Assembly (NCBI GenBank): GCA_026002855.1 | Contig: BPGD01000001.1 | Location: forward strand, 2,116,001-2,180,000 | DNA: 64,000 nt | From: Bryobacteraceae bacterium | GTDB taxonomy: Bacteria; Acidobacteriota; Terriglobia; Bryobacterales; Bryobacteraceae | Direction of reading: 5' to 3' | Shown here: positions 1 to 64,000 of the stretch, piece by piece | How positions within the stretch are numbered: the stretch's first letter is position 1 | Layout: each line of letters starts with the position of its first letter | The notes under the pieces: model-generated | Told to the model about the DNA's origin: nothing | Seen by the model: only the letters and a program-made list of their open reading frames with translations | Databases searched by the model: none | Program-made: the position numbers and the translations under genes

Positions 1-270
1 TATTTCGAGCAGATCAATGCAGAGTTCGTGAAGACTACCTACAGCCGCGGCCGGCCAGTCAGGGTGTGGGAGCGGCGCAAGGGACGCCGGGCCGAGGCCT
101 TGGACTGCGCGGTCTACGCCTATGCTGCTCTGCACGGCCTGATGCATCAGGGAGTGCACCCAGACCGCGAGGCTGAGAGGCTATCCCTGCTGGCGAGCTC
201 TCGGCCGCAGGAGAGTGTGCCGGTCGGCACGTGGCTCGGCGACAGGTCGAAGGGGTGGCTCAGACGATGA
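1..270 (+). CDS. Phage terminase large subunit, GpA family (C-terminal fragment)
   Basis: The reading frame is open from base 1, so the gene starts upstream of the window. The visible 89 residues match the extreme C-terminus of lambda GpA-type terminases: a YFEQ start, a GRP-V-WE segment, then a GRRAEALDC stretch followed by VYAYAAL. This is the end of the nuclease domain that cuts concatemeric phage DNA during packaging into proheads. The stop codon overlaps the ATG of the gpW-like gene. Its place immediately before gpW and portal is the usual lambda-like order. Confidence 0.85.
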   Translation, partial: YFEQINAEFVKTTYSRGRPVRVWERRKGRRAEALDCAVYAYAALHGLMHQGVHPDREAERLSLLASSRPQESVPVGTWLGDRSKGWLRR

Positions 271-461
271 CCATCGAGGAGTTGCGTACGAAACGGGAGG
301 AGATCCTCGCAAGCATCGGCATCATGCGCGTCCAATTCGGCGACCGAAGCATCCAGTACGCCGATGCTCAGCGCGCGCTTGCTGCGATCGATCAGGAAAT
401 TCAGAGGCTGACTCAGTCGTCGCAGAGGTCAGTCAGTTACGCGGAGTTCCGTAAAGGATGA
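267..461 (+). CDS. Head-tail joining protein, gpW-like
   Basis: This small protein of 64 residues, MTIEELRTKREE onward, has the size and helical pattern of lambda gpW, which enters the portal vertex after packaging and lets the tail attach. I chose the ATG at 267 because it overlaps the terminase stop (ATGA), as at most junctions here; an upstream in-frame start at 231 would overlap the terminase by 40 bases. The gene lies between terminase and portal exactly as in lambda-like phages. Its stop overlaps the portal start. Confidence 0.75.
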   Translation: MTIEELRTKREEILASIGIMRVQFGDRSIQYADAQRALAAIDQEIQRLTQSSQRSVSYAEFRKG

Positions 462-1888
462 ACTGGCTGGACAAAGTGATCGGCTGGTTTGCCCCAGCGC
501 GCGCCTATCGGCGAGTGCATGCCAGGATGAGCATGCAGGCCGCAGAGCGCTTCGCCTACGAGGCGGCCAGGTCGACGAGACGCACCTCAGGATGGCTGGC
601 GCCGGGCACAGGTCCGAATGCGGAAATCGCTGGGGCCGCGGACAGGCTGCGCAATCGGAGCCGTGACCTGGTCCGGAACAATGCCCATGCTGCCAGGGTG
701 GTGGCGGCGATCTCACACAACGCCGTAGGCACAGGCATCGTGGCCCGCACACCGGCGCGCGAGGTGGCAGAGGCCTGGCGTAGCTGGATCGAGGTATGCG
801 ATGCCGATGGAACGCTCGACTGGTATGGCATCCAGACATTGGTCGCCCGGGCAGTGGTCGAGTCGGGAGAGTGCCTGGTCAGATTCCGGCCGCGACGCAG
901 AGAGGATGGCATCTGGCCGCCCTTGCAGTTACAGGTGCTCGAGCCGGATTACCTCGACGCGTCGAAGACCGGGCCTACCGACAATGGATATGCCATCAGC
1001 GGCATCCAATATGACCTCATCGGCCGGCGAGTTGGTTATTGGCTCTACCAATCTCATCCAGGGGAGCGCTTTGCTCCGTCTTCAGGCCTCACAAGCTCGT
1101 TTGTACCAGCATCGGAGGTGCTGCATATCTACCGAAAGGATCGCCCGGGGCAGGAGCGAGGCGTGCCATGGCTGGCTCCTGTGATCATGCGCATGCGAGA
1201 CCTCGATGAGTACGAGGAGGCTGAGCTTGTCCGCAAAAAGATCGAGGCCTGCTTCTCGGCCTTCGTGGTCGGCGGGGACCCGGCCCGCACGCTTGGCGCG
1301 ACCCGCACAGACGGCACAAGCGGTCAGCGTATAGAGCAGTTCGAGCCGGGGATGATCACGTACCTCTCTGATGCCGAGGACGTGCGATTCGCAACTCCCC
1401 AGCCGAACGCCGGGTATGCTGACTACGTCCGCCACCAGTTGCGGGCGATCGCTACCGGGCTCTCGACGCCATACGAAATCCTGACAGGTGACCTCAGCCA
1501 GACGAATTACTCCTCGATCCGGGCAGGGCTGTTGGAATTCCGGCGCATGATCGAGCAATTCCGCTGGCAGGTGCTGATCCCGCAGCTGTGCCAGCCGGTC
1601 TGGAACCGATTCACGCGCGATCTGGGCGTCGAGGAACGTGTGCCGGTGACCTGGACGCCGCCGAAGTGGGAGTGGGTTGATCCACTGAAGGAGAGCGCTG
1701 CCGTTACAGCGCACATTCGGAGTGGGCTGTTGACATGGCGAGAGGCTGTGAGCGAGATGGGCTACGACCCGGACGAGCAGTTGGCCGAGATCGCTGCCAC
1801 CAACCAGGCATGGGATGAGGCCGGCGTGGTTCTCGATTGCGATCCGCGTCGCGTCACGCAAAGCGGAACCCAGCAGAAGGAGGATTGA
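458..1888 (+). CDS. Phage portal protein, lambda GpB family
   Basis: A 476-residue protein with the features of lambda-type portals: an N-terminal helical region with RDLVRNNAHA, a VGTGI segment, a W-residue-rich middle region and a conserved GLSTPYEILTGDLSQTNYSS-like block near residues 330-350. The portal forms the dodecameric ring at one capsid vertex through which DNA is pumped by the terminase. The start overlaps the gpW-like stop, and the stop overlaps the start of the protease-capsid gene. Length is normal for the family. Confidence 0.92.
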   Translation: MNWLDKVIGWFAPARAYRRVHARMSMQAAERFAYEAARSTRRTSGWLAPGTGPNAEIAGAADRLRNRSRDLVRNNAHAARVVAAISHNAVGTGIVARTPAREVAEAWRSWIEVCDADGTLDWYGIQTLVARAVVESGECLVRFRPRRREDGIWPPLQLQVLEPDYLDASKTGPTDNGYAISGIQYDLIGRRVGYWLYQSHPGERFAPSSGLTSSFVPASEVLHIYRKDRPGQERGVPWLAPVIMRMRDLDEYEEAELVRKKIEACFSAFVVGGDPARTLGATRTDGTSGQRIEQFEPGMITYLSDAEDVRFATPQPNAGYADYVRHQLRAIATGLSTPYEILTGDLSQTNYSSIRAGLLEFRRMIEQFRWQVLIPQLCQPVWNRFTRDLGVEERVPVTWTPPKWEWVDPLKESAAVTAHIRSGLLTWREAVSEMGYDPDEQLAEIAATNQAWDEAGVVLDCDPRRVTQSGTQQKED

Positions 1889-3813
1889 TGGACACTGCAT
1901 CGAATCAGACGGCGTCGTCGCGACTGGAGTCCGTGACTGTCGCACTCGAAGATCACAGACCTCAGCCGAATCAAGAACACCTGGCTCTGGCCGCAGTTGC
2001 CCCGCCCGAGACCGCTGACGCTGCCACCAGGACGGTAACGGTCGTGGCCTACAGCGGTGAAGCAGTCCAACGGCTGGACCCATGGACGGGCGAACTGTAC
2101 CAGCTGCGCTTGGGACTCGAGGACGGACAGGTACGACTCGGGCGAATGGTCGGCGCTCCTGTTCTGGACTCCCATGCCAATTTCTCGATCCGCGACCAGA
2201 TTGGCGTGGTCGAACGCGCATGGGTCCAGAGTGGGCAGCTGCTGGCGCGGCTGCGATTCAGCGAGCGCGACGATGTCGAGCCGATTTGGCGCGACATCCT
2301 GGCCGGCATCGTTCGCAACGTATCAATCGGGGCGCTGATTTACAAACGGTCGAAGCAGCCTGACGGCACGTGGCTGGCGGACGACTGGGAACCCATGGAG
2401 ATCTCAATGGTTCCGGTGCCGGCCGACGCCAAGGCGACAGTGTTGTCACATTTCACGCGGGCTGACGCCCGCAGCCAACCCAAGGAGGTGGACATGCAGG
2501 AGACGATTCATGCGGGCCAGAAGGAGGCCCGCGAAACGGTGGACATGGCAGCGTTGCGGGCGCAGATCGCAGAAGAGCACGTGAAAATCCGCAAGGCAGT
2601 GCGTGCGGCAGGACTCGAGGAGAGCTTTGGCGAGGAGCTGTGCCAGCGCGCCGCAAGCCTCGATGAGGCCCGTGCGGCCATCTTTGAGGAGCTGGCCGCG
2701 CGCTATGAGCGGACGCCCACTCGTTCTCAGGTGGCCCAGATCACCCACGACGCCGTGGATAAGCGCATCGATGCGATGACGGCATGCCTGATGCGGCAGA
2801 TCAATCCGTCGAAATATGAGGACGATCCCGGCAACGAATGGCGCGGCATGCGTCTGTCTCGCATGGCCGAGGAGTGCGTGCGGCTTGCCGGCATGCGGAG
2901 GCCGACTTCTCCGCACGAAATGGTCCGGCTGGCTCTCAGTACATCCGACTTCCCGAACGTGCTGGCCAATGTGGCCAACCAGACGCTACTGGACGCCTAC
3001 CAATACGCATCGCCCAGCTACCGGCGATGGTGCCGCCAGTCGACCGCGCCGGACTTCAAAACCATCTACCGGGTGCGTATCGGCGAGTTTCCGTCTTTCG
3101 AACAATTGGCCGAGGGCGGAGCCATCCGTTTCGGATCCGTCGCAGAGAGCAAAGAGCAATATGCCATCGCGACGTATGCCCGGGGCGTGGTGATCACGCG
3201 CGAAATGATCATCAATGATGACCTCGGGGCCATCAATCAGCTCTTTGCTGGCATCGGAGTGCAGGCCGCCGTACTCGAAAACAGGACCGTCTACGCCATC
3301 GTGACGACCAACCCGACGATGAGCGACGGAGTGGCTCTGTTCCACGCCACTCATGGCAACCTCGCCGGGAGCGGCAGCACAATCGGCGTGGACGCCGTGG
3401 GCGCTGGGCGTGCGGCCATGATGGCGCAAAAGGGCCTGGATGGCGCGACGCCGCTCAATATCGCCCCGCGCTTTCTGATTGTGCCCGCCGCACTGGCGAC
3501 CAAGGCCGAGGCGTTCGTGACCGCAGGCAACGTGATCTACACGAAGCAGGCCGACGTGAACCCGTTCGCCGGCCGCCTTGAAGTCGTCTCGGACGCGATG
3601 CTTGACACGGCTTCGACGACCGCCTGGTATTTGGCGGCAGATCCGATGCTCGTGCCGACCATCGAGTACGCCTACCTGGAGGGTGCTCAGGGTCCGCAGG
3701 TCGAGCGCGTGGAGAACCCCGACGATACGCTCGGCCTGAAGATCAAGGCGTGGCTGGATTTCGGGGCCAAAGCGATCGATTGGCGCGGGCTGTACAAGAA
3801 CCCCGGTGCGTGA
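1888..3813 (+). CDS. Prohead protease-major capsid protein fusion
   Basis: One 641-residue frame carries two phage functions. Residues about 50-170 resemble the HK97-type prohead protease, with a candidate catalytic His in LDSHANF (about H96) and Ser in NVSIGAL (about S146). A charged, helical linker like a scaffold or delta domain follows at about 190-280. Residues about 280-640 resemble a major head subunit of the gpT-like kind, with QTLLDAYQYAS and ITREMIINDD segments. The protease would free the capsid domain during head maturation. The start is the ATG at 1888 because it overlaps the portal stop and follows AAGGAGG. Fusions of this type are known in other phages. There is no separate capsid gene nearby, which supports this reading. 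Confidence 0.88.
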   Translation: MDTASNQTASSRLESVTVALEDHRPQPNQEHLALAAVAPPETADAATRTVTVVAYSGEAVQRLDPWTGELYQLRLGLEDGQVRLGRMVGAPVLDSHANFSIRDQIGVVERAWVQSGQLLARLRFSERDDVEPIWRDILAGIVRNVSIGALIYKRSKQPDGTWLADDWEPMEISMVPVPADAKATVLSHFTRADARSQPKEVDMQETIHAGQKEARETVDMAALRAQIAEEHVKIRKAVRAAGLEESFGEELCQRAASLDEARAAIFEELAARYERTPTRSQVAQITHDAVDKRIDAMTACLMRQINPSKYEDDPGNEWRGMRLSRMAEECVRLAGMRRPTSPHEMVRLALSTSDFPNVLANVANQTLLDAYQYASPSYRRWCRQSTAPDFKTIYRVRIGEFPSFEQLAEGGAIRFGSVAESKEQYAIATYARGVVITREMIINDDLGAINQLFAGIGVQAAVLENRTVYAIVTTNPTMSDGVALFHATHGNLAGSGSTIGVDAVGAGRAAMMAQKGLDGATPLNIAPRFLIVPAALATKAEAFVTAGNVIYTKQADVNPFAGRLEVVSDAMLDTASTTAWYLAADPMLVPTIEYAYLEGAQGPQVERVENPDDTLGLKIKAWLDFGAKAIDWRGLYKNPGA

Positions 3814-3840
3814 TCGTTGAGATCAAGGAGGTGAGCAAGC

Positions 3841-4191
3841 ATGAGGAACTACCAGCAGGATGAAGACATCATCACGATCGCTGTCACAGATCCGGCCAGC
3901 CCGACATCAGGCAGTCCGGTACGGGTCGGTTCATTCTGCGGAGTGGCCATCGCCGATAAGGCTGCTGATGGGCGCACCACGCTGCGAGTGACCGGAGTGG
4001 TGAACGTGCAGGTGAAAGCGGTAGACGGAGCCGGCAATGCGGCTGTGGCAGTAGGAGACAAGCTGTATTACGTGGATGCCGACACGCCGAAGCTCTCGAA
4101 GAAAAACACCGGGACATTCTTCGGGTATGCTCTCCAGCCGATCGCCGCTGGTCAGACAGCGACGATCGACGTGCTTCTGGAGCACGCCTGA
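3841..4191 (+). CDS. DUF2190-family capsid-associated protein
   Basis: A 116-residue protein beginning MRNYQQDEDIITI. It shows the DUF2190 pattern of a small beta-rich protein with AVGDKLYYVD and a C-terminal GYAL-PI-AG-TATIDVLL strand. Family members sit just after the capsid gene in many phages and are thought to decorate or stabilise the head. The start is well supported by AAGGAGGTGA about seven bases upstream, one of the strongest ribosome-binding sites in the window, which fits high expression next to the capsid. Confidence 0.8.
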   Translation: MRNYQQDEDIITIAVTDPASPTSGSPVRVGSFCGVAIADKAADGRTTLRVTGVVNVQVKAVDGAGNAAVAVGDKLYYVDADTPKLSKKNTGTFFGYALQPIAAGQTATIDVLLEHA

Positions 4192-4194
4192 TAC

Positions 4195-4491
4195 ATGCTA
4201 ACCGACGTCTTCCGCCAGCTCGACGCGGCATGTCTTCGCGCCTTCGGCAGGGACGTCGTGTTCCTGCCGGAGGCCGGCGGCAGTGTCACGATGCGCGGCA
4301 TCTTCGAGCGCACACGGGAGCCCGAAGATGCCTCGCCGGGAGTCTATGCCGTGCTGTTTGTGCGTTCGGCCAACCTGCCGGCGGCGCCCGTCCGCGGAGA
4401 TGAGGTGGAGATCGACGGCACTCGGTACAAGGTCTTCGATATCGAGGCCGACTCGGAAGGCGGGGCCGTGCTGCGGCTGCGAAGGATCTGA
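4195..4491 (+). CDS. Head-tail joining protein, gpFII-like
   Basis: A 98-residue protein with a beta-rich pattern: MRGIFER, a central LFVRSANLP, then DEVEIDGTRYKVFDIEAD. This resembles the lambda gpFII attachment family that forms the final head-tail interface. Its place after DUF2190 and before two further neck and tail genes fits. The stop TGA shares bases with the next ATG. The name rests on family resemblance by eye and on gene order. Confidence 0.65.
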   Translation: MLTDVFRQLDAACLRAFGRDVVFLPEAGGSVTMRGIFERTREPEDASPGVYAVLFVRSANLPAAPVRGDEVEIDGTRYKVFDIEADSEGGAVLRLRRI

Positions 4492-4946
4492 TGCCGACAG
4501 TCCGCGTCTACCAGAAGCGCCAACTCCGGCTCGACCTGCTCAACTTCCGCCAGCGGCAGATGTATGAGCTGGGCACGGCGGGCGTTGCGGCGGTGAAGGC
4601 GCGGCTCGCTGCGGCTCAGGGCCCCGAGGACTCCCCGGCCAAGCCGCTCACCAAGCGCTACGCGATCTGGAAGACCCGGAAGGGCAAAGGCAACCGCCGG
4701 AACCTGACGTTCACCGGCGACTTGCTGCGCAACTTCCAGGTCCGCACCGTGAGCGAAAACCGCGCCAGGGCCAACGTCTCGACCCGCAAGGACCGCATCA
4801 AGGCCTGGGCCAACCAGAAGCGCGAGGCGTGGATGGTGTTCTCGCCGAAGAACAAGGCGGTGGTCCTTGAGGCAGCGCGGAAGATGCTCGAGGCGATGAA
4901 GCCAAGGCTGCTGGTCGAGCGCAGCCTGGGAGGCAAGCAGCGATGA
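4491..4946 (+). CDS. Phage neck/virion morphogenesis protein (putative)
   Basis: A basic 151-residue protein rich in Lys and Arg with long predicted helices. It contains a LTKRYAIWKTRKGKG segment followed by NLTFTGDLLRNFQV, which is typical of the gpG / HK97 gp10-like tail-completion families (phage virion morphogenesis). Such proteins act at the head-tail connector. Function is inferred from this segment and from position between the gpFII-like protein and the probable tail terminator. The start overlaps the previous stop, and the stop overlaps the next start. Confidence 0.55.
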   Translation: MPTVRVYQKRQLRLDLLNFRQRQMYELGTAGVAAVKARLAAAQGPEDSPAKPLTKRYAIWKTRKGKGNRRNLTFTGDLLRNFQVRTVSENRARANVSTRKDRIKAWANQKREAWMVFSPKNKAVVLEAARKMLEAMKPRLLVERSLGGKQR

Positions 4947-5416
4947 TCAACCCGGCGGAACTGGTCGACAACCTGGTCGCTATGCTGCGGGACATCCCGG
5001 AACTCGTTGCCGAGATGGAGGGCGACGCCGGACGGATCTTCGCCTATCACGATCAGTATCCGAAGCGGGCGAGCCTCGCGGCGGCAATCCACGACATGCC
5101 CGCGCCGGGCATCATGGCCGCCTGGCAGGGGACGCAACCGTCGAGTTTCGGCGGCGTGGATGTTTGGCGACATCAGGTGACGCTGTATCTGCGGGCGCGG
5201 GAAACCTTCGAGGGCGACCCGCCCACGGCCTACTACCGGTTGTTTCGGCTCATCGTAAAGGGTGTGCCGTCGACACTTGGAGTGCCGATGCTCCAGGCGA
5301 CCGTGCACCCTCACTGCTATCCGATGGACGTGCCGTCCATCAGCAGACAGACAGACGCCGAAGGCCTCGACTATTTCGAGGTACCAATCGGCTTCGTCGA
5401 ATTTGGGGACGAGTAG
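4943..5416 (+). CDS. Putative tail terminator protein
   Basis: A 157-residue protein, MINPAELVDNLVAML onward, of mixed alpha/beta pattern with a central VDVWRHQVTLYLRAR strand pair. Size and location directly before the tail tube gene match tail terminator (gpU-like) proteins, which cap the tube once it reaches tape-measure length. I do not recognise a diagnostic motif, so the call depends mainly on order. Confidence 0.5.
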   Translation: MINPAELVDNLVAMLRDIPELVAEMEGDAGRIFAYHDQYPKRASLAAAIHDMPAPGIMAAWQGTQPSSFGGVDVWRHQVTLYLRARETFEGDPPTAYYRLFRLIVKGVPSTLGVPMLQATVHPHCYPMDVPSISRQTDAEGLDYFEVPIGFVEFGDE

Positions 5417-5437
5417 AGATTTACGGAGGGATCCAGA

Positions 5438-6466
5438 ATGCCCATCAGGATGCAGGAGCAGCAGTACGGGCTGGCGTTCCGGCCGCAGACAGACATCGCG
5501 ACCGCGAACACGGACGCGCAGTTCTGGCGGCTGAGGAAGGTAAATGCACAGCTTCCGATTCCGGCGCTCCAGACTGAGAACGACGCGGCTGAATACGGGA
5601 AGGGGAACCCGTATGCCAGCCAGGTATTTCCAATTGCCTGGAGGTCTCAGGGCTCGCTCGAGAAGTATTTGAGCGCTGAGATCGCGGCTTGGGCGATGGC
5701 ATTCGGGCTCGGCAAGGCCGTCAAGACAGGAACGGCGCCCAATTTCGTCTACACATGCACGCCGCTCAACCCGAGCAATGGCACCGACCCGGCCGAGCTC
5801 CCGTACTTCACTGTCGCTGCGCAGATCAGGCCAGGAGCGAGCGCTGCGGCCGATTATGCCGTGGTTGGCTGCGCTGTCAACAGCTGGCAGATCACACTCG
5901 GATCCGGGCCCGGCCGGGACAACTCCAAGATCGCCATCGAATACGCCGGCAGCGGCAGATTCACAGAACCCAGTGGCATCAGTCTGCCTACCGACACGCT
6001 GGCTGAGAAGCTGCTGCTCAGCGCATCGCTCAGTTTCGCAGCGCACGGGACGGACTACATCACCGCACGGCGGCTCGTGAGCCTCGAGGTCGGCTGGCAG
6101 AACAACTTGATGGTCGACATGGGCTACTACCCGGGCTCCGGGACTCAGAACGGTGCGGCCGTGGCCGGCAGGCTGATGTTCGGCGTGCAGAGCGCCAGTG
6201 TGAGGTTTACTGCGTTGCTCGAGCAATCGTCACCGGAGTTCGCGCGCCTCAAACAGCAGACCGAAGGCACTGCCGTCATCATGCTGACCCACGATGTCAA
6301 CAACTCTCTCCAGCTAACGTTTCACCGGGTGGTAGTGAGCGCGCTGGAATTTGGTGAGACTGATGGGTTCGCAACGATCCAGTGCGAGCTGACCCCGCTG
6401 TGGGACAGCACCAACGGCCTGCTGACAGCCGTGGCCAAGTGCAACATCGACAACATCGGAGTGTGA
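5438..6466 (+). CDS. Major tail tube protein
   Basis: A 342-residue, strand-rich protein that starts MPIRMQEQQYGLAF. The stretch LLLSASLSFAAHGTDYITA and later SASVRFTALLEQ fit alternating beta strands of tail-tube subunits, and the C-terminal FATIQCELTPLWDS is the kind of strand that packs between rings. The protein polymerises into the hollow tail tube. A GGAGG site lies about eight bases before the ATG. It is followed by the tail assembly chaperone and tape measure region, as expected. Confidence 0.75.
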   Translation: MPIRMQEQQYGLAFRPQTDIATANTDAQFWRLRKVNAQLPIPALQTENDAAEYGKGNPYASQVFPIAWRSQGSLEKYLSAEIAAWAMAFGLGKAVKTGTAPNFVYTCTPLNPSNGTDPAELPYFTVAAQIRPGASAAADYAVVGCAVNSWQITLGSGPGRDNSKIAIEYAGSGRFTEPSGISLPTDTLAEKLLLSASLSFAAHGTDYITARRLVSLEVGWQNNLMVDMGYYPGSGTQNGAAVAGRLMFGVQSASVRFTALLEQSSPEFARLKQQTEGTAVIMLTHDVNNSLQLTFHRVVVSALEFGETDGFATIQCELTPLWDSTNGLLTAVAKCNIDNIGV

Positions 6467-6467
6467 A

Positions 6468-7070
6468 ATGTTTGATGCCACGCAACCCATCACCATCCGG
6501 CTGCGTACGCCCGAAGGCGTGAAGCAAGTCCGCGTGCGGTTTCCAACCGATGAGGAGTGGATCGAGCGCCAGCGGAAGCGCAAGGTCATCGTGAAGCAAC
6601 TCGGGCGCGGGGTGTCCGAAACGACGATTCCGGATTCGGCAGACGCCGACGCCTCGTTGCTCGCCAAGATCCGCCTGCCCGAGGAGAACGCGCCCGAGGT
6701 CGACGCCTTCGAAGCCAGCCGCATCATCGAGCAGTTAAGCCAAGCTGATGTGGACGACGTGGTCCAAGTGGGCGACGGCTTCCGCGTGACATTGCGCGTC
6801 CTCGGGGGCGCGGTGAGCCTCGTGCTGCGAATGCCGTCAGCCAAGGACGTCTTCGAGTACCGCCGCAGCTTCGCGCGGGTGCTCGATCTGCCATACAACC
6901 GGCAGGAGCTGATCATCAACCTCGCGCCGGCGGGCGCGCTGTTTAAGAAGCTGCTCGAATCCACTGAAGGCTACGCGGGCGATGTGCCGATCATTCACCA
7001 GGCCGTCGCCGTGAAAGCTGTGATTGATGCGCTGGACGGCGCGTTTCAGGAGTCCAGCGACCCAAACTGA
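6468..7070 (+). CDS. Tail assembly chaperone, short (G-like) form
   Basis: A 200-residue protein, MFDATQPITIRLRTPEG onward, lies directly after the tail tube gene. Lambda-like phages encode tail assembly chaperones here; these bind the tape measure and recruit tube subunits. The last sense codons read GAC CCA AAC and are followed by TGA. These form a canonical slippery heptamer, so this is the normal-termination product and a longer fusion is expected. The start has little ribosome-binding sequence and probably depends on coupling to the tube gene, whose stop is one base upstream. Confidence 0.78.
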   Translation: MFDATQPITIRLRTPEGVKQVRVRFPTDEEWIERQRKRKVIVKQLGRGVSETTIPDSADADASLLAKIRLPEENAPEVDAFEASRIIEQLSQADVDDVVQVGDGFRVTLRVLGGAVSLVLRMPSAKDVFEYRRSFARVLDLPYNRQELIINLAPAGALFKKLLESTEGYAGDVPIIHQAVAVKAVIDALDGAFQESSDPN

Positions 7071-7101
7071 CGCCAGGGGAGTGGCCCGAGCGGCCCTCCC
7101 T
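7061..7101 (+). promoter_or_regulatory. Programmed -1 ribosomal frameshift signal
   Basis: Bases 7061-7067 read C CCA AAC, the X XXY YYZ slippery pattern in the chaperone frame, directly before its TGA stop. After a 7-base spacer comes a GC-rich inverted repeat: AGGGGAG plus GGCC at 7075-7086, loop CGAGC, then GGCC plus CTCCCT at 7092-7101, with one bulged G. A -1 slip continues into the next open frame. The combination of heptamer, spacing, hairpin and location is that of known tail-chaperone frameshift sites. Confidence 0.85.
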
Positions 7102-7414
7102 GCGGTTTTTGATTCACTGGGCGATGCGCCGCGAGGAACTCTGCGATCCGCGCCTCTGCCCGGATGCCCCCGATGATGGCGGCCGCTGTGACCACTGCCC
7201 GCTGGACAAGCTCGATGCGGCGCAGTCCTCCGAGGCGGGTCTGTTGCTGCGGCGCGCCATCGACCTTCGGGCGGCGCTGAAGCTGGGTGTTCGGATCGGC
7301 CTTGACGAGATTCGGGCAGACGAGTTCTCGGCGCTTCTGATTCTGGAAGCTGAGCAACGCAGGCGTGGGGGCGAGATATCACATGGCTGCTCAGGCATTG
7401 GGCCGACGGAATAG
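7067..7414 (+). CDS. Tail assembly chaperone, T-like extension reached by -1 frameshift
   Basis: This frame is open from 7028 to the TAG at 7412 in the -1 phase relative to the chaperone. After slippage the ribosome would read CTG ACG CCA GGG GAG TGG and add about 115 residues, giving a fusion of about 315 residues. The extension contains EWPERPSLRFL, IHWAMRREELCD and a C-x-x-C pair, a pattern seen in the T-part of other tail chaperones. A TTG at 7109 is the only nearby independent start and lacks a ribosome-binding site, so fusion is the likely mode of expression. Confidence 0.75.
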   Translation: MTPGEWPERPSLRFLIHWAMRREELCDPRLCPDAPDDGGRCDHCPLDKLDAAQSSEAGLLLRRAIDLRAALKLGVRIGLDEIRADEFSALLILEAEQRRRGGEISHGCSGIGPTE

Positions 7415-7976
7415 AAAATATGGCAAGGCGCCAGTCCTGCGCGCCATCCGGGCCAGGTTGGACGATCCGAACTGGAAGCCGCGGATCGAACACCGGCGCA
7501 GTATCCAAGGGCCAGACATGCCGGCAGCGTGGTTTTCGCCAGGCGCGCTGGCCGATCACCATTGCACACAGTGCTATGGGTCCGGTATCTGCACCAGCGA
7601 GGGTGGTTGGAAGCAGCATATATGTGCCTGTGTCTATCGGGCTATCGCGCGCAGGTGCGCGCACGAATATATGCGCGTCGAACTCATCCCATCCCCGATA
7701 CCTCGCCGGCGGATGGGAGTCGTGTATGACATGCCCAGGCATGAATGGGCAGCAGACTTCTGGTCTCTGCTCCATGCTACGCTCATGCATCCTCACCTTG
7801 AGATCTGGATAAGCACGCGCCTGTTTCAGATGAGATCGGAAGTCATTCAAGAACGGCTGCGTCTCGACAAAGCGTCGATTTTTCACAAACTGTACCAAGC
7901 CGACCGAGACATTGGGAAAGCCGTAGTGTGGCTTCAGCCATATCCTCTCTGGCCTCCGAGTCAATACCGTGGCTGA
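7383..7976 (+). CDS. Unknown Cys-rich protein between tail chaperone and tape measure
   Basis: The protein has 197 residues from the ATG at 7383; a GTG at 7365 is an alternative start inside the chaperone extension. A Cys-rich patch C-T-Q-C-x-G-x-G-x-C followed by CAC looks like a small zinc site of the CxxCxGxG kind. The C-terminal part, MRSEVIQERLRLDKASIFHKLYQ, could fold as a helix-turn-helix. This suggests nucleic-acid binding, but I do not recognise a family. The stop overlaps the tape-measure GTG start. Base composition is lower in GC than its neighbours. Position and composition suggest an added cargo (moron) gene or an unusual regulator. Confidence 0.6.
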   Translation: MAAQALGRRNRKYGKAPVLRAIRARLDDPNWKPRIEHRRSIQGPDMPAAWFSPGALADHHCTQCYGSGICTSEGGWKQHICACVYRAIARRCAHEYMRVELIPSPIPRRRMGVVYDMPRHEWAADFWSLLHATLMHPHLEIWISTRLFQMRSEVIQERLRLDKASIFHKLYQADRDIGKAVVWLQPYPLWPPSQYRG

Positions 7977-10900
7977 TAACAAGCTCGAACTGGTTGTCGA
8001 AATCGACACCAAACAGGCCAACGCCTCCATCAAGAGCGTCAATGCCAGCCTGACCAGCATGGAGGCTGCGGCGGTGAAGACAGCGCGCGGCGCCGCGCAG
8101 GGAATCGATGGCATGACCGCCTCGATGGCGAAGGCCGTGGCCGCCGGACAGCTGATCTATTCAGCTCTCTCGGCGGCAGCGCGCGCGATGCGCGAGATGA
8201 CCGTCGGCGCCATCGAGACCCAGGACCAGATCGGTAAGACGGCCCAGCGCATTGGCATGAGCACGGAGGCTTTCAGCGCTCTACGCCATGCGGCCGAGCT
8301 CTCCGATGTGACGATGGATCAGCTGACTGGGTCTCTGGCCCGCTTCGCTCGGAATATTGCCACCGGCTCGACGGCGCTCGATGCTCTGGGAGTCGCTGTG
8401 CGGCGATCAGACGGCGCGACCCGCGACATGGATCAGATCCTCTCGGACGTCGCCGAACGCTTCTCCAGCATGCCCGACGGCGTGCAGAAAACCGCGCTGG
8501 CGGTCGAGCTGTTCGGCCGCGGAGGCGCAGCACTCATCCCGCTGCTCAACCAGGGAGCGGGCGGGCTAGCTGCGATGGCTCGCGAGGCGCGCGAACTTGG
8601 CCGCGTAATCGACACAGAAACGGCCACGCAGGCCGAAGAGCTGAATGACAATATCACGCGACTGAAAGGCGCGGCAGAAGGACTCGCGTTCGAGTTGGCG
8701 CGCCAGCTCGTGCCACGCGCGATCGATGTCACGCAGGCCCTGCTCCGATGGGTCCGCGATGGGGGATTGGATCGGATCGCAGGCTATCTCCGCGATGCTG
8801 CCGAATGGGCGCGCAATATCGGTGCGTGGATCATCCAGTACGCCGTCGTTCGGAATGTGCTCGAGCTTGCCGCAGCGCTCCGGACCGCAGCCGTGGCTGC
8901 AGGCGCGCTGAATGCGGCCCTCCTGGCCAATCCTTGGGGCCTGGCCGCCGCCGGCGTGGCTACGCTAGGAGTCGCCCTGTGGCGGGAGAAAGAGCGGCTC
9001 GACCAGTATCAGGAATCGATGACCAAAGCGGCCGAGAAGGCCGCCCTTCTAAAGCAGATCAGCGAAGGGGCGACGCTCGAAGAGCTCAAGCGCAAGGGCT
9101 ACGACGAGGCTGCCATCCGCGCTGCGATTGGCGCTCCAGCGGCGAGTGCCGCTACCAGGCCGAGGATTGCCTTCGACATGGAGGATGTGCAGGCGCTCGA
9201 TGAGGCCCGTACGAAGGCCGCAGAGGCGGAGAAGCGCGCGGCTGACCTGCTGCGTGAGGCGCGCGAGTCGGAGCTGTCTGGCCTGGCGCGCGTGATCGTG
9301 CAATATCAGCGCTACCGCGAGGAGCTGGGGCTGAGCGCAAAGGCGCAGAGGGACGTCGCCGCTGCTGCCGAGATCCGCATCCGCGCCGAGCTCGAGGCCG
9401 AGCGTAAGCGCAGAGGCGATGAGATGGCGGCGGACATCGACAGACAGCAGGATCTCCGCCGCAGAGCGTTGGCTGATGAGGTGCGCGCGCAGATCGAATT
9501 TCAAAATGAAACGCTCCAGCGCGAGATGGAAACGGCTCGGGCGCGCCTCGGCTACGAGGAGACGGTTGCAGAGCAGATGAGGGATGCGCGATTGCGGGAT
9601 CTCGATACGATTCAGGCTCGCACGGTCGAATCTCAGATCGCCGTCGTCCAAGAGCGGCTGCGCATTGAGGAGGACTATCTCATGCGCCGCTTTGCGCTAC
9701 GCGCCGACGAGTTGCGGCGTGAAAGTGAGATCGAGATCGCGACGATCGAGACCATCGCCCGGGCGCGTGGCATCGCTGAAGAGGAGATCGCAGCTCGTCG
9801 CGACGCTATCCTGCAGAACTATGGGGAGCGCGCCCGTCAGCTGGAAGCCGACACACGAGCCGCGATCGACGCGGCACGTCAGAACGCTGCCGTGCGCCAG
9901 GCGCAGCTGATCCGCGACCAAAACCAGCGCATCTTCGCTAGCTTCAAGCGTCAGGCGGAGGGCGTCTTCGATGCGCTGCTCACCAAGTCGCAGTCTGTCT
10001 GGTCTGCCATCGGCAATGCGCTCAAGACAGCCCTGCTGACGGCCATCAAGGAAGTAGTCAGCTCGAATGTAGCTGCGATGCTGATGCGGCTGTTCACAGG
10101 TGCTCGCATCCCGGTGGCCGGCGGAGGTCTCGCTGGACTGCTCGGGCTCGGAGCGGCTCCCGCGTTCGGCGCGACAGGTGGCATTGTGCCAGGTGTGACG
10201 CCTGGAACCACGCCACCGTTCATGCCCTCCGGCGGGCTTGGGTCACTTGGAGGCTTTGGCTTCAGCCGCGCTGGACTGGCAGCGGCTTTGCCGCAGATCG
10301 GGCTGCTCGGAGCGGGATTCGGTCTCATGGGAGCGTTCCGGCTCGGGCAGGGCGGCGGCGTCGGGAGAGCGTTCGCGCCAGCAATCGGAGCCGTCAGCGG
10401 CATGCTTGGCTTCGGCGCGCTTGCGAGCATGTTCCCAGTGCTGGCGGCCGCCGGACCGTTCGGGCTCATCGCGGCGGCCGGCATTGGCGCGTTCGTGGGC
10501 TTGATGGGGCTGTTCCGCAAGTCCGCAGAGCAGAAGGCTCGCGAGAAGATCAAAGCCACCTACGGCGTGGACATCCGCGAGAAGAACATTCTCACCCAGA
10601 TCGTGAACATTGCCAAACAGGGCTTCGGCGGCAACCTCGATATGGCCATCCGCAGCCAGCAGATCCGCGACCTGGTCGAACTATACGCGATGTCGACTGG
10701 TCAGAGCACATCGGGGATCCCAGCCACCGTGCGCCCGGTCTCGCTGCTCCAGCTAGGCGGGAGCCTGTTCCAGTCGAGTTCCAGCGGGCTGACGTTGGAT
10801 CGCGTCGGCAGCGGCGCGCCGTCGTCCGCGGCCGCGCCCACGGTGATCAACATCACCGTGCCCGGAGCGAAGGAATTCTTCGAGAAAGAAACCGTGCGCG

Positions 10901-11016
10901 TGGTGGTGGACAATCCGCGCGCCGTGCAATCGGCTGCAATGACGGCGTTGCGCAGCAATGCCGGGCGCCGTGAAACTGCGGCGCTGCAACTGACACCAGG
11001 ACTGATCACGTCATGA
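7969..11016 (+). CDS. Tail tape measure protein
   Basis: A 1015-residue protein whose length sets the tail length. The N-terminus (KLELVVEIDTKQANASI) and the region at about 80-200 (RIGMSTEAFSALRHAAELS) match the usual start of tape measure proteins. Residues about 400-680 are a long charged coiled coil rich in Glu, Arg and Ala. Residues about 700-860 are Gly/Ala/Leu-rich and hydrophobic, suitable for membrane insertion during DNA ejection. The GTG start at 7969 overlaps the stop of the preceding gene. The stop overlaps the holin start. Confidence 0.92.
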   Translation: MADNKLELVVEIDTKQANASIKSVNASLTSMEAAAVKTARGAAQGIDGMTASMAKAVAAGQLIYSALSAAARAMREMTVGAIETQDQIGKTAQRIGMSTEAFSALRHAAELSDVTMDQLTGSLARFARNIATGSTALDALGVAVRRSDGATRDMDQILSDVAERFSSMPDGVQKTALAVELFGRGGAALIPLLNQGAGGLAAMAREARELGRVIDTETATQAEELNDNITRLKGAAEGLAFELARQLVPRAIDVTQALLRWVRDGGLDRIAGYLRDAAEWARNIGAWIIQYAVVRNVLELAAALRTAAVAAGALNAALLANPWGLAAAGVATLGVALWREKERLDQYQESMTKAAEKAALLKQISEGATLEELKRKGYDEAAIRAAIGAPAASAATRPRIAFDMEDVQALDEARTKAAEAEKRAADLLREARESELSGLARVIVQYQRYREELGLSAKAQRDVAAAAEIRIRAELEAERKRRGDEMAADIDRQQDLRRRALADEVRAQIEFQNETLQREMETARARLGYEETVAEQMRDARLRDLDTIQARTVESQIAVVQERLRIEEDYLMRRFALRADELRRESEIEIATIETIARARGIAEEEIAARRDAILQNYGERARQLEADTRAAIDAARQNAAVRQAQLIRDQNQRIFASFKRQAEGVFDALLTKSQSVWSAIGNALKTALLTAIKEVVSSNVAAMLMRLFTGARIPVAGGGLAGLLGLGAAPAFGATGGIVPGVTPGTTPPFMPSGGLGSLGGFGFSRAGLAAALPQIGLLGAGFGLMGAFRLGQGGGVGRAFAPAIGAVSGMLGFGALASMFPVLAAAGPFGLIAAAGIGAFVGLMGLFRKSAEQKAREKIKATYGVDIREKNILTQIVNIAKQGFGGNLDMAIRSQQIRDLVELYAMSTGQSTSGIPATVRPVSLLQLGGSLFQSSSSGLTLDRVGSGAPSSAAAPTVINITVPGAKEFFEKETVRVVVDNPRAVQSAAMTALRSNAGRRETAALQLTPGLITS

Positions 11017-11426
11017 CGGACATCTGGCGGCTGTTCAAGCTCGTCACTGCGGCCCTGATTTCTGCGTTTTTGGGGCTGCACGTCGTGATTCAACTACTGG
11101 TATATGCGATTGCCTTTGACATCGCTACCGGCGTCGTCGCCGGATGGGTCGAAGAGCGAGTGTCATCTGAAATTTCCAGGAAAGGGATGGCCCGAAAGCT
11201 GATGATTTTGCTTGGCGTGGCTGCTGCCGAAGTTGCTGGACGGCACGCGCATCTCGAAATTGCTGTGCCGTGGGGCGGCACATGGGGTCTTGGTGCCGCC
11301 ATTGCAGCGTACTACTGCATCCACGAGGCAATAAGCATCTGCGAAAATCTCGCGCGTGCTGGCGTGCCTTTGCCAGAATTCGTTATGAAACGATTACAAG
11401 AATTGCAACGACTGGAGGGGAAATGA
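11013..11426 (+). CDS. Phage holin, TcdE/phi29-like family
   Basis: A 137-residue membrane protein with two to three hydrophobic segments: LVTAALISAFLGLHVVIQLL, a second around AFDIATGVVAGWV, and a third around GLGAAIAAYYCIHEAI. The pattern DIATGVVAGW with a following SRKGMARKLMILL is characteristic of the toxin-secretion/phage-lysis holin family. It would form lesions in the inner membrane that release or activate the endolysin. It leads a four-gene lysis block inserted between the tape measure and the distal tail genes. Confidence 0.8.
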   Translation: MTDIWRLFKLVTAALISAFLGLHVVIQLLVYAIAFDIATGVVAGWVEERVSSEISRKGMARKLMILLGVAAAEVAGRHAHLEIAVPWGGTWGLGAAIAAYYCIHEAISICENLARAGVPLPEFVMKRLQELQRLEGK

Positions 11427-11761
11427 AAACACTGATTGATGCCATAAAGTATTGGTTGTCCCGCCTCTTGTCACGCGATCTTGTACGGAATGTGCTCGAT
11501 GGGATTGAGAGAGCCGCCCCATATCTGGATACGGCCTACGAGCTCGTCCAGACCGCTGCGCGCCTGGCGCCGAACAGGACCGTTGCCGAGCTGGCATCAG
11601 TAGCCGATGCACTGGGAGTGCCGGCGGTCTGGCGGTCTGATGACAAAGGGGCAGCCATCAGGGAGCTCGTGCTCGCCGCGCTGCGCTGGAGGTTCCCGCA
11701 GGTGCCGGATCGAGTGCTCAATCGCGCGATCGAACTCGCCTACGGAGCGCTGCGGCCATGA
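11423..11761 (+). CDS. Unknown phage protein in lysis cassette
   Basis: The gene encodes 112 residues from the ATG at 11423, which overlaps the holin stop and follows GGAGGGGAA. It is mostly helical: an amphipathic N-terminus (LIDAIKYWLSRLL) and a basic C-terminal half with LALRW-like hydrophobic stretches. No Cys, no signal peptide and no clear membrane segment are visible. It lies between holin and the muralytic enzyme, so a role in lysis timing (antiholin-like) is possible but not shown. Confidence 0.7.
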   Translation: MKTLIDAIKYWLSRLLSRDLVRNVLDGIERAAPYLDTAYELVQTAARLAPNRTVAELASVADALGVPAVWRSDDKGAAIRELVLAALRWRFPQVPDRVLNRAIELAYGALRP

Positions 11762-12210
11762 CGAGAGCAGAGCTGATCGAGCGCATCGCGCAGGCGATCG
11801 CGGAGATGGAGGGTTTCTACGCCACCGGCACAAATCCGACGCTTGCCCAGCGCAACGCGAACCCAGGCAATATCCGCACGTGGCGTGATGCGAATGGCAA
11901 GCCATATCCCACCTACCGCGGCTACGTGGATTTCGTGCAATGGTCGGCGGATCGCAATCCTGGAGCGTCGATGGATGAGATCAGTCGTAAGGCGCTCGAG
12001 GAAGGCTGGCGCGTGCTGCGCGTGCTGGTAGGGCAGTATCTGGATGGGCGCTACACGCAAGGCAAGCCGCCGACGCTCGAGGAGATGTTCCGGGTCTACG
12101 CGCCGGCCGCGGATGGAAATCATCCGGCCAACTATGCCCGCTTCGTCGCGGGCCGGATCAACGCGCGCCCGGACCAGCCATTACAGGAGCTGATCGATGA
12201 GCGTGCGTGA
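11758..12210 (+). CDS. Putative endolysin (muralytic enzyme)
   Basis: A 150-residue protein starting with a helix and MEGFYATGTNPTLAQRNANPGNIR. The E-GF followed by RN-NPGN motif is typical of small phage muramidase or transglycosylase-like proteins, with the Glu as the probable acid. There is no signal peptide, which fits export of the enzyme through holin lesions. It follows a holin. The stop lies 14 bases inside the next gene. The specific bond cleaved cannot be read from sequence. Confidence 0.65.
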   Translation: MTRAELIERIAQAIAEMEGFYATGTNPTLAQRNANPGNIRTWRDANGKPYPTYRGYVDFVQWSADRNPGASMDEISRKALEEGWRVLRVLVGQYLDGRYTQGKPPTLEEMFRVYAPAADGNHPANYARFVAGRINARPDQPLQELIDERA

Positions 12211-12919
12211 CCGCATCCTGCTGGCGTTGCTGGCGGCCGTGGCAGCGGCGATCTGCTGGGCGGCGGCCGAGGCGGCCCTGGCCCTGCGTGCGTGGGGGAG
12301 GCTGCCAGAGGACTTGGCCGCCGAGGCGGCGGCGGTGCGATCGGACCTCACTGCGCAGGTGGATATTCTCCGCGAGGATGCCCGCGCTGAGCTGGCCGCG
12401 ACCAGGCGAGACGTGCTGGCGCAGACGGAGATGGCGCTCAGGCTGGCAGATCAGCGACTCGCGGACGCGATCGAAAGGGCCGACAACAGGACAGGCGAAG
12501 CTCTGGCGGAGGCTCACCGGGTGAGCGTATCGGCCGCCTCCCTGCTCGACGAGGCACGGGCCGGAGTGGCCGAGGCCCGCGCCGGCGGCCGCGAGGCAGC
12601 GGCCCGCATCGACTACTGGACGGACTGCGAGCGCAACGGGCTCTGCTGGCAGGGCGCGATGACGGACACACTGCTCGCCGGACGCCGGGCGGCGCTCGCG
12701 ATCGACCGCGCGATGCCCCAGATCGTGGCCGCGACGGAGGCGTCGGCGGCAGGAGTGCACCAGACGGCCGCCGCGAGCGCGCAGACGGCGGCAAATCTCG
12801 CACGGCTTACGCAGCCCGGGCCGCGCTGGCTGCGATACCTCGGAATCGGCCTCAGTGTGGCCGCGCCGGCTAGTCAGGTGGCACTTCCATTCGTCGTGCG
12901 GCGCGCGGAGTTACGGTAA
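12197..12919 (+). CDS. Membrane-anchored coiled-coil protein, spanin-like
   Basis: A 240-residue protein with an N-terminal hydrophobic anchor (ILLALLAAVAAAICW), then a long Ala/Glu/Arg-rich coiled coil to about residue 140, and a second hydrophobic stretch near the C-terminus (LGIGLSVAAPASQVALPF). Position after the holin and endolysin suggests an inner-membrane spanin or another lysis accessory protein, but it is longer than Rz-type spanins and no outer-membrane partner is obvious. Confidence 0.55.
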   Translation: MSVRDRILLALLAAVAAAICWAAAEAALALRAWGRLPEDLAAEAAAVRSDLTAQVDILREDARAELAATRRDVLAQTEMALRLADQRLADAIERADNRTGEALAEAHRVSVSAASLLDEARAGVAEARAGGREAAARIDYWTDCERNGLCWQGAMTDTLLAGRRAALAIDRAMPQIVAATEASAAGVHQTAAASAQTAANLARLTQPGPRWLRYLGIGLSVAAPASQVALPFVVRRAELR

Positions 12920-13320
12920 TGCCCGGCTCAGTCCAAAACGCGGCACCGCTCACCGTGCTGCCGGCAAGCCTGTCGCGCGCCTTCGTCCACGAGCGCGAAT
13001 ACCCGGTCATCGACAACGAGTACCGCAATGGCGAATCGCAGCGATTTGTCCAGGCGACCAACAGCCGCAGACGATGGCGGCTGGCCAAGCGGCTGACCGC
13101 GGCGCAGCTCTCGGCCCTGCGTGATTTCTATGACGCCCGCAAAGGCCCCACCGAGCCGTTCTACTTCTATGACCCCTACGAAACCAGCCCGAAGTTCTCG
13201 CACGATCCGACTGGCCAGGCTTTGCCCGGTCGCTATACCGTGCGCTTCGCCGGCTCGTGGGAGCAAAGCAGCCTGGTAGCTCGCACCGACGTCTCCATCG
13301 AGCTCGTGGAGGTGGCATGA
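12919..13320 (+). CDS. Distal tail protein, DUF2460-like
   Basis: A 133-residue protein. The segment FVQATNSRRRWRLAKRLTAAQLSALRDFYDARKGPTEPFYFYDPYET is typical of DUF2460-type distal tail proteins, which link the tube to the tail tip. A very similar block recurs at the N-terminus of the 1265-aa hub (RRFTIRKRW followed by LRNFWESKYGPYGAFTF), suggesting duplication. The ATG overlaps the preceding TAA stop. Confidence 0.7.
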   Translation: MPGSVQNAAPLTVLPASLSRAFVHEREYPVIDNEYRNGESQRFVQATNSRRRWRLAKRLTAAQLSALRDFYDARKGPTEPFYFYDPYETSPKFSHDPTGQALPGRYTVRFAGSWEQSSLVARTDVSIELVEVA

Positions 13321-13931
13321 TCCGCAGACTCACCCTGCTGTGGCTATCTGCGCTTTCCGTCGCTGCGCAGACGATCATCCAGGACACCATCTATTCCGGT
13401 ACGACGCCGTTCCGAGGCCGCATCGTCGTCATTGGCCCGGATATGACGACAGCGAGCGGTCGCACGGTCGTGCGATCCAGGCAGGAGATCAACGTCACCG
13501 ACGGCCAGATCTCGGTCCAGCTTGAGCCGAACGATACGGCGACGCCGGCGAACACCTTCTACGTCGTGCAGTACTACCCCCAGAAAGGGCAGAACTGGTC
13601 GGAGCAATGGATCGTGCCCACGAGCGCTACGCCGCTGAAGGTGCATCAGGTGCGGATCATCAGCTCTGGCGGCCTGTGGCCCGTGCCGCCGCCCCAGCAG
13701 CAGATGCCCAATTTTGCCGACTCAGAAGTTCCGCTCGGCGTGATCGACGGCAGCAATCGCACGTTTCAGTTATCCTTTTCGCCATCCCCGCCCAACAGCC
13801 TCATCCTCACCCGCAACGGGCTCGTCATGAAGCGTGGCCTCGATTACACGCTCGCCGGCAAGACGATCACCTTCATTGCCGAGCAGACTCCGCAGGTCGG
13901 TGACGTACTGCTAACCTGGTACCGCTACTGA
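13317..13931 (+). CDS. Exported protein with a phage tail-type C-terminal domain
   Basis: A 204-residue protein from the ATG at 13317, which overlaps the previous stop. The first 20 residues, MIRRLTLLWLSALSVAAQ, look like a Sec signal peptide and resemble signals of exported host proteins in this window. The C-terminal 65 residues (PLGVIDGSNRTF, SLILTRNGL, DYTLAGKTITF, GDVLLTWYRY) form a beta pattern common in phage tail tip or decoration proteins. An exported tail-region protein is unusual. It could be a surface or periplasmic protein made in lysogeny, or the hydrophobic N-terminus may simply be buried in the virion. Confidence 0.7.
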   Translation: MIRRLTLLWLSALSVAAQTIIQDTIYSGTTPFRGRIVVIGPDMTTASGRTVVRSRQEINVTDGQISVQLEPNDTATPANTFYVVQYYPQKGQNWSEQWIVPTSATPLKVHQVRIISSGGLWPVPPPQQQMPNFADSEVPLGVIDGSNRTFQLSFSPSPPNSLILTRNGLVMKRGLDYTLAGKTITFIAEQTPQVGDVLLTWYRY

Positions 13932-13932
13932 C

Positions 13933-16900
13933 ATGCCCGATTACATCGGCAACATCATAGTCCCTGAGATCGTCCCGAGCGGCGTGTTTCCGCTCACGCC
14001 CGATTACCCGCTCGAGGTGCGCCGCGACCATGAGGTCGCTGTGCATCAGTTCGGCAGCGGCAATGCCAAGATCGAGCAACGATTTCTGATTGGCACAGGT
14101 GCGCGGCGATTCACCATCCGCAAGCGATGGCTGCGTGATGCCGACCGCATCGCTCTGCGCAACTTTTGGGAGTCGAAATACGGACCCTATGGGGCCTTCA
14201 CCTTCAATGTCCCGAACGATAGCGGCACAGGAACCACGCCCGTCACCTGCCGATTCGCCAACGAGCCGCTCTCTTGGGAGATGGTTGCCGACTGGGCGTG
14301 CTCGCTCGGCGTAACGCTGATCGAGATCCCCCAGACGAGCCCGTCGTATCCGCTGAATCAGACCGTCAATCGCTTCCCGCCGGCCGCGCTCCAGACCGCT
14401 CTGCTCTCCCAGGTCCAGGAGATCATCCCGCTCATCCGCATTCAACCCCTCCAGCCTGGTTACCCGGCGATCTACGTCTCTGACCGCCGCTGTACGATCG
14501 GCGGTCAGCTCTACCAAGCGCGGCTTCTGGAGTTCGACGGCATCTCGCAGTCCATCGGAAACGAATCCGACGAAGCCCAGTTCACCTTCGGAAACGCTGA
14601 CCGCGTAATGCGCGATCTCTCGAATGACGTCGACCTATTCCGCGCCGAGATCGCCTTCAGCCTCTTCCACGTCGGAACCGGCATCAAGCTCGATCTCTGG
14701 AAAGGCAACATCGTGAACTGGACCTGCGACTCGGGGCCCGAGTTCCGAGTCACTGCCGCCGACGGCCTCTATGAGCTGAACCTGCCCTACCCAACGCGCA
14801 AGATCTCCCGCACTTGCTGGAAGCGCTTCAATTCTGCGTCATGCCCTTTTGCCTCGCAAGGTGCGCTCGATCTGGTCCACTTCCCCGATGCCGACCCGAC
14901 CCGCTGCGATAAAGGATACGATACTCCGAATGGGTGCCTGGCGCATGGGATGAAGCGTTACTACGGCGGCATCTATGCCGAGCCGCAGGGCGTGCGCATC
15001 AAGGACAACTCCACTGGCGTCTGGGGCTTCGGCCGCTCGACGCTCACCTCGGTGTCGCTGGTCGCCGACTCGATCTACGATCAGGTCCTGCCGGAGATCT
15101 ACACTGACTCGCCCATGCCGGTCAACGCGAAGATAGCTGCCGGGCGGGACGAGAGCGACTTCTACGAGGCGCTCGGGATCGTCGGAGAAGGCCCGCTGGG
15201 CGCCTACGGCACGGGCCACAAGCTCGACGGGCAGTATCATCACGGCTATCCGGGGCCGTTGGGGCTCCGCCAGGTGCTGGGCTCTGACCCGGCCGGCGAG
15301 CAGGACTGGTTCTCGCTCGACCAATCTGGTGATCAGACGAACGGCGATTGGCGGAAGGTGTTCTACGGCAACTCGACATATAAGGATAACTTCGCTGCCG
15401 GGACAGCATTCCTCGTCATCCGCCGCTCTGACGCCAAGGGGCTGCAGCTTTCGCGCCTGAGCGAGCACGCGATGGAAGCCGTGGTCGCCCAGGGGCTCGG
15501 CGGCTGGAAGTGGACTGCGCCGGGGAGCCGTTCATGGCAGACGGCTCTGACCAATCCCATCTGGATCGCGGTCAACATGCTCCTCCGCGCCCGAGGCCTG
15601 CGCCTGGGTGCGGGCGCCACCACCGAGCAACTGGACTTCGCGGAGACCCTGTTTGACGTGGATGCGGCGATCGCGGCGGCGGCGATCTGTGACGAGCAAG
15701 TGTCGAAGCTGGTCGGCACAGGCACGGAGACCCAGTGCAAGTTCCGCGGCGTGCTTCAGGAAGAGAAGCCGCTGCGCGACTGGCTCCAGGAAGTCTTGAT
15801 GAACTGCCTGGGCTACTACACATTCTCGAACGGCAAGCTCAAGCTCGGCGTGCGGGTGAACTCGTCAGCAGTCGAGGCCTTCACCGAAGGCAACATCCTT
15901 TTCCGCAGCCTGCAACTGGCGCCCCTCAAGCCATCCTTCAACCATCTCACCGCCAACTTTGCTGACGAGGACTTCGAGTTCGTCGCCAACTCGATCTCGC
16001 TCTACGATATCGACCACGCCACGCTCATCGGCGGCGGCGCGGGTCCGCTGTTCCTGAAGTCGACGGTGAATCTCTCCGGCACAGCATCGAAGTCGCAAGC
16101 GGCGCGGATCATCACCGTGCGGCTGCGGGAGGAGTTGGGCGGCATCACGCCGGAGGAGTGGAAGAAGGCGCGCCAGATCGCATTCAAGACCACGGTCCTG
16201 GCGCTCAACACCGAGCCCGGCATGGTCTGCTCGCTGACGCACCCCGACATGCCCGGCGGCACAGGCGAGTTCCGCGTGACAGGGTGGCGGCTGAACCGCG
16301 ACTACTCGATCGACATCCAGGGCCGCACGACGACGGACTCCATGTACGACCTGGTCGCTGGCCCGAAGCCGGCGGATGTGGTTCCGGCACCGCCAACTGA
16401 GGAGGTCCTGATCGATACTGGCGTCCCAGGTACGCTGGCCGGCACTCCTCGCCTGGGCGATTATGGCACGTTCATTCTCGATGACATCACGGTCAACGCC
16501 GACGCCTCTGGCAATCAGAATATCGCCGGTGCGCGCGAGATCACGATGGAGCTCTACTACGTCGACGAGCTTTTGACCGATCTCTGGGGGCTGGTCGGAG
16601 TAGACCTCAATGCGACAGCAGATCAGGTCTCCGTCTACTGCACGGTGAACCCAAACACGCAGCAGACCTTCCGCGTCGGCGACCTGATCATATTCAACGA
16701 CGAGGCAGCTGACCCGAACAACGCCGGCCGCCGATCATACGAGGTCGCCCAAATCGTCGGACCAGGCGATGACGGCGACCCGGTCAGCACCGGCACTTTC
16801 GTGATCCAGCGCGGCGCCGGCAGCGACGGGATGCTTGGAACGAAGAAATGCCCGCATCTGGCTGGGGTGCGCTTCTACAAGATCGACACGAAGGCGTTCA

Positions 16901-17730
16901 CTTTCTCGGTCACACGAGAGTTCTTCCGCACGCCCGGGCGGCCGGCACGGATCGAAGCGAAGCTGCCGAGTGCCTGCATCGTGGCGGCGCGCGTAGGCCT
17001 GGCCAACAATTTCGGCTACGGGCCGTTCACCGTCTTCCCGCTCTCGCGGCACAACGAGCCCTACATGCCGGGCCTCCGGACCTGCAATGGCGGCGCCTAC
17101 GTCTTCCAGGTGCCGGGGCCGCTCACGGTGCAGGCTAACGTTGTCATCCCGCTCAAAGTGCAGGATGCCGCCTCGGTGCGCTGCATCTACGGATATCTCC
17201 AGCAGGGGACGAGCGACGGCAATGTGTCGATCCTCGTCAAGCGCAGTCGTGACGGCGGCGAGACCTGGGAGCCGCTCGAGCTGATGGGCATCCCGGCGCA
17301 TTCTCCGGAGCCATATGTCAACAGCTACGACGCCCTGGTCGATCAAGGCTACGGGACCCCGGCAACGCGAAGGCTGCCGTACGCCGACTACGGTCTGGCT
17401 CTAGCGCAGGCTGTGACGGCCGATGCAGGGAACCTTCAGACTGTGGCGACGAGCAGCTATGGAGCGAACCAACTCGGTCTGGAACAGTGGACTGCGATTC
17501 ATATCGATCCAGGCGGACCAAACGAGGAATACACCTATGTCTGGGCTGCTGATCCGGTGGCCCAGACCATTACGGCCATCTTCCGCAGGAGCCACGCCGT
17601 CGGTGAGCGCATCCGACCGACTGTCTGGCCTACTCCGGTGCTGCACGAGGAGGACGATCTGGCCTTCGACGTGCTCGCTGTGGGTTCGCCAAACCCAGGG
17701 TCTGATCTCACTATCGTGATCCAGACCTGA
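13933..17730 (+). CDS. Large tail hub / tip protein (gpL- and gpJ-like regions)
   Basis: A 1265-residue protein. Residues about 30-140 resemble DUF2460 distal-tail domains. Residues about 155-360 resemble the DUF2163/BR0599-gpL group, ending in four spaced cysteines (RTCWKRF, ASCPF, TRCDKGY, NGCLAHG) like the Cys-rich iron-sulphur domain of lambda gpL. The middle (about 520-820) resembles gpJ-type hub sheets, with LRARGLRL and AICDEQVSKL. The C-terminus is beta-rich and has fibronectin-like blocks. It would close the tail end and help to recognise the host. The fusion of these parts into one chain replaces several separate genes of lambda. Confidence 0.75.
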   Translation: MPDYIGNIIVPEIVPSGVFPLTPDYPLEVRRDHEVAVHQFGSGNAKIEQRFLIGTGARRFTIRKRWLRDADRIALRNFWESKYGPYGAFTFNVPNDSGTGTTPVTCRFANEPLSWEMVADWACSLGVTLIEIPQTSPSYPLNQTVNRFPPAALQTALLSQVQEIIPLIRIQPLQPGYPAIYVSDRRCTIGGQLYQARLLEFDGISQSIGNESDEAQFTFGNADRVMRDLSNDVDLFRAEIAFSLFHVGTGIKLDLWKGNIVNWTCDSGPEFRVTAADGLYELNLPYPTRKISRTCWKRFNSASCPFASQGALDLVHFPDADPTRCDKGYDTPNGCLAHGMKRYYGGIYAEPQGVRIKDNSTGVWGFGRSTLTSVSLVADSIYDQVLPEIYTDSPMPVNAKIAAGRDESDFYEALGIVGEGPLGAYGTGHKLDGQYHHGYPGPLGLRQVLGSDPAGEQDWFSLDQSGDQTNGDWRKVFYGNSTYKDNFAAGTAFLVIRRSDAKGLQLSRLSEHAMEAVVAQGLGGWKWTAPGSRSWQTALTNPIWIAVNMLLRARGLRLGAGATTEQLDFAETLFDVDAAIAAAAICDEQVSKLVGTGTETQCKFRGVLQEEKPLRDWLQEVLMNCLGYYTFSNGKLKLGVRVNSSAVEAFTEGNILFRSLQLAPLKPSFNHLTANFADEDFEFVANSISLYDIDHATLIGGGAGPLFLKSTVNLSGTASKSQAARIITVRLREELGGITPEEWKKARQIAFKTTVLALNTEPGMVCSLTHPDMPGGTGEFRVTGWRLNRDYSIDIQGRTTTDSMYDLVAGPKPADVVPAPPTEEVLIDTGVPGTLAGTPRLGDYGTFILDDITVNADASGNQNIAGAREITMELYYVDELLTDLWGLVGVDLNATADQVSVYCTVNPNTQQTFRVGDLIIFNDEAADPNNAGRRSYEVAQIVGPGDDGDPVSTGTFVIQRGAGSDGMLGTKKCPHLAGVRFYKIDTKAFTFSVTREFFRTPGRPARIEAKLPSACIVAARVGLANNFGYGPFTVFPLSRHNEPYMPGLRTCNGGAYVFQVPGPLTVQANVVIPLKVQDAASVRCIYGYLQQGTSDGNVSILVKRSRDGGETWEPLELMGIPAHSPEPYVNSYDALVDQGYGTPATRRLPYADYGLALAQAVTADAGNLQTVATSSYGANQLGLEQWTAIHIDPGGPNEEYTYVWAADPVAQTITAIFRRSHAVGERIRPTVWPTPVLHEEDDLAFDVLAVGSPNPGSDLTIVIQT

Positions 17731-17893
17731 TGTCCGGGTCGTGGAAGTCGCGATACCACTTCATCTCGCGCTCATCGGCAGCATCCCGCCTCCCGCTCCG
17801 CTGGTTGCGCTGGCTTCTGTCAGGCAAGAGCGTGATGAGCAGAGAAGCGAGAACGATGATCACCATGAGGATGACATCCCAAGGCACGACCAT
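17711..17893 (-). CDS. Possible small antisense membrane protein
   Basis: This 60-codon frame fills the only sizeable gap in the tail operon and runs against it. It begins MVVPWDVILMVIIVLASLLITLLPD, a convincing single membrane segment, followed by a charged tail rich in Arg, Asp and Glu. A short GAG-type ribosome-binding sequence lies upstream. The last 20 bases overlap the end of the hub gene. Membrane topology supports a real peptide, but short frames can arise by chance and no family is recognised. Confidence 0.35.
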   Translation of the reverse strand: MVVPWDVILMVIIVLASLLITLLPDRSQRNQRSGRRDAADEREMKWYRDFHDPDIRSGSR

Positions 17894-17913
17894 GCAATTT
17901 TCTCATAGTTCAG

Positions 17914-20900
17914 ATGCCTGAGCTACTGCGTCTCTTTGACCCACGCCGCACCATCCAACTCCAAGGCTTCTCCGGCCGCGCGGCGACCACCACGCTCCAC
18001 GACGCCACCGAGACCGGATTCCAAATCTCCGGCATCTTCCAGGCAGCCGAAGACTTCGCCAATGTCCAGCTCTTCTCGGCCTACGACTACTTCAACCACC
18101 TGCGTCTGAAGCCACTCCCGGTGACGGACCTGTCTGGGCTGACGCTCCAGTACGACATGGAGATCTTGCCCGTCAACGGCGAGGAGGGCAACGTCCGCCC
18201 GGATTGCCCCCGCTACGCCTCGGTCGGCTGGGACAAGCTCACTATCACGACCGGATCCGGCGACATCTACGAAGTCCCGTTGATGGCTCACGCTCAGGTG
18301 ATCTCTGGCATTGTCACGCCTGGAGAATTTGAGTTTGCGCTGGCAGACCGACGCGAAGCGAGCCTGGACGCTCTCCTCATTGGCAAGCCTACGCCAGCCC
18401 TCACAGACAAGGTCTACGTCTACTTCATGGGCACGCGCTGGTCTTGCTCCTCAGCCGAGGCGATAGCCTTCTGCGATCTCGAAACGGTTCTCACCCAGGA
18501 CATCGGCAATCCAGATAATCCATCCACCGATCAAGCCATCTGGTGGCAGGGCGATCCGTATTTCTATCACAACTTCTTCGTCAACAACTCCACCGTGGCG
18601 GTTCCGGAGCACCTGTTTGCCAGCTCCGCAGAGATCGCTCAGTTCTTCGCTGCCTGGTTCAACAACCAGCCGGGCATCAATGATCTCGTCACCTGCTCGG
18701 CCTCGGGCAACGTCGTCACTGTGACGCTTAAGCCCGGAGTCAGCGGCCCTGTGATGGTATGGTCGAACAGCGGGTCGGCGCCCACCACGCTGAGCCGATT
18801 CGTCCCGGGCGTCTACACGGCGCGCGTGGCATCGTCGGCCGAGATCAGAGCGGGTGACTACGTGGGGCTCGACATCGGCGGAGGCGGAGACGAGGTCGTG
18901 AAGGTGCTCTCCGTGGCAAGTGGGAGCTTCACAGCGCACTTCAGCCATCGCCACCTGGCCGGGGCGGTTTGCCGCGTGCTGCCTCGTGCGCGGCATTTCG
19001 GGCGCGTGCTGAAAGACCGCATGGTCGACGCTCCGGCGCCCGATTATGGCGAGCAGCCATCGAGCCTCGCCGTCGAGCAGTTCACTACGACGAACACGTC
19101 TTGCAAGCTGAAGCTGCGACTCGTTGGGCAGTTGGGTGGGTATGGGCGCGACGCTAACGGGATGCCAGTGCGCGTTTCGGTCGATCTTGGGAATCAGATC
19201 GTCGGTCTGGAGGAAGGTGGGGCTGTGCTTGCGACGGCCGTACAGGGAGCCAGTAACACGCGCGTCTACCGCTTTACATTCCCCTTCGCCTCGCTCTACG
19301 GTTACAAGAATGGCGATCGCAACTCGTTCGTGCCTGTCCCGGCCGACGACATCGTGAAGATCCACCTCACCTTCGCGCCGCGCTTTGAGGACGTCGAAGC
19401 GGGCCTGCGCGAGGGCGGGCGTTTGACAGTCGGCGTCGTGTCTTCGCCGCCCGGCACCGAAGAGGAATGGCATCTGACGGACGCCGAGGAGATGCTCGCC
19501 GGCCGCAAATACTACGTCGGCACATCGGCTCTTGAGGAGCGGATAACCTGCATCGCCAACTTCGGCCTCATAAAGCCCGACCCAGGCGATCCTGCGACCT
19601 GGTACTATCGGGTGCTCGTCCGCCGCGGCGAAGACTCTTCCACGCCGCAGGCCTGGCCGCCTGGCACGCGCATCCAGCGCATCTCGACCATCACCGGCAC
19701 ACGCTCGGACATCGAGTGGCAGGTGAAGATCTCGAATCTCACCGTCACCGGCGATCGCACACTCAAGGTCGGCGGCGAGGCGCCGCGCATCGAGGAATCG
19801 GACGGCCGCTGCCGGTACGAGGGCTACTGGGAGGACTACCGTTACGGCGCGGGCTGGCCGACGCAATGGTGGTCGCTCGGCCACGCCAAGCGCTGCGCTC
19901 CGAACGACGCGCAGGATCATCGGGCTGTGACGATCCGCTACTCTTACCCGCGCCAGCACGATCTCTATCTCGGCACCTGGCTCGGCCGCGACGCCGGACG
20001 GATTCAGGTCACAATCGACGGCGGCGCGCCTGTCGTGCATGACCTGTACTTGAACGACTACAACGGCCTCGCGGCGATGAAGAAGCTCGCCGCGGCACTG
20101 CCTGGCGGGACGCATACCGTCGAGATCCGGGCGCTGTTCGACAAGCACCCGGCGAGCACGGGCTACTATTTCTACTTCGATTACCTGTGGCCTTTGGAAC
20201 CGCAAGACCCGCCGGACCCGCCAAAAGTCTATCCGGATGTCTCGGCGGCCATCGACTTCGACACCGATCATGGCTACAAGAAGCCGCCAGCCTGGCACGT
20301 CTGGCACCTGAAGAAGCTCGGCTTCCTGGGCCATGCCGATGTCTACATGGGTGTCTTCTGGAACAACAAGCGACGCCGCGTCGGGGCCACCTACCCGAAC
20401 TGCACCGTGAGCATTGGCGCATGGGAGCCGGATGAGCCGTTGTGGATCAATCTCTCCGGCACCACGCTCTACTTTTCGCCCGGCGCAGGCCTCACCACGG
20501 AGGACATTGCCGCGCACATGCGCGCAATGATCAACGTGACCTTCCCTGGAGTGTGGTGCACGAGCGACGGCAACTCCGTCCACATCCGCTCCCGCGCGCC
20601 GAGCTACACCTTCACCATCTCGGCTAGTCCGCAGGTGAGCATCACTCAGGGCACGCCGCCGCTCGACCAGCCGGGCGCCGAAGGCGACTGGGAGATGATC
20701 GACTCGATCTCGCCCGTGATGACCCACGGCGCGCGGAACTGGATCCGGGATCTGGCGCGAGAGTTCAAGCAGGCCGGCATCCCGGCGAGCTTCGCCTTCT
20801 CGATGGAGTGCTACCTCCCGCCAGCTGAGATGCGGGCGCGATATCTCCACTACGAGAATGGCGTGGTCTCGCCCGGGCAGGAGGTATTCCTGCCAATCCC

Positions 20901-21783
20901 ATCGCATCAGATGCACTTCGGCGCGCGCGTGCGGTCCTACATGAAGCAGATGTACAAGGAGTGTGCCGACGAGATCGCCGCTGCAGGGTTGCCCATCGTG
21001 CTCCAGTTCGGCGAGACGCAGTGGTGGTATTTCGACAATATCGGCTCTGTGGCAGAAGGTCTCGATCCGCTCGGCGGGATGCCATTCTACGACGCCGAAA
21101 CGATCGCCACATTCCAGCAGCGGTTTGGCCGGCAAATCTGGCCGTTCCGGCGCAACACGGACTCTCCCTACGACGACATCCAGACGGCCAACTTCCTGCG
21201 CGATCGCATCTGGGAATACTGCGCCGAGGTTATCAGCTACGTGCGGCGGTTCCATCCCTCCGCAGTATTCGAGTGCCTTTGGCCGCTCGACGCCAACCAA
21301 GGCAAGCCCGCACCGGACCCGGCGTTCCGCGCGCTCAACTTCCACGTGAACCTGCCCCACGAATGGAAAACTTCCGCCTACGGCGTGAAGTACTTTCGCG
21401 CGGAGGGCTTCGACTATGACGTCTGGCAGAAAAACGCGCGGCTCATGCGGCAGACGCTCGAGTTTCCGCTGAAACTCGGCCGCCCGGCCTCGGAGTGCAT
21501 GTACCTGACCGGCATCTACGGGCCGCCCGACCCGCCGATGCGCGAAGCCTACCAAATGTGGCGCGGCCGCGGTCTGTACTCGTTCTGCTTCTGGGCGCTC
21601 GATCAGTTCTGCCTGAACTCGAGACCCATGCCGTTGGAGGAGGCGCTGTCTGGAGCGGCGGCGCGCTACCACAAACCGCGTGCAGCCCGCGCGATGGAGA
21701 AGCCAATCGCCGTGGCGTACGCACCTGAAGCAAGCAGCCGCCTGAACACGTTCCGCTTGAATGCGAGGAGGTTGAACGGATGA
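17914..21783 (+). CDS. Very large tail protein with glycosidase-like C-terminal region
   Basis: A 1289-residue protein with no family I can name firmly. Residues about 220-300 and about 840-912 look like two copies of one beta domain: each has an INxSGxT or VNNSTV start, an AxHxRA or EIAQFFAAW helix, then CSASGN-VTV or CTSDGNSVHI. Residues about 925-1255 read like a TIM-barrel glycoside hydrolase: WIRDLAREFKQAGIP, FGETQWWYF (Glu candidate), RFHPSAVFECLWPLD (Glu candidate) and FCFWALDQF. It may be a tail sheath-like, spike or depolymerase protein. It follows the hub and precedes the fibre. No signal peptide is present. Confidence 0.65.
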   Translation: MPELLRLFDPRRTIQLQGFSGRAATTTLHDATETGFQISGIFQAAEDFANVQLFSAYDYFNHLRLKPLPVTDLSGLTLQYDMEILPVNGEEGNVRPDCPRYASVGWDKLTITTGSGDIYEVPLMAHAQVISGIVTPGEFEFALADRREASLDALLIGKPTPALTDKVYVYFMGTRWSCSSAEAIAFCDLETVLTQDIGNPDNPSTDQAIWWQGDPYFYHNFFVNNSTVAVPEHLFASSAEIAQFFAAWFNNQPGINDLVTCSASGNVVTVTLKPGVSGPVMVWSNSGSAPTTLSRFVPGVYTARVASSAEIRAGDYVGLDIGGGGDEVVKVLSVASGSFTAHFSHRHLAGAVCRVLPRARHFGRVLKDRMVDAPAPDYGEQPSSLAVEQFTTTNTSCKLKLRLVGQLGGYGRDANGMPVRVSVDLGNQIVGLEEGGAVLATAVQGASNTRVYRFTFPFASLYGYKNGDRNSFVPVPADDIVKIHLTFAPRFEDVEAGLREGGRLTVGVVSSPPGTEEEWHLTDAEEMLAGRKYYVGTSALEERITCIANFGLIKPDPGDPATWYYRVLVRRGEDSSTPQAWPPGTRIQRISTITGTRSDIEWQVKISNLTVTGDRTLKVGGEAPRIEESDGRCRYEGYWEDYRYGAGWPTQWWSLGHAKRCAPNDAQDHRAVTIRYSYPRQHDLYLGTWLGRDAGRIQVTIDGGAPVVHDLYLNDYNGLAAMKKLAAALPGGTHTVEIRALFDKHPASTGYYFYFDYLWPLEPQDPPDPPKVYPDVSAAIDFDTDHGYKKPPAWHVWHLKKLGFLGHADVYMGVFWNNKRRRVGATYPNCTVSIGAWEPDEPLWINLSGTTLYFSPGAGLTTEDIAAHMRAMINVTFPGVWCTSDGNSVHIRSRAPSYTFTISASPQVSITQGTPPLDQPGAEGDWEMIDSISPVMTHGARNWIRDLAREFKQAGIPASFAFSMECYLPPAEMRARYLHYENGVVSPGQEVFLPIPSHQMHFGARVRSYMKQMYKECADEIAAAGLPIVLQFGETQWWYFDNIGSVAEGLDPLGGMPFYDAETIATFQQRFGRQIWPFRRNTDSPYDDIQTANFLRDRIWEYCAEVISYVRRFHPSAVFECLWPLDANQGKPAPDPAFRALNFHVNLPHEWKTSAYGVKYFRAEGFDYDVWQKNARLMRQTLEFPLKLGRPASECMYLTGIYGPPDPPMREAYQMWRGRGLYSFCFWALDQFCLNSRPMPLEEALSGAAARYHKPRAARAMEKPIAVAYAPEASSRLNTFRLNARRLNG

Positions 21784-23648
21784 GCAAGTACCCGAACGCG
21801 ATCGATGACGCATCGAGCCTATACTCGCCAGCCGATGCCTTCTCGGCGAAGCCGCTCGAGACAGTCACCACGATGGCGGTCAACGCTGGCGACACGACCA
21901 TCAGCGTCGAGTCCACGGGCGTGGGCTTCCCCGATGAGTACGGCATCCTGTCTATCGACGACGAGCTGATCGTCTACACGGGCAAGACGGCCACGCAGTT
22001 CACGGGCTGCCAGCGCGGCGCTTTCGGCACCGTCGCGGCGCAGCACACGTCCGGCGCAACCGTGCGCGCCAACATGGTCTCGGCGTATCTGAAGGCGCTG
22101 CAAGAGGCCGTCGTCGCCATCGAGCAGGAACTTGGGGTCTCGTCCAACCGCAACTATGTGCGCAAGGACGGCGCGGTGACGATTACCGGCACGAAGACCT
22201 TCGTCGACGGAGCTGAGTTCGGCTCGGGCAACAAGGCCGCCACGGGCCTGGTGCGCCTGCCAAACGGCGGCGCCGTCAAGTGGCGCAAGTCGGACGGCTC
22301 CGGTGATCTGGGGCTATCTCTCGGAGCGAACGATCACCTGGTCGCCGATGCCATCATCGACTTCGCGCCCGGGCAGACGTTCGGCGCGTTCTCCTACCCG
22401 GACGCAGGTTACGGCAACAAGGGCATCGTGCAGGTCGATCCAGCCGGAGGCCTCGCCGTCGAGTCTGGCGTGCTATCGATGGCCCCGTCCGGCGCATCAC
22501 CAGGCACATACTCGAAGGTCACTGTCGACGCGAAGGGCCGCGTGACCGCCGGGGCGAACCTCACGGCGAGCGACCTGCCCACTCACACACACACGGCTGC
22601 GGACATCGTCAGCGGCGAGTTCCCACACAAGGTCCAGAAGGACGGCGCCGACGTCGGAACGCGCCGCGCGCTCAACCTCATCCAGGGCACGCGCGTCTCG
22701 CTCGCCGCCGCCGATGATCCCGCGAACGACCGAGTCAGCGTGACCATCAGCGCGAGTCCGCCCGAGGCTGCAGAGATCACCAACGCTCTCGGCTACGTGC
22801 CAGCCAACCGCGCCGGCGAGCACTTCACCGGGCCCATCGACTGCGGCCCGTACCAGACCATCGGCGGACCGCTCGAAAACATGGCGAAGCACTCAGAGGA
22901 CTTCTCCGCGATCGTCTGGGACAAGAACGGTGGCTCGTGCTCGGTTACTTCGAACGCTGTCATCGCGCCTGACGGCAACCAGACCGCCGATGTGATCACC
23001 GCCGTCACTTCGACGCCCGTCATCCAGCAGCAGATCGCGGGCCTTGCGGACGGCGGCACGTACACGTTCTACATCTGGGCTCGGGTCCCATCCGGCACTC
23101 GTAAGGTCTCGCTCGCCATCGTAAACAACGCCTACACGGCATATTTGGCTGGCCCGACGCAGATCACGCTCACGACCTCATGGCAGCGCTTCAAGATCAC
23201 CGGCACGCTGGCGAGCGGCCAGACCGGCCTCTGGATCGTCGTGCGCCAATACGCCGCACACGGCGACGACTGGACCACCGGCGACATCCACCTCTGGGGC
23301 GCCTGCCTCCAGCAGGGCAACGATCCGCAGAAAGCCTATGCTCGCACCTGGGCGTCGCAAACGCCCAATTTCCAAGCCGGCCTCGCCGCCGGCCCTACCG
23401 TGATCGCCGCCCCGGACTCGACCACCTCGCCTCTCAAGATCCACGGCCCCGGCTCCAACCTCGCCGACAGCACGCTGCTCGAGCTCACCGCCAGCGGTGA
23501 ACTCATCCTCGCCGGCGGCTCCGGCAACGGCTATCGCCTCGCCGACCTTGGCGCAGCCAACAACCCATCTGGCTGGGCGGGCACGATCAGAGTGAGGACC
23601 CCGGCCGGAACGACGATTGGCTACATCCTTCTGTATTCGAATCCATGA
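21780..23648 (+). CDS. Tail fibre protein with carbohydrate-binding-like domain
   Basis: A 622-residue protein whose ATG overlaps the previous stop. The N-terminal 120 residues may attach to the tail. The middle contains fibre-type phrases such as YVRKDGAVTITGTKTF, GTYSKVTVDAKGRVTAG and THTHTAADI, common in trimeric fibres. Residues about 375-520 (NMAKHSEDFSAIVWDKNGG, GGTYTFYIWARVPSG, TSWQRFKITGTL, DIHLWGACLQQG) match a CBM4/9-like jelly-roll sugar-binding domain. It probably reads host surface polysaccharide. It ends the late operon and runs against a small - strand gene. Confidence 0.8.
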   Translation: MSKYPNAIDDASSLYSPADAFSAKPLETVTTMAVNAGDTTISVESTGVGFPDEYGILSIDDELIVYTGKTATQFTGCQRGAFGTVAAQHTSGATVRANMVSAYLKALQEAVVAIEQELGVSSNRNYVRKDGAVTITGTKTFVDGAEFGSGNKAATGLVRLPNGGAVKWRKSDGSGDLGLSLGANDHLVADAIIDFAPGQTFGAFSYPDAGYGNKGIVQVDPAGGLAVESGVLSMAPSGASPGTYSKVTVDAKGRVTAGANLTASDLPTHTHTAADIVSGEFPHKVQKDGADVGTRRALNLIQGTRVSLAAADDPANDRVSVTISASPPEAAEITNALGYVPANRAGEHFTGPIDCGPYQTIGGPLENMAKHSEDFSAIVWDKNGGSCSVTSNAVIAPDGNQTADVITAVTSTPVIQQQIAGLADGGTYTFYIWARVPSGTRKVSLAIVNNAYTAYLAGPTQITLTTSWQRFKITGTLASGQTGLWIVVRQYAAHGDDWTTGDIHLWGACLQQGNDPQKAYARTWASQTPNFQAGLAAGPTVIAAPDSTTSPLKIHGPGSNLADSTLLELTASGELILAGGSGNGYRLADLGAANNPSGWAGTIRVRTPAGTTIGYILLYSNP

Positions 23649-23836
23649 CGATGAGTCGCCAGTAACCAGGCAGCGGCGGCGTGGCATGGGACGGGCTCAC
23701 CGACCGGGCATGAGAAGCCGACGCCCCGACGGAGTGAGTCGAGGCAATGCGGCAGGCCCACCGGGGCGACGAGCACAGGGCAGTCCCTCCCTGCCAGCCG
23801 CCATCTGGAGCCGTCCGGGAGTTGGATCGCCCACAC
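23621..23836 (-). CDS. Small unknown protein with a strong ribosome-binding site
   Basis: A 71-residue frame starting from GTG with AGAGGAG seven bases upstream. The sequence, MWAIQLPDGSRW onward, has four Cys and a coherent hydrophobic pattern (LVAPVGLPHCL, VGFSCPVGEPVPC). It overlaps the tail-fibre stop by 28 bases on the other strand and follows the - strand gene at 23896, so the two could form a short lysogenic operon. No family is recognised. Confidence 0.55.
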   Translation of the reverse strand: MWAIQLPDGSRWRLAGRDCPVLVAPVGLPHCLDSLRRGVGFSCPVGEPVPCHAAAAWLLATHRHGFEYRRM

Positions 23837-23895
23837 TCGCTCGCTCCTCTCACGATCCTGCCGATATTCCGATTCGGGATCATCGTGCCCCTGGT

Positions 23896-24138
23896 TCAGC
23901 CGGCCTTTGTTTGTTTAGCTGCTTGAGACCTGGCATATTCAATCGCTTCCAAAAACTGCTGCGCGTCGCTTTTGGGAACTGACAGTCCGGTTGCAAGCTT
24001 CCACGCAGTCTCAATGCAATAAGACATCGCGACCTGTTCCCGCCGCCGAGCCTGCAACCATCCACCCACGACTACGATCTCTTCGTAGATCCATGAAGGG
24101 ACTTTAATTGTATGCACTTGCTCTTTCTTCTTTGGCAC
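23896..24138 (-). CDS. Small basic protein at the control region, possible ribbon-helix-helix regulator
   Basis: The gene encodes 80 residues from a GTG at 24138. The start, MPKKKEQVHTIKVPSWIYEEI, is a basic tail followed by a strand and helix, and the rest is helical (VGGWLQARRREQVAMSY). This could be a ribbon-helix-helix DNA-binding fold. It is divergent from the helix-turn-helix gene at 24224 and the two share a 65-base region full of AGTGCC repeats, which fits a lysis-lysogeny switch. GC content is lower than that of the chromosome. Regulator identity is inferred from position. Confidence 0.6.
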   Translation of the reverse strand: MPKKKEQVHTIKVPSWIYEEIVVVGGWLQARRREQVAMSYCIETAWKLATGLSVPKSDAQQFLEAIEYARSQAAKQTKAG

Positions 24139-24193
24139 TTATGGCTCATCTCCGAAAGGCACTATTGACAAAAGTGCCAAAGTGCCATAGTAT
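24131..24193 (+). promoter_or_regulatory. Divergent control region: sigma-70 promoter with repeated operator-like hexamers
   Basis: TTGACA at 24165-24170 and TAGTAT at 24188-24193 are separated by 17 bases, a near-consensus promoter toward the + strand early genes. The hexamer AGTGCC or its complement GGCACT occurs at 24134-24139, 24158-24163, 24173-24178 and 24181-24186. The middle pair forms a dyad across the -35 box, so a bound repressor would block the promoter. This is the layout of a phage operator. Confidence 0.75.
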
Positions 24194-24223
24194 CCTGACT
24201 AGGTGCACACACGCACCATTCCA

Positions 24224-24475
24224 ATGAGAACAGAAGTTGACCTCGCCCGCAAGATCTGGCTTCTCAAAAACCCGGGCATCGTCACGGAGATAAGCCGCCT
24301 GACTGGCCGATCGGCCTCGATGGTCTACCAGGTCCTGCGCGGAGACAAACGGTCCGCACCCGTGGCTGCCGCTCTGGCGGCGGCCGGTGCTCCCGGTTTC
24401 GGCAAGGAGTCCTCACATGGCAAGCGTTCCACAAAATCCATCTCTCCGAAAACCGCCCGCTCGTCAACTCGCTGA
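24224..24475 (+). CDS. Small helix-turn-helix protein (Cro/repressor-like)
   Basis: The gene encodes 83 residues from the ATG at 24224; a GTG at 24203 would start almost at the predicted transcript end. A clear helix-turn-helix is visible at about residues 20-45: IVTEISRLTGRSASMVYQVLRGDKR. It is the first gene after the operator-rich promoter and is opposite a small - strand gene, as expected of a Cro-like switch protein. Its last 59 bases overlap the next gene in another frame. The Ser/Lys/Arg tail after residue 60 looks unstructured. Confidence 0.65.
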   Translation: MRTEVDLARKIWLLKNPGIVTEISRLTGRSASMVYQVLRGDKRSAPVAAALAAAGAPGFGKESSHGKRSTKSISPKTARSSTR

Positions 24476-24731
24476 GCGCATGGCGATTTCGCCGCTAACG
24501 GCGCGCCTCGTCGAAGAGCGCGTCTCGGAGTTGCTCGCCGCCGGCGAGCGCACAGAATTCTCTCGCATCCTAGCCCGCGAGCTCGGCGCCCCAGAGGCTT
24601 ACATCGACCGTGTTGTCGCAGCATTGATGCTCCGCTACCGCACGGAGGCCGCCACGCTGCGCGCCGGCGTCACCGGGGCACTGGACGCCTCCCGAGAGGC
24701 TGCCAGGGACGTCTGGGAGGAAGTCGCGTGA
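24417..24731 (+). CDS. Unknown early phage protein
   Basis: The gene encodes 104 residues from the ATG at 24417, which has AGGAG ten bases upstream. Apart from a basic N-terminus it is nearly all helical (LVEERVSELLAAGERTEFSRILARELG). The segment EFSRILARELGAPEAYIDRVVAAL could be a helix-turn-helix. The stop overlaps the start of the nuclease gene, so it belongs to the early operon. No family is recognised. Confidence 0.65.
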   Translation: MASVPQNPSLRKPPARQLAERMAISPLTARLVEERVSELLAAGERTEFSRILARELGAPEAYIDRVVAALMLRYRTEAATLRAGVTGALDASREAARDVWEEVA

Positions 24732-25354
24732 CGACGGAAATCCAGTTCGACGCTGCGGCCCACAGCTACACGATCGATGGCCGGCAGGTGCCATCTGTCA
24801 CTCAGGTGCTGGAGGCTGTAGGTCTGATCAATTACAGCCACATCCCATGGGGCACCCGCCAGATGGCTCTCGATCGCGGGCGCGCCGTGCATGAGGCTAT
24901 TGCCCTCGACCTCGAGGGCGATCTCGATGACGAATCCGCCGATGAGGCCGGGATTCTCGGGTACGTTGAAGCTGCACGGTCCGCCCGCGCGGCGCTGGGC
25001 ATCCTTGTTCCGATCGCGCATGAGGAGCGGGTGTACCACCGGCAACTCGACTACGCCGGAACGCTCGACCTCAGAGTAGACGGGTTGATATTGGACTGGA
25101 AGACCAATCAGGCCGAATATTGGGTGCGCTTCCAGCTTGCGGCCTATGCCGCGGCATTGAGCAGCATGTGCCTCCGGTCAGGACAGACGCACTGGTCTGC
25201 CGGAATTGTCCGTCGGATCTGCGTCGAGTTACACGAGGACGGCACATACAGGCTGATGGAGATCCCTGCGGTGGACTGGAAGGACGACTTTCAGACGTTC
25301 GTGGCGGCGCTCAGGGTCTGGCGGGAGAGAACCCACAGGAGGGACATCAGGTGA
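24728..25354 (+). CDS. PD-(D/E)XK nuclease, RecB/Cas4-like
   Basis: A 208-residue protein with the RecB-type nuclease pattern: a His in GRAVHEA (about H55), Glu near 100 (HEERVYH), Asp at about 113 (GTLDLRVDG), the D-x-K core in ILDWKT (about 123-125), and Q-x-x-x-Y (FQLAAY, about 136-140). In phages such enzymes process DNA ends for recombination. It precedes a coiled-coil protein and a probable annealing protein, so the three may act like an exonuclease-annealing pair. It is not part of a CRISPR locus here. Confidence 0.85.
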   Translation: MTTEIQFDAAAHSYTIDGRQVPSVTQVLEAVGLINYSHIPWGTRQMALDRGRAVHEAIALDLEGDLDDESADEAGILGYVEAARSARAALGILVPIAHEERVYHRQLDYAGTLDLRVDGLILDWKTNQAEYWVRFQLAAYAAALSSMCLRSGQTHWSAGIVRRICVELHEDGTYRLMEIPAVDWKDDFQTFVAALRVWRERTHRRDIR

Positions 25355-26016
25355 ACGATTTGGAGCAGCAGACCACCACAATGCTCCAGCGCGCCCAGGC
25401 GCTGGAGATCGTCGACCAGGCCTCATACGAGGCGGCTGTCGAGCTCGGCCGCGCGATCAAGGATTTGCGCGCCGAGGCCGATGCCCACCATCGGCCCGTA
25501 ATCCAGGCGGCTCTCGAGGCCCACCGCCGCGCACTGGACGCATTCCGGCGCATCGACGAGCCACTGCGGGCGGCCGAGGCCGAGATCAAGCGCCGCATCG
25601 CTGCGTGGACCGCAGAGCAGGAACGTCTGCGGTTGGAGGCAGAGCGCCAACTGCGGGAGCAGGTGGAGCGCGCTGCAGCAGAGGAGCTGGAGCGGCAGAT
25701 CGAGGAGATGGAGGCAGCCGGCGCCGCGCCGGAGGTGATAGAGTACGCCATCCGGCAGGCTGAAGCGGTGCCGGCGATCGCGCCGCGCGTCGCCCATCCA
25801 CCTCAGCCGAAGGGAGTTACGACGCGCAAAACTTACCGGGCTCAGGTGGTGAGACTCATCGACTTGGTCCGCTGGGTGGCAGACCATCCGACGCACGAAA
25901 ACCTGCTGCTGCCAAATCAGTCGGCGCTGAATGCGCTGGCACGCGCGCAGGGCGCAACCATGGCCATCCCTGGCGTGCGCGCAGTCGTCGAGGAGACGGT
26001 CGCTATCAGGAGGTAG
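25351..26016 (+). CDS. Coiled-coil recombination-associated phage protein
   Basis: The gene encodes 221 residues from the GTG at 25351, which overlaps the nuclease stop. Residues about 20-130 are a long coiled coil rich in Glu, Arg and Ala. The C-terminal domain (TYRAQVVRLIDLVRWVADHP, LLLPNQSALNALARAQG) is compact and recurs in phage genes next to single-strand-annealing proteins. It may help to load or regulate the nuclease or annealing protein. The name is contextual. Confidence 0.65.
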   Translation: MNDLEQQTTTMLQRAQALEIVDQASYEAAVELGRAIKDLRAEADAHHRPVIQAALEAHRRALDAFRRIDEPLRAAEAEIKRRIAAWTAEQERLRLEAERQLREQVERAAAEELERQIEEMEAAGAAPEVIEYAIRQAEAVPAIAPRVAHPPQPKGVTTRKTYRAQVVRLIDLVRWVADHPTHENLLLPNQSALNALARAQGATMAIPGVRAVVEETVAIRR

Positions 26017-26838
26017 ATGATGGAGATCACACAATATTCTGGCGACGTTTCGATGGCGCGCCATCCGGAGACTGTATTGGCGGAGGCCTCGCTCGTTGCC
26101 AAGTCTGTGGATCGGCTGGTGAAAAACCGCCCTGACTTGATCCAGGTCATCGGTGGACGGAAGCACCCGCGATTCGAGCTGCTCCAGATCGTTGCGAGCA
26201 TGTTCCGCGTGACTGTCAGGATTCGCGAGACCAGGCCCTTGCATGACCCGGACGGCTGGGAGGCGGTCGCAGAGGCATACCACGTGCCGAGCGGCCAGGT
26301 GATCGCTGTCGGCGATGGCATGTGCACGCGCGATGAGCCAACGTGGGACATCAGGCCGAAGTACCAATGGATCAACGGCAAACGTGAAAAGATCGGCGAG
26401 GAGCCTGTGACGAGCCATCAACGCCGATCGATGGCCCAGACTAGGGCATGCTCGAAAGCGTTGCGCCTCGCTCTTGGATGGGTACTCGGGCTCGCTGGGT
26501 ACGAAGCCACGGCCGCCGAGGAAATGCCCGACGAACCGGCTGCGGCTCCGCAGGTGCGACGGAAATCGCAAAGGTCTCAGCACCAACAGACCGAACCAGA
26601 GACGACGGACACGATCTCTGCATACCAGCAGAAGATGCTCTGGGCTGCTGCCCGCGGTCGTGGCCTCACGGATGCCCAGGTGGCCGAGATCCTCGAGGTT
26701 CATGGATACAAGAAAACCGCGGACATCAGACAGTCAGACTACGACCGCATCATGCAAGCAATCACTACGGCACCATTGGCGGAGAAGGAGCAGTTCGATT
26801 TGGCAGGAGAAGATCCGATGGAGGAGGCCAGGCGATGA
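26017..26838 (+). CDS. Probable phage single-strand-annealing/recombination protein
   Basis: A 273-residue protein. AGGAGG precedes two adjacent ATG codons (26017 and 26020), and the second has better spacing. Residues about 75-165 contain WEAVAEAYHVPSGQ, VGDGMCTRDEPTWD and a SMAQTRACSKALRLALGW helix, resembling phage annealing-type proteins in which a conserved QTRA-SKALR helix follows a mixed sheet. A C-terminal SAYQQKMLWAAARGRGLTDAQVAEIL resembles a small domain seen at the end of such proteins. The call is by pattern and context and the exact family is unsure. Confidence 0.55.
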   Translation: MMEITQYSGDVSMARHPETVLAEASLVAKSVDRLVKNRPDLIQVIGGRKHPRFELLQIVASMFRVTVRIRETRPLHDPDGWEAVAEAYHVPSGQVIAVGDGMCTRDEPTWDIRPKYQWINGKREKIGEEPVTSHQRRSMAQTRACSKALRLALGWVLGLAGYEATAAEEMPDEPAAAPQVRRKSQRSQHQQTEPETTDTISAYQQKMLWAAARGRGLTDAQVAEILEVHGYKKTADIRQSDYDRIMQAITTAPLAEKEQFDLAGEDPMEEARR

Positions 26839-27062
26839 TCCCGATCGCAATAGCTTGCTTCGCCTTGGTCTGCGCAGCAGCTGTGCATTTGGCCCACCAG
26901 CGCCGCTCACTGGCCGAGCGGGCCGTCGATGCGCTCTACCGACTGGCTGCCATAACGTATGCGACGGCACGCGCCGCCGACGGCGCTCTGTGCGCCTATC
27001 GCATGGAGCGGCAGCGCGCCAACGAGAGGCACATCCCGATGTATGCGGAGGTGGGACGATGA
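26835..27062 (+). CDS. Small membrane-associated phage protein
   Basis: This protein has 75 residues. The first 20 (MIPIAIACFALVCAAAVHLA) form a membrane segment or signal-anchor, followed by a helical, Arg-rich remainder. Start and stop both overlap neighbouring genes by four bases, so it is a tight operon member. No family is recognised. Confidence 0.6.
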   Translation: MIPIAIACFALVCAAAVHLAHQRRSLAERAVDALYRLAAITYATARAADGALCAYRMERQRANERHIPMYAEVGR

Positions 27063-27322
27063 TCGAGCTCACCCCGGCGGACATCATCCGGCTGCGCGCT
27101 CTCGGCGTGCGAGCCGAGCCTGATTGCACAGTTCGCCTCACGCGCGACGACGAGATCATCATCGCGCTCAACGACAGCCTGGCCGAAGCCGTGCGCCGCG
27201 AGCGCCGAGCATGGGCTGAGGCGCGGCGGTGGCGCCTGTGGGGCTACGTATGCCTGCTATGCACCACCGCCAGCATCGCAGCGCAGATCATCGGCGCGGT
27301 CGCGCGGAGAGGAGGATGGTGA
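27059..27322 (+). CDS. Small phage protein with C-terminal membrane segment
   Basis: This protein has 87 residues. A soluble N-terminal part (ADIIRLRALGVRAEP) leads to a helical Arg-rich stretch and then a hydrophobic C-terminal segment (YVCLLCTTASIAAQIIGAVA). The start overlaps the previous stop. It may pair with the preceding small membrane protein, as both are single-span and translated together. No function is assigned. Confidence 0.6.
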   Translation: MIELTPADIIRLRALGVRAEPDCTVRLTRDDEIIIALNDSLAEAVRRERRAWAEARRWRLWGYVCLLCTTASIAAQIIGAVARRGGW

Positions 27323-27323
27323 C

Positions 27324-27671
27324 ATGAGCGACGTCGACCTCTGCGGCCATCTCTCTGGCAGCGAGCCAGAGACGTGCGAGTGCTGCCGACTGATGAAGCG
27401 TGCTCTGGAGTACGTGCCGCCCAGTGCTGACCACGAGCTCGCCGCCGCACGCTCGATTGCCGCCGAACCGCTGGCGCGCGGGCACTGGTGCCTGATCCGC
27501 GATGGTGGTCGCGGCATGCGCGTGATGTCTCATACCCGTGATGAGCAGCACGCACGAAAGCTGTTCGACCGCCACTGTCGCCGTATGCGGCAGGGCTCTC
27601 TGCTCCTGCTGCGTCCAGACGGCGCCCTGGCGGATTACGCCAGCGAGCCGATGTGCAGGAGGCGGTGGTGA
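27324..27671 (+). CDS. Unknown Cys/Arg-rich phage protein
   Basis: A 115-residue protein with a cysteine cluster near the N-terminus (LCGH, TCECC) and scattered His and Arg. The N-terminal CGH followed by CECC could bind zinc. A later strand-rich part includes WCLIRDGGRGMRVMSHT. The stop overlaps the resolvase start. No recognised family. Confidence 0.6.
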   Translation: MSDVDLCGHLSGSEPETCECCRLMKRALEYVPPSADHELAAARSIAAEPLARGHWCLIRDGGRGMRVMSHTRDEQHARKLFDRHCRRMRQGSLLLLRPDGALADYASEPMCRRRW

Positions 27672-28048
27672 CCGTAGTCGGCTTCTTTACCGCCGGCACG
27701 CCGCGGCCGCAGGGCAGCAAGCGTCTCGCTCGCGGCAGGATGATCGAGTCCTCGCGCTACCTAAAAGCATGGCGCAATGCTATCGCTCTTAGCGCCATAG
27801 CCGCACGCCAAGGATCCCATGCGCTGTTTCCGATGCGCATTCATGCCAGTGTGCGGCTAATTTTCATCATGCCGCATGATCCGAAAGCCCGGCCGGACAT
27901 CGACAAGCTCGCGCGGCCTGTGCTGGACGCGCTGAAGGACGCGCGCATCATCGCGGATGACGCAATCGTGGTCCATCTAAGTGCTACGAAGAGGCGTCCA
28001 GAGGATGGCGAGCAGCCAGGCGTGGATGTGCTTGTTGGAGGAGAGTGA
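27668..28048 (+). CDS. RusA-family Holliday junction resolvase
   Basis: The gene encodes 126 residues from the GTG at 27668, with AGGAGG five bases upstream and a GTGA overlap with the previous stop. The RusA pattern is clear: GTPRPQGSKR near the start, then KARPDIDKLARPVLDALKDA and DDAIVVHLSATK, which provide the conserved Asp residues for metal binding. The enzyme cuts four-way junctions formed during phage replication and recombination. Length is normal. Confidence 0.9.
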   Translation: MTVVGFFTAGTPRPQGSKRLARGRMIESSRYLKAWRNAIALSAIAARQGSHALFPMRIHASVRLIFIMPHDPKARPDIDKLARPVLDALKDARIIADDAIVVHLSATKRRPEDGEQPGVDVLVGGE

Positions 28049-28217
28049 GGATGAGGACAAATCAGCTTGTCGGCCGGCGCAGCGTTGGGTTTGCCAGGCG
28101 TGTGGCGCGTTCTGGTTTTTCCCATTTGAAGCTGGTCGGTATCAGTGCGATGAGTGCGGCGGCGCGCTTTCGGGAGCGCCGATCTGCGGATTACAGGAGA
28201 GTGATGAGATCGCATGA
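28026..28217 (+). CDS. Small zinc-ribbon protein
   Basis: This protein has about 63 residues. Two C-x-x-C pairs, CQACG and CDECG, separated by an aromatic-rich loop, form a zinc ribbon. The start is uncertain: ATG at 28026 or 28005 and GTG at 27981 are all in frame and all overlap the resolvase gene. The stop overlaps the next ATG. Such small ribbons often bind nucleic acid, but nothing specific can be said. Confidence 0.6.
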   Translation: MCLLEESEDEDKSACRPAQRWVCQACGAFWFFPFEAGRYQCDECGGALSGAPICGLQESDEIA

Positions 28218-28441
28218 TTCACGACGGATGTTACAGAACATCAGATGTCATCGAATGGTGGACAGAGCTCGAGCAGCTCGGTCGGCATGATCTGCTGGCT
28301 GTCGAGGCGCACTGGCTGCCCAGGCGCCGCTGGGACGGCGCCGGCATGCGCATAGACGTGGGTGCTCTGGAGGCGTGGATGGAATCTTACCGCCAGCGGC
28401 GTCTGGCGGCCAAGCTCACGGATCGGGAGGCGATCCTGTGA
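28214..28441 (+). CDS. Unknown small phage protein
   Basis: A 75-residue acidic-to-neutral protein rich in Trp (VIEWWTELEQ, HWLP, RRWDG, AWMESY). It could bind DNA or a protein partner through a small helical fold. The start overlaps the previous stop and its own stop overlaps the next GTG. No family is recognised. Confidence 0.6.
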   Translation: MIHDGCYRTSDVIEWWTELEQLGRHDLLAVEAHWLPRRRWDGAGMRIDVGALEAWMESYRQRRLAAKLTDREAIL

Positions 28442-28680
28442 CTCACGTTTGGCACTCTTCGCGCGCAGTTATCGATGAGATCGCGAGGCGCACTGGCGTA
28501 CCAGCGTGGATCATCACTGGTCGTAGCAGACATCCTGTGGCGCGCGCCGCGAGGGTTGAGGCGATAGTCGAGCTCAGGCGGCATGGATACAGCTGGTCAG
28601 AGATCGGCCGAGCGCTCGGAGGCAGACACCACACGACTGTGCTCAGGCTCATGCATGAGGAAGGAGGCGCGGATGCCTGA
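28438..28680 (+). CDS. Stand-alone DnaA domain-IV-like DNA-binding protein
   Basis: The gene encodes 80 residues from the GTG at 28438. The middle and C-terminus resemble DnaA domain IV: SRHPVARAARVEAIVELRRHGYSWSEIGRALGGRHHTTVL. The last phrase parallels the DnaA signature G-R-D-H-T-T-V, with His in place of Asp. There is no AAA+ ATPase domain. DnaA-C-like helix-turn-helix proteins are known in phages. It may bind DnaA-box-like sites to direct or block replication. Confidence 0.8.
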   Translation: MTHVWHSSRAVIDEIARRTGVPAWIITGRSRHPVARAARVEAIVELRRHGYSWSEIGRALGGRHHTTVLRLMHEEGGADA

Positions 28681-28882
28681 GCATGGAGGACTAGGACGTC
28701 GCCGCCCGCCGGCGCATATCGCTGCGGAGATCGAGGCGCGGCGCAATCGGCGCGCCGCTGTGACGCGCGCCTACGAGCTATGGCGGGAACTATACGATCT
28801 GGCCGAGCGGCAGGGCTGGACAGATATGCGCCCAGTCCTGCAGGAGCTCGAGGCCATGATCCCTGATCCGGATGAATTGTGA
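28673..28882 (+). CDS. Unknown small helical phage protein
   Basis: The gene encodes 69 residues from the ATG at 28673, which has AAGGAGG five bases upstream. A basic N-terminus (GRRRPPAH) is followed by helices (AYELWRELYDLAERQGW). The gene overlaps the preceding one by eight bases and the next by four. No family is recognised. Confidence 0.6.
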   Translation: MPEHGGLGRRRPPAHIAAEIEARRNRRAAVTRAYELWRELYDLAERQGWTDMRPVLQELEAMIPDPDEL

Positions 28883-29109
28883 TGCCGCGGCATAATCCTG
28901 TGCTCGATCTGCCGGAGTGCAAGGAGCTGCTTGGACTGCCGGACGCGTCGCGCATCGCGCTGGCGCGTGCACTCTGCGGGCTGGCGAGCGCTGCGGACAC
29001 AAAGGCTGACATCTCATGGCGGCGCCGCAAGGCGCCGATGGCCGCGTACTGGAGGGCGGTAAGCATATATGCACGGCACATTGCACGCGCGCTCAAGGGG
29101 GGACGATAG
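28879..29109 (+). CDS. Unknown small basic phage protein
   Basis: A 76-residue helical basic protein (LPDASRIALARALCGLASAADTKADISWRRRK). The start is GTG at 28879 or ATG at 28882; the first gives the four-base overlap common here. It ends 31 bases before the probable excisionase start. No family is recognised. Confidence 0.55.
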   Translation: MMPRHNPVLDLPECKELLGLPDASRIALARALCGLASAADTKADISWRRRKAPMAAYWRAVSIYARHIARALKGGR

Positions 29110-29140
29110 CAATGATTTGGTCGCCTTGGCAGAGGTAGCG

Positions 29141-29440
29141 TTGACAAATACTCGCATTATCGATGCCAGGCAGCTGGCCGATCTGCTCGGAATCAGCCCG
29201 AAGACGCTGGCGCACTGGCGAGCGAGGCGGTACGGGCCGGCCTGGCTCAGGATCGGAGGCCGCATCATGTACGACATGCGGGACGTGGAGCTGTGGATTG
29301 AGGAGGCGAAGTCGCATGGGCATCATCAAGCGCGGTCGGTTCTGGCACTACCGCATCTGGGTGCAGGGCCGCGAATACACGGGCACCACAGGTTTGGCCG
29401 CCACCGCACAAAACAAGAAGCGGGCTCTCCAGATCGCTGA
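29141..29440 (+). CDS. Excisionase-like helix-turn-helix protein
   Basis: The gene probably starts at TTG 29141, which has AGAGG five bases upstream; no ATG gives a sensible start. The residues IIDARQLADLLGISPKTLAHWRARRYGPAWLRIGGRIMYDMRDVELWIEEAK are a clear helix-turn-helix of the excisionase/MerR-like HTH_17 type. Such proteins bend DNA at attachment sites and bias the integrase to excision. The last 125 bases overlap the integrase in a different frame, and the extra tail of about 40 residues is not typical of the domain. Confidence 0.75.
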   Translation: MTNTRIIDARQLADLLGISPKTLAHWRARRYGPAWLRIGGRIMYDMRDVELWIEEAKSHGHHQARSVLALPHLGAGPRIHGHHRFGRHRTKQEAGSPDR

Positions 29441-30383
29441 GGAACGCCGGCGCGAGATCATCGCCAGACTGGCGAGCGGTCCGGAGCTGCCTGTGATTCC
29501 GTTCGATCAGGCGGCAGGTCAGTTCCTGGCATGGGCCCGGGATGTCGAATACAGGGCCAAGCCGAACACTGCCAGGCGAATCCAGACCAGCTTCGCCTCA
29601 ATCATCGCTTGGTTCGCTGACCGGCCGATCTCCGAGATCACCCCTGGAGCAATCGAGGATTACAAGGCCTGGCGCGCGCGCGAGCACATGGTGAGGGACG
29701 TCACCATCAGGCACGACCTTCACGCACTGTCCCTGTTCTTCAAGTACTGCATGAAGCATGGCTGGGTATCCAGCAATCCGGTCGACCAGGTCGCGAAGCC
29801 AAGCGACAGGGATAGCATTGTGCAGCATGTTGTCACTCCCGACGAGGAGTCGGCGTACTTCGCGGTGGCGTCAGGCACACTGTATGACGTCGCTCGCCTG
29901 ATCCTGTTGACCGGGGCCCGCCCAGAGGAGATCCTTTCGCTACGGCGCGGAGACGTCGACCTCCAGCGCCGTACCATCCTAATCCGCGGCGGCAAAACCA
30001 GAGCTGCCAGGCGCACCATGCACCTGCTCAGCGAGGCCTGCGCCATCCTCGAGCGGCGCATGGCCATGCTACGGGACTCGGGGCCGGACGCATGGTTGTT
30101 CCCAAGCACGAGGCGGCCTGGAGAGCACATCACGAAGCTCAACCATCAGCACGACGAGGCCTGCCGGCGGGCTGGTGTCAGTTTCCGGCTATACGATCTC
30201 CGCCACACGTTCGCCACCCGCCTCGCTGAAGCAGGCTGCGATATCAACACTCTCGCTGCCATCCTGGGGCACTCCGGGCTGCGATTGCTCACCCGGTACG
30301 TGCACCCCACAGAGCAGCATCGGGCGGCGGCGATGGAGCGGCTGGAAGAGCAGCGCCGGGCCTCGCTGAGGAGGGTCAAATGA
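29316..30383 (+). CDS. Tyrosine integrase
   Basis: A 355-residue tyrosine recombinase. I chose the ATG at 29316 because AGGAGG lies nine bases upstream and MGIIKRGRFWHYRIWV is a typical arm-binding start. A SAM-like core-binding domain spans about 60-165. Catalytic residues are visible: Arg in LTGARPEE (about 202), Lys in GGKT (about 227), Arg in LYDLRHTF (about 296), His in GHSG (about 319) and the nucleophile Tyr in TRYVHP (about 328). The usual first His of the H-x-x-R box is Tyr here. It ends 164 bases before tRNA-Cys, its probable target. Confidence 0.95.
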   Translation: MGIIKRGRFWHYRIWVQGREYTGTTGLAATAQNKKRALQIAEERRREIIARLASGPELPVIPFDQAAGQFLAWARDVEYRAKPNTARRIQTSFASIIAWFADRPISEITPGAIEDYKAWRAREHMVRDVTIRHDLHALSLFFKYCMKHGWVSSNPVDQVAKPSDRDSIVQHVVTPDEESAYFAVASGTLYDVARLILLTGARPEEILSLRRGDVDLQRRTILIRGGKTRAARRTMHLLSEACAILERRMAMLRDSGPDAWLFPSTRRPGEHITKLNHQHDEACRRAGVSFRLYDLRHTFATRLAEAGCDINTLAAILGHSGLRLLTRYVHPTEQHRAAAMERLEEQRRASLRRVK

Positions 30384-30396
30384 CCGCCGCGTGGAG

Positions 30397-30443
30397 TGCT
30401 ACGGTCACTGCTACGGTGACTGCTACGGTCATTGCTACGGTAC
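30397..30443. repeat. Four tandem 12-base repeats between integrase and tRNA-Cys
   Basis: The unit TGCTACGGTCAC occurs three times in full with small changes (positions 30397, 30409 and 30421), then as TGCTACGGTAC at 30433. They sit just after the integrase stop and about 100 bases before the predicted attachment site. Spacing near one helical turn suggests a protein binding array, most likely integrase arm-type sites. The TGCTACGGT part is unchanged in all four. Confidence 0.8.
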
Positions 30444-30547
30444 TCGGCGGGAATCAGTTGGAAAAACTGGGCACCATCGGGATGCCTGCGAACCCGGCGA
30501 AACGGCAACATCTGGAGGAAAAGTGATGAAGAATCAAAGAGATTGGA

Positions 30548-30622
<75 letters not shown>

Positions 30623-30678
30623 AGCCTGTGCGTGTCTCAATTTTCACTATAGCGCAATGTGGCGCGCCGCCGCCCGTC

Positions 30679-31044
30679 TCATTTGCCTGCCACGAGCATT
30701 CGCAGCGAGATCATGAGGAGAAAAACGGCGTAGATTCGTTTGGCTACTTCCGGCGGCAGCCCGAGGGTGATCCGCGCGCCGAAATAGAAGCCGACGAAGA
30801 GGCCTGAGGCGACGAGCGCGGCGTAAACGAGGTTCATGTGGCCGTTGCGGTAGTATTCAAAGGCGCCGAGCAGGCCCACGGGCGGGATGAGCGCGGCCAG
30901 CGATGTGCCCACCGCGTCCAGATGGGGCATCTTGAGCAGAAGGATGAGCGCGGGCACGATGACGAGCCCGCCTCCAATGCCGAACATTCCGCCGAGCACG
31001 CCGGCGACGACGCCGATGGCGAGAAGCAACAGATACGGAGACAT
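30679..31044 (-). CDS. Half-size TauE/SafE (TSUP) membrane protein
   Basis: A 121-residue protein with about four membrane segments. GVVAGVLGGMFGIGGGLVIVPAL is the hallmark of the TauE/SafE transporter family, and ALVASGLFVGFYFGARI matches the repeat-end motif. Full-length members have two such repeats (about 250 residues), so this is a single repeat that would have to work as a dimer. Transport of sulphite, sulphonates or other anions is family-level knowledge and the substrate is unknown. It is divergent from the sigma-factor operon. Confidence 0.85.
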   Translation of the reverse strand: MSPYLLLLAIGVVAGVLGGMFGIGGGLVIVPALILLLKMPHLDAVGTSLAALIPPVGLLGAFEYYRNGHMNLVYAALVASGLFVGFYFGARITLGLPPEVAKRIYAVFLLMISLRMLVAGK

Positions 31045-31140
31045 GCTGCCGACAGTGTACTGGATGGAAGGCGGACGACGCAGGAGGGCGTGCCGGGCCA
31101 GGTAATCCCTGAAAGCCGGGAGCTCGTCTGGGAGAGTAGG

Positions 31141-31731
31141 ATGAGCACGATGGCCGAATCCCTGGCCGCCGCAGGAGCCGCTCGAGTGCCATCGGACTTT
31201 TCGTCGTGGATGCTGGCCGAGCAGGGGCGCATTTTCCGGCTTTGCCAGCGGATGCTGGGCGACAGTGATGAGGCGGGCTCGGCCACGCAGGATGTGTTTC
31301 TGAAGGCGTATCAGGCGTGGACGCGCTCGGCGGCGGAACTGGACGACCCGTCGCGCTGGGTGACGAGGATCGCGGTGAACACGTGCCTGGACCGCCTGCG
31401 GTCGCGGCGGTGGCAGTTCTGGCGTCGGCGCCCGGACGGCAACGACGAAGAGCTGATCCTGGCAATGACGCCGACGCTCGAGCCGGACGGCGAAGCCCAG
31501 GTGTTTGGGCGGGAGATCGGGGAGCGGCTGCGGGCGGCCCTGGAGCGGCTGTCGCCGCGGCAGCGGGCCGTGTTCGTACTGCGGCATTTCGACGATTGTC
31601 CGCTGGAGGAGATCGCCACACAGCTCGGGCTGGATGTTGGCACGGTGAAGGCCCATCTGGCCCGTGCGGTGGCGAAGTTGCGGGAGGAGCTGAAGGAACT
31701 TTACGGCATGAGCCGGGGAGGACGCGCATGA
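31141..31731 (+). CDS. ECF-type RNA polymerase sigma factor
   Basis: A 196-residue sigma factor with region 2 (AEQGRIFRLCQRMLGDSDEAGSATQDVFLKAY, then RWVTRIAVNTCLDRLRSRR) and region 4 (LSPRQRAVFVLRHFDDCPLEEIATQLGLDVGTVKAHLARAVAKLRE). Start ATG at 31141 follows GGGAGAGTAGG. The stop overlaps the start of a zinc-binding anti-sigma factor, and a Spy-like protein follows, so the three form one envelope-sensing operon. Confidence 0.92.
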   Translation: MSTMAESLAAAGAARVPSDFSSWMLAEQGRIFRLCQRMLGDSDEAGSATQDVFLKAYQAWTRSAAELDDPSRWVTRIAVNTCLDRLRSRRWQFWRRRPDGNDEELILAMTPTLEPDGEAQVFGREIGERLRAALERLSPRQRAVFVLRHFDDCPLEEIATQLGLDVGTVKAHLARAVAKLREELKELYGMSRGGRA

Positions 31732-32207
31732 TGGAGCCGATGGGACACCTGGACGAGGAGCGGCTGCTGATGGAGCTGTATGGCGCGGGCAGCGAGACCG
31801 ACCAGCGGCACCTGGACGCCTGTCCCGCCTGTGCGGGCCGCCTGGCCCGGCTGAGGGCGCAGCGGGCGCGGCTGCTGGCGCAGCGGGCCGTGCCGCCGGA
31901 TGCGGAGAGGCTGCGCGCGCAGCGGGCGGCGGTGTGGGCGGAAATCGGCAAGAGCCGCCGCCGGCCGGTGTGGCGTGCGCTCCAGGCAGGCGCGGTGGCC
32001 GGCACGGTGCTGGTGGCGGTGCTGCTGTATCAGCCGGTGCGGCCGCCGGCCGGGACGGCGCCAGCCCAGCCGGAACTGGCTCAGCTTGCTGATTCGCAGT
32101 GGTTCGAGGATCTGGCCACGATGGCAGCGCGCGAAACTCCGGTGGCGGCCGAGCCGCTGATGGCGCTGTTCACGGCGCCGGCTGAAGAGGAGGTGCACAA
32201 GCAATGA
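31728..32207 (+). CDS. Zinc-binding anti-sigma factor (membrane)
   Basis: The gene encodes 159 residues. The N-terminal part has H-L-D-A-C-P-A-C, the H-x3-C-x2-C zinc motif of anti-sigma factors that sequester ECF sigma. A single membrane segment, AGAVAGTVLVAVLLY, at about residues 88-102 puts the C-terminal 55 residues in the periplasm. The start overlaps the sigma stop. Family knowledge says it holds the sigma inactive until a signal arrives; the downstream Spy-like protein may supply that signal. Confidence 0.88.
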   Translation: MMEPMGHLDEERLLMELYGAGSETDQRHLDACPACAGRLARLRAQRARLLAQRAVPPDAERLRAQRAAVWAEIGKSRRRPVWRALQAGAVAGTVLVAVLLYQPVRPPAGTAPAQPELAQLADSQWFEDLATMAARETPVAAEPLMALFTAPAEEEVHKQ

Positions 32208-32686
32208 TTCGCAGATTTCTTGTTTTTCTGCTGTTCGGCGGCACCCTGTTAGCGCAGGCGCCGGCCCAATATTTCAACTGGTGGAACTCTCCCATCGCGA
32301 GGGAGCTGAACCTGACGGACGAGCAGAGGAAACAAATCCAGTCGATTCTGAAGGAGTACCGCGACCGGCTGATCGACCAGCGGGCGGCGGTGCAGAAGGC
32401 CGAGGCGCAGTTTGGGGATCTGTTTGCCGAGCAGTCGCCCAATCCGGCGCAGGTGAATGACGCCATTGAACGGCTGGCGGCGGCGCGGGCCGAGCTGACG
32501 CGAACGATGTCGCAGATGGCGCTGCGGCTGCGCGCGGTGCTGACGCCGGAGCAGTTCCAGGAGTTGCAGAAGCGGCGGCCTCCGCTTCAACCGGGCCCAA
32601 TGATGGGGCCGCGGATGCGGCAGTTTCAGGAGTATCGCAAGCAGCGCATGGAGCAGAAGCGGCCGCCGACGCCCGCGCCGATCTAG
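32204..32686 (+). CDS. Spy/CpxP-like periplasmic protein
   Basis: A 160-residue protein with a signal peptide (MIRRFLVFLLFGGTLLAQA). Two LTxxQ motifs, LTDEQRKQIQ and LTPEQFQELQ, mark the CpxP/Spy/CnrX-like family of periplasmic helical chaperones or metal sensors. The C-terminus is rich in Arg, Met and Pro. Its place after sigma and anti-sigma genes mirrors the CnrX and ZraP type of arrangements and suggests that it senses envelope or metal stress. A strong terminator follows. Confidence 0.85.
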   Translation: MIRRFLVFLLFGGTLLAQAPAQYFNWWNSPIARELNLTDEQRKQIQSILKEYRDRLIDQRAAVQKAEAQFGDLFAEQSPNPAQVNDAIERLAAARAELTRTMSQMALRLRAVLTPEQFQELQKRRPPLQPGPMMGPRMRQFQEYRKQRMEQKRPPTPAPI

Positions 32687-32737
32687 AGCGGCCAGGTGCG
32701 TCTGCGTCCAACTCTTCCACTGGCCATGCATCCGAGC

Positions 32738-32764
32738 CCCGCGGCGCGCGCCGCGGGCCTTTTT
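32738..32764 (+). terminator. Intrinsic terminator after the sigma/anti-sigma/Spy operon
   Basis: A perfect 20-base palindrome, CCCGCGGCGC followed by its complement, is followed by CCTTTTTG. It lies 52 bases after the Spy-like stop and ends the operon. Confidence 0.8.
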
Positions 32765-32851
32765 GTCGGAAGCCCGCCCGAATCTCTACGGAATATAATT
32801 GAATCAAACCAATGTGGCCCTGCCCGAGAGGGGCACATACCGGGAGGTTCG

Positions 32852-33547
32852 ATGATGACTGCGTGGACGAAACTGGGACTGACTCTTGCGGTGACGGTGG
32901 CCATCGGCTGGGGCGCGTCGCCGTCCATCGAAGCCAATGGGATTTACGTGGAGGCGCGCTCGGCGGACGTCAATGCCGGCTCGTGCTTCATTAACAGCGA
33001 GGTGCAGCTTGTGGGCAACCTGGCGGTGTTCGGCTGGGTGATCGAGCACGGGCAGGTGGAGGGCGTGCGGCTGGACGGGCTGAAGATGGCTGCGGCGGTG
33101 AAGGCGCGCTCGACGCTGGGCGACCTGACCGGCGAGCCGTACCCCGTCTATTCGGTGCTGATCTACGATGAGCGCGCCACGCCGGAACAGCGGCTGGCGC
33201 TGCGGCGCTTCGCGCAGCGCATGACCGGCGACCTGCTGGAGCGCGTCGTGAGCGAGTATTCCATGCCGATTGAGTTCCGCGTGGACGGAGAGAGCATCCA
33301 CGAAACGCGGGTATCGTTCACCGCGGGGACGCTGGCGGCGATCCGCACGCGCGCCATCGAGGCGGGCGACAAGGTGTGCGGGCACGAAGAGACGTTCTAT
33401 CCGCCGCTGGCGAAAACCGATCACGCGATGGCGGCCTTTACGCTGGAGAACCGGTTCAACGGCGACTCGCGCCAGGACCTGGGTGTGCGCTGGTCGCTGC
33501 CCTACAAGCGGAATGCCTTTGTGGCGACGTTTCACGTCAGCGAGTAG
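32852..33547 (+). CDS. Exported DUF1326-like protein
   Basis: The gene encodes 231 residues from the ATG at 32852 with GGGAGG upstream. A signal-like N-terminus (LGLTLAVTVAIGWG) precedes IYVEARSADVNAGSCF, which matches the start of DUF1326 proteins. The later blocks VLGWVIEHG-like, GVRLDGLKMAAAV, YPVYSVLIYDERATPEQR and LRRFAQRMTG agree. Molecular function of the family is unknown to me. The gene is flanked by terminators on both sides and appears to be a single transcription unit. Confidence 0.75.
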   Translation: MMTAWTKLGLTLAVTVAIGWGASPSIEANGIYVEARSADVNAGSCFINSEVQLVGNLAVFGWVIEHGQVEGVRLDGLKMAAAVKARSTLGDLTGEPYPVYSVLIYDERATPEQRLALRRFAQRMTGDLLERVVSEYSMPIEFRVDGESIHETRVSFTAGTLAAIRTRAIEAGDKVCGHEETFYPPLAKTDHAMAAFTLENRFNGDSRQDLGVRWSLPYKRNAFVATFHVSE

Positions 33548-33575
33548 AGCTGCAGTTCCAGGCTTGTCGCAGGCG

Positions 33576-33604
33576 GCCCGCGCCGGAATGGCGCGGGCCT
33601 TTCT
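33576..33604 (+). terminator. Intrinsic terminator after the DUF1326-like gene
   Basis: Stem GCCCGCGCC with loop GGAAT and arm GGCGCGGGC is followed by CTTTCT. It lies between convergent genes and probably serves the + strand gene. Confidence 0.75.
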
Positions 33605-33625
33605 GTCTGGCGGGCCTCCACCGTT

Positions 33626-34528
33626 TCACCGGGATTCGCTTCCGCCGAGAGGCGCGCGATCGAGGCGCCGGGCGGCGCGGTTCCAGATCCAGACCGCCTC
33701 GGCATCCATGCCGGCCAGGGCGGCGCCGCGCATCCAGCTCCTGCCCGCGAGGCGCCGCAGCCATCCGCGCGCGGTCCACTCATGGAGTCCGTAGGGGGCG
33801 TCGAGCCGTTCAAGGGAAGCGGCGGGCACAAGGGGAAAGAGCGCCACCAGGCGCTCGCCGTGGGCGGCAAAGCTGACCAGCGCACGCCGACCGGGCGGGA
33901 ACGGGAGGGGAGCGGTTCGCATCTCGCCATTGCGCAGATTCACGCGGTAGAGCCGCATCTGGCGGGCGACGTAGAGCCAGGCGCGATCCGGCGCCGGCGC
34001 GGCCAGCCACCCGGGGCCGGGCGGCGTCGGCGGCTCCAGGCCGGCCGTTTCGGCCGGAACCCAGAAGCGCGGTCCTTCACGGGGGCCGGAGATGCGATGG
34101 AGCGCCATGCCTCCGGGCCCGGCGCCGAAGCACCAGAGCTCGGCCGGAGAAGCGGCGGCCAACAGGCGGCAGCGGACTTCGCCGAGATCGGCGCAGCGGG
34201 GCTCGCCGGTCGCCGGATAGGAACAGAGGAGGCGGGCGCTGCGTCCGAGCGGGAGGTCGGCGTAGATGACCGAGTGGAGCGTGCCCTCTGCATCGAGGGT
34301 GAAGTCGAAGACCTCGAACGCGCGAGCCTCGCCGAGGGGACCGCGCACGGGCAGATGGAGGAGGAGGCGGCCCTCGGCGTCCCACAGGAGCCATTCGGGC
34401 CCGGCGGCCGTGCCGGCCAGCGCCACTGCGCGTCCGTGCGCCCACTTGACGACGATGACGCGCGGCGGCAGCGGGACGGATTCGGCGGCTAGCAGGGCCA
34501 GCGGCAGAATGGCGGCCGGCAGGATCAC
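33626..34528 (-). CDS. Unknown exported protein, possibly a beta-propeller
   Basis: The gene encodes 300 residues from a GTG at 34528. The first 20 residues (ILPAAILPLALLAAE) look like a signal peptide. The rest is a run of short strands rich in Pro, Gly and Trp with recurring phrases such as LLWDAEGRLLLHLPV, FDFTLDAEGTLHSVI and AVWIWNRAARRL, which is typical of a propeller-like fold. No named family is recognised. Confidence 0.55.
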   Translation of the reverse strand: MILPAAILPLALLAAESVPLPPRVIVVKWAHGRAVALAGTAAGPEWLLWDAEGRLLLHLPVRGPLGEARAFEVFDFTLDAEGTLHSVIYADLPLGRSARLLCSYPATGEPRCADLGEVRCRLLAAASPAELWCFGAGPGGMALHRISGPREGPRFWVPAETAGLEPPTPPGPGWLAAPAPDRAWLYVARQMRLYRVNLRNGEMRTAPLPFPPGRRALVSFAAHGERLVALFPLVPAASLERLDAPYGLHEWTARGWLRRLAGRSWMRGAALAGMDAEAVWIWNRAARRLDRAPLGGSESR

Positions 34529-34613
34529 ACCATGCAGCCTAGCAGGCGCACCCGGGGCGCGGTTGACACGTCGAGGCGCGGTGCGGGACAACGGTGCGAG
34601 GATCGGGAAAGGA

Positions 34614-35345
34614 ATGATGGACTACACCTACGAAGACATCGCCAAGATGATCGACCATTCGCTGCTGAACCCGACGCTCACGCGGCAGCAGTTGATCGAA
34701 GGCATTCAGCTTGCGCTGGACTATGACGTGGCGAGCGTCTGCATTCTGCCCTACGCGCTGCCGCTGTGCGCGGCCATGCTGCGCGGCAGCCGGGTGAAGG
34801 CCAGTTCGACGGTCGGGTTCCCGCACGGGGGGCACACGACGGAAGTGAAGGTGGCCGAGGCGCGGCGCGCGCTGGCCGACGGCGGCGAGGAGCTGGACAT
34901 GGTGGTCAACATCAGCGCGGTGCTCAGCGGCGACTGGGGCTACGTGCGGCAGGACCTGAAGGCGGTGATCGACGTGACCCACGCCGCCGGGCAGAAGGTG
35001 AAGGTGATTTTTGAAAACTGCTACCTCAACGACGCGCAGAAGATCCGCCTGTGCGAGATCGCGAGCGAGCTTGGGGCGGACTGGGTGAAGACGAGCACGG
35101 GCTACGGGCCGGGCGGGGCGACGCTTGAGGACCTGCGGCTGATGCGGAAGCACGCCGCCCCGCAGGTGCAGGTGAAGGCCGCCGGGGGCGTGCGGACGCT
35201 GGACGCGCTGCTCGAGGTGCGCGCCGCCGGGGCGACACGATGCGGGGCGACGCGGACGGCCGAGATGCTGGATGAATGCCGGCGGCGGCTCGGGCTCGAG
35301 CCGGTTGTGCGCAGGTCGGCGGCGCCTCCGCCGGCCGGGTACTGA
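34614..35345 (+). CDS. deoC: Deoxyribose-phosphate aldolase
   Basis: A 243-residue aldolase that splits 2-deoxyribose 5-phosphate to acetaldehyde and glyceraldehyde 3-phosphate in nucleoside breakdown. The family marks are all present: MIDHSLLNPTLT at the start, VCILPYALP, TVGFPHGG, EELDMVVNI, the Schiff-base Lys in VKTSTGYGPGGAT and the second Lys in VKAAGGVRT. Two adjacent ATG codons (34614 and 34617) follow GGGAAAGG. The Pro-rich C-terminal tail of about 15 residues is an extra. Confidence 0.93.
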   Translation: MMDYTYEDIAKMIDHSLLNPTLTRQQLIEGIQLALDYDVASVCILPYALPLCAAMLRGSRVKASSTVGFPHGGHTTEVKVAEARRALADGGEELDMVVNISAVLSGDWGYVRQDLKAVIDVTHAAGQKVKVIFENCYLNDAQKIRLCEIASELGADWVKTSTGYGPGGATLEDLRLMRKHAAPQVQVKAAGGVRTLDALLEVRAAGATRCGATRTAEMLDECRRRLGLEPVVRRSAAPPPAGY

Positions 35346-35386
35346 GCCTGCGGCGGGTTTGCTAAAGAAATTGGCGATTTCTGCCG

Positions 35387-36559
35387 ATGCCAGGAGGGAT
35401 GGACGAGCTGGTCCAGCCTGGCACGGAGCCGGCGGCCGCGCCGCCGCCGGCCATTGTGGCCCCGCCGTGGATGGACTCTTTGGGGCGCGCCACGATTCTG
35501 CTGGTGGACCATGTGGAGCTGAACCGGCAACTGATCAAGGGAATCCTGAAGGCAGGCCCGTACCGGCTGCTGGAGGCCCGCTCGCAGGAAGAAGCTTTCC
35601 GGATTCTGGACCAGGAGCCGGTGGACCTGATCATTTCGGAGTGGCTTGTCAGCGACTGGAGCGGACGGCCGAACAGTGGGCTGGAGTTCTGCCGCAAGAT
35701 CAAGTCCAACCGGCGCACGCATCTGATTCCCATCCTGATTGTGACCAGCGTGCAGGGGATCGAGAACGAGGTGGCCGGGCTTGAGTCCGGCGCCGATGAG
35801 TTTCTGGTGAAGCCGCTCCAGCCGGCGGTTCTGCGCACGCGCATCCGGACGATGCTGCGGAACAAACGCGTGGTGGACTCGCTCGAAGAGGCCGAGACGA
35901 TCCTGTTCGCGCTGGCGCAGACGATTGAACAGCGGGACAAGGAGACGGGCAACCACTGCCAGCGGCTGGCGGCGTTGAGCGTGGCGCTTGGGTCGGCGCT
36001 GGGCCTGCCCGAGGAGGATCTGCTGGCGCTGCATCGGGGCGGGTATCTCCACGACATCGGCAAGATCGCGGTGCCGGACGCGATTCTTTTCAAGCAAGGA
36101 GAGCTGACGCCGGAAGAGTGGGTGATCATGCGGTCGCACACGTGGAAGGGGGAGGAGATCTGCCGCCCGATGCGGTCGCTGCGCCCGGTGCTGCCGATCA
36201 TCCGCAATCATCACGAGCGGTGGGACGGCTCGGGCTACCCGGACGGCCTGAAAGGCGAGGACATTCCGCTGCTGGCGCGGATTCTTCAATTGGCCGACAT
36301 CTTTGATGCGTTGACAAGCCAGCGGAGCTACAAGGCGGCCTATCCGGTGGAGGAGGCGATTGCCCAACTGCGCCGCGAGGCCGAGCTGGGGTGGCGGGAT
36401 CCGGAGCTGGTGAGCGTCTTCTGCGAGGTGGTGCGGCTGCCGTCGTTGCAGTACAGGCTAGGCGTAGGGCTGCCGGGGGCGGAGCTGCCGCCGGAGACGC
36501 CGGAGCTGGCGGCGATGCGCGAGTCGCTGCTGCGGATGTCGCAGCAGTTGCTGAAGTGA
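35387..36559 (+). CDS. HD-GYP domain protein with degenerate receiver domain
   Basis: The gene encodes 390 residues. Residues about 35-155 resemble a response-regulator receiver, but the phospho-acceptor is Glu (LIISEW, about E85) and the acidic pair has lost one Asp (LLVDHVE, about D41-H42); the Thr and Lys of the fold (IVTS, LVKPL) remain. Residues about 165-350 are a complete HD-GYP domain with HCQRL, YLHDIGK, MRSHTWKGEEI and HHERWDGSGYP, the cyclic-di-GMP phosphodiesterase signature. The Glu may mimic phosphorylation. No partner kinase is adjacent. The start at 35387 lacks a good ribosome site; 35399 is an alternative. Confidence 0.9.
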   Translation: MPGGMDELVQPGTEPAAAPPPAIVAPPWMDSLGRATILLVDHVELNRQLIKGILKAGPYRLLEARSQEEAFRILDQEPVDLIISEWLVSDWSGRPNSGLEFCRKIKSNRRTHLIPILIVTSVQGIENEVAGLESGADEFLVKPLQPAVLRTRIRTMLRNKRVVDSLEEAETILFALAQTIEQRDKETGNHCQRLAALSVALGSALGLPEEDLLALHRGGYLHDIGKIAVPDAILFKQGELTPEEWVIMRSHTWKGEEICRPMRSLRPVLPIIRNHHERWDGSGYPDGLKGEDIPLLARILQLADIFDALTSQRSYKAAYPVEEAIAQLRREAELGWRDPELVSVFCEVVRLPSLQYRLGVGLPGAELPPETPELAAMRESLLRMSQQLLK

Positions 36560-36598
36560 CTGCCTGGTTTGCACCGCTACGGCCGCGAGGCGGCCCGG

Positions 36599-38554
36599 CT
36601 ACTGGTTTTCCTTGCGCTGGTAGGGCTCCTGGAGGTACCTGGCCGCTTCTTCGAGCGCGCCCTGGGTGTTGTCCTTGGTGCGGAGCGCCTGCTGGTATTC
36701 GTTGCGGGCCCGGTCGCGCTGCTGGGTGATGTCGAAGATCTTGCCCAGGTTGATGTGGCTCCAGACGACCGTCCAGGAGGGCTCCTGGTCGCCGTTGAGC
36801 GCCTCGCGGAAGCTGTTGGCGGCGCTCTGGTAGTTGCCCATCAGGAAAAACACCTCGCCGACGCGGTAATGCGCGAGCGAACTGATCGGGTTCACCTCGA
36901 GCGCCTTCTGGTATTCCTTGAGCGCGTCGTTGTACTGGGCGATTTCAGCGAACTGCTCGCCGCGGCGGATGGCCACGGCCACGCGCATGTCGCGGCTGAA
37001 CCGGAGCACGCGGCCGTTGGGGTCGATGATCACCTTGCGCGGCTTGCCGAAGGTGTCCACCGAGAAGTCGGTGGAGGGCCCGACGACGATGACGCGCTGA
37101 AACTCGGGGTTGCCCTCAGTTTCAATCTTCAGCTCCACTGGCATGCGGAAGGTGTCGAGGTCCTGCTGGATGGTGCCCATCACGCGGAAGCCTTTCTGCG
37201 TGCGGTAGATCGTATATTTCAGCCGGAACTCCGGGGCGTCGGTCGACTCCAGCCACTGGATGAAGAAGCCCTGGAGGTTTTCGCCGCTGATGCTTTCGGC
37301 GAGCCTGCGCACGTCGTCGGTAGTGACGGAGCGGTTGGCGAACTGGTCCGTGGCGGCCTTGAGGAATCTGAAGAAGGCCTGGTCGCCGATGACCCAGCGC
37401 AGCATGTGGTAGACGGCGGCGCCCTTGCTGCCGGTGATGGCGAAGAACTCCGGGCTGTAGTCTTCAAAGCGCGCCGCCTGGCGCACCGGGGCGTCGGTGA
37501 CGGTGAGCGCGTCGACGTAGAGGTCGCGGATCTCCGGTTCCACGGCCTGCGCGCCGTTCAGGTGTTCGAGGTAGAGGATTTCGGCGTAGCGGGCCATTCC
37601 ATTGGTGATCCAGATGTGATTGCGGTGCGCGGGGGAGAAGAGAATTCCATACCACTGCCGGGTGATCTGGTTGGCGAGCAGGCGCAGGTTGGGTTTGGCG
37701 CCGGCGGCCGAGGTCGAGATGAACAGAATGCCTGGTGCGGCGTAACCGTTCGGCGCGCCCTCGCCCGTTTCGACCAGTGTGAGATTGCGGTACGGCGGCA
37801 CGCCGAAGACGCTGGTCAGATAGGCCATCACGCGTCCGGTCTCCTCGCCCCAGGCCTGGGCGTTGGCCTGCCGCTCGCCGCGGAACCACACCTCGGTGAC
37901 CGAGCCTTCGGACTCGACGCGCCGGGGCTCGCCCTGAACCAGCGCGAGGCTGCCGTAGAAGCCGGGCGTGGTTGACTTGAACGTGATGCCCTGGCCGTCA
38001 GCGGCAGGCAAGGCCACGCCGCTTGAAGTGACGCGGAAGCCGGCAGGCGCGCGCACGGTAAGCTCCATCTGGTAGCGGTCCGTCGTATAGCCGCTCACCG
38101 GGAACCACCGCGCCGGGTAGAGCAGGAAGGCGTGGTCCGGGCGGATGGCCGCGAAGGTGATGCCGTAGACGGGCGACTCCTCGTCGCCGCGAAGGGCGCC
38201 GCTGATCTGAAACGTCACGGTGACGGGCCGGCCGCGCTCGAGCGGCTGCGGGAAGAACAGGTCGACGGCATGTTCGTTGAAGCGCCGGCTGGTCTGGAGG
38301 GCCTGCCCGCCTTCGGCCTCTGCGGAGATCAGGTTCAGCGAGTTGTGCAGTTCAAAAGAGACGGTCTGCACGCGGTCTTCGGTGGGGACGAAAGTCGCCT
38401 GCGCGCGTTCGCTGAGGGTCTGCTGCGCGGGGTCGATCAGCAGCTCGATGCGGTAGCTTTCGACGTCCACGGCGCCGCGGCGCTGCTGCGCGGAGGCCGG
38501 GGCGGCCAGCAGGAGTGCGGCCAGCGTCGATGCAGCCAGAAGGGCGCGTATCAT
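36599..38554 (-). CDS. M1-aminopeptidase-like protein lacking zinc ligands, with TPR tail
   Basis: The gene encodes 651 residues with a signal peptide (LLAASTLAALLLAAPASAQ). Residues about 30-540 follow the M1 fold: an N-terminal beta saddle (YRIELLIDP, GRPVTVTF), then the peptidase region. Where M1 enzymes have HExxH, this protein has NQITR (about 295-299), and the third ligand Glu is Asn in WITNG (about 318). The exopeptidase GxMEN motif is also changed (GAPNGY). It should not bind zinc or cut peptides. Residues about 545-640 hold TPR repeats (YNDALKEYQKALEVNP). It overlaps lpxB by four bases and is probably co-transcribed downstream of it. A scaffold role in the periplasm is possible. Confidence 0.85.
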   Translation of the reverse strand: MIRALLAASTLAALLLAAPASAQQRRGAVDVESYRIELLIDPAQQTLSERAQATFVPTEDRVQTVSFELHNSLNLISAEAEGGQALQTSRRFNEHAVDLFFPQPLERGRPVTVTFQISGALRGDEESPVYGITFAAIRPDHAFLLYPARWFPVSGYTTDRYQMELTVRAPAGFRVTSSGVALPAADGQGITFKSTTPGFYGSLALVQGEPRRVESEGSVTEVWFRGERQANAQAWGEETGRVMAYLTSVFGVPPYRNLTLVETGEGAPNGYAAPGILFISTSAAGAKPNLRLLANQITRQWYGILFSPAHRNHIWITNGMARYAEILYLEHLNGAQAVEPEIRDLYVDALTVTDAPVRQAARFEDYSPEFFAITGSKGAAVYHMLRWVIGDQAFFRFLKAATDQFANRSVTTDDVRRLAESISGENLQGFFIQWLESTDAPEFRLKYTIYRTQKGFRVMGTIQQDLDTFRMPVELKIETEGNPEFQRVIVVGPSTDFSVDTFGKPRKVIIDPNGRVLRFSRDMRVAVAIRRGEQFAEIAQYNDALKEYQKALEVNPISSLAHYRVGEVFFLMGNYQSAANSFREALNGDQEPSWTVVWSHINLGKIFDITQQRDRARNEYQQALRTKDNTQGALEEAARYLQEPYQRKENQ

Positions 38555-39699
38555 GACAAAGCCTCGCTTCCCAGATATGCGGCGATGCGCGCCGCGGAGG
38601 TTTCGAAGGGATCTTCGCCGGCGTCGAGCGCGGCACGGACGCGGCCGAGCGCGCTCCGCATGCGCTCGCGGGCGTCGGCGTCGCCAAGCAGGCGGAGCGC
38701 TTCGGCGGCGAGCCGTTCCGGCGTCATGTCGTTCTGGATGAGTTCCGGCGCGATCCGTTCTCCGGCCACCAGGTTGACGATGGAGAAGAACGGCGTGTGC
38801 ACGAACGGGCGTCCGGCCAGCCAGGTGAGTGGATGCACGCGGTAGAAGATGACCATGGGCGCGCCAAGCATCGCCGCCTCAGTGGTCACCGTGCCGCTGG
38901 CAGCCAGCACCAGATCCGCGTGCGCCATGGCGTCCCAGGTTTCTCCTTCACAGTATCGGACTCTTCCGCCCGCGACGAGGACATCAAAAAAGTCCTGCCC
39001 GAACCGGCTGCGGCTGCCCGTCGGCGCCGCCAGCAGGAACGTGCAGGCACGCTCGGCCAGCACGCGTTCGACAGCGCCGCGGAGAACCGGCAGATGCCGG
39101 GCGATTTCGCCCCGCCGGCTGCCCGGGCAGAGCGTGACCAGCGGACGGTCCTGCGGGATGCGGTGTTTCGAGAAGAACTCCGCGCGCCCGAACGACGGCC
39201 GCACGAGCCGCGCCGCCGGGTGCCCGATGTAGATGGCATTGACGCCGCGCGAGCGGAAAAAATCCTCCTCGAACGGAAAGATGCAGTGCAGTTCGGTTAC
39301 GTTTCGGCGCAATTGGCGCACGCGGCCTTCGCGCCAGGCCCAGGCCTGCGGCGCCACCAGGTGAAAGACGGGCACGTCCATCGCCCGCAGCCGCGCGGCC
39401 ACGCGAAGATGGAAGGCCGCGCTGTCGACAAGAAGCGCGGCCGCGGGCCGGCACCGGCGGGCCGCTTCCACCAGTGTTCGGTACTCGCCGTAAATGGCCG
39501 GGATGTGCCGGACGACCTCGACAAGGCCGACCACGGCGAGCTTTGCCTGATCGGCCACGGCGTGGACGCCGGCGGCGCGCATCTCCGGTCCCGGGCAGCC
39601 GAAGAATTCCACCGGCCCGAGCCGTCGCGCCAGCGCCCGCACGACGCCGGCGGCGTAGCGGTCCCCTGAAGGCTCTCCGGCGCTCGCAAGGATCTTCAC
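38551..39699 (-). CDS. lpxB: Lipid-A-disaccharide synthase
   Basis: The gene encodes 382 residues from a GTG at 39699. It joins UDP-diacylglucosamine to lipid X in lipid A biosynthesis at the inner membrane. Family marks: ILASAGEPSGD at the start, LVDSAAFHLRVA, APQAWAWR, CIFPFEEDFF, IGHPAARLV, LCPGSRRGEI, AASGTVTTEAAMLGAPMVIFYRV and NLVAGERIAPELIQ. Presence indicates a lipopolysaccharide-bearing outer membrane. Its stop overlaps the start of the M1-like gene. Confidence 0.95.
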   Translation of the reverse strand: MKILASAGEPSGDRYAAGVVRALARRLGPVEFFGCPGPEMRAAGVHAVADQAKLAVVGLVEVVRHIPAIYGEYRTLVEAARRCRPAAALLVDSAAFHLRVAARLRAMDVPVFHLVAPQAWAWREGRVRQLRRNVTELHCIFPFEEDFFRSRGVNAIYIGHPAARLVRPSFGRAEFFSKHRIPQDRPLVTLCPGSRRGEIARHLPVLRGAVERVLAERACTFLLAAPTGSRSRFGQDFFDVLVAGGRVRYCEGETWDAMAHADLVLAASGTVTTEAAMLGAPMVIFYRVHPLTWLAGRPFVHTPFFSIVNLVAGERIAPELIQNDMTPERLAAEALRLLGDADARERMRSALGRVRAALDAGEDPFETSAARIAAYLGSEALS

Positions 39700-39784
39700 G
39701 GCACACTCCAGTGTGCCATGGGCGTGGCGGGCGCGCGGGCGAAGGCTCATCAGGCCCTCTGCTATGCTGGAATTGCAGGGATTG

Positions 39785-40543
39785 ATGTCGTCTCCCAGCC
39801 TCCCTTCCCGCCTGCAACTGGTTCAGTTCGCCGACCATTTCCGCAATGAAATGGTGCCGCTCGGCAACCGCATCTGTTACTTTGCCGCCGCGGTGCCGCT
39901 GACGGAAGAAGACCGGCGGGAGCTGATCGAGGAACCGATTGCAGCGCTGCCGCCGTCGCTGGCGGCGCTGCTGCCCGAGGTGCGCATCTTTCTGGTGCCG
40001 TACCTTTGCCGGACGCGCGGCCACCGGAAGCGCGAGGCCGAAGAGACCTTCATCGCCACCGAACCGCCGGAGGCGGGCGAAGCGGTGCCTTCGAGCACGC
40101 TCGTCGAGCGCGATGCCGCAGTGCTGGCCTTCGCGGTGAAGGACGCTGAAGTCGCCGACCACCATTACCGCTTTTACCGCGCCATTGCCGAGCTGGCGGC
40201 CGATTCGCTGCCCGGCGGCATCCCGAAGGAATATCAGGCGCTGCTCGAGGCGGAACTCAAGGCGGGCGTGCACGGGGAAGTGGACGACGCCTCCTGGCGG
40301 CTGAAGACCGAGCTGACGCGGCGAGACCGCAACTTCGCCCGCCCGAGCGAGCGGCTGCGGCGCTATATCCGGCAGAGTTTCATTGACACGCTGACGCTGT
40401 ATCTGCACGGCATCTGCTGCGACATCGACGTGGAACCCGGGCCGCGGCAGATCCCGTCGAATTATCTGCGCAAGCGGCTCCAGCTTCTGAAGGAACTGTT
40501 CCCGCCGCCGCCGGGCTATGCCGTTTTCCCGGAAGACCTGTAG
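39785..40543 (+). CDS. Conserved-looking protein of unknown function
   Basis: The gene encodes 252 residues from the ATG at 39785. It is soluble, without signal peptide or membrane segments. Helical blocks rich in charged residues alternate with strands: LVQFADHFRNEMVPLGNR, CYFAAAVPLTEEDRREL, EVRIFLVPYLCR, then RPSERLRRYIRQSFIDTLTLYLHGICCDIDVEPG. It is divergent from lpxB and 58 bases upstream of rimO. Composition matches the chromosome. No family is recognised. Confidence 0.7.
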   Translation: MSSPSLPSRLQLVQFADHFRNEMVPLGNRICYFAAAVPLTEEDRRELIEEPIAALPPSLAALLPEVRIFLVPYLCRTRGHRKREAEETFIATEPPEAGEAVPSSTLVERDAAVLAFAVKDAEVADHHYRFYRAIAELAADSLPGGIPKEYQALLEAELKAGVHGEVDDASWRLKTELTRRDRNFARPSERLRRYIRQSFIDTLTLYLHGICCDIDVEPGPRQIPSNYLRKRLQLLKELFPPPPGYAVFPEDL

Positions 40544-40601
40544 CGGCGCGCGGCCGTGATAGGCTGAAAGAAAAATCCCGTTTGATTTCCCGGAAAAAAG
40601 C

Positions 40602-42014
40602 TTGAAAATCGGATTCGTCAGTCTGGGCTGTCCCAAAAATCTGGTGGACACGGAAGTGATGATGGGCACGCTGGCCGCGCGCGGGCACACGCTCACGGCG
40701 GACCCGGAGGAGGCCGAGGCCATTGTCGTCAACACGTGCTCCTTCATTGACCCGGCCAGGCAGGAGTCCGTGGACACGATTCTGGAGATGGCCGAATACA
40801 AGCGCCGCGGCCGGGCGCGGCGGCTGATCGTCGCCGGCTGTCTGGTGGAGCGCTTCGGCGGCGAGATCCGCGCGGCGATTCCCGAGGTCGACGCGGTAAT
40901 CGGCACGAACGAGATCGAGCGGATCGCCGATGTGTGCGAGGGGGCCGCGCCGGAGGGACCGCCGGCGGCCCCGTACCTTTACCACGAAGCGACGCCGCGC
41001 GTGCTGGCGACGCCGCGCCACTACGCCTACATCAAGATCAACGAGGGCTGCGACCATCCCTGCTCGTTCTGCGTGATTCCGCAGTTCCGCGGCCGCTTCC
41101 GCAGCCGGCGGCCGGAGAGCGTGCTCGCGGAGGCGCGCGCGCTGCTGGCGCAGGGCGTGCGGGAGATCAATCTCATCGGCCAGGACACGACGGCCTACGG
41201 CGACGACCTCGGCCTGAAGGACGGGCTGGCCGCGCTGTTGGAGCAACTGGCGCGGATGGAGACGCCCGGCCGCCGGTGGATCCGTTTCCTGTACTGCTAT
41301 CCGAACCGCATCAGCGCGCGGCTGCTGGACGTTCTGGCCGCGCACGACGTGCTGGTCAAATACATCGACATGCCGCTTCAGCACGCCTCGGCGCGGATCC
41401 TGAAGCGCATGCGGCGCGGAGGATCGGGCGAGATCTTCCTGAGACTGCTCGAGCGGATCCGCCGCCACGTGCCTGGGGTGGCCATCCGCACGTCAATGAT
41501 CGTCGGCTTTCCGGGCGAGACGGAGCAGGACTTTGACGAGCTGTGCCAGTTTGTCGAGGCGGCCCGGTTCGACCGGCTGGGTGTGTTTGGCTACTCCGAC
41601 GAGGAGACGAGCGCGAGCTTCCATCTGGATGGCAAGGTGGACCGGCGCACCATTTACAATCGCAAACGGCGGCTGATGGCGCTGCAACGGAAGATTTCGC
41701 GGCGGCTGAACCGCGAACTGGTGGGGCGCGAGCTGGAGGTACTGGTGGAAGGGCCTTCGGCCGACAGCGAACTGGTGTGGCAGGCGCGGCTGGCCTCGCA
41801 GGCGCCGGAGATCGACGGCGTGTGCTACATCAGCGACCCCGGTCCGCGCGCGCCGCAGCCGGGCGAATTCCGCCGCATGCGGATCCGGCGCGCGCACGAT
41901 TATGATCTGGTGGGAGACCTGGTGGACAACCCGCCGGCGGCGGTCGCGTGGATGGCGCCGAGTCCGTTCCGCATCCTGCACGGCAACGCGGGCAGCCCCC
42001 GCCAGCACGCATGA
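40602..42014 (+). CDS. rimO: Ribosomal protein S12 methylthiotransferase
   Basis: A 470-residue radical-SAM enzyme that adds a methylthio group to an Asp of ribosomal protein S12. Three N-terminal cysteines (about C10, C46 and C80: LGCPKN, NTCSFI, AGCLVE) bind one iron-sulphur cluster; CDHPCSFC (about C150, C154, C157) binds the radical-SAM cluster. A TRAM domain is at the C-terminus. The [11 protein letters not shown] phrase and lack of MiaB-type features favour RimO. The start is TTG at 40602, which directly precedes KIGFVSLGC. Its stop overlaps yacG. Confidence 0.95.
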
Positions 42015-42202
42015 AGCGAACCCTCAAATGCCCCGTCTGCCGGAAGGACGTGCCGCTCGATTCGCCCGAGATGCCCTTCTGTAGCGAGCGTTGCCGGCTG
42101 ATTGATCTGGGCCGGTGGGCGAACGAGGAATACCGCATCCCTGGGGAGCCCGTCTCGCGGCCGCAGCCGCCGCCTGAGGACGCCGATGACAAAGAAGCCT
42201 AA
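42011..42202 (+). CDS. yacG: DNA gyrase inhibitor / zinc-binding protein YacG
   Basis: A 63-residue protein with the YacG zinc motif C-x2-C-x13-C-x3-C (C7, C10, C24, C28) and the phrase [23 protein letters not shown]. Family members bind gyrase B and lower its activity. The start overlaps the rimO stop; the gene overlaps pgpA by 17 bases. Confidence 0.92.
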
Positions 42203-42671
42203 GGCCGCCCTCGTGCTGGCCACGTGGTTCGGCTGCGGGCTGTCGCCGGTGGCGCCGGGCACGGCCGGCTCGCTGGGCGGGCTTGCGGCGGCATGGCTAT
42301 TTCATCTCTGGACGGCGCCGCCGATGTGGGTGTACGCCGGGCTGGCGCTGGCGTTGTGGCTGCCGGCGGTGTGGGCGGCAGGCGCGGTAGCAGGAGCGCG
42401 AGGCGAAAAGGACCCGGGCCTCGTGGTGGTGGACGAAGTCATCGGACAATGGGTGGCGCTGGCCGGGGCGTCATCCTTCTCGCTGTGGGAAACGGCGGCC
42501 GCTTTCGTGCTGTTCCGCGTGTTTGACATCGTGAAGCCGTGGCCGGTGCGTCCGGCCGAGCGTCTGCCGGGCGGATGGGGCATTGTCGCCGATGACGCGC
42601 TGGCGGGCGTCTATGCGGCCCTCGTGCTGGCCGGCCTTCGTCTGGCCGCGACAAACATGGTTCAATCGTAG
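42186..42671 (+). CDS. pgpA: Phosphatidylglycerophosphatase A
   Basis: A 161-residue membrane protein that dephosphorylates phosphatidylglycerophosphate to phosphatidylglycerol. Family marks: [21 protein letters not shown] at the start, [17 protein letters not shown] with the catalytic acidic residues, and [35 protein letters not shown]. Three to four membrane segments are visible. It is co-transcribed with rimO and yacG. Confidence 0.94.
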
Positions 42672-42688
42672 GAGAAACTGGAGCCGGA

Positions 42689-43717
42689 ATGCCTTCCATG
42701 CGCAATTCCACATCACGGCCCGTGATTGAGTCGGTGGCGCCGCAGGCGGCGCTGCCCGGCGGCGAGATCCAGATCCGCGGGAAGAATTTCCCGGTTGTGC
42801 CGCGGCCGGTGGTGACCATTGGCGGCTGCGCGGCGCCGCTGACGGTGTCTTCCAGCCGCTATATCGTGGCGCGCGTGCCGGCGGAGGCCGTCTATGGCGA
42901 GGTGCTCGTCCACAATGGGTCCGTTCAGAGCGAGGCGGCCGAGGTGGTGGTGGCCACGCTGGTCGCCGACAATCTTCACCCGGTGGCCAACCCGGCCATT
43001 GACCGCGAAGGCAACATCTATACGACCTTCAGCGGATCGCGCGGGCAGAAGACGCCGGTGAGCGTGTACCGGATCGACCCGCGCGGCGAGGTGACGCCGT
43101 TTCTGAGCGACCTGACCAACGCCACCGGGCTCGCCTTTGATCCGCAGGGCGTGCTCTACGTGTCGTCGCGCTTTGACGGGATCGTCTATCAGGTGTCCGA
43201 GTCGGCGATCATGACCGTGTATGTGGAGGGCATGGGCGTGGCCACGGGCATCGCTTTTGACGCCGAGGGGAACCTTTTCGTCGGCGACCGCTCGGGGACG
43301 ATTTTCAAGATCAGCCCGAACCGCCAGATTTACGTGTTTGCGACGCTCGAGCCCTCGGTGGCGGCCTACCACCTGGCCTTTGGCCCGGACCGCTACCTCT
43401 ACGTGACCGGCCCCACGACGTCGAGCTACGACTGCATCTATCGCATCGCGCCCACCGGCGAGGTGGAGACGTTTTTCCGGGGCCTGGGCCGGCCGCAGGG
43501 CCTCGCCTTCGACGCCGACGGCAACCTGTACGTGGCCGCCTCCTGGCGGGGGCGCAAGGGGATTCTGCGGCTGACTCCACAGGCCGGGATCTCCCAGTTT
43601 CTGTCCGGGCCGAACATCGTCGGGCTGGCCTTCGCGCCGGACGGGGACCTCTACATCACCACCACCGGAGCGCTGTACCGCGCGCCCGTCGGCATCCGGC
43701 CGTGGTGGCCCTACTGA
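42689..43717 (+). CDS. IPT/TIG plus NHL-type beta-propeller protein
   Basis: The gene encodes 342 residues, with GGAG five bases before the ATG. Residues about 12-90 form an IPT/TIG immunoglobulin-like domain (IESVAPQAALPGGEIQIRGKNF). The remaining part has at least five propeller phrases of the NHL/gluconolactonase-like kind: NPAIDREGNIYTTF, GLAFDPQGVLYVSS, GIAFDAEGNLFVGD, HLAFGPDRYLYVTG, GLAFDADGNLYVAA. No signal peptide is visible, so location is unclear. Function is unknown; binding of a ligand or surface polymer is the usual guess. Confidence 0.75.
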   Translation: MPSMRNSTSRPVIESVAPQAALPGGEIQIRGKNFPVVPRPVVTIGGCAAPLTVSSSRYIVARVPAEAVYGEVLVHNGSVQSEAAEVVVATLVADNLHPVANPAIDREGNIYTTFSGSRGQKTPVSVYRIDPRGEVTPFLSDLTNATGLAFDPQGVLYVSSRFDGIVYQVSESAIMTVYVEGMGVATGIAFDAEGNLFVGDRSGTIFKISPNRQIYVFATLEPSVAAYHLAFGPDRYLYVTGPTTSSYDCIYRIAPTGEVETFFRGLGRPQGLAFDADGNLYVAASWRGRKGILRLTPQAGISQFLSGPNIVGLAFAPDGDLYITTTGALYRAPVGIRPWWPY

Positions 43718-43720
43718 GCC

Positions 43721-44968
43721 ATGAACGCTGAAATCATCGCCGTGGGCAGCGAGCTGCTCACGCCAGCGCGAATCGATACGAACTCCCTCTGGCTGACCGG
43801 CCAGCTCAACTCACTCGGCGTGGAGGTGGTGCGCAAAACGGTGGTCGGTGACGACCGCAACCTGCTGGCGCAGGCCGTGGCCGCGGCGCTGGACCGCGTG
43901 CCGCTGCTGCTGCTGACCGGCGGCCTGGGCCCCACCGAGGACGACGTGACGCGCGAGGCGGTGGCTCAGGCGCTGCGCCGGCGGCTGCTGTTTTCCGAAG
44001 AGGTGCTCGCGACGATCGAAGAGCGCTTCCGGCGGCTGGGCCGGCAGATGGCGCCGAACAACCGCCGCCAGGCGTTCCTCGTCGAAGGGGCCGTGCCGCT
44101 GCCCAACCCGCATGGCACCGCGCCGGGCCAGTGGATCGACCTGCCGTCGGGCATCGTCATCCTGTTGCCCGGGCCGCCGCGCGAGCTGGAGCCGATGTTC
44201 ACGAACCACTGCCTGCCGCTGCTGCGCGAGCGGCTGCCGCGCGCCTTCATCCGGACGCGCTTCTACCGTGTGGCGGGCATGGGCGAGAGCGACCTCGACA
44301 ATCTGATCGCGCCGATCTACAAGCCCTATAAGAACCCGGTGACGACGATCCTCGCCGCCGAGGGCGACGTGCAGATCCATCTGCGGGCGCGCGCCGAAAG
44401 TGAAGAAGCGGCCGAGGCGCTGGCCGAGGAGCTGGGCGCGAAGATCCTCGCCGCACTGGGCGACCGCGTGTATTCGACCGACGGCTCGCCGCTGGAGGCG
44501 GTCATCGGGCGGGAGCTGGCGCGGCGCGGCGAGACGCTCGCCGTGGCCGAGAGCTGCACGGCAGGGCTGCTGGGGGCGCGGATCACTGAAGTGCCGGGTT
44601 CGTCGGCCTGGTTTGCGGGCGGGTTCATCGTCTATGGCGTGGCGATGAAGACGCGGCTGCTGGGCATCGACCCCGCGCTGGTGGAGCGGCACGGCGTGGT
44701 GAGCGAGGCCGTGGCGGTGGCGATGGCCGAGTCGGCGCGCGACCGCACTGGCGCCACGTACGCGCTGGCGGTCACCGGCGAGGCGGGGCCGGAACCCTCG
44801 GCGCCGGACATCGAGCCGGGCACGGTGTGGATAGGACTGGCGACGCCCGCCGCCGCTTCGGCGCGGCTGTTCCGCTTCGCGCCGGGCCGCGAACGCGTGC
44901 GGCGCTGGGCCGTGCAGAGCGCGCTGTATCTGCTGTGGCGATGTCTGCGCGAATCGGCAGCCGGCTAA
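43721..44968 (+). CDS. cinA: CinA-family protein (competence/damage-inducible, NMN deamidase-related)
   Basis: A 415-residue protein. Residues about 1-170 are a MoCF-like domain with AEIIAVGSELLTP, DTNSLWLTGQL, LTGGLGPTEDDVTREAVA and LLPGPPREL. Residues about 255-410 are the CinA C-terminal amidase domain with AVAESCTAGLLGARITEVPGSS, FAGGFIVYGVAMK and ALAVTGEAGPE. The C-domain deamidates nicotinamide mononucleotide in known members; the N-domain is linked to ADP-ribose pyrophosphatase activity in some. Confidence 0.92.
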   Translation: MNAEIIAVGSELLTPARIDTNSLWLTGQLNSLGVEVVRKTVVGDDRNLLAQAVAAALDRVPLLLLTGGLGPTEDDVTREAVAQALRRRLLFSEEVLATIEERFRRLGRQMAPNNRRQAFLVEGAVPLPNPHGTAPGQWIDLPSGIVILLPGPPRELEPMFTNHCLPLLRERLPRAFIRTRFYRVAGMGESDLDNLIAPIYKPYKNPVTTILAAEGDVQIHLRARAESEEAAEALAEELGAKILAALGDRVYSTDGSPLEAVIGRELARRGETLAVAESCTAGLLGARITEVPGSSAWFAGGFIVYGVAMKTRLLGIDPALVERHGVVSEAVAVAMAESARDRTGATYALAVTGEAGPEPSAPDIEPGTVWIGLATPAAASARLFRFAPGRERVRRWAVQSALYLLWRCLRESAAG

Positions 44969-44993
44969 AGCACGCTGCGGACGTGCGCCGGCG

Positions 44994-46295
44994 TCAGCGG
45001 CACTCGTAGACGCGCATGGGGCGGCCCGGCTCGGGCCCGTCGCGAATCAACGAGATGTCCAGCCCCAGGCGGTAGTACACTGCCATGCGGGCCTCGTAGG
45101 GGGTGAGCAGCGGGCAGCGCAGCAACACCGGCTCCCGCGGCTGCCCGGCCACCATGCGAAGAAGCCGTTCGGTGACCTCGGCGCGCTCCAGAAACTGCGT
45201 CCGCTTGTACGTCCACAGATAGACCGCATTGTGCAGGAGGAAAGCGGCGGCGAGCGCGCTGGCGGCGAGGCGCGGCCTGGGCGCGTGGCGGAGAGCGGCC
45301 AGCGCGGCGGCCGCGGCCAGCAGCGCCATGCCGGCCGAGGCGAGATAGTGGTGTCGGCTCGGGATGCGCGGCATGTAGGTAAGAAATGCGTAGGGCAGCA
45401 GCGCGCCGATGAACCAGACGGCGCCGAAGGCGGCCATGCGCCAGGGGGCGCTCCGGCGCCACAGCCAGAGAGCCGCCAACGACAGCCCGCCCCAGATCCA
45501 CAGCCCGCGCACGGCGCTGTTGAGCAGGGTCCGCGCGAAATGCAGTCCGAGCCGGAACGTGCCGTCGTGGAAGTGCTGGTGCTGCGCCTGGCCGGACCAG
45601 GCGAGCCAGAAGTAAAGGGCGGTGGAAACAATACCCACAGAAAATGTGAGCACGGCGGCCAGCCGCCGGTCCGGATAGAGAAGCGCCGCCGCCGGCAGCA
45701 GCAACGTGAGGGCTACGCCCGACTCCTTCGACAGGAGCGCGAGCAGCCAGCCGGCGGCCACCGCTGCGAGCCAGGCAGCGCGGCCGCCTTCCAGCCAACG
45801 GATCCACCCGAGCAGCGCCAGCAGGATGAAGGCGAAGACCAGCAGCTCGTGCACGGAGGCGTACCAGATGACGGCCTCATGCGGCCGCTCGTTGACGGCG
45901 AAGACAAACGCGGCCACCGCCGAGGCTCGCCAACCCACCCAGCGGCAGGCGCCGAGCGCGTAGACGAGCCACGAGTTGAGAAGGTGGAGCAGCAGGCCGG
46001 TAGCGTTGAAGGCGGCAATCGAGTAGCCGAACAGGCGGAGCGTGGCGGCAGTGAGCCAGAGCGAGGTGGCGCGGCAGCGGTAGAGCGGATCGGCGAAGAG
46101 GTCCTTCCATCCCTGCGGCGTGCCGTAGAGCTCGGCCAGGCGCGTGTGGCCGTAGTCATCCACCAGCGGCGGCAGCGACAGATAGGGCCAGTAGACGAAG
46201 ATCACGGCGAAGGCCGTCGCCGCCAGGACGCGCCAGTCTGGCGCTTCAGACAGAAAATCACCATGCGGCCCTGCGCCGCCCTGCTGCCGGCTCAC
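44994..46295 (-). CDS. Multi-pass membrane glycosyltransferase-like protein
   Basis: The gene encodes 433 residues from a GTG at 46295 with GGGGAGG 11 bases upstream. About ten membrane segments are visible. An acidic motif in the first outer loop, LVDDYGHTRLAELYG, with later SKESGVALTLLLPAAALLYP, matches the GT-C fold of polyprenyl-phosphate-dependent glycosyltransferases common in acidobacteria. It would move sugar from a lipid carrier to a protein or polymer at the outer face of the inner membrane. It is convergent with cinA. Specific substrate unknown. Confidence 0.65.
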   Translation of the reverse strand: MSRQQGGAGPHGDFLSEAPDWRVLAATAFAVIFVYWPYLSLPPLVDDYGHTRLAELYGTPQGWKDLFADPLYRCRATSLWLTAATLRLFGYSIAAFNATGLLLHLLNSWLVYALGACRWVGWRASAVAAFVFAVNERPHEAVIWYASVHELLVFAFILLALLGWIRWLEGGRAAWLAAVAAGWLLALLSKESGVALTLLLPAAALLYPDRRLAAVLTFSVGIVSTALYFWLAWSGQAQHQHFHDGTFRLGLHFARTLLNSAVRGLWIWGGLSLAALWLWRRSAPWRMAAFGAVWFIGALLPYAFLTYMPRIPSRHHYLASAGMALLAAAAALAALRHAPRPRLAASALAAAFLLHNAVYLWTYKRTQFLERAEVTERLLRMVAGQPREPVLLRCPLLTPYEARMAVYYRLGLDISLIRDGPEPGRPMRVYECR

Positions 46296-46400
46296 CCCTG
46301 CCGGACCTCCCCGTTCTGATACAAGCGCCTCACAGTATAGCCCCGGCGCGGGCGATTTCGCCAACAAGAGCGCAGGCGAGGCCGATATGGATGTCAGGCG

Positions 46401-46637
46401 ATGGCATGGGTGATGGAACATCTGACGGACGAAGACCTGGAGCTGTATTGCCTGAGCCGGGCCACCAACGAGGAGCTCGCTCCCATTGAGGAGCATCTGC
46501 TGGTCTGTTCCGACTGCGTCGCGCGGGTCGAGCAGATGCTGGCCGGCATTGACACGTTGCGGGCCGCACTGTGGCGGCTGGAGCAGGAGCGGCGGCGGAA
46601 GGAGCCGCATGACCCTGAGGGACATCAGCAAGGATGA
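46401..46637 (+). CDS. Small zinc-finger (ZAS-type) protein
   Basis: The gene encodes 78 residues from ATG 46401, or 74 from ATG 46413. The pattern HLLVCSDC is the H-x3-C-x2-C zinc motif of anti-sigma factors, after an EDLELYCL helix. There is no membrane segment and no sigma gene next to it, so it may be a soluble orphan anti-sigma or a stand-alone adaptor. The C-terminus is charged and helical. Confidence 0.7.
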   Translation: MAWVMEHLTDEDLELYCLSRATNEELAPIEEHLLVCSDCVARVEQMLAGIDTLRAALWRLEQERRRKEPHDPEGHQQG

Positions 46638-46730
46638 AGATTGCCACCGGTGACTGGCCGCGGCGTTGGCCGCCCGTTCCAGCGGCCTGCGACTGCCTCA
46701 CTGGGCGGCTCTGAAGCGTGGCACAGAAGA

Positions 46731-46752
46731 GCGCGCGCGGATGGCCGCGCGC
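46731..46752 (-). terminator. Possible terminator after the esterase gene
   Basis: Inverted repeat GCGCGCGG-ATGG-CCGCGCGC at 46733-46752 lies just past the stop of the - strand esterase. On that strand it is followed only by a weak T-rich stretch (GCTCTTCTGTG), so termination strength is uncertain. Confidence 0.4.
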
Positions 46753-46766
46753 CCGAACCTGCGCCA

Positions 46767-47621
46767 CTACCGCCGCGCGGCCGTGAGCATTCCCTGAGCC
46801 GCCAGCCAGTCCCTGAGCCGCGCCGTCCAGCCGTCCACGGGCAGTCCTTTCGGCCGCATGCCGAAGCCGTGCCCGCCGCCCTGGAAGACATGGAGCTCGG
46901 CCGGGCGGCCGGCGCGGCGCCACATCTGAAACAGTCGGAGGCTGTGTTCGGCCGGCACGGTGCGGTCGTCGGCGGCATGCACCAGCAACAGCGGCGGGGC
47001 CGCGGCGGGCACGGGGCGTTCTTCAGGGAAATACGCGTAGATGGGCGCGGCGAAAGCGGGACGCGCGGTTTCGTCATCGGTCAGCGCCACGTTGGCGGTG
47101 ATGTAGCCCCCGGCGGAGAATCCGACGATGCCGATGCGCGCCGGATCCAGGCGCCATTCGGAGGCGCGGCTCCGGAGGATCCGCATGGCCTGCAACGCAT
47201 CGGCCACGCCGAAGGCCATTGCCTCTCTCATGCGCGCCTGCTGGACTTCGCGGGGCAGTTGCGCGAGGTCGTCGGATCGCATGACGCGGTACTTGAGCAC
47301 GAACGCGGCAACGCCGATCGAGTTGAGCCATTCGGCCACTTCCGTGCCCTCGTGATTGAAGGCGAGGATGCGGAAGGCGCCGCCGGGCACGACGAGCATG
47401 CCCGCGCCAGTGGCGCGCTCTGTTTCCGGCAGGAAGACGCTGAGGGTCGGCCGGGTGACGTTCGAGAGGCGCAGGATGCCGGTCGTCGCGTCGATGGAGG
47501 ACTGCTCCGTCCAGCTCCAGGACTCACTGCCCGGCGCCTGCCCTGGATAGAGCGGGATCACCTGCGGCCCGGCCGCGGGCGGAACCACGCCGAGAAAGAG
47601 AAAAAACAGAAACCGCGACAC
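46767..47621 (-). CDS. Exported alpha/beta-hydrolase (esterase-like)
   Basis: A 284-residue protein with a signal peptide (FLFFLFLGVVPPAAG). The alpha/beta-hydrolase triad is visible: nucleophile Ser in GFSAGG, Asp in AADDRTVP and His in GGGHGFG. LVVPGGAFRILAFNHEGTEVAEWLNSIGVAAFVLKYRV matches the acetyl-xylan-esterase-like/BD-FAE group that removes acyl groups from plant polysaccharides. A strong terminator lies between this gene and the upstream isomerase-like gene. Confidence 0.85.
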   Translation of the reverse strand: MSRFLFFLFLGVVPPAAGPQVIPLYPGQAPGSESWSWTEQSSIDATTGILRLSNVTRPTLSVFLPETERATGAGMLVVPGGAFRILAFNHEGTEVAEWLNSIGVAAFVLKYRVMRSDDLAQLPREVQQARMREAMAFGVADALQAMRILRSRASEWRLDPARIGIVGFSAGGYITANVALTDDETARPAFAAPIYAYFPEERPVPAAAPPLLLVHAADDRTVPAEHSLRLFQMWRRAGRPAELHVFQGGGHGFGMRPKGLPVDGWTARLRDWLAAQGMLTAARR

Positions 47622-47624
47622 CTG

Positions 47625-47661
47625 TTTAAAACACGACGGGGCCGGCCCGTGGGCCGACCCC
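47625..47661 (-). terminator. Intrinsic terminator between isomerase-like and esterase genes
   Basis: On the - strand GGGGTCGGCCC, a short loop and GGGCCGGCCCC are followed by GTCGTGTTTT. It lies 14 bases after the stop of the isomerase-like gene. Confidence 0.7.
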
Positions 47662-47675
47662 GCCCGTGCCCTCCG

Positions 47676-48725
47676 TCAGCGGATGCCGAGGATGCGGCGG
47701 TTGCGCTCCGTGTCGGTGGCGGCGCCGGCGAAGTCGTCGAAGGCCTTCTTCGGCGTCTCAATGAGCATGCTGGCGATGAACGGCGCGCCTTCCGCCGCGC
47801 CCTGCGAGGCGTCCTTGTAACAGCACTCCCATTCGAGCACGGCCCAGCCGCTGTAGCCGACGGCGGTGAGCCGCGTGAACACCTGCCTGAAGTCGACCTG
47901 CCCGTCGCCGAGCGAGCGGAACCGGCCCGGCCGCTTCTGCCACGGCGCGTAGCCGCCATAGACTCCCGCCTTGGCCGAGGGGCGGAACTCGGCGTCCTTC
48001 ACATGAAACGCCTTGATGCGGGCCCCGTAGGTGTCAATGAAGCCGACGTAGTCGAGGCACTGAAGCACGAAGTGTGAAGGGTCATAGTTGATGGCGATTC
48101 GCGGGTGTCCGCCCATCGCATCCAGGAACATCTCGAACGTGTAGCCGTCGTGCAGGTCTTCGCCGGGGTGCAGCTCGTAGGCGATGTCCACGCCATGCTC
48201 TTCGGCGACGTCGAAGATCGGCTTCCAGCGCCGGGCCAGCTCGCGGAAGCCTTCCTCGACAAGCCCGGCCGGGCGCTGCGGCCAGGGATAGACATACGGC
48301 CAGAGCAGCGCGCCGGAAAACGATGGGGTCACCGAGAGGCCGAGGTTGCGCGAGGCCCGGATGACCAGCTTCATCTGCTCCATGGCCCACTCGGTGCGCG
48401 CCTGCGGATTGCCGCGGACCTCGGGCGCGGCGAAGGCGTCAAACAGTTCGTCGTAGGCCGGATGCACGGCCACGAGCTGGCCCTGAAGATGGGAGGCGAG
48501 CTCGGTGATGGCCAGCCCGTTGGTCTTCGCCCGCAGGTCGTCGCAGTAGTCTTTGGACTCGGCGGCTTTCTTGATGTCGATGACGCGGGCGTCCCAGGCC
48601 GGAAGCTGGACGCCGATGTAGCCCAGGTCCTTGGCCCAGGCGGTGATGTTTTCGAGCGAGTTGAACGGAGGCTGGTCGCCCATGAACTGGGCGAGAAAGA
48701 TGGCGGGTCCTTTGATCTGCGGCAT
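47676..48725 (-). CDS. Sugar phosphate isomerase/epimerase (xylose-isomerase-like TIM barrel)
   Basis: The gene encodes 349 residues from the ATG at 48725; the same frame runs open further upstream but without coding sense. The AP-endonuclease-2 TIM barrel is clear: LGYIGVQLPAWD, LASHLQGQLVAVHPA, YELHPGEDLHDG with a metal Glu/His pair, INYDPSHFVLQ, IKAFHVKDAEF and WAVLEWECCYKD. These residues place divalent-metal ligands at barrel strand ends. Substrate unknown; such proteins handle sugars or inositol in related acidobacteria. It is cytosolic, as no signal peptide is seen. Confidence 0.88.
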   Translation of the reverse strand: MPQIKGPAIFLAQFMGDQPPFNSLENITAWAKDLGYIGVQLPAWDARVIDIKKAAESKDYCDDLRAKTNGLAITELASHLQGQLVAVHPAYDELFDAFAAPEVRGNPQARTEWAMEQMKLVIRASRNLGLSVTPSFSGALLWPYVYPWPQRPAGLVEEGFRELARRWKPIFDVAEEHGVDIAYELHPGEDLHDGYTFEMFLDAMGGHPRIAINYDPSHFVLQCLDYVGFIDTYGARIKAFHVKDAEFRPSAKAGVYGGYAPWQKRPGRFRSLGDGQVDFRQVFTRLTAVGYSGWAVLEWECCYKDASQGAAEGAPFIASMLIETPKKAFDDFAGAATDTERNRRILGIR

Positions 48726-48778
48726 GTGCACCTCTCCGAGACAATATGACAGAAAACAGGCGGCGGCGGAGCGCCGGC

Positions 48779-49579
48779 TCAGAAGCGGGGGAGGGTGCGC
48801 AGGATGCCCATGGTGTTGGCGCCGCGGGCGTACTCGATGGAGTGCAGCGGCGTCCAGCCTTTGCCGTCCGGCCCGAGGCCCATGGCGCCGATGTATCGGG
48901 CGTCTTCGCGCTTCGTGCCCATCAGGATGACGGCGTAGCCGCGGTCGGGGTAGAACAGCGCACGGTACTGGAGCTCGCCGGAGCCGGGGCGCCAGCGGTC
49001 TTCGGCCGGCGGGCCGAGCTTGCGGACGACAGCGTAGTAGTCGTCGTCGCGGTTCAGTTCGAGGTAGCTCTGGTCGCGGGCGACGAAGGAGGGCCGCGTT
49101 TCTGGCGTCAGCCGGATGACGGCCCAGACGACAAGCACGAGCGCGGCCAGGCCAAGAAACGTGGACAGGATGAGCCGGGTGATGCGCGTGTCGGTGCGGT
49201 CCCGGCTGATGCCCAGTACGGCGGCGATGCCGCGCAGCTCCTGTTTCGAAGACTCCTCCGGAGGCGAGGGCGGAGGCGCCAGCACGGGCGCGGGCATTTC
49301 GAGCACGGGCTTGCGCACGGGCCAGACCGTGCCCATGCGGTATTCGAGCTCCTGCTTCAGCCCGACGATCATCACCGGCTTGTCGGTTTCCGAGACTTCG
49401 CCAAAGTAGCGGCGCGGGATGGCGACCTCGATGTCTTCGGCGGTGTTGCGGACCACCATTTCGCTCCAGGTGGCTTCTTTCAGACGCCACTCGTTGTGCC
49501 CGACGCCATGGATTGGCGGATAGAACGAGAAGGGACGGTCGAACAGCTCAGCCTGGGGCGGCGCCGGCGGCGTGCTCAT
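48779..49579 (-). CDS. Unknown membrane protein
   Basis: The gene encodes 266 residues from the ATG at 49579. The N-terminal 110 residues are soluble and Pro-rich (MSTPPAPPQAELFD, later PAPVLAPPPSPPEE). One membrane helix is visible near residue 145 (LILSTFLGLAALVLVVWAVI). The C-terminal domain contains YLELNRDDDYYAVVRKLGPPAEDRW and ends with a strand-rich segment. No family is recognised. It is divergent from maeB. Confidence 0.65.
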   Translation of the reverse strand: MSTPPAPPQAELFDRPFSFYPPIHGVGHNEWRLKEATWSEMVVRNTAEDIEVAIPRRYFGEVSETDKPVMIVGLKQELEYRMGTVWPVRKPVLEMPAPVLAPPPSPPEESSKQELRGIAAVLGISRDRTDTRITRLILSTFLGLAALVLVVWAVIRLTPETRPSFVARDQSYLELNRDDDYYAVVRKLGPPAEDRWRPGSGELQYRALFYPDRGYAVILMGTKREDARYIGAMGLGPDGKGWTPLHSIEYARGANTMGILRTLPRF

Positions 49580-49686
49580 GGTTCCTACCACAGGATACTC
49601 CGTGCGCCGGCCGGGATCAGCGGAGCTGAAATAGCCGGGACATTCCGGCCCTTTGGTGTCAGAATGAAGGGGAAAGGAGACCGGCC

Positions 49687-51975
49687 ATGTCGATCCGGGA
49701 CCAGGAAGCACTGGAATATCATTCGACTCCCCCTGCTGGCAAAGTCAGCGTCGTCCCCACCAAGCCCTGCCGCACGCAGCGCGATCTGAGCCTCGCCTAC
49801 ACGCCGGGCGTCGCGGTGCCTTGCCGCGAGATTCATCGCGATCCGTCACTTGTCTACAAGTACACGGCCAAGGGCAATCTGGTGGCGGTGATTTCGAACG
49901 GAACGGCCGTGCTTGGGCTGGGCAACATCGGGCCGCTGGCCGGCAAGCCCGTGATGGAGGGCAAGGGGGTCCTGTTCAAGCGTTTTGCCGACATCGATGT
50001 CTTCGACATCGAGCTGGCGACCGAGGATCCGAAGGAAGTGATCCGTGTCTGCCAGATTCTCGAGCCCACTTTCGGCGGCATCAATCTGGAGGACATCAAG
50101 GCGCCGGAATGTTTCGAAATCGAGGAAGAGCTGAAACGGACGCTTCAGATTCCCGTTTTTCATGACGACCAGCACGGAACTGCCATCATCAGCGGAGCGG
50201 CCCTGATCAATGCGCTGCTGCTGGTGGGCAAGAAAATCAGCGACGTCAAAATTGTTTTTTCCGGCGCGGGCGCCAGCGCCATTTCCTGCGCCCGGCACTA
50301 TATCCGGCTGGGCGCGCGTCCGGAAAACATCCTGATGTGCGACACCAAGGGCGTCCTGTACGAAGGCCGCACCGAAGGAATGAACAAATACAAGGCGGAA
50401 TTCGCGCGGAAAACGGAGGCGCGCACGCTGGCGGACGCCATGAAGGGCGCTGACGTTTTTGTCGGCCTCTCGGTGGCGAACTGCGTCACGCCGGAGATGC
50501 TGCTTTCGATGGCCGACCGGCCGATCGTCTTCGCGCTGGCCAACCCGGATCCGGAAATTCCCTACGACGTCGCCAAGGCAACGCGCAGCGACCTGATCAT
50601 GGCCACCGGCCGCAGCGATTATCCCAACCAGGTGAACAACGTCCTCGGATTCCCGTTCATTTTCCGCGGGGCGCTCGACGTGGGAGCGAAGGCCATCAAT
50701 GACGAAATGAAACTTGCCGCCACTTACGCGCTGGCGGAGCTGGCGCGCATGGACGTGCCGGACTCGGTGCGCCGCGCCTATGGCGTCGAGACGCTCGAGT
50801 TCGGCCCCGACTACATCATCCCGAAGCCCTTCGACCCGCGCGTGCTGACCTATGTGGCGCCGGCGGTGGCCCGGGCCGCGATGGAAACCGGCGTGGCGCG
50901 CAGGCACATTGATCTGAAGGTTTACCGGGACGAGCTGGAGAAGCGCCTGGGCAAGAGCCAGGAAGTGATGCGGATGATCATCCACAAGGCGCAGCGCAGC
51001 CCGAAGCGGGTGGTCTTCCCGGAGGGGACGCAGGACAAGATCCTGCGCGCCGCGCAGATCCTGATCGACGAGGCCATTGCCCACCCGATCCTGATCGGCA
51101 ACCGCGAGCTCATCCTTTCGCGCGCGCGCCAGCTTCACCTGCACATCGAGAAGGACGTGGAAATTGTCGACCCCGAGACCGATCCGCGGTTCGACTCTTA
51201 CACGATGGAATATCTGCGGCTGCGGCAGCGCAAGGGCGTCACCCACACGGAAGCGCCCATCCTGATGCGCAACCCGACGCGCTTCGCGGCGATGATGGTG
51301 CACGCCAACGACGCCGACGGAATGATCGCGGGACTCACGCAGCACTATGCGGACACGATCCGGCCCGCGCTGGAAGTGATCCCGAAAAAAGAGGGCATCC
51401 AGAGAGTGGCCGGCATGTACATGCTGATCACGCAGAAAGGCCAGCTCTATTTCATCGCCGACACGACGGTAAACATTGAGCCGACGGCGGAAGACCTGGC
51501 GGAAATCGCCATGCTCAGCGCGGACACGGTGCGCAGCTTCGACATCGAGCCGCGCATTGCCATGCTTTCGTTTTCGACCTTCGGCTCCTCGCGCCATCCG
51601 CTGGCGGCCAAGGTGGCCCAGGCCACCGAGCTGGTGCGTCAGCGGCGGCCCGACCTGGTGGTGGAGGGCGAGATGATGGCTGACGCGGCGGTGACGCCGG
51701 AGATGCTCGGCGACTATCCCTTCTGCCGCCTCACCGGACCGGCGAACGTGCTCATTGCGCCGAGCCTCGAAGCGGGCAACATCGCTTATAAGCTGCTGTG
51801 GCGGCTGGGCAACTGCGAGGTGATCGGGCCGATCCTGATGGGCTTCGCCAAACCGGTGCACGTGCTCCAGCGCGGCTGCGAGGTAAACGACATCGTTCAC
51901 ATGGCTGCGCTGGCGGTGGTGGAAGCGCAGGGGCTCGAGTCGCAGCAGCCGGAGCCGGCGCGGGTGGAGGCGTAA
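49687..51975 (+). CDS. maeB: NADP-dependent malic enzyme fused to phosphotransacetylase domain
   Basis: The gene encodes 762 residues. Residues about 1-430 are malic enzyme ([60 protein letters not shown]). Residues about 435-760 are a phosphotransacetylase-like domain ([56 protein letters not shown]). This fusion is typical of MaeB, which decarboxylates malate to pyruvate; the second domain is generally regulatory by acetyl-CoA. AAAGGAGA precedes the start. It is convergent with the gene at 51984. Confidence 0.95.
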
Positions 51976-51983
51976 CCGGCGGC

Positions 51984-52388
51984 CTAGGCGTCGATGCCGA
52001 GCCGCGCCAGCAGGCGCTCGGCCGCGGCAGCATCCACGCGCACGGGCGTCTGCATGCTGTCCGGACAGGGACGCTCATCGAAGGCTTCAAACAGCGCCAT
52101 TTTGGCGATGGCGTACCGTTCATTGTCGGCCAGGGGACGCCCGTGACGGGCCGCCCAGGCTTCCACGGCGCGGTCTTCGACGGCCACTTCCAGTTCGAAC
52201 CAGGTCCTGCGGTCGGCGCTGACGGTGAAATAGTGCCTCCGGAAGCCGCCTTCGTCGCGGAAGCCCTCGTAGAAGTATTCATAGGCGTAGCCGGTGGCGG
52301 CACTGTAGTTTTTCTGCCGGCGCACCACTGGCGTGCCGCGCAGCGGCGCCGGGGCCGCCCGTCGAAACAGCCGGCGCCACCAGCTCAT
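51984..52388 (-). CDS. Unknown protein downstream of the DUF1080 gene
   Basis: A 134-residue protein. Basic N-terminus (WWRRLFRRA), then YAYEYFYEGFRDEGGFRRHYFTVSADRRTWFELEVAVE and a helical end. The start overlaps the DUF1080 stop by four bases, so the two are co-transcribed. No signal peptide. No family is recognised. Confidence 0.65.
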   Translation of the reverse strand: MSWWRRLFRRAAPAPLRGTPVVRRQKNYSAATGYAYEYFYEGFRDEGGFRRHYFTVSADRRTWFELEVAVEDRAVEAWAARHGRPLADNERYAIAKMALFEAFDERPCPDSMQTPVRVDAAAAERLLARLGIDA

Positions 52389-53176
52389 CTTGCGGCGCTC
52401 CGCGGCAGCGGGTGCAGCTCGATCTTCCGGACGAAGATCTCGGCGCCCTCGCTCTGAATCTGGATCTTGCCGTGGCGGCGGTTGGAATCGAGCGCCTGGT
52501 TGACGATCCGGCCATTCAGATAGAACGTGAGCCCTCCGCCACGAGCGATGATCTCGCTGCGGTTCCATTGGCCCACGGGCTTTTCCAGGTCCGCCGCGCC
52601 GCGGAAGCCCTTGCGGTCCTGCCACGCCATGTCGCGCCCGTACCAGTTGATGCGGCCGCGGTCGCGCGTCACGCGAGGCGCGCCGGGCTTCCAGTAGAGC
52701 TGGCCGTCGGAGCGCTGCTCGGCTTCGACGGTGACCTGAGGGCGGCCCGCGCCCGCCACCAGGATCAGATCTCCGGTGCCGCCTTCGATGATCTGATATT
52801 CGATCGATTCCAGCCACCCGTTGCCGCCGGCCCCGTCCGCGCCGGTGCCGTGGATGAGAATGCCGCTGTCGCGGGCGTTGTTCTCGCGCGGTGGCCAGGT
52901 CTTTTCGCCCCACTTCCATTCGACGACAAGGCGGTAGTCGGCATACTCGCCCTCGGTGGTTAGCCCGCCCCAGGCCTCGCCCGAGATGCGAATCATTCCG
53001 TTCTGCACGGTGAAAACGCCACGGGGGTCGGTCCGGCCCGTGTCTTTCATCGACACATAGAAGCCGGAGAGATCGCGCCCGTTGAACAGCGCGATCTTCT
53101 TCGACGGGCGCACGGGCCCGCCGCCGGCCGCCAGCAGCGCGGGCACGAACAGCAGGCAAGAGATGAATCGCGTCAC
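52385..53176 (-). CDS. Exported DUF1080-family protein (concanavalin-like, 3-keto-disaccharide hydrolase group)
   Basis: The gene encodes 263 residues from a GTG at 53176. A short signal peptide (FISCLLFVPALLAAG) precedes KIALFNGRDLSGFYV, the standard start of DUF1080 domains. Further marks are GEYADYRLVVEWKWGEK, ARDSGILIHG, ESIEYQIIEGGTGDLILV and NRSEIIARGGGLTFYLNGRIVNQA, consistent with a glucanase-like jelly roll. Family members are linked to breakdown of 3-keto sugars. The following gene overlaps its stop. Confidence 0.85.
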   Translation of the reverse strand: MTRFISCLLFVPALLAAGGGPVRPSKKIALFNGRDLSGFYVSMKDTGRTDPRGVFTVQNGMIRISGEAWGGLTTEGEYADYRLVVEWKWGEKTWPPRENNARDSGILIHGTGADGAGGNGWLESIEYQIIEGGTGDLILVAGAGRPQVTVEAEQRSDGQLYWKPGAPRVTRDRGRINWYGRDMAWQDRKGFRGAADLEKPVGQWNRSEIIARGGGLTFYLNGRIVNQALDSNRRHGKIQIQSEGAEIFVRKIELHPLPRSAAR

Positions 53177-53185
53177 ACTCTTATC

Positions 53186-53533
53186 ATGGTGGATCCAGAG
53201 CGGCGTCTGGAGCGGGGTCTCGCGCTGTTCCACGAGGGGAGATTTCACGAGGCGCACGAGGAGTTCGAATGCGCCTGGAGGGCGGCGCCGCGGTGCGAGC
53301 GCTTTTTCCTACAGGCGCTGGTGCACTGCGCCGCGGCGCATCACCACGCCTCGCGCGGGAATCTGGCCGGGGCCATGGCGCAGGCGAGCCGTGCGGCGCG
53401 CAAGCTGGCCGGTTATCTGCCGGAGCACGGGGGCGTCGACACGCGCCGTCTGACGGAAGATGTGGAGGCGTGGATCCGCGCCTGGCAGCGCGGTCTTGCA
53501 CCGGGGCAGGCTACAATCGGCGTGAAGCGATGA
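53186..53533 (+). CDS. DUF309-family protein
   Basis: A 115-residue helical protein with the DUF309 pattern: G-LALFHEGRFHEAHEEFECAWR, then FFLQALVHCAAAHHHASRGNLAGA. Conserved His, Glu and Trp residues could bind metal, as suggested for the family; the function is unknown. It overlaps the next gene by four bases. Confidence 0.85.
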   Translation: MVDPERRLERGLALFHEGRFHEAHEEFECAWRAAPRCERFFLQALVHCAAAHHHASRGNLAGAMAQASRAARKLAGYLPEHGGVDTRRLTEDVEAWIRAWQRGLAPGQATIGVKR

Positions 53534-54318
53534 GGCTCTGGCTCGCATGGATGCTGTTTCAGGCCGCGGCTTCGCGGCCGCCGGCGGAAATCCAGCCGCC
53601 GGCCTGCGGAGATGCGGAGATCACCGAATTCGGCCTCGACTGCACGGTCAGGGATTCCTGCTCGCTGTTTCTCGAGCTCGCCGGCGTCGAGCAGGCAGGC
53701 GGCCGCCTGTATCTTACCGGCAACTTTCACACCGGCACGGCCACGCTGTGGTCGCTGCTGCTCGTGAGCGACGATGAGGGGCGCACCTGGACGGAGCCTC
53801 ACGCGCGGATCCGCGGGGCGGCACTGGATGACATCCAGTTCGTGGACGCCGAGGCGGGCTGGGTGAGCGGACACATCGCCGGCTCACTGCCGCGCGACCC
53901 CTTCCTGCTGAAGACGACCGACGGCGGCCGCACGTGGCGCCGCGTGCCCATCTTCGAAGAGTCCGGCTACGGGGCCATTGACGCCTTCCGTTTTGAGAGC
54001 CGCACGCAGGGCGTGCTGCTGCTCCAGCGGCGCGGCGAGCCGCGCCAGCGCTATCAGCGCTGGGAGACGCGCGATGGCGGCGATACCTGGACCCTGCGTG
54101 AGGCCGGCGCGAAGCCCTTCCCGCCGCTGCGGCCGCGCGTCACCGGATGGCGGATCCGCACCGACGCCCGCATGCGCAGCCATGTGGTGGAACGCCAGGG
54201 CGAAAAGGGCTGGACGGCCGCGGCGCGCTTCCCCGTCCGCTTTGGCGAGTGCAAACCGGCGCCGGAACCCACAGAACCGCCCGAGGCCGCGCCGCCGAAG
54301 GAGCCACCGCCCCGATGA
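53530..54318 (+). CDS. Exported Asp-box / YCF48-like beta-propeller protein
   Basis: A 262-residue protein with a possible signal peptide (LWLAWMLFQAAAS). Three Asp-box repeats (S/T-x-D-x-G-x-T-W) are visible: SDDEGRTW, TTDGGRTW, RDGGDTW. Such repeats mark sialidase- and YCF48-like propellers. Between them lies IQFVDAEAGWVSG, a typical YCF48-like strand. The Pro/Glu-rich end suggests flexibility. No sialidase catalytic residues are evident. Co-transcribed with DUF309 and the hydantoinase-B gene. Confidence 0.75.
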   Translation: MRLWLAWMLFQAAASRPPAEIQPPACGDAEITEFGLDCTVRDSCSLFLELAGVEQAGGRLYLTGNFHTGTATLWSLLLVSDDEGRTWTEPHARIRGAALDDIQFVDAEAGWVSGHIAGSLPRDPFLLKTTDGGRTWRRVPIFEESGYGAIDAFRFESRTQGVLLLQRRGEPRQRYQRWETRDGGDTWTLREAGAKPFPPLRPRVTGWRIRTDARMRSHVVERQGEKGWTAAARFPVRFGECKPAPEPTEPPEAAPPKEPPPR

Positions 54319-55871
54319 CCCGGCCCAAGTCCGACGCCGTTGAACTGGAATTCTTCCGCCAGCTCCTCGTGTCCATTCCCGAGGAGATGGGCGCAGTGCT
54401 GCGCCGCACCGCCTTTTCGGCCAACATCAAGGAGCGCCGCGACTATTCGTGCGCCATCTATGACGCCAACGGCGAAACCATCGCGATGGGCGACCACATG
54501 CCGGTGCATCTTGGCGCGATGCCGCTGAGCGTTCGCGGCGTGCTCGACTCGATCCGCCTCCGGCCCGGCGACGTCGCCATCGTCAACGACCCGTTCCGCG
54601 GCGGCACGCACCTGCCCGACATTACCGCCGTGGCGGGCGTGTGGCTGGGCCGCGAAGAGCCGGATTTCTACGTTGCCGCACGCGCTCACCACGCCGACGT
54701 CGGCGGCATGAGTCCCGGTTCGATGCCGCTGGCCCGCGAGATCTATCAGGAGGGGCTGCGAATTCCGCCCGCGCTGCTGGTGCGCGAGGGACAGATCAAC
54801 GAAGAGCTCCTCGGGCTGATCCTCGCCAACGTGCGCACGCCCGAAGAGCGCGAAGGCGACCTGCTGGCGCAATGGATGGCGATGCGGCGCGGGATCCAGC
54901 GGCTGGAGGAGGCCGTCGCCGCCTACGGACTCGAGCGGCTTCAGCGCAACATTGGCGCGCTGCACGCCTATGCGGCCTCGATGATGCGCGCCTGTCTGGC
55001 CTCGCTGCCCGAGGGCCGTTACACGTTTGAGGATTCGCTCGACGAGGGCGAACGGATTCGCGTGTCGATCCGGTTGCGGCGGCAGCGGGCGTTGATCGAC
55101 TTCACCGGCACGTCGCCGCAGGCGGCCGCGCCGGTGAACGCGAACTACGCGATCACGCTCGCCGCGGTGTTCTATGTGTTCCGCTGCCTGCTCGGCGAGG
55201 ACGTGCCAGCCAATGCCGGGCTGCTGGAACCGATCGAGGTGATCGCGCCGCCGGGGACGCTGGTGCATGCGCTGCCGCCCGCGGCCATGGCGGCGGGCAA
55301 TGTGGAGACGTCACAGCGAATCACCGACGTGCTGCTTGGGGCGCTGGCGCAGGCGGCGCCGGAGCGCATCCCCGCCGCCAGCCAGGGCACGATGAACAAC
55401 GTAAGCTTCGGCGGCGCGGGCTTTGCCTGGTATGAGACGATCGCCGGCGGCATGGGCGCCTCCGCGCGCGGCGACGGCCAGAGCGGCGTCCACACGCACA
55501 TGACCAATTCGTGGAACACGCCGGTGGAGGCTTTCGAACACGCCTTCCCGGTGCTGGTGCGCAGCTACCGGATCCGCCGTGGATCCGGAGGCCGCGGCCG
55601 GTTTCGCGGCGGCGATGGCCTGGTGCGCGAGTTCGAGTTTCGCGCTCCGGCCGAAGTCACCATCCTCTCCGACCGCCGCCTGCGTGCGCCCTATGGGCTT
55701 GAGGGCGGCCTTCCAGGCAAGCCGGGCCGCAACACTCTTATCCGCGCCGGCAAGGCGCGCCGTCTGCCGGGCAAAGTTCGTTTCGACGCAGAACCGGGCG
55801 ACTGCCTGCGCATTGAAACCCCTGGTGGAGGAGGCTACGGAAGGCCCGGCGGCCGGGACGCGGCGCAGTGA
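54315..55871 (+). CDS. Hydantoinase B / oxoprolinase-family protein
   Basis: A 518-residue protein of the HyuB family. Marks are VSIPEEMGAVLRRTAFSANIKERRDYSCAIYD, HMPVHLGAMPLSVR, IVNDPFRGGTHLPDITAV, ARAHHADVGGMSPGSMP, TGTSPQAAAPVNANYAI and a Gly-rich PGGGGYGRP end. Partners normally split 5-oxoproline, hydantoins or acetone-carboxylase-like substrates with ATP supplied by a HyuA subunit. No HyuA gene is next to it; an Asp-box protein precedes it. It may work with a partner elsewhere. Confidence 0.88.
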   Translation: MTRPKSDAVELEFFRQLLVSIPEEMGAVLRRTAFSANIKERRDYSCAIYDANGETIAMGDHMPVHLGAMPLSVRGVLDSIRLRPGDVAIVNDPFRGGTHLPDITAVAGVWLGREEPDFYVAARAHHADVGGMSPGSMPLAREIYQEGLRIPPALLVREGQINEELLGLILANVRTPEEREGDLLAQWMAMRRGIQRLEEAVAAYGLERLQRNIGALHAYAASMMRACLASLPEGRYTFEDSLDEGERIRVSIRLRRQRALIDFTGTSPQAAAPVNANYAITLAAVFYVFRCLLGEDVPANAGLLEPIEVIAPPGTLVHALPPAAMAAGNVETSQRITDVLLGALAQAAPERIPAASQGTMNNVSFGGAGFAWYETIAGGMGASARGDGQSGVHTHMTNSWNTPVEAFEHAFPVLVRSYRIRRGSGGRGRFRGGDGLVREFEFRAPAEVTILSDRRLRAPYGLEGGLPGKPGRNTLIRAGKARRLPGKVRFDAEPGDCLRIETPGGGGYGRPGGRDAAQ

Positions 55872-56012
55872 AATGCCGCGTGGCAGCGGGAGGTGCGTGC
55901 GCGCGGCACGCCGGCGGGTCGGCTGACATTGGCGCGGCAAGCGGGCCGCAGGGCTCTTGCCCGGCGCCACCGGCTTGCCTGGCCCGGCCCAACGGCGCGC
56001 CGGCCGCGTGGG

Positions 56013-56687
56013 TCAGGACGAGGCCGCCGCAAAGGCGTTGCGATCCGGCACTCCGGGCGGGACGGGCCGACGGCGGCGGCGCCAGAGAATCCATGCGAGC
56101 CCCGTGCCCACAAGCATCAGGGGCATGGCTTCTGCACTGTGAGCCATCTCGGCTTCTCCCCCATAAAGAAGCCCGAAGGGCCCCTTGCCCCGCTGGAAGA
56201 CGTCGAAGCGAAGAATGGCCGGCCCGTGACGGCTCACATAGAATTCGAGCCACAGGCCCTCGCCCGGCTCGCAGCCGATGGGGCCACGGGCGCAGGCGCC
56301 GTCCTGCCGCCAGTGGGCGGACGCCAGAAGAAGGCCGGAGGGATGGTCGGCGTCGATCAGGTAGACAGCCGCCGTGTCGTCGGCAAATACGGTCAACCGC
56401 ACAAGCTGCGCCTTCGCCGGCAGCAGTTCATAGAACGAGGCCGTGGGCGTGCGGGAGGAATTCGCGTTCGGGGGAGAGATGGCGCCAAAGCCTGCCCCCG
56501 TGTTCGCGTAAGAAATCCACTGAAATGGCGCAAGCGTCGCCCATGCCGGATGGGGCTGGATGGCCACGTTCGTGCCGGTGAGGCTGTTCCACTCATCTAC
56601 GAGGTCCGACCCGAACTGGATGGTTGCCGCCGGCAAAAGGACGGGAAGGCAGAGCCACGCCACAGCCAGACGAGAGAGAGTTTTCAT
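56013..56687 (-). CDS. PEP-CTERM-like exported protein
   Basis: The gene encodes 224 residues from the ATG at 56687; a GTG at 56708 is possible. A signal peptide (LAVAWLCLPVLLPAA) is followed by a beta-rich body with DLVDEWNSLTGTNVAI and a C-terminal sorting-like tail: a short EAMP instead of Pro-Glu-Pro, a membrane helix (LMLVGTGLAWILW) and an Arg run. This is the layout of PEP-CTERM proteins handled by exosortase, with a degenerate motif. No exosortase gene is in the window. Confidence 0.7.
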   Translation of the reverse strand: MKTLSRLAVAWLCLPVLLPAATIQFGSDLVDEWNSLTGTNVAIQPHPAWATLAPFQWISYANTGAGFGAISPPNANSSRTPTASFYELLPAKAQLVRLTVFADDTAAVYLIDADHPSGLLLASAHWRQDGACARGPIGCEPGEGLWLEFYVSRHGPAILRFDVFQRGKGPFGLLYGGEAEMAHSAEAMPLMLVGTGLAWILWRRRRRPVPPGVPDRNAFAAASS

Positions 56688-56832
56688 GCCGCGTGCGCTC
56701 CTGTTCACCTGACAGGTGCGCTTGGGTGGCGAAATTTCTCAGCTGAAGCCGTAGTCCACCCGGGTTGACAGTAGTAGACCAAGTCCTCTGGAGAGCTACG
56801 CCTCGGCAGTCTTAACGTCGTACAACGGCCCG

Positions 56833-58329
56833 CTACGCCATCTGCTGGATCAGACTGTAGACGGGCTTCAGCGTCGGATAGAGAATCGAAAAGACCTCAT
56901 AGCCGCGATCATAGGCGGCGGACTCGTGGGCGTTCGGGATCAGCGACTCAACCTCGCGGATGGCCACGTCGCACAACTCTTCGACGCTGGCGTATTCTCC
57001 CGTGCCGGCCAAGGCCAGCAGGGCCGCCCCATAGGCCGAGCCTTCGGTATTTTCCAGCGTGGCCACGCTGCGGCCGAAGACGTCGGCGAGCATCTGGCGC
57101 CAGAAGCGACTGCGGGCGCCGCCGCCGCTGGCGCGGACGGAATGGATTTCGACACCCATGTGTTCGATGACGCTGAGGCAGTCCTTCAGGCTGTAGGTGA
57201 CGCCCTCGACGATCGAACGGATCATCTCGGCGCGGCCGTGTTTGGCGGTGAGGCCGATCCAGCCGCCGCGGGCGATGGGATCGAGGTGCGGCGTCCGCTC
57301 GCCCATCAGGTAGGGCAGCCAGAACAGGCCGTGCGACAGCGGCGGCGCCTTTTTCGCCTCTTCCATCAGCGTGTCGTAGTCGGCGCCTGGGGTGAACTGG
57401 TTGCGGAACCATTGCAGGCTGAGCCCGGCGCCCTGCGTGACGCCCATCACGTGCCACTTGCCGCGCACTGCGTGGCAGAAGGTGTGCACGCGGCCATGCG
57501 AGTCGTAGTGCGGGCGGTCGAGATAGGCGAAGACGACGCCCGAGGTGCCGATGGTGCAGGAGGCGACGCCGGGCCGGACGATGCCGTTGCCGATGCCGCT
57601 GGCCGCCTGGTCGCCGGCGCCGCCGACGACGGGCGTGCCCTCCCTGAGGCCGGTGGCCTCGGCCGCCGCCCGCGTGATGGTTCCGGTAACGTCGGCGGAT
57701 TCTTTCACCTCGGGCAGCAGCGAAGCGTCGAGACGGAGCTGTTCGATCATCGCCGACGACCAGCGCCGGGTGACGACGTCGAGCAGGCCGGTGCCGGAGG
57801 CGTCGCTGACCTCGGTCGCGTGGACGCCGGTAAGCATGAAGCGCACGTAGTCCTTCGGCAGGAGAAGCCTGCGCGCGCGCTCGAAGTTCTGCGGCTCGTT
57901 GTCGCGCACCCAGATGAGCTTGGGCAGCGTGAAGCCGGTGAGCATCGGGTTGGCGGTGTGAGCGACGACGTTGGCGCGGCCGATGGTCTGGTTGATCCAG
58001 TCCACCTGCGGCTGGCTGCGCTGGTCGCACCAGATCAGCGCCGGGCGGATGACCTGGTTGGCGGCATCGAGCAGCACCAGCCCGTGCATCTGCCCGCTGA
58101 GTCCGACGCCTTTTACCTGATCCCCGCCGACGCCAGCCTCCTTCAGAACGCCGCGGATGGCTGCCTGTGCCGCGTCCCACCAGTTCTCGGGACGCTGCTC
58201 GGCCCAGAGCGGGCGTTCCATGCGGATGTCTTCGTGAGGCGCGGTGAAGCCTGCCACGAGCCTGCCTTTCGCATCCACCAGCAGGGCGCGGCTGCCTCCC
58301 GTCCCGATGTCAATCCCAAGCCAGTACAT
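56833..58329 (-). CDS. xylB: Xylulokinase
   Basis: A 498-residue FGGY-family kinase that phosphorylates D-xylulose to xylulose 5-phosphate. Marks are GIDIGTGGSRALLVD at the N-terminus, VGLSGQMHGLVLLD, a WCDQRS segment, PKDYVRFMLTG, the catalytic Asp in GGAGDQAASGIGNG, CTIGTSGVVFAY and RASGGGARSRFWRQMLADV. Length and motifs fit xylulokinase rather than glycerol kinase. No xylose isomerase gene is adjacent. Confidence 0.93.
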   Translation of the reverse strand: MYWLGIDIGTGGSRALLVDAKGRLVAGFTAPHEDIRMERPLWAEQRPENWWDAAQAAIRGVLKEAGVGGDQVKGVGLSGQMHGLVLLDAANQVIRPALIWCDQRSQPQVDWINQTIGRANVVAHTANPMLTGFTLPKLIWVRDNEPQNFERARRLLLPKDYVRFMLTGVHATEVSDASGTGLLDVVTRRWSSAMIEQLRLDASLLPEVKESADVTGTITRAAAEATGLREGTPVVGGAGDQAASGIGNGIVRPGVASCTIGTSGVVFAYLDRPHYDSHGRVHTFCHAVRGKWHVMGVTQGAGLSLQWFRNQFTPGADYDTLMEEAKKAPPLSHGLFWLPYLMGERTPHLDPIARGGWIGLTAKHGRAEMIRSIVEGVTYSLKDCLSVIEHMGVEIHSVRASGGGARSRFWRQMLADVFGRSVATLENTEGSAYGAALLALAGTGEYASVEELCDVAIREVESLIPNAHESAAYDRGYEVFSILYPTLKPVYSLIQQMA

Positions 58330-58550
58330 GGTCGCTCGTCACTCCTCGGTATGCTTCCCCAGTTTGACAGACGCGCAAGGTGCAGGAAAACTCCATCCTG
58401 CCGGTCACGGCTGAAGGCGCGGACGTCCGGAACGGCCGCGCTGCACAGGTTCGGCCGGGCCAGGCGGCGGATCCAGACATCGGGCAGCATGATATCACAC
58501 CGGGAAGTCCGATTTGGCGGCACACGCCACCACAGCGACTGACGGCCGCT

Positions 58551-59498
58551 TCACCGCCGGCCGGCGAGCTGCGTCTTCAAGTGGATCAGCAGATCCGGTG
58601 GACCGAACCCGCCGGCTTTGGTGATGAGCCAGCGGCGCCGCGGGCCGGCTTCCAACCAGCTTGCGACGACGCCGGGCGCAGGCTCGGCCGCCGGGTGCAG
58701 CGGCGGGTCGCCGAAGGCGTGAAGGACCTCGCGCGCGGTGTCGCCGCCGAAGACGACGAGCGCGCCGGGCGCGGCGGCTGCATCCTGGATCTGGCCGGGG
58801 CGCCAGCGGCCGCAAAAGACGCCGGCGGCCTCGGCGGCGGCCATCTGCGCGCGCGAGGCCGGATGGAGGCTCCCGTTGATGACGAGGCATTCCGGCATGG
58901 GCGGCAAGGGCTGGGGCCGACGCGCGAGTCCCAGCCTGCGGACGACAACGCCGAGCAGCCCGGTGGGACCGGCGCCGAGCCGCGGCGGCGGTTCGGCCAG
59001 CAGCGCGTCGGCGGCCCGTTCCAGGTCCTCATCGCAGGTGCCATCGTGAATCACGATGCGTTCGAGCGGCGCGCCCTGGCCTTCGAGCAGCCGGCGGACG
59101 TCGCCCTCGGCGACCGGCTCGCGGGGATCGCGCGCGAAGGCCGTCTGCTCCACCGGCACGCCGTCGACGTAGAGGCGGCCGCCGCGCACGGTGCGGCCCA
59201 GGCGGGGATAGGCGGGAGCGTAATGAATTCGGCCGGCCGGAAGGGCGGCCAGTTCGGCGCCGATGTTGCCGCGCAGGGTGGAGTCCGTCTTCTTATAAAT
59301 CATTTCCGCCGGGAATTGTTCTGCAAGGCGGCGGACTGTTTCCAGGGCCTGCGCGGGCGGCACGTGGCGCGTCTCGGTGTCGACGACGGCCGCTTCGACC
59401 GGCGCCGGAGCGAGCAGCGTGACCACGGCGCCTTCGATCAGCACGCCGCATTCGAGCGCGCCGGTGAGATCGTCGGCAAGAACGAGGATGATCGGCAT
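58551..59498 (-). CDS. Four-carbon acid sugar kinase family protein (short)
   Basis: A 315-residue protein of the OtnK/DtnK (DUF1537) kinase group. The start has the diagnostic ADDLTGA and later KKTDSTLRG; the C-terminal region includes ALVVFGGDTAREVL and ITKAGGFGPPDLL, which resemble the nucleotide-binding part. Family members are usually about 400-450 residues, so this one is about 100 shorter, although both ends are present. It would phosphorylate a four-carbon sugar acid such as D-threonate or D-erythronate. The substrate is not known. Confidence 0.8.
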   Translation of the reverse strand: MPIILVLADDLTGALECGVLIEGAVVTLLAPAPVEAAVVDTETRHVPPAQALETVRRLAEQFPAEMIYKKTDSTLRGNIGAELAALPAGRIHYAPAYPRLGRTVRGGRLYVDGVPVEQTAFARDPREPVAEGDVRRLLEGQGAPLERIVIHDGTCDEDLERAADALLAEPPPRLGAGPTGLLGVVVRRLGLARRPQPLPPMPECLVINGSLHPASRAQMAAAEAAGVFCGRWRPGQIQDAAAAPGALVVFGGDTAREVLHAFGDPPLHPAAEPAPGVVASWLEAGPRRRWLITKAGGFGPPDLLIHLKTQLAGRR

Positions 59499-59554
59499 GC
59501 TATTTGACGGGCTTTGCCTGCGGCGCTGTCTGCGGGCGCCCGCGGGAGATCAGT

Positions 59555-61942
59555 CTAGAAATACCAGCGGAGACGCACGCCCGCGCTGAAGGGCTGGACG
59601 ACGCGCGTTCCTACGAAGATCGACTGAAAATTATAGAGGGCTGTCCGGTTGGTGAGATTCGTGAGCTGCAAGGCGATGTCATACAACTTCTTCTGGTCGC
59701 GCGACTTCTCGAAGCCGAGGATGAGGTCGACGATGTTGCGCGGGCGGACTCGCGCCGGTGAGCGGTCCAGCCGGACGTAGGGGAGCAGGTCGAAAAAGTC
59801 GGGGTCGTTGGCTACCTCGGCGGGGTCGGAGGGGTTGGCCACCAGTCCGTAGTCGTAGCGATTGTTCACGGTGTAGTAAAAACCGCTGGCGTGCGAGTAA
59901 TTCAGAACGGCATGGATGGAGAGGGGCTGGTCGTGGTCGATGCGGAAGGGTCCCTGGGACAGTGCTGCGACCGCCTCGTTGCCGAGGAAGAGGCCGCCGG
60001 TAAAAGGCGGGGTGGCGGTGGCGCGGGAGTGGGTCACGCTGAGAGTGTAGGAAAAACCGCGGACAGGCGGCCCGGTGAGGCGGCCTTCCAGGCCGTTGAC
60101 GCGGATCCGGGCGAGGGTAATGGGAAGATGATGCCGGTGTCGAGAAAGTTGTTGTTGTCCTGGAGATTGCGCGCGTTCTTGTGATAGAAGGCGACGTCCA
60201 GGCTGGCCCGGCGTCCGAACGCCTGCTGGAGGCCGGTCTCCACCAGGTTCTGCTCTTCCGGTCGGATGGGAGCCCATCCGCCGAGCGCCTCCTGCACTGC
60301 CGGCGGCGTCAGCGCGGCCACCCGCGGAGAAGAAGACAGCAGGAGATTCTCGTTCGGCGGCGTCTGGTAGAGGCGTGAGTAGGAGGCGCGCAGGACAGTG
60401 CCCTGGCGCAGCAGATACGATGCGCCAAGGCGAGGCTGGAGCTGGTTGCCGTGGACGAGGAAGCGGTAGGCGTCGAAACGCAGCCCCAGGGAGAGACGGA
60501 GCCGTCCCGCGGAGAACGAATCCTGAAAGAAGCCCGAATAAAGCCCTCCCGCGCGGCGGTCGAAGAAATCAAACGGACGCCCGCCGCGAGTCAGGTCGTG
60601 GGCCACAAGATTGGGGTTGAAATCCGCGTTGCCCGGGGCATTGAAGCCGGGCACGGTGATTGCGAAGGTGAAGTGTTCGCTCAAAGGGTACCGCTGAATG
60701 TCGAAGCCGCCGCGCAGGACGTGGCGCCGGCGCAAGGCATTCATCCGGGCGCCGGCGACAATGGTGGCCATCTGCCGCGCCTGGCTGGCAGTGACGGGAA
60801 TATCTCCCGGGCTGGGACGCAGCCAGGCCTGGGCCTTGCGAGCCGAGGCATTCAAGTCGAAAGTTGTCTGCGCATTGAGAGTCCGGACCCAGCCGAAGGA
60901 GATGGCGGCGTCACGCAGCAACTGGCGCTGGTCCATGCCATGGGCGTGCTGAGAACGCAGGTTGGCGAGCTGGAAGGAGGCGCGGCCGGCCATCAGGTTC
61001 AGGCGGAAGACATCGCGCGCTGCGGGATGCCAGTCAAAGCGGGAGAAAGCCCGCTGGTTGTTGCCGCCATTGTGCAGGTTGTCGAGCGAGACGGAATCGA
61101 GGTACCGGTGCGTCTTCGAGGCGTTGATGACGGTGGAGTAGCCGAAACGGCTGGTCTCGCCGGCCAGATGCGTGACCAGCCCCAGGAGGTCGAACCGGGC
61201 GGCATTCAGCACTGTGCTGCCGCCGAAGCGGCGGCCGGCACCGAGACCGGACTTCGTGGTGATGTTGGCCACGGCGCTCACCTTGCTGCCGTATTCAGCG
61301 GGGATATTGCCGGTGAAGAGCTCTACGGTCTGGACGATGTTGGGGTCGACGGCGTTGGCGAAGGCGCCGGTAAGCTGGTCCGAGACGGGCATCCCGTCGA
61401 TGACATAGGTCATCTGGTTGTGAGCTCCGCGGGGATGGATTGCCCCGTTGGCGTTTGGGCGAAGCCCGGCATGGAGACAAGGATGCTCTCCAGGCCCCGG
61501 TTGCCCGCCTGGATGGCGAGCCGCTCGATATCACCCTGGTTCATCTGGACGTGCGTCCCGGTCTCTTCCGGATCGACGAGAAGGCCGCCGGCAGCGGACA
61601 CCGTGACCGACTCGCGGACACCGGAGGGCACAAGCCGCACGGAGATGGTGCGGGGGACGTTGGTGCGCAGCGACAGAGTCTCCTGGTACGGCTCGAATCC
61701 CTCTTTTTCGATGCGGAGCGTGTAGCTGTGGAAGGGGATGTTCCGTATTCGAAGGAACCGTCGGCGGCCGTGCGCGCCTCGAGACGCAGACCAGTGAGCG
61801 GATTCTCGACGCGGACCCGCGCCTCGGGGAGGGCGGCCCCGGTTGCGTCCAGCACCTCGCCGACAAGCGCCGCAGTCGACTGCGCCTGCGCGCCCATGCC
61901 GGTCGCCAGAATCCATAGGAGACACTCGAATCCCTTGCGCAT
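59555..61942 (-). pseudogene. TonB-dependent receptor with carboxypeptidase-regulatory domain, broken by three -1 frameshifts
   Basis: Read through the breaks this is an outer-membrane receptor of about 800 residues. It starts with a signal peptide and CarboxypepD_reg domain (MRKGFECLLWILATGMG, then LVGEVLDATGAALPEARV), has a plug (MTYVIDGMPVSDQLTGAF, VELFTGNIPAEYG) and ends with a beta-barrel terminal strand (VRLRWYF). The frame changes near 61744, 61443-61446 and 60122-60124. Each is explained by loss of one base in a short run, restoring phrases FEYRNIPFHSYTL, AIHPRGAHNQMTYV and GIIFPITLARIRV. The rest is intact. Either a recent pseudogene or sequencing or assembly indels. Confidence 0.85.
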
Positions 61943-61968
61943 GGCCGGTCTGGGGAGAATCTGAAATG

Positions 61969-61986
61969 GTTTACTCAGTAGTCAAC
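61969..61986. promoter_or_regulatory. Possible operator palindrome upstream of the TonB receptor
   Basis: GTTTACTCAGTAGTCAAC is an imperfect palindrome (12 of 18 positions match their complement) between the divergent receptor and DASS-transporter genes. It may bind a regulator controlling both. A related sequence, GGTTGACAGTAGTAGACC at 56763-56780, lies upstream of the PEP-CTERM-like gene. Evidence is by eye only. Confidence 0.3.
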
Positions 61987-62054
61987 TTATCACCGTTTGA
62001 TGGAGCGGGGCCTGCACAAATAGTACGGTTCCGGCTCGTGTATACTCCCTGCGA

Positions 62055-63479
62055 ATGGCTGCTGAGGACAAGGGGCTGGGCCGGGCGTGGGCCGGGATGG
62101 CGATTCTGGCCGCCATCTTTCTGGGATTCGTGTTTCTGGCGCCGCGGCCGGAGCAGCTCACGCCGGGCGCCTGGCGCCTGGCCGGGCTGTTTCTGGCCAC
62201 GGTGGCGGGGCTGATTCTCCAGCCCGTGCCCGGCGGCGCGGTGGTGCTGTTCGCCATCACGATTGCCCCGCTGCTGACGCCGCTGAAACTGGCGGACGCG
62301 CTCGGCGGCTATGCCGATCCGACGGTGTGGCTGGTGATGGCGGCGTTTTTCATCGCGCGGGCGCTGATCAACACGGGCCTCGCGCGGCGGATTGCGCTCC
62401 TCTTCGTCCGGGCCTTTGGCCGCAGCACGCTCGGGGTCTGCTATGCGCTGGGGCTGTCGGACATGGTGCTGGCGGGGATCATTCCATCGAACGCGGCGCG
62501 CTCCGGCGGCGTGATCCTGCCGATTGCGCGCTCCATCGCCGGCATTTACGGCTCCGAGCCCGGGGCGACGGCCCGGCGCGTGGGGGCCTATCTGATGGCC
62601 GCCGTCTACCAGTCGATCTGCGTCACCGCGGCGATGTTTTTCACCGGCCAGGCGAGCAACCCGCTGGCGGCGCAGATGGCGGGCACGTTCGGTTATCCGG
62701 TGACATGGGCGAGCTGGCTGGCGGCGGCCTGCGTTCCCGGGTTGTGCTCGCTGGCGCTCGTGCCGTGGGTCGTGTCCAGAATCTATCCGCCGGAGATCCG
62801 CCAGACGCCGGAGGCGGCGGAGTTTGCGCGCGCGGAACTCGAAAAGATGGGTTCGATGTCGCGCGACGAAAAGATCCTGCTGGCGGTGTTTGTTTCCGTG
62901 TGCGGCGCCTGGGCGACGTCATCGTGGACGGGGCTGGACATCACCGTGGCGGCGCTGGCCGGAAGCGCCGCGCTGCTGCTGGCGCGCATTCTGTCCTGGC
63001 AGGACGTCTGCGGCGAGCGCGCCGCCTGGGACATCTTCATCTGGTACGGCGGGCTGTTGCGGTTGGGCAAGGCGCTGCATGAGCAGCACGTAACCGAAGC
63101 GTTCGCCCGGAAATTCGGCGGAATGCTGGCGGCGCTGGACTGGTTCGCGCTGCTGGTGGCGGCGCTGGTGGTCTTCTATTATGCGCACTATCTGTTTGCG
63201 AGCATCACCGCGCACCTGCTGGCGCTGTATGCGCCGTTTCTGGCGCTGCTGGCGGCCAAGGGCGCGCCGCTGGGGCTGGTGGTTTTCAGTTTCGCCTGTT
63301 TCGCCAACCTGAGCGCGGGGCTCACCAACTACGGCACCACGCCTTCGCCGATGTACTTCGCGCAGGGCTACGTGCCGCTGAAGGACTGGTGGCGCGTGGG
63401 ATTCCTGGTCTCGCTGTGCCACCTCGCGGTGTGGGGCACGGTGGGCTTCGCCTGGTGGAAGCTGCTGGGGCTGTGGTAA
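62055..63479 (+). CDS. DASS-family (SLC13) anion transporter
   Basis: A 474-residue membrane protein with about 11-12 hydrophobic segments. Marks are PGAWRLAGLFLATVAGLIL, MAAFFIARALINTGLARRIALLFV, GIIPSNAARSGGVILPIARSIA, the repeat-type motif FFTGQASNPLAAQMAG, and LSAGLTNYGTTPSPMYFAQGYV near the end. Relatives exchange or take up di- and tricarboxylates such as malate or 2-oxoglutarate; substrate not predictable in detail. It is divergent from the broken TonB receptor. Start at ATG 62055. Confidence 0.9.
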   Translation: MAAEDKGLGRAWAGMAILAAIFLGFVFLAPRPEQLTPGAWRLAGLFLATVAGLILQPVPGGAVVLFAITIAPLLTPLKLADALGGYADPTVWLVMAAFFIARALINTGLARRIALLFVRAFGRSTLGVCYALGLSDMVLAGIIPSNAARSGGVILPIARSIAGIYGSEPGATARRVGAYLMAAVYQSICVTAAMFFTGQASNPLAAQMAGTFGYPVTWASWLAAACVPGLCSLALVPWVVSRIYPPEIRQTPEAAEFARAELEKMGSMSRDEKILLAVFVSVCGAWATSSWTGLDITVAALAGSAALLLARILSWQDVCGERAAWDIFIWYGGLLRLGKALHEQHVTEAFARKFGGMLAALDWFALLVAALVVFYYAHYLFASITAHLLALYAPFLALLAAKGAPLGLVVFSFACFANLSAGLTNYGTTPSPMYFAQGYVPLKDWWRVGFLVSLCHLAVWGTVGFAWWKLLGLW

Positions 63480-63485
63480 GACGGG

Positions 63486-64000
63486 CTAGCTGACGGCCTC
63501 GACCTCCACTTTCCGCGCCGCGCGCTCGAAGCGCAGCCGCGCCTGATGTTCCTGCCAGAGCGTCGAAATGCCGGCCCAGAAATAGCCGGAGACAAAAATC
63601 ATCAGGAACGGCAGGGCGAAGAAATTCATCACCTCAATGCAGTAGGCCACCATGCCGAGGAAGAAGAAGCCCATGGCGATCTCGGCAAACGGCAGCCAGC
63701 CGGACTTGCGCCGGTAGACGACCGCCACCTGGCCCCCGCTCGCCTTGGGCGCATATTTCGGCGTGCGCACGAAGCTCGACTGTTTGCCGAGCAGCGCTTC
63801 CAGCACGGCCTTCGTGTTCGAGATCGTCAGCGCCACGCCCATCGCCAGCAGGAAGGGCAGAATCAGGACGGCGCGCTTCCAGCGGTCCGGATAGAGCTCT
63901 TTTTCGGCCAGCAGGTAGAACGAAACGACGCTCCAGAAGGAGCAGATGATGAGCGGCACGTCCACCATCAGGAGCTGCTGCCAGCCGATGTAAAAGCGGA
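63486..64000 (-). CDS. C-terminus of a family-2 membrane glycosyltransferase (5' end outside window)
   Basis: The frame is open to the right edge. The visible 171 residues contain RFYIGWQQLLMVDVPLIIC, a series of membrane helices, and SNTKAVLEALLGKQSSFVRTPKYAPK, which is the end region of cellulose-synthase-like GT2 proteins (beta-glycan synthases). The catalytic domain would lie in the part outside the window. The protein ends with a basic and Glu-rich tail. It is convergent with the DASS transporter, six bases apart. Confidence 0.8.
   Translation of the reverse strand, partial: RFYIGWQQLLMVDVPLIICSFWSVVSFYLLAEKELYPDRWKRAVLILPFLLAMGVALTISNTKAVLEALLGKQSSFVRTPKYAPKASGGQVAVVYRRKSGWLPFAEIAMGFFFLGMVAYCIEVMNFFALPFLMIFVSGYFWAGISTLWQEHQARLRFERAARKVEVEAVS

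Follow-up and report, generated by a model that had tools for sequence, protein, structure and literature searches.

Full M1 aminopeptidases carry a helical domain IV after domain III. Among inactive or doubtful M1 homologues, TAF2 and Tma108 are eukaryotic proteins that are not exported, and TAF2 uses the M1 fold for binding. An excerpt of a 2024 review of inactive metallopeptidases names yeast Tma108 as one M1 case; nascent-chain binding through its substrate pocket has been suggested, and all of its active-site residues but one are kept (PMC11266112). In another metallopeptidase family, M48, the Escherichia coli protein BepA combines an active HExxH domain with a C-terminal TPR domain. As described in sections of one paper, BepA is periplasmic, with M48 and TPR domains in close association; its TPR domain contacts LptD and the BAM complex, and a chaperone-like activity beside proteolysis is weakened in the protease-dead E137Q mutant (PMC8423444).

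Here we describe a gene in a 64,000-nucleotide stretch (hereafter the window) of a 4.44-Mb Bryobacteraceae genome, whose product (hereafter the M1-TPR protein) is predicted to be a catalytically dead M1-family pseudopeptidase. Few studies have addressed the envelope biology of Acidobacteriota, which rank among the most common bacteria in soil. Like the M1 peptidases LTA4H, ERAP1, PepN and 6a8z, the M1-TPR protein has domains I–III and the exact spacing of the former motif; unlike them, it lacks the zinc ligands, GxMEN and the catalytic Tyr, and TPRs follow domain III. By description it can be likened to Tma108 and TAF2, as an M1 fold used for binding. With BepA it has in common the order of a metallopeptidase domain and a C-terminal TPR domain, whereas it belongs to another family and its envelope link is one of gene order. 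Judged from the sequence, what would be new against the known M1 pseudopeptidases is its occurrence in bacteria, its apparent export, its TPR tail and its linkage to a lipid A gene. Among openly licensed papers, a weak negative, we found no report of this protein, of a bacterial M1 pseudopeptidase with TPRs or of the pairing with lpxB, and passages of a Granulicella omics paper mention neither the protein nor the pairing (PMC7074687).

Results

Gene and predicted structure

The gene is one undisrupted reading frame with no internal stop (Table 1), and a stop-free match was found in its own genome and in 60/60 relatives searched. The closest named relative among the matches listed, a Bryobacteraceae bacterium of the phylum Acidobacteriota, has 90% identity. 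Pfam Peptidase_M1 covers residues 290–434 (55.6 bits; cut-off 27.7), residues 529–626 match several Pfam TPR families, and Pfam assigns the protein to M1, with no M48 domain. A hydrophobic N-terminal segment is present in 118 of 120 orthologues (defined below); since five of them carry a lipobox-like pattern, some orthologues may be lipoproteins.

Table 1. Positions in the window of the M1-TPR gene, its protein features and lpxB.
Feature	Position	Strand	Basis
M1 pseudopeptidase-TPR gene (predicted), 651 aa	36599..38554	-	ATG start, ORF and Pfam, stop-free matches in relatives
Export-type signal, N-terminal, about aa 1-22, ASA|QQ by eye	38489..38554	-	sequence
M1 domain I, aa 29-207	37934..38470	-	model and structural match
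M1 domain II, thermolysin-like, inactive, aa 211-436	37247..37924	-	Pfam, model and structural match
NQITR, aa 295-299, in the place of HExxH	37658..37672	-	alignment, orthologues
N318, in the place of the third zinc ligand	37601..37603	-	alignment; N in 75/79 named relatives
M1 domain III, aa 442-510	37025..37231	-	model
TPR domain, aa 521-642, at the place of M1 domain IV	36629..36994	-	Pfam and model
lpxB, directly upstream, 4-base ATGA overlap	38551..39750	-	profiles; start codon uncertain

The AlphaFold2 model, made from the window's protein aligned with 52 relatives, shows domains I–III followed by TPR helices (pLDDT 89.3, pTM 0.86), with low confidence at residues 1–26. All 50 Foldseek matches listed are M1 aminopeptidases or complexes with them, the best being 8sw0 (E = 1.6e-30). 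A second structural aligner superposed the model on LTA4H (4gaa; Z = 33.2, 413 aligned, 3.1 Å) and on 6a8z, a two-domain M1 protein of D. radiodurans (Z = 32.9, 402 aligned, 21% identity). Pfam, the model and the structural matches thus agree that the M1 fold is present. Folding of the TPR part alone, without an alignment, gave a pLDDT of 55 and was left out of the analysis. The sequence-only reading, which had described an exported M1-type protein with TPRs encoded by an intact gene, agrees with the domain matches, the export-type signal and the confident model.

Three other reading frames noted in the window are on the plus strand. A response regulator with an HD_5 domain (35387–36559) is convergent with the M1-TPR gene and ends 40 bases from its end; a 276-residue ORF (39713–40543) is divergent from lpxB and matches nothing in Pfam or NCBIfam at E <= 0.01; and a protein with a DUF1326 match is encoded at 32696–33547.

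Catalytic site

Alignment places NQITR-x18-N where M1 peptidases have HExxH-x18-E; with NQITR at residues 295–299 and N318, the x18 spacing is exact. The loss of all three zinc ligands, Asn replacing the third, is therefore as the sequence-only reading had it. The place of GxMEN is GYAAP, and that of the catalytic Tyr is G375. Three other M1 proteins are encoded in the same genome, and all three have HExxH.

For comparison, 130 loci (30 + 100) were fetched. They include best hits from 50 genomes out of 61 in one search, and cover a part of the 141 genomes that matched in a second search, of 396 genomes. Ten loci scoring <=200 bits against the window's protein (L114–L121, L129 and L130) were set aside by a threshold chosen after the scores were known; the site is intact in nine of them and lost in L114. 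The 120 orthologues retained come from 28 families of Acidobacteriota, and the TPR region is kept in all 120. The first His, and HExxH anywhere, occur in 0/120; the second His is kept in 23 and the last Glu in 8. One zinc ligand is thus left in 31 orthologues and none in 89, never more than one of the three. Tyr occupies the catalytic position in 13/120, and a loose G-x-M-E-[NHAS] pattern occurs in four, in all four outside the aligned GxMEN place.

A scan of genome contigs confirmed at least 528 stretches. The best 80 carry labels such as Acidobacteria, Bryobacterales and Terriglobia; the exception is L193, a public record labelled Acidimicrobiia that carries the M1-TPR gene at 54% identity and is probably a mislabelled bin. 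Without L164, a wrongly cut ORF, these 80 give 79 named relatives, whose labels include Bryobacterales and Acidobacteria. All 79 have N295 and R299, and the position of N318 is N in 75 and E in one.

The invariance of N295 and R299 is more than idle residues need, and it would suit an enzyme that uses another metal or another chemistry at a remodelled site of N295, R299 and N318. However, the four site positions vary by branch, with N-Q-R-N commonest (31/120) and R-E-Y-Q next (23/120), GxMEN and the Tyr are gone beside the zinc ligands, and no common polar set is left across the clade; we consider continued enzyme activity very unlikely. Sequence and model together indicate that the M1-TPR protein is a catalytically dead M1-family pseudopeptidase.

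Residues beside the former HExxH are also conserved (Q300 in 116, W301 in 118 and W302 in 107 of the 120 orthologues). This conservation, and the overlap with lpxB, which suggests translational coupling, could point to a periplasmic regulator that uses the old substrate groove to sense LPS or envelope stress and adjusts LPS synthesis in return. Such a role seems quite improbable to us, since Pfam finds no signalling domain in the M1-TPR protein and a second membrane-like segment occurs in 1/120 orthologues, barely above the threshold.

Origin of the inactive proteins

Two trees were calculated with the active-site columns removed. The inactive clade has an SH-aLRT of 96 in the tree on residues 200–510 (31 of the 120 orthologues, 32 active proteins and one other) and a bootstrap/SH-aLRT of 100/99 in the tree on residues 130–512 (19 of the 120 orthologues, 22 active proteins and one other). 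These sequence-based trees support a single origin of the sampled inactive proteins, as one clade apart from the active M1s. Since branching inside the clade broadly tracks the family labels, inheritance in Acidobacteriota looks largely vertical. One same-class orthologue, L049 of genome G058 (family f5), joins families without adjoining lpxB in the tree on residues 200–510 (SH-aLRT 94) and is unresolved in the other; its 7.9-kb locus has no lpxB match.

When 22 genomes were searched with a profile, of which 20 had given no match in the search of 396 genomes, 19 contained matches. HExxH is present in 23 of the 24 loci fetched from this search, a part of the matches listed, and absent from L285 of genome G161 (L114 is the same gene). 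L285 is a far-diverged M1-TPR protein placed outside the inactive clade in the tree on residues 130–512, perhaps by an independent loss of catalysis; its long branch is joined to another long branch, so this placement is unsure. No lpxB match was found in its fetched flanks.

Like the M1-TPR protein, L306 and L284 (L115 is the same gene), two proteins from other families, give a profile match that runs from M1 into the TPR part, but their HExxH motif is intact (HEIGH). Both fall outside the inactive clade in the tree on residues 130–512, and the TPR scores of L115 lie below the Pfam cut-offs. They are possible living relatives of the active ancestor. Because their match extends into the TPR part, the TPR tail may predate the loss of catalysis; of the proposal that the protein lost its ligands and gained TPRs, the tail stands, and it may have been gained before or after the loss.

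Selection

In four same-genus pairs, dN/dS of the M1-TPR gene is 0.09, 0.18, 0.17 and 0.18. The values for lpxB in the same pairs are higher in each (0.18, 0.24, 0.30 and 0.28), and may be slightly inflated since lpxB in relatives was taken from stop to stop, its start being uncertain. In three of the four pairs, dN/dS is 0.05, 0.10 and 0.05 in the TPR part and 0.01, 0.10 and 0.06 in domain III, and it ranges from 0.09 to 0.26 in domains I and II. With weighting by family, alignment columns of the 120 orthologues carry on average 2.65 bits of information in the TPRs, 2.46 in domain III and 2.0 in each of domains I and II. The TPR domain and domain III are the most constrained parts.

Simple decay of an M1 peptidase gene would predict close relatives with an intact site, and none was found among the 120 orthologues or the 79 named relatives. 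The stop-free matches in the own genome and 60/60 relatives, together with dN/dS of 0.09–0.18, argue equally against recent decay and against a sequencing error, and we regard the chance of simple decay as negligible. The dN/dS values, the orthologue counts and the tree show the inactive site to be under purifying selection. Selection on a non-catalytic role, proposed from the undisrupted gene, is well supported by these values, by the intact site in 0/120 and by the inactive clade (100/99).

Linkage to lpxB

The upstream gene was identified as lpxB by TIGR00215 (218.9 bits; cut-off 190.25) and PF02684 (E = 1.4e-75), and it is the sole lpxB match in its genome. When "directly upstream" is defined as the same strand with a gap under 250 bases, 85 of the 117 loci that could be decided have lpxB in this place and 32 do not; three loci are undecidable at contig ends. 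The two genes overlap in 39 of the 85 loci, given the start codons chosen in our analysis. The pairing occurs in 19 of the 28 families, and lpxB does not adjoin the gene in the decidable loci of the other nine (f5, f16, f27, f38, f66, f75, f76, f83 and f89). In L064 and L066 (f8), about 1.4 kb separates lpxB from the M1-like gene, a distance consistent with the insertion of a gene.

Where lpxB does not adjoin, the fetched flanks contain no neighbour common across families that could be a substitute partner. Within single families, 6/14 loci of f27 have the same gene, of about 400 aa, immediately upstream, and 3/3 loci of f76 have one gene in common downstream. Some families' upstream genes look, by eye, like a histidine kinase, a response regulator or MnmA.

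Wider flanks were compared for 21 loci, chosen mainly because lpxB was present; lpxB lies upstream in 20 of these, and the next steady upstream neighbour is an MnmA-like gene (by eye) in 7. Cluster k5 occurs in 7/21 at varying distance and on varying strand. Several of the remaining shared clusters cover the two genes in different reading frames and were taken as shadows. By eye, lpxB was not seen inside an lpxD-fabZ-lpxA operon in the wide loci.

Across the phylum, lpxB was found in 364 of 396 genomes, whereas no more than 141 have the M1-TPR gene at E <= 1e-30, some active M1 hits included. Genomes G332 and G380 contain lpxB, and in both the best match to the profile is an M1 protein with HExxH. 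Since lpxB is common where the M1-TPR gene was not found, this gene belongs to a part of Acidobacteriota and is not required for lipid A synthesis.

These distributions bear on whether the pairing reflects a common function. A periplasmic M1-TPR adaptor could have a general job unrelated to lipid A, such as binding exported proteins or peptides, with the lpxB pairing an old operon kept only for expression level. The nine families with the gene elsewhere, among which no neighbour recurs, and the frequency of lpxB where the gene was not found are in favour of this explanation, but the pair persists in 19 families on two separate branches while most other neighbours differ, and the wide loci, though mostly picked for lpxB, have it upstream in 20 of 21 and the MnmA-like gene in seven. 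We consider a general adaptor plausible though somewhat unlikely. The sequence-only reading had taken the overlap as a hint of an envelope role linked to lipid A. The 4-base overlap is there, and the conservation of the pairing suggests a stronger link than it implies; the argument remains one of gene order, and nine families lack the pairing.

Discussion

LpxB works in the cytoplasm, and the M1-TPR protein looks exported, so direct contact between them is unlikely. An envelope role of the M1-TPR protein may nevertheless be inferred. Our preferred, tentative proposal, to which we give a little under an even chance, is that this exported dead M1-TPR protein acts in the periplasm as a scaffold or chaperone for building the outer membrane, comparable to a BepA that has no protease. 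The mature protein would be located in the periplasm, where its TPR surface, and perhaps the old substrate groove too, would hold another protein, probably a client or a machine of outer-membrane biogenesis. As a non-cutting scaffold or chaperone, it might keep step with lipopolysaccharide output. Its working mode would resemble the chaperone side of BepA, the M48-TPR helper of LptD assembly in E. coli. Since the E137Q mutation weakened the chaperone-like action of BepA, a protease-free version is not a plain analogy.

LptD matches were found in 11/11 genomes tried, some of them weak (the weakest, in G225, at E = 2.1e-5). A BepA query gave matches in 11/14 genomes; none of them ran from the M48 part into the TPR half at E <= 0.001, a search that strongly diverged TPRs may escape, and TPRs alone accounted for three separate matches. 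Two M48 proteins of the own genome scanned with Pfam had no TPR. M48 proteins without the TPR half of BepA are suggestive only as a sign that BepA has been replaced. In our analysis, the LptD and BepA results allow a BepA-like role. That LptD itself is the client is an unlikely guess. In a more specific version, the M1-TPR protein would serve Acidobacteriota as a factor dedicated to lipopolysaccharide or outer-membrane biogenesis: a protease fold would have become an LPS-export chaperone, tied to lipid A synthesis via the coupling to lpxB. This version is conceivable and we hold it to be rather doubtful.

Genes of this kind are likely annotated as M1 aminopeptidases by domain match, and that label would be wrong. 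With tighter constraint than lpxB in four same-genus pairs and matches in its own genome and 60/60 relatives, the M1-TPR pseudopeptidase is a concrete candidate envelope factor of Acidobacteriota, and it illustrates how a protease fold may become a binding protein.
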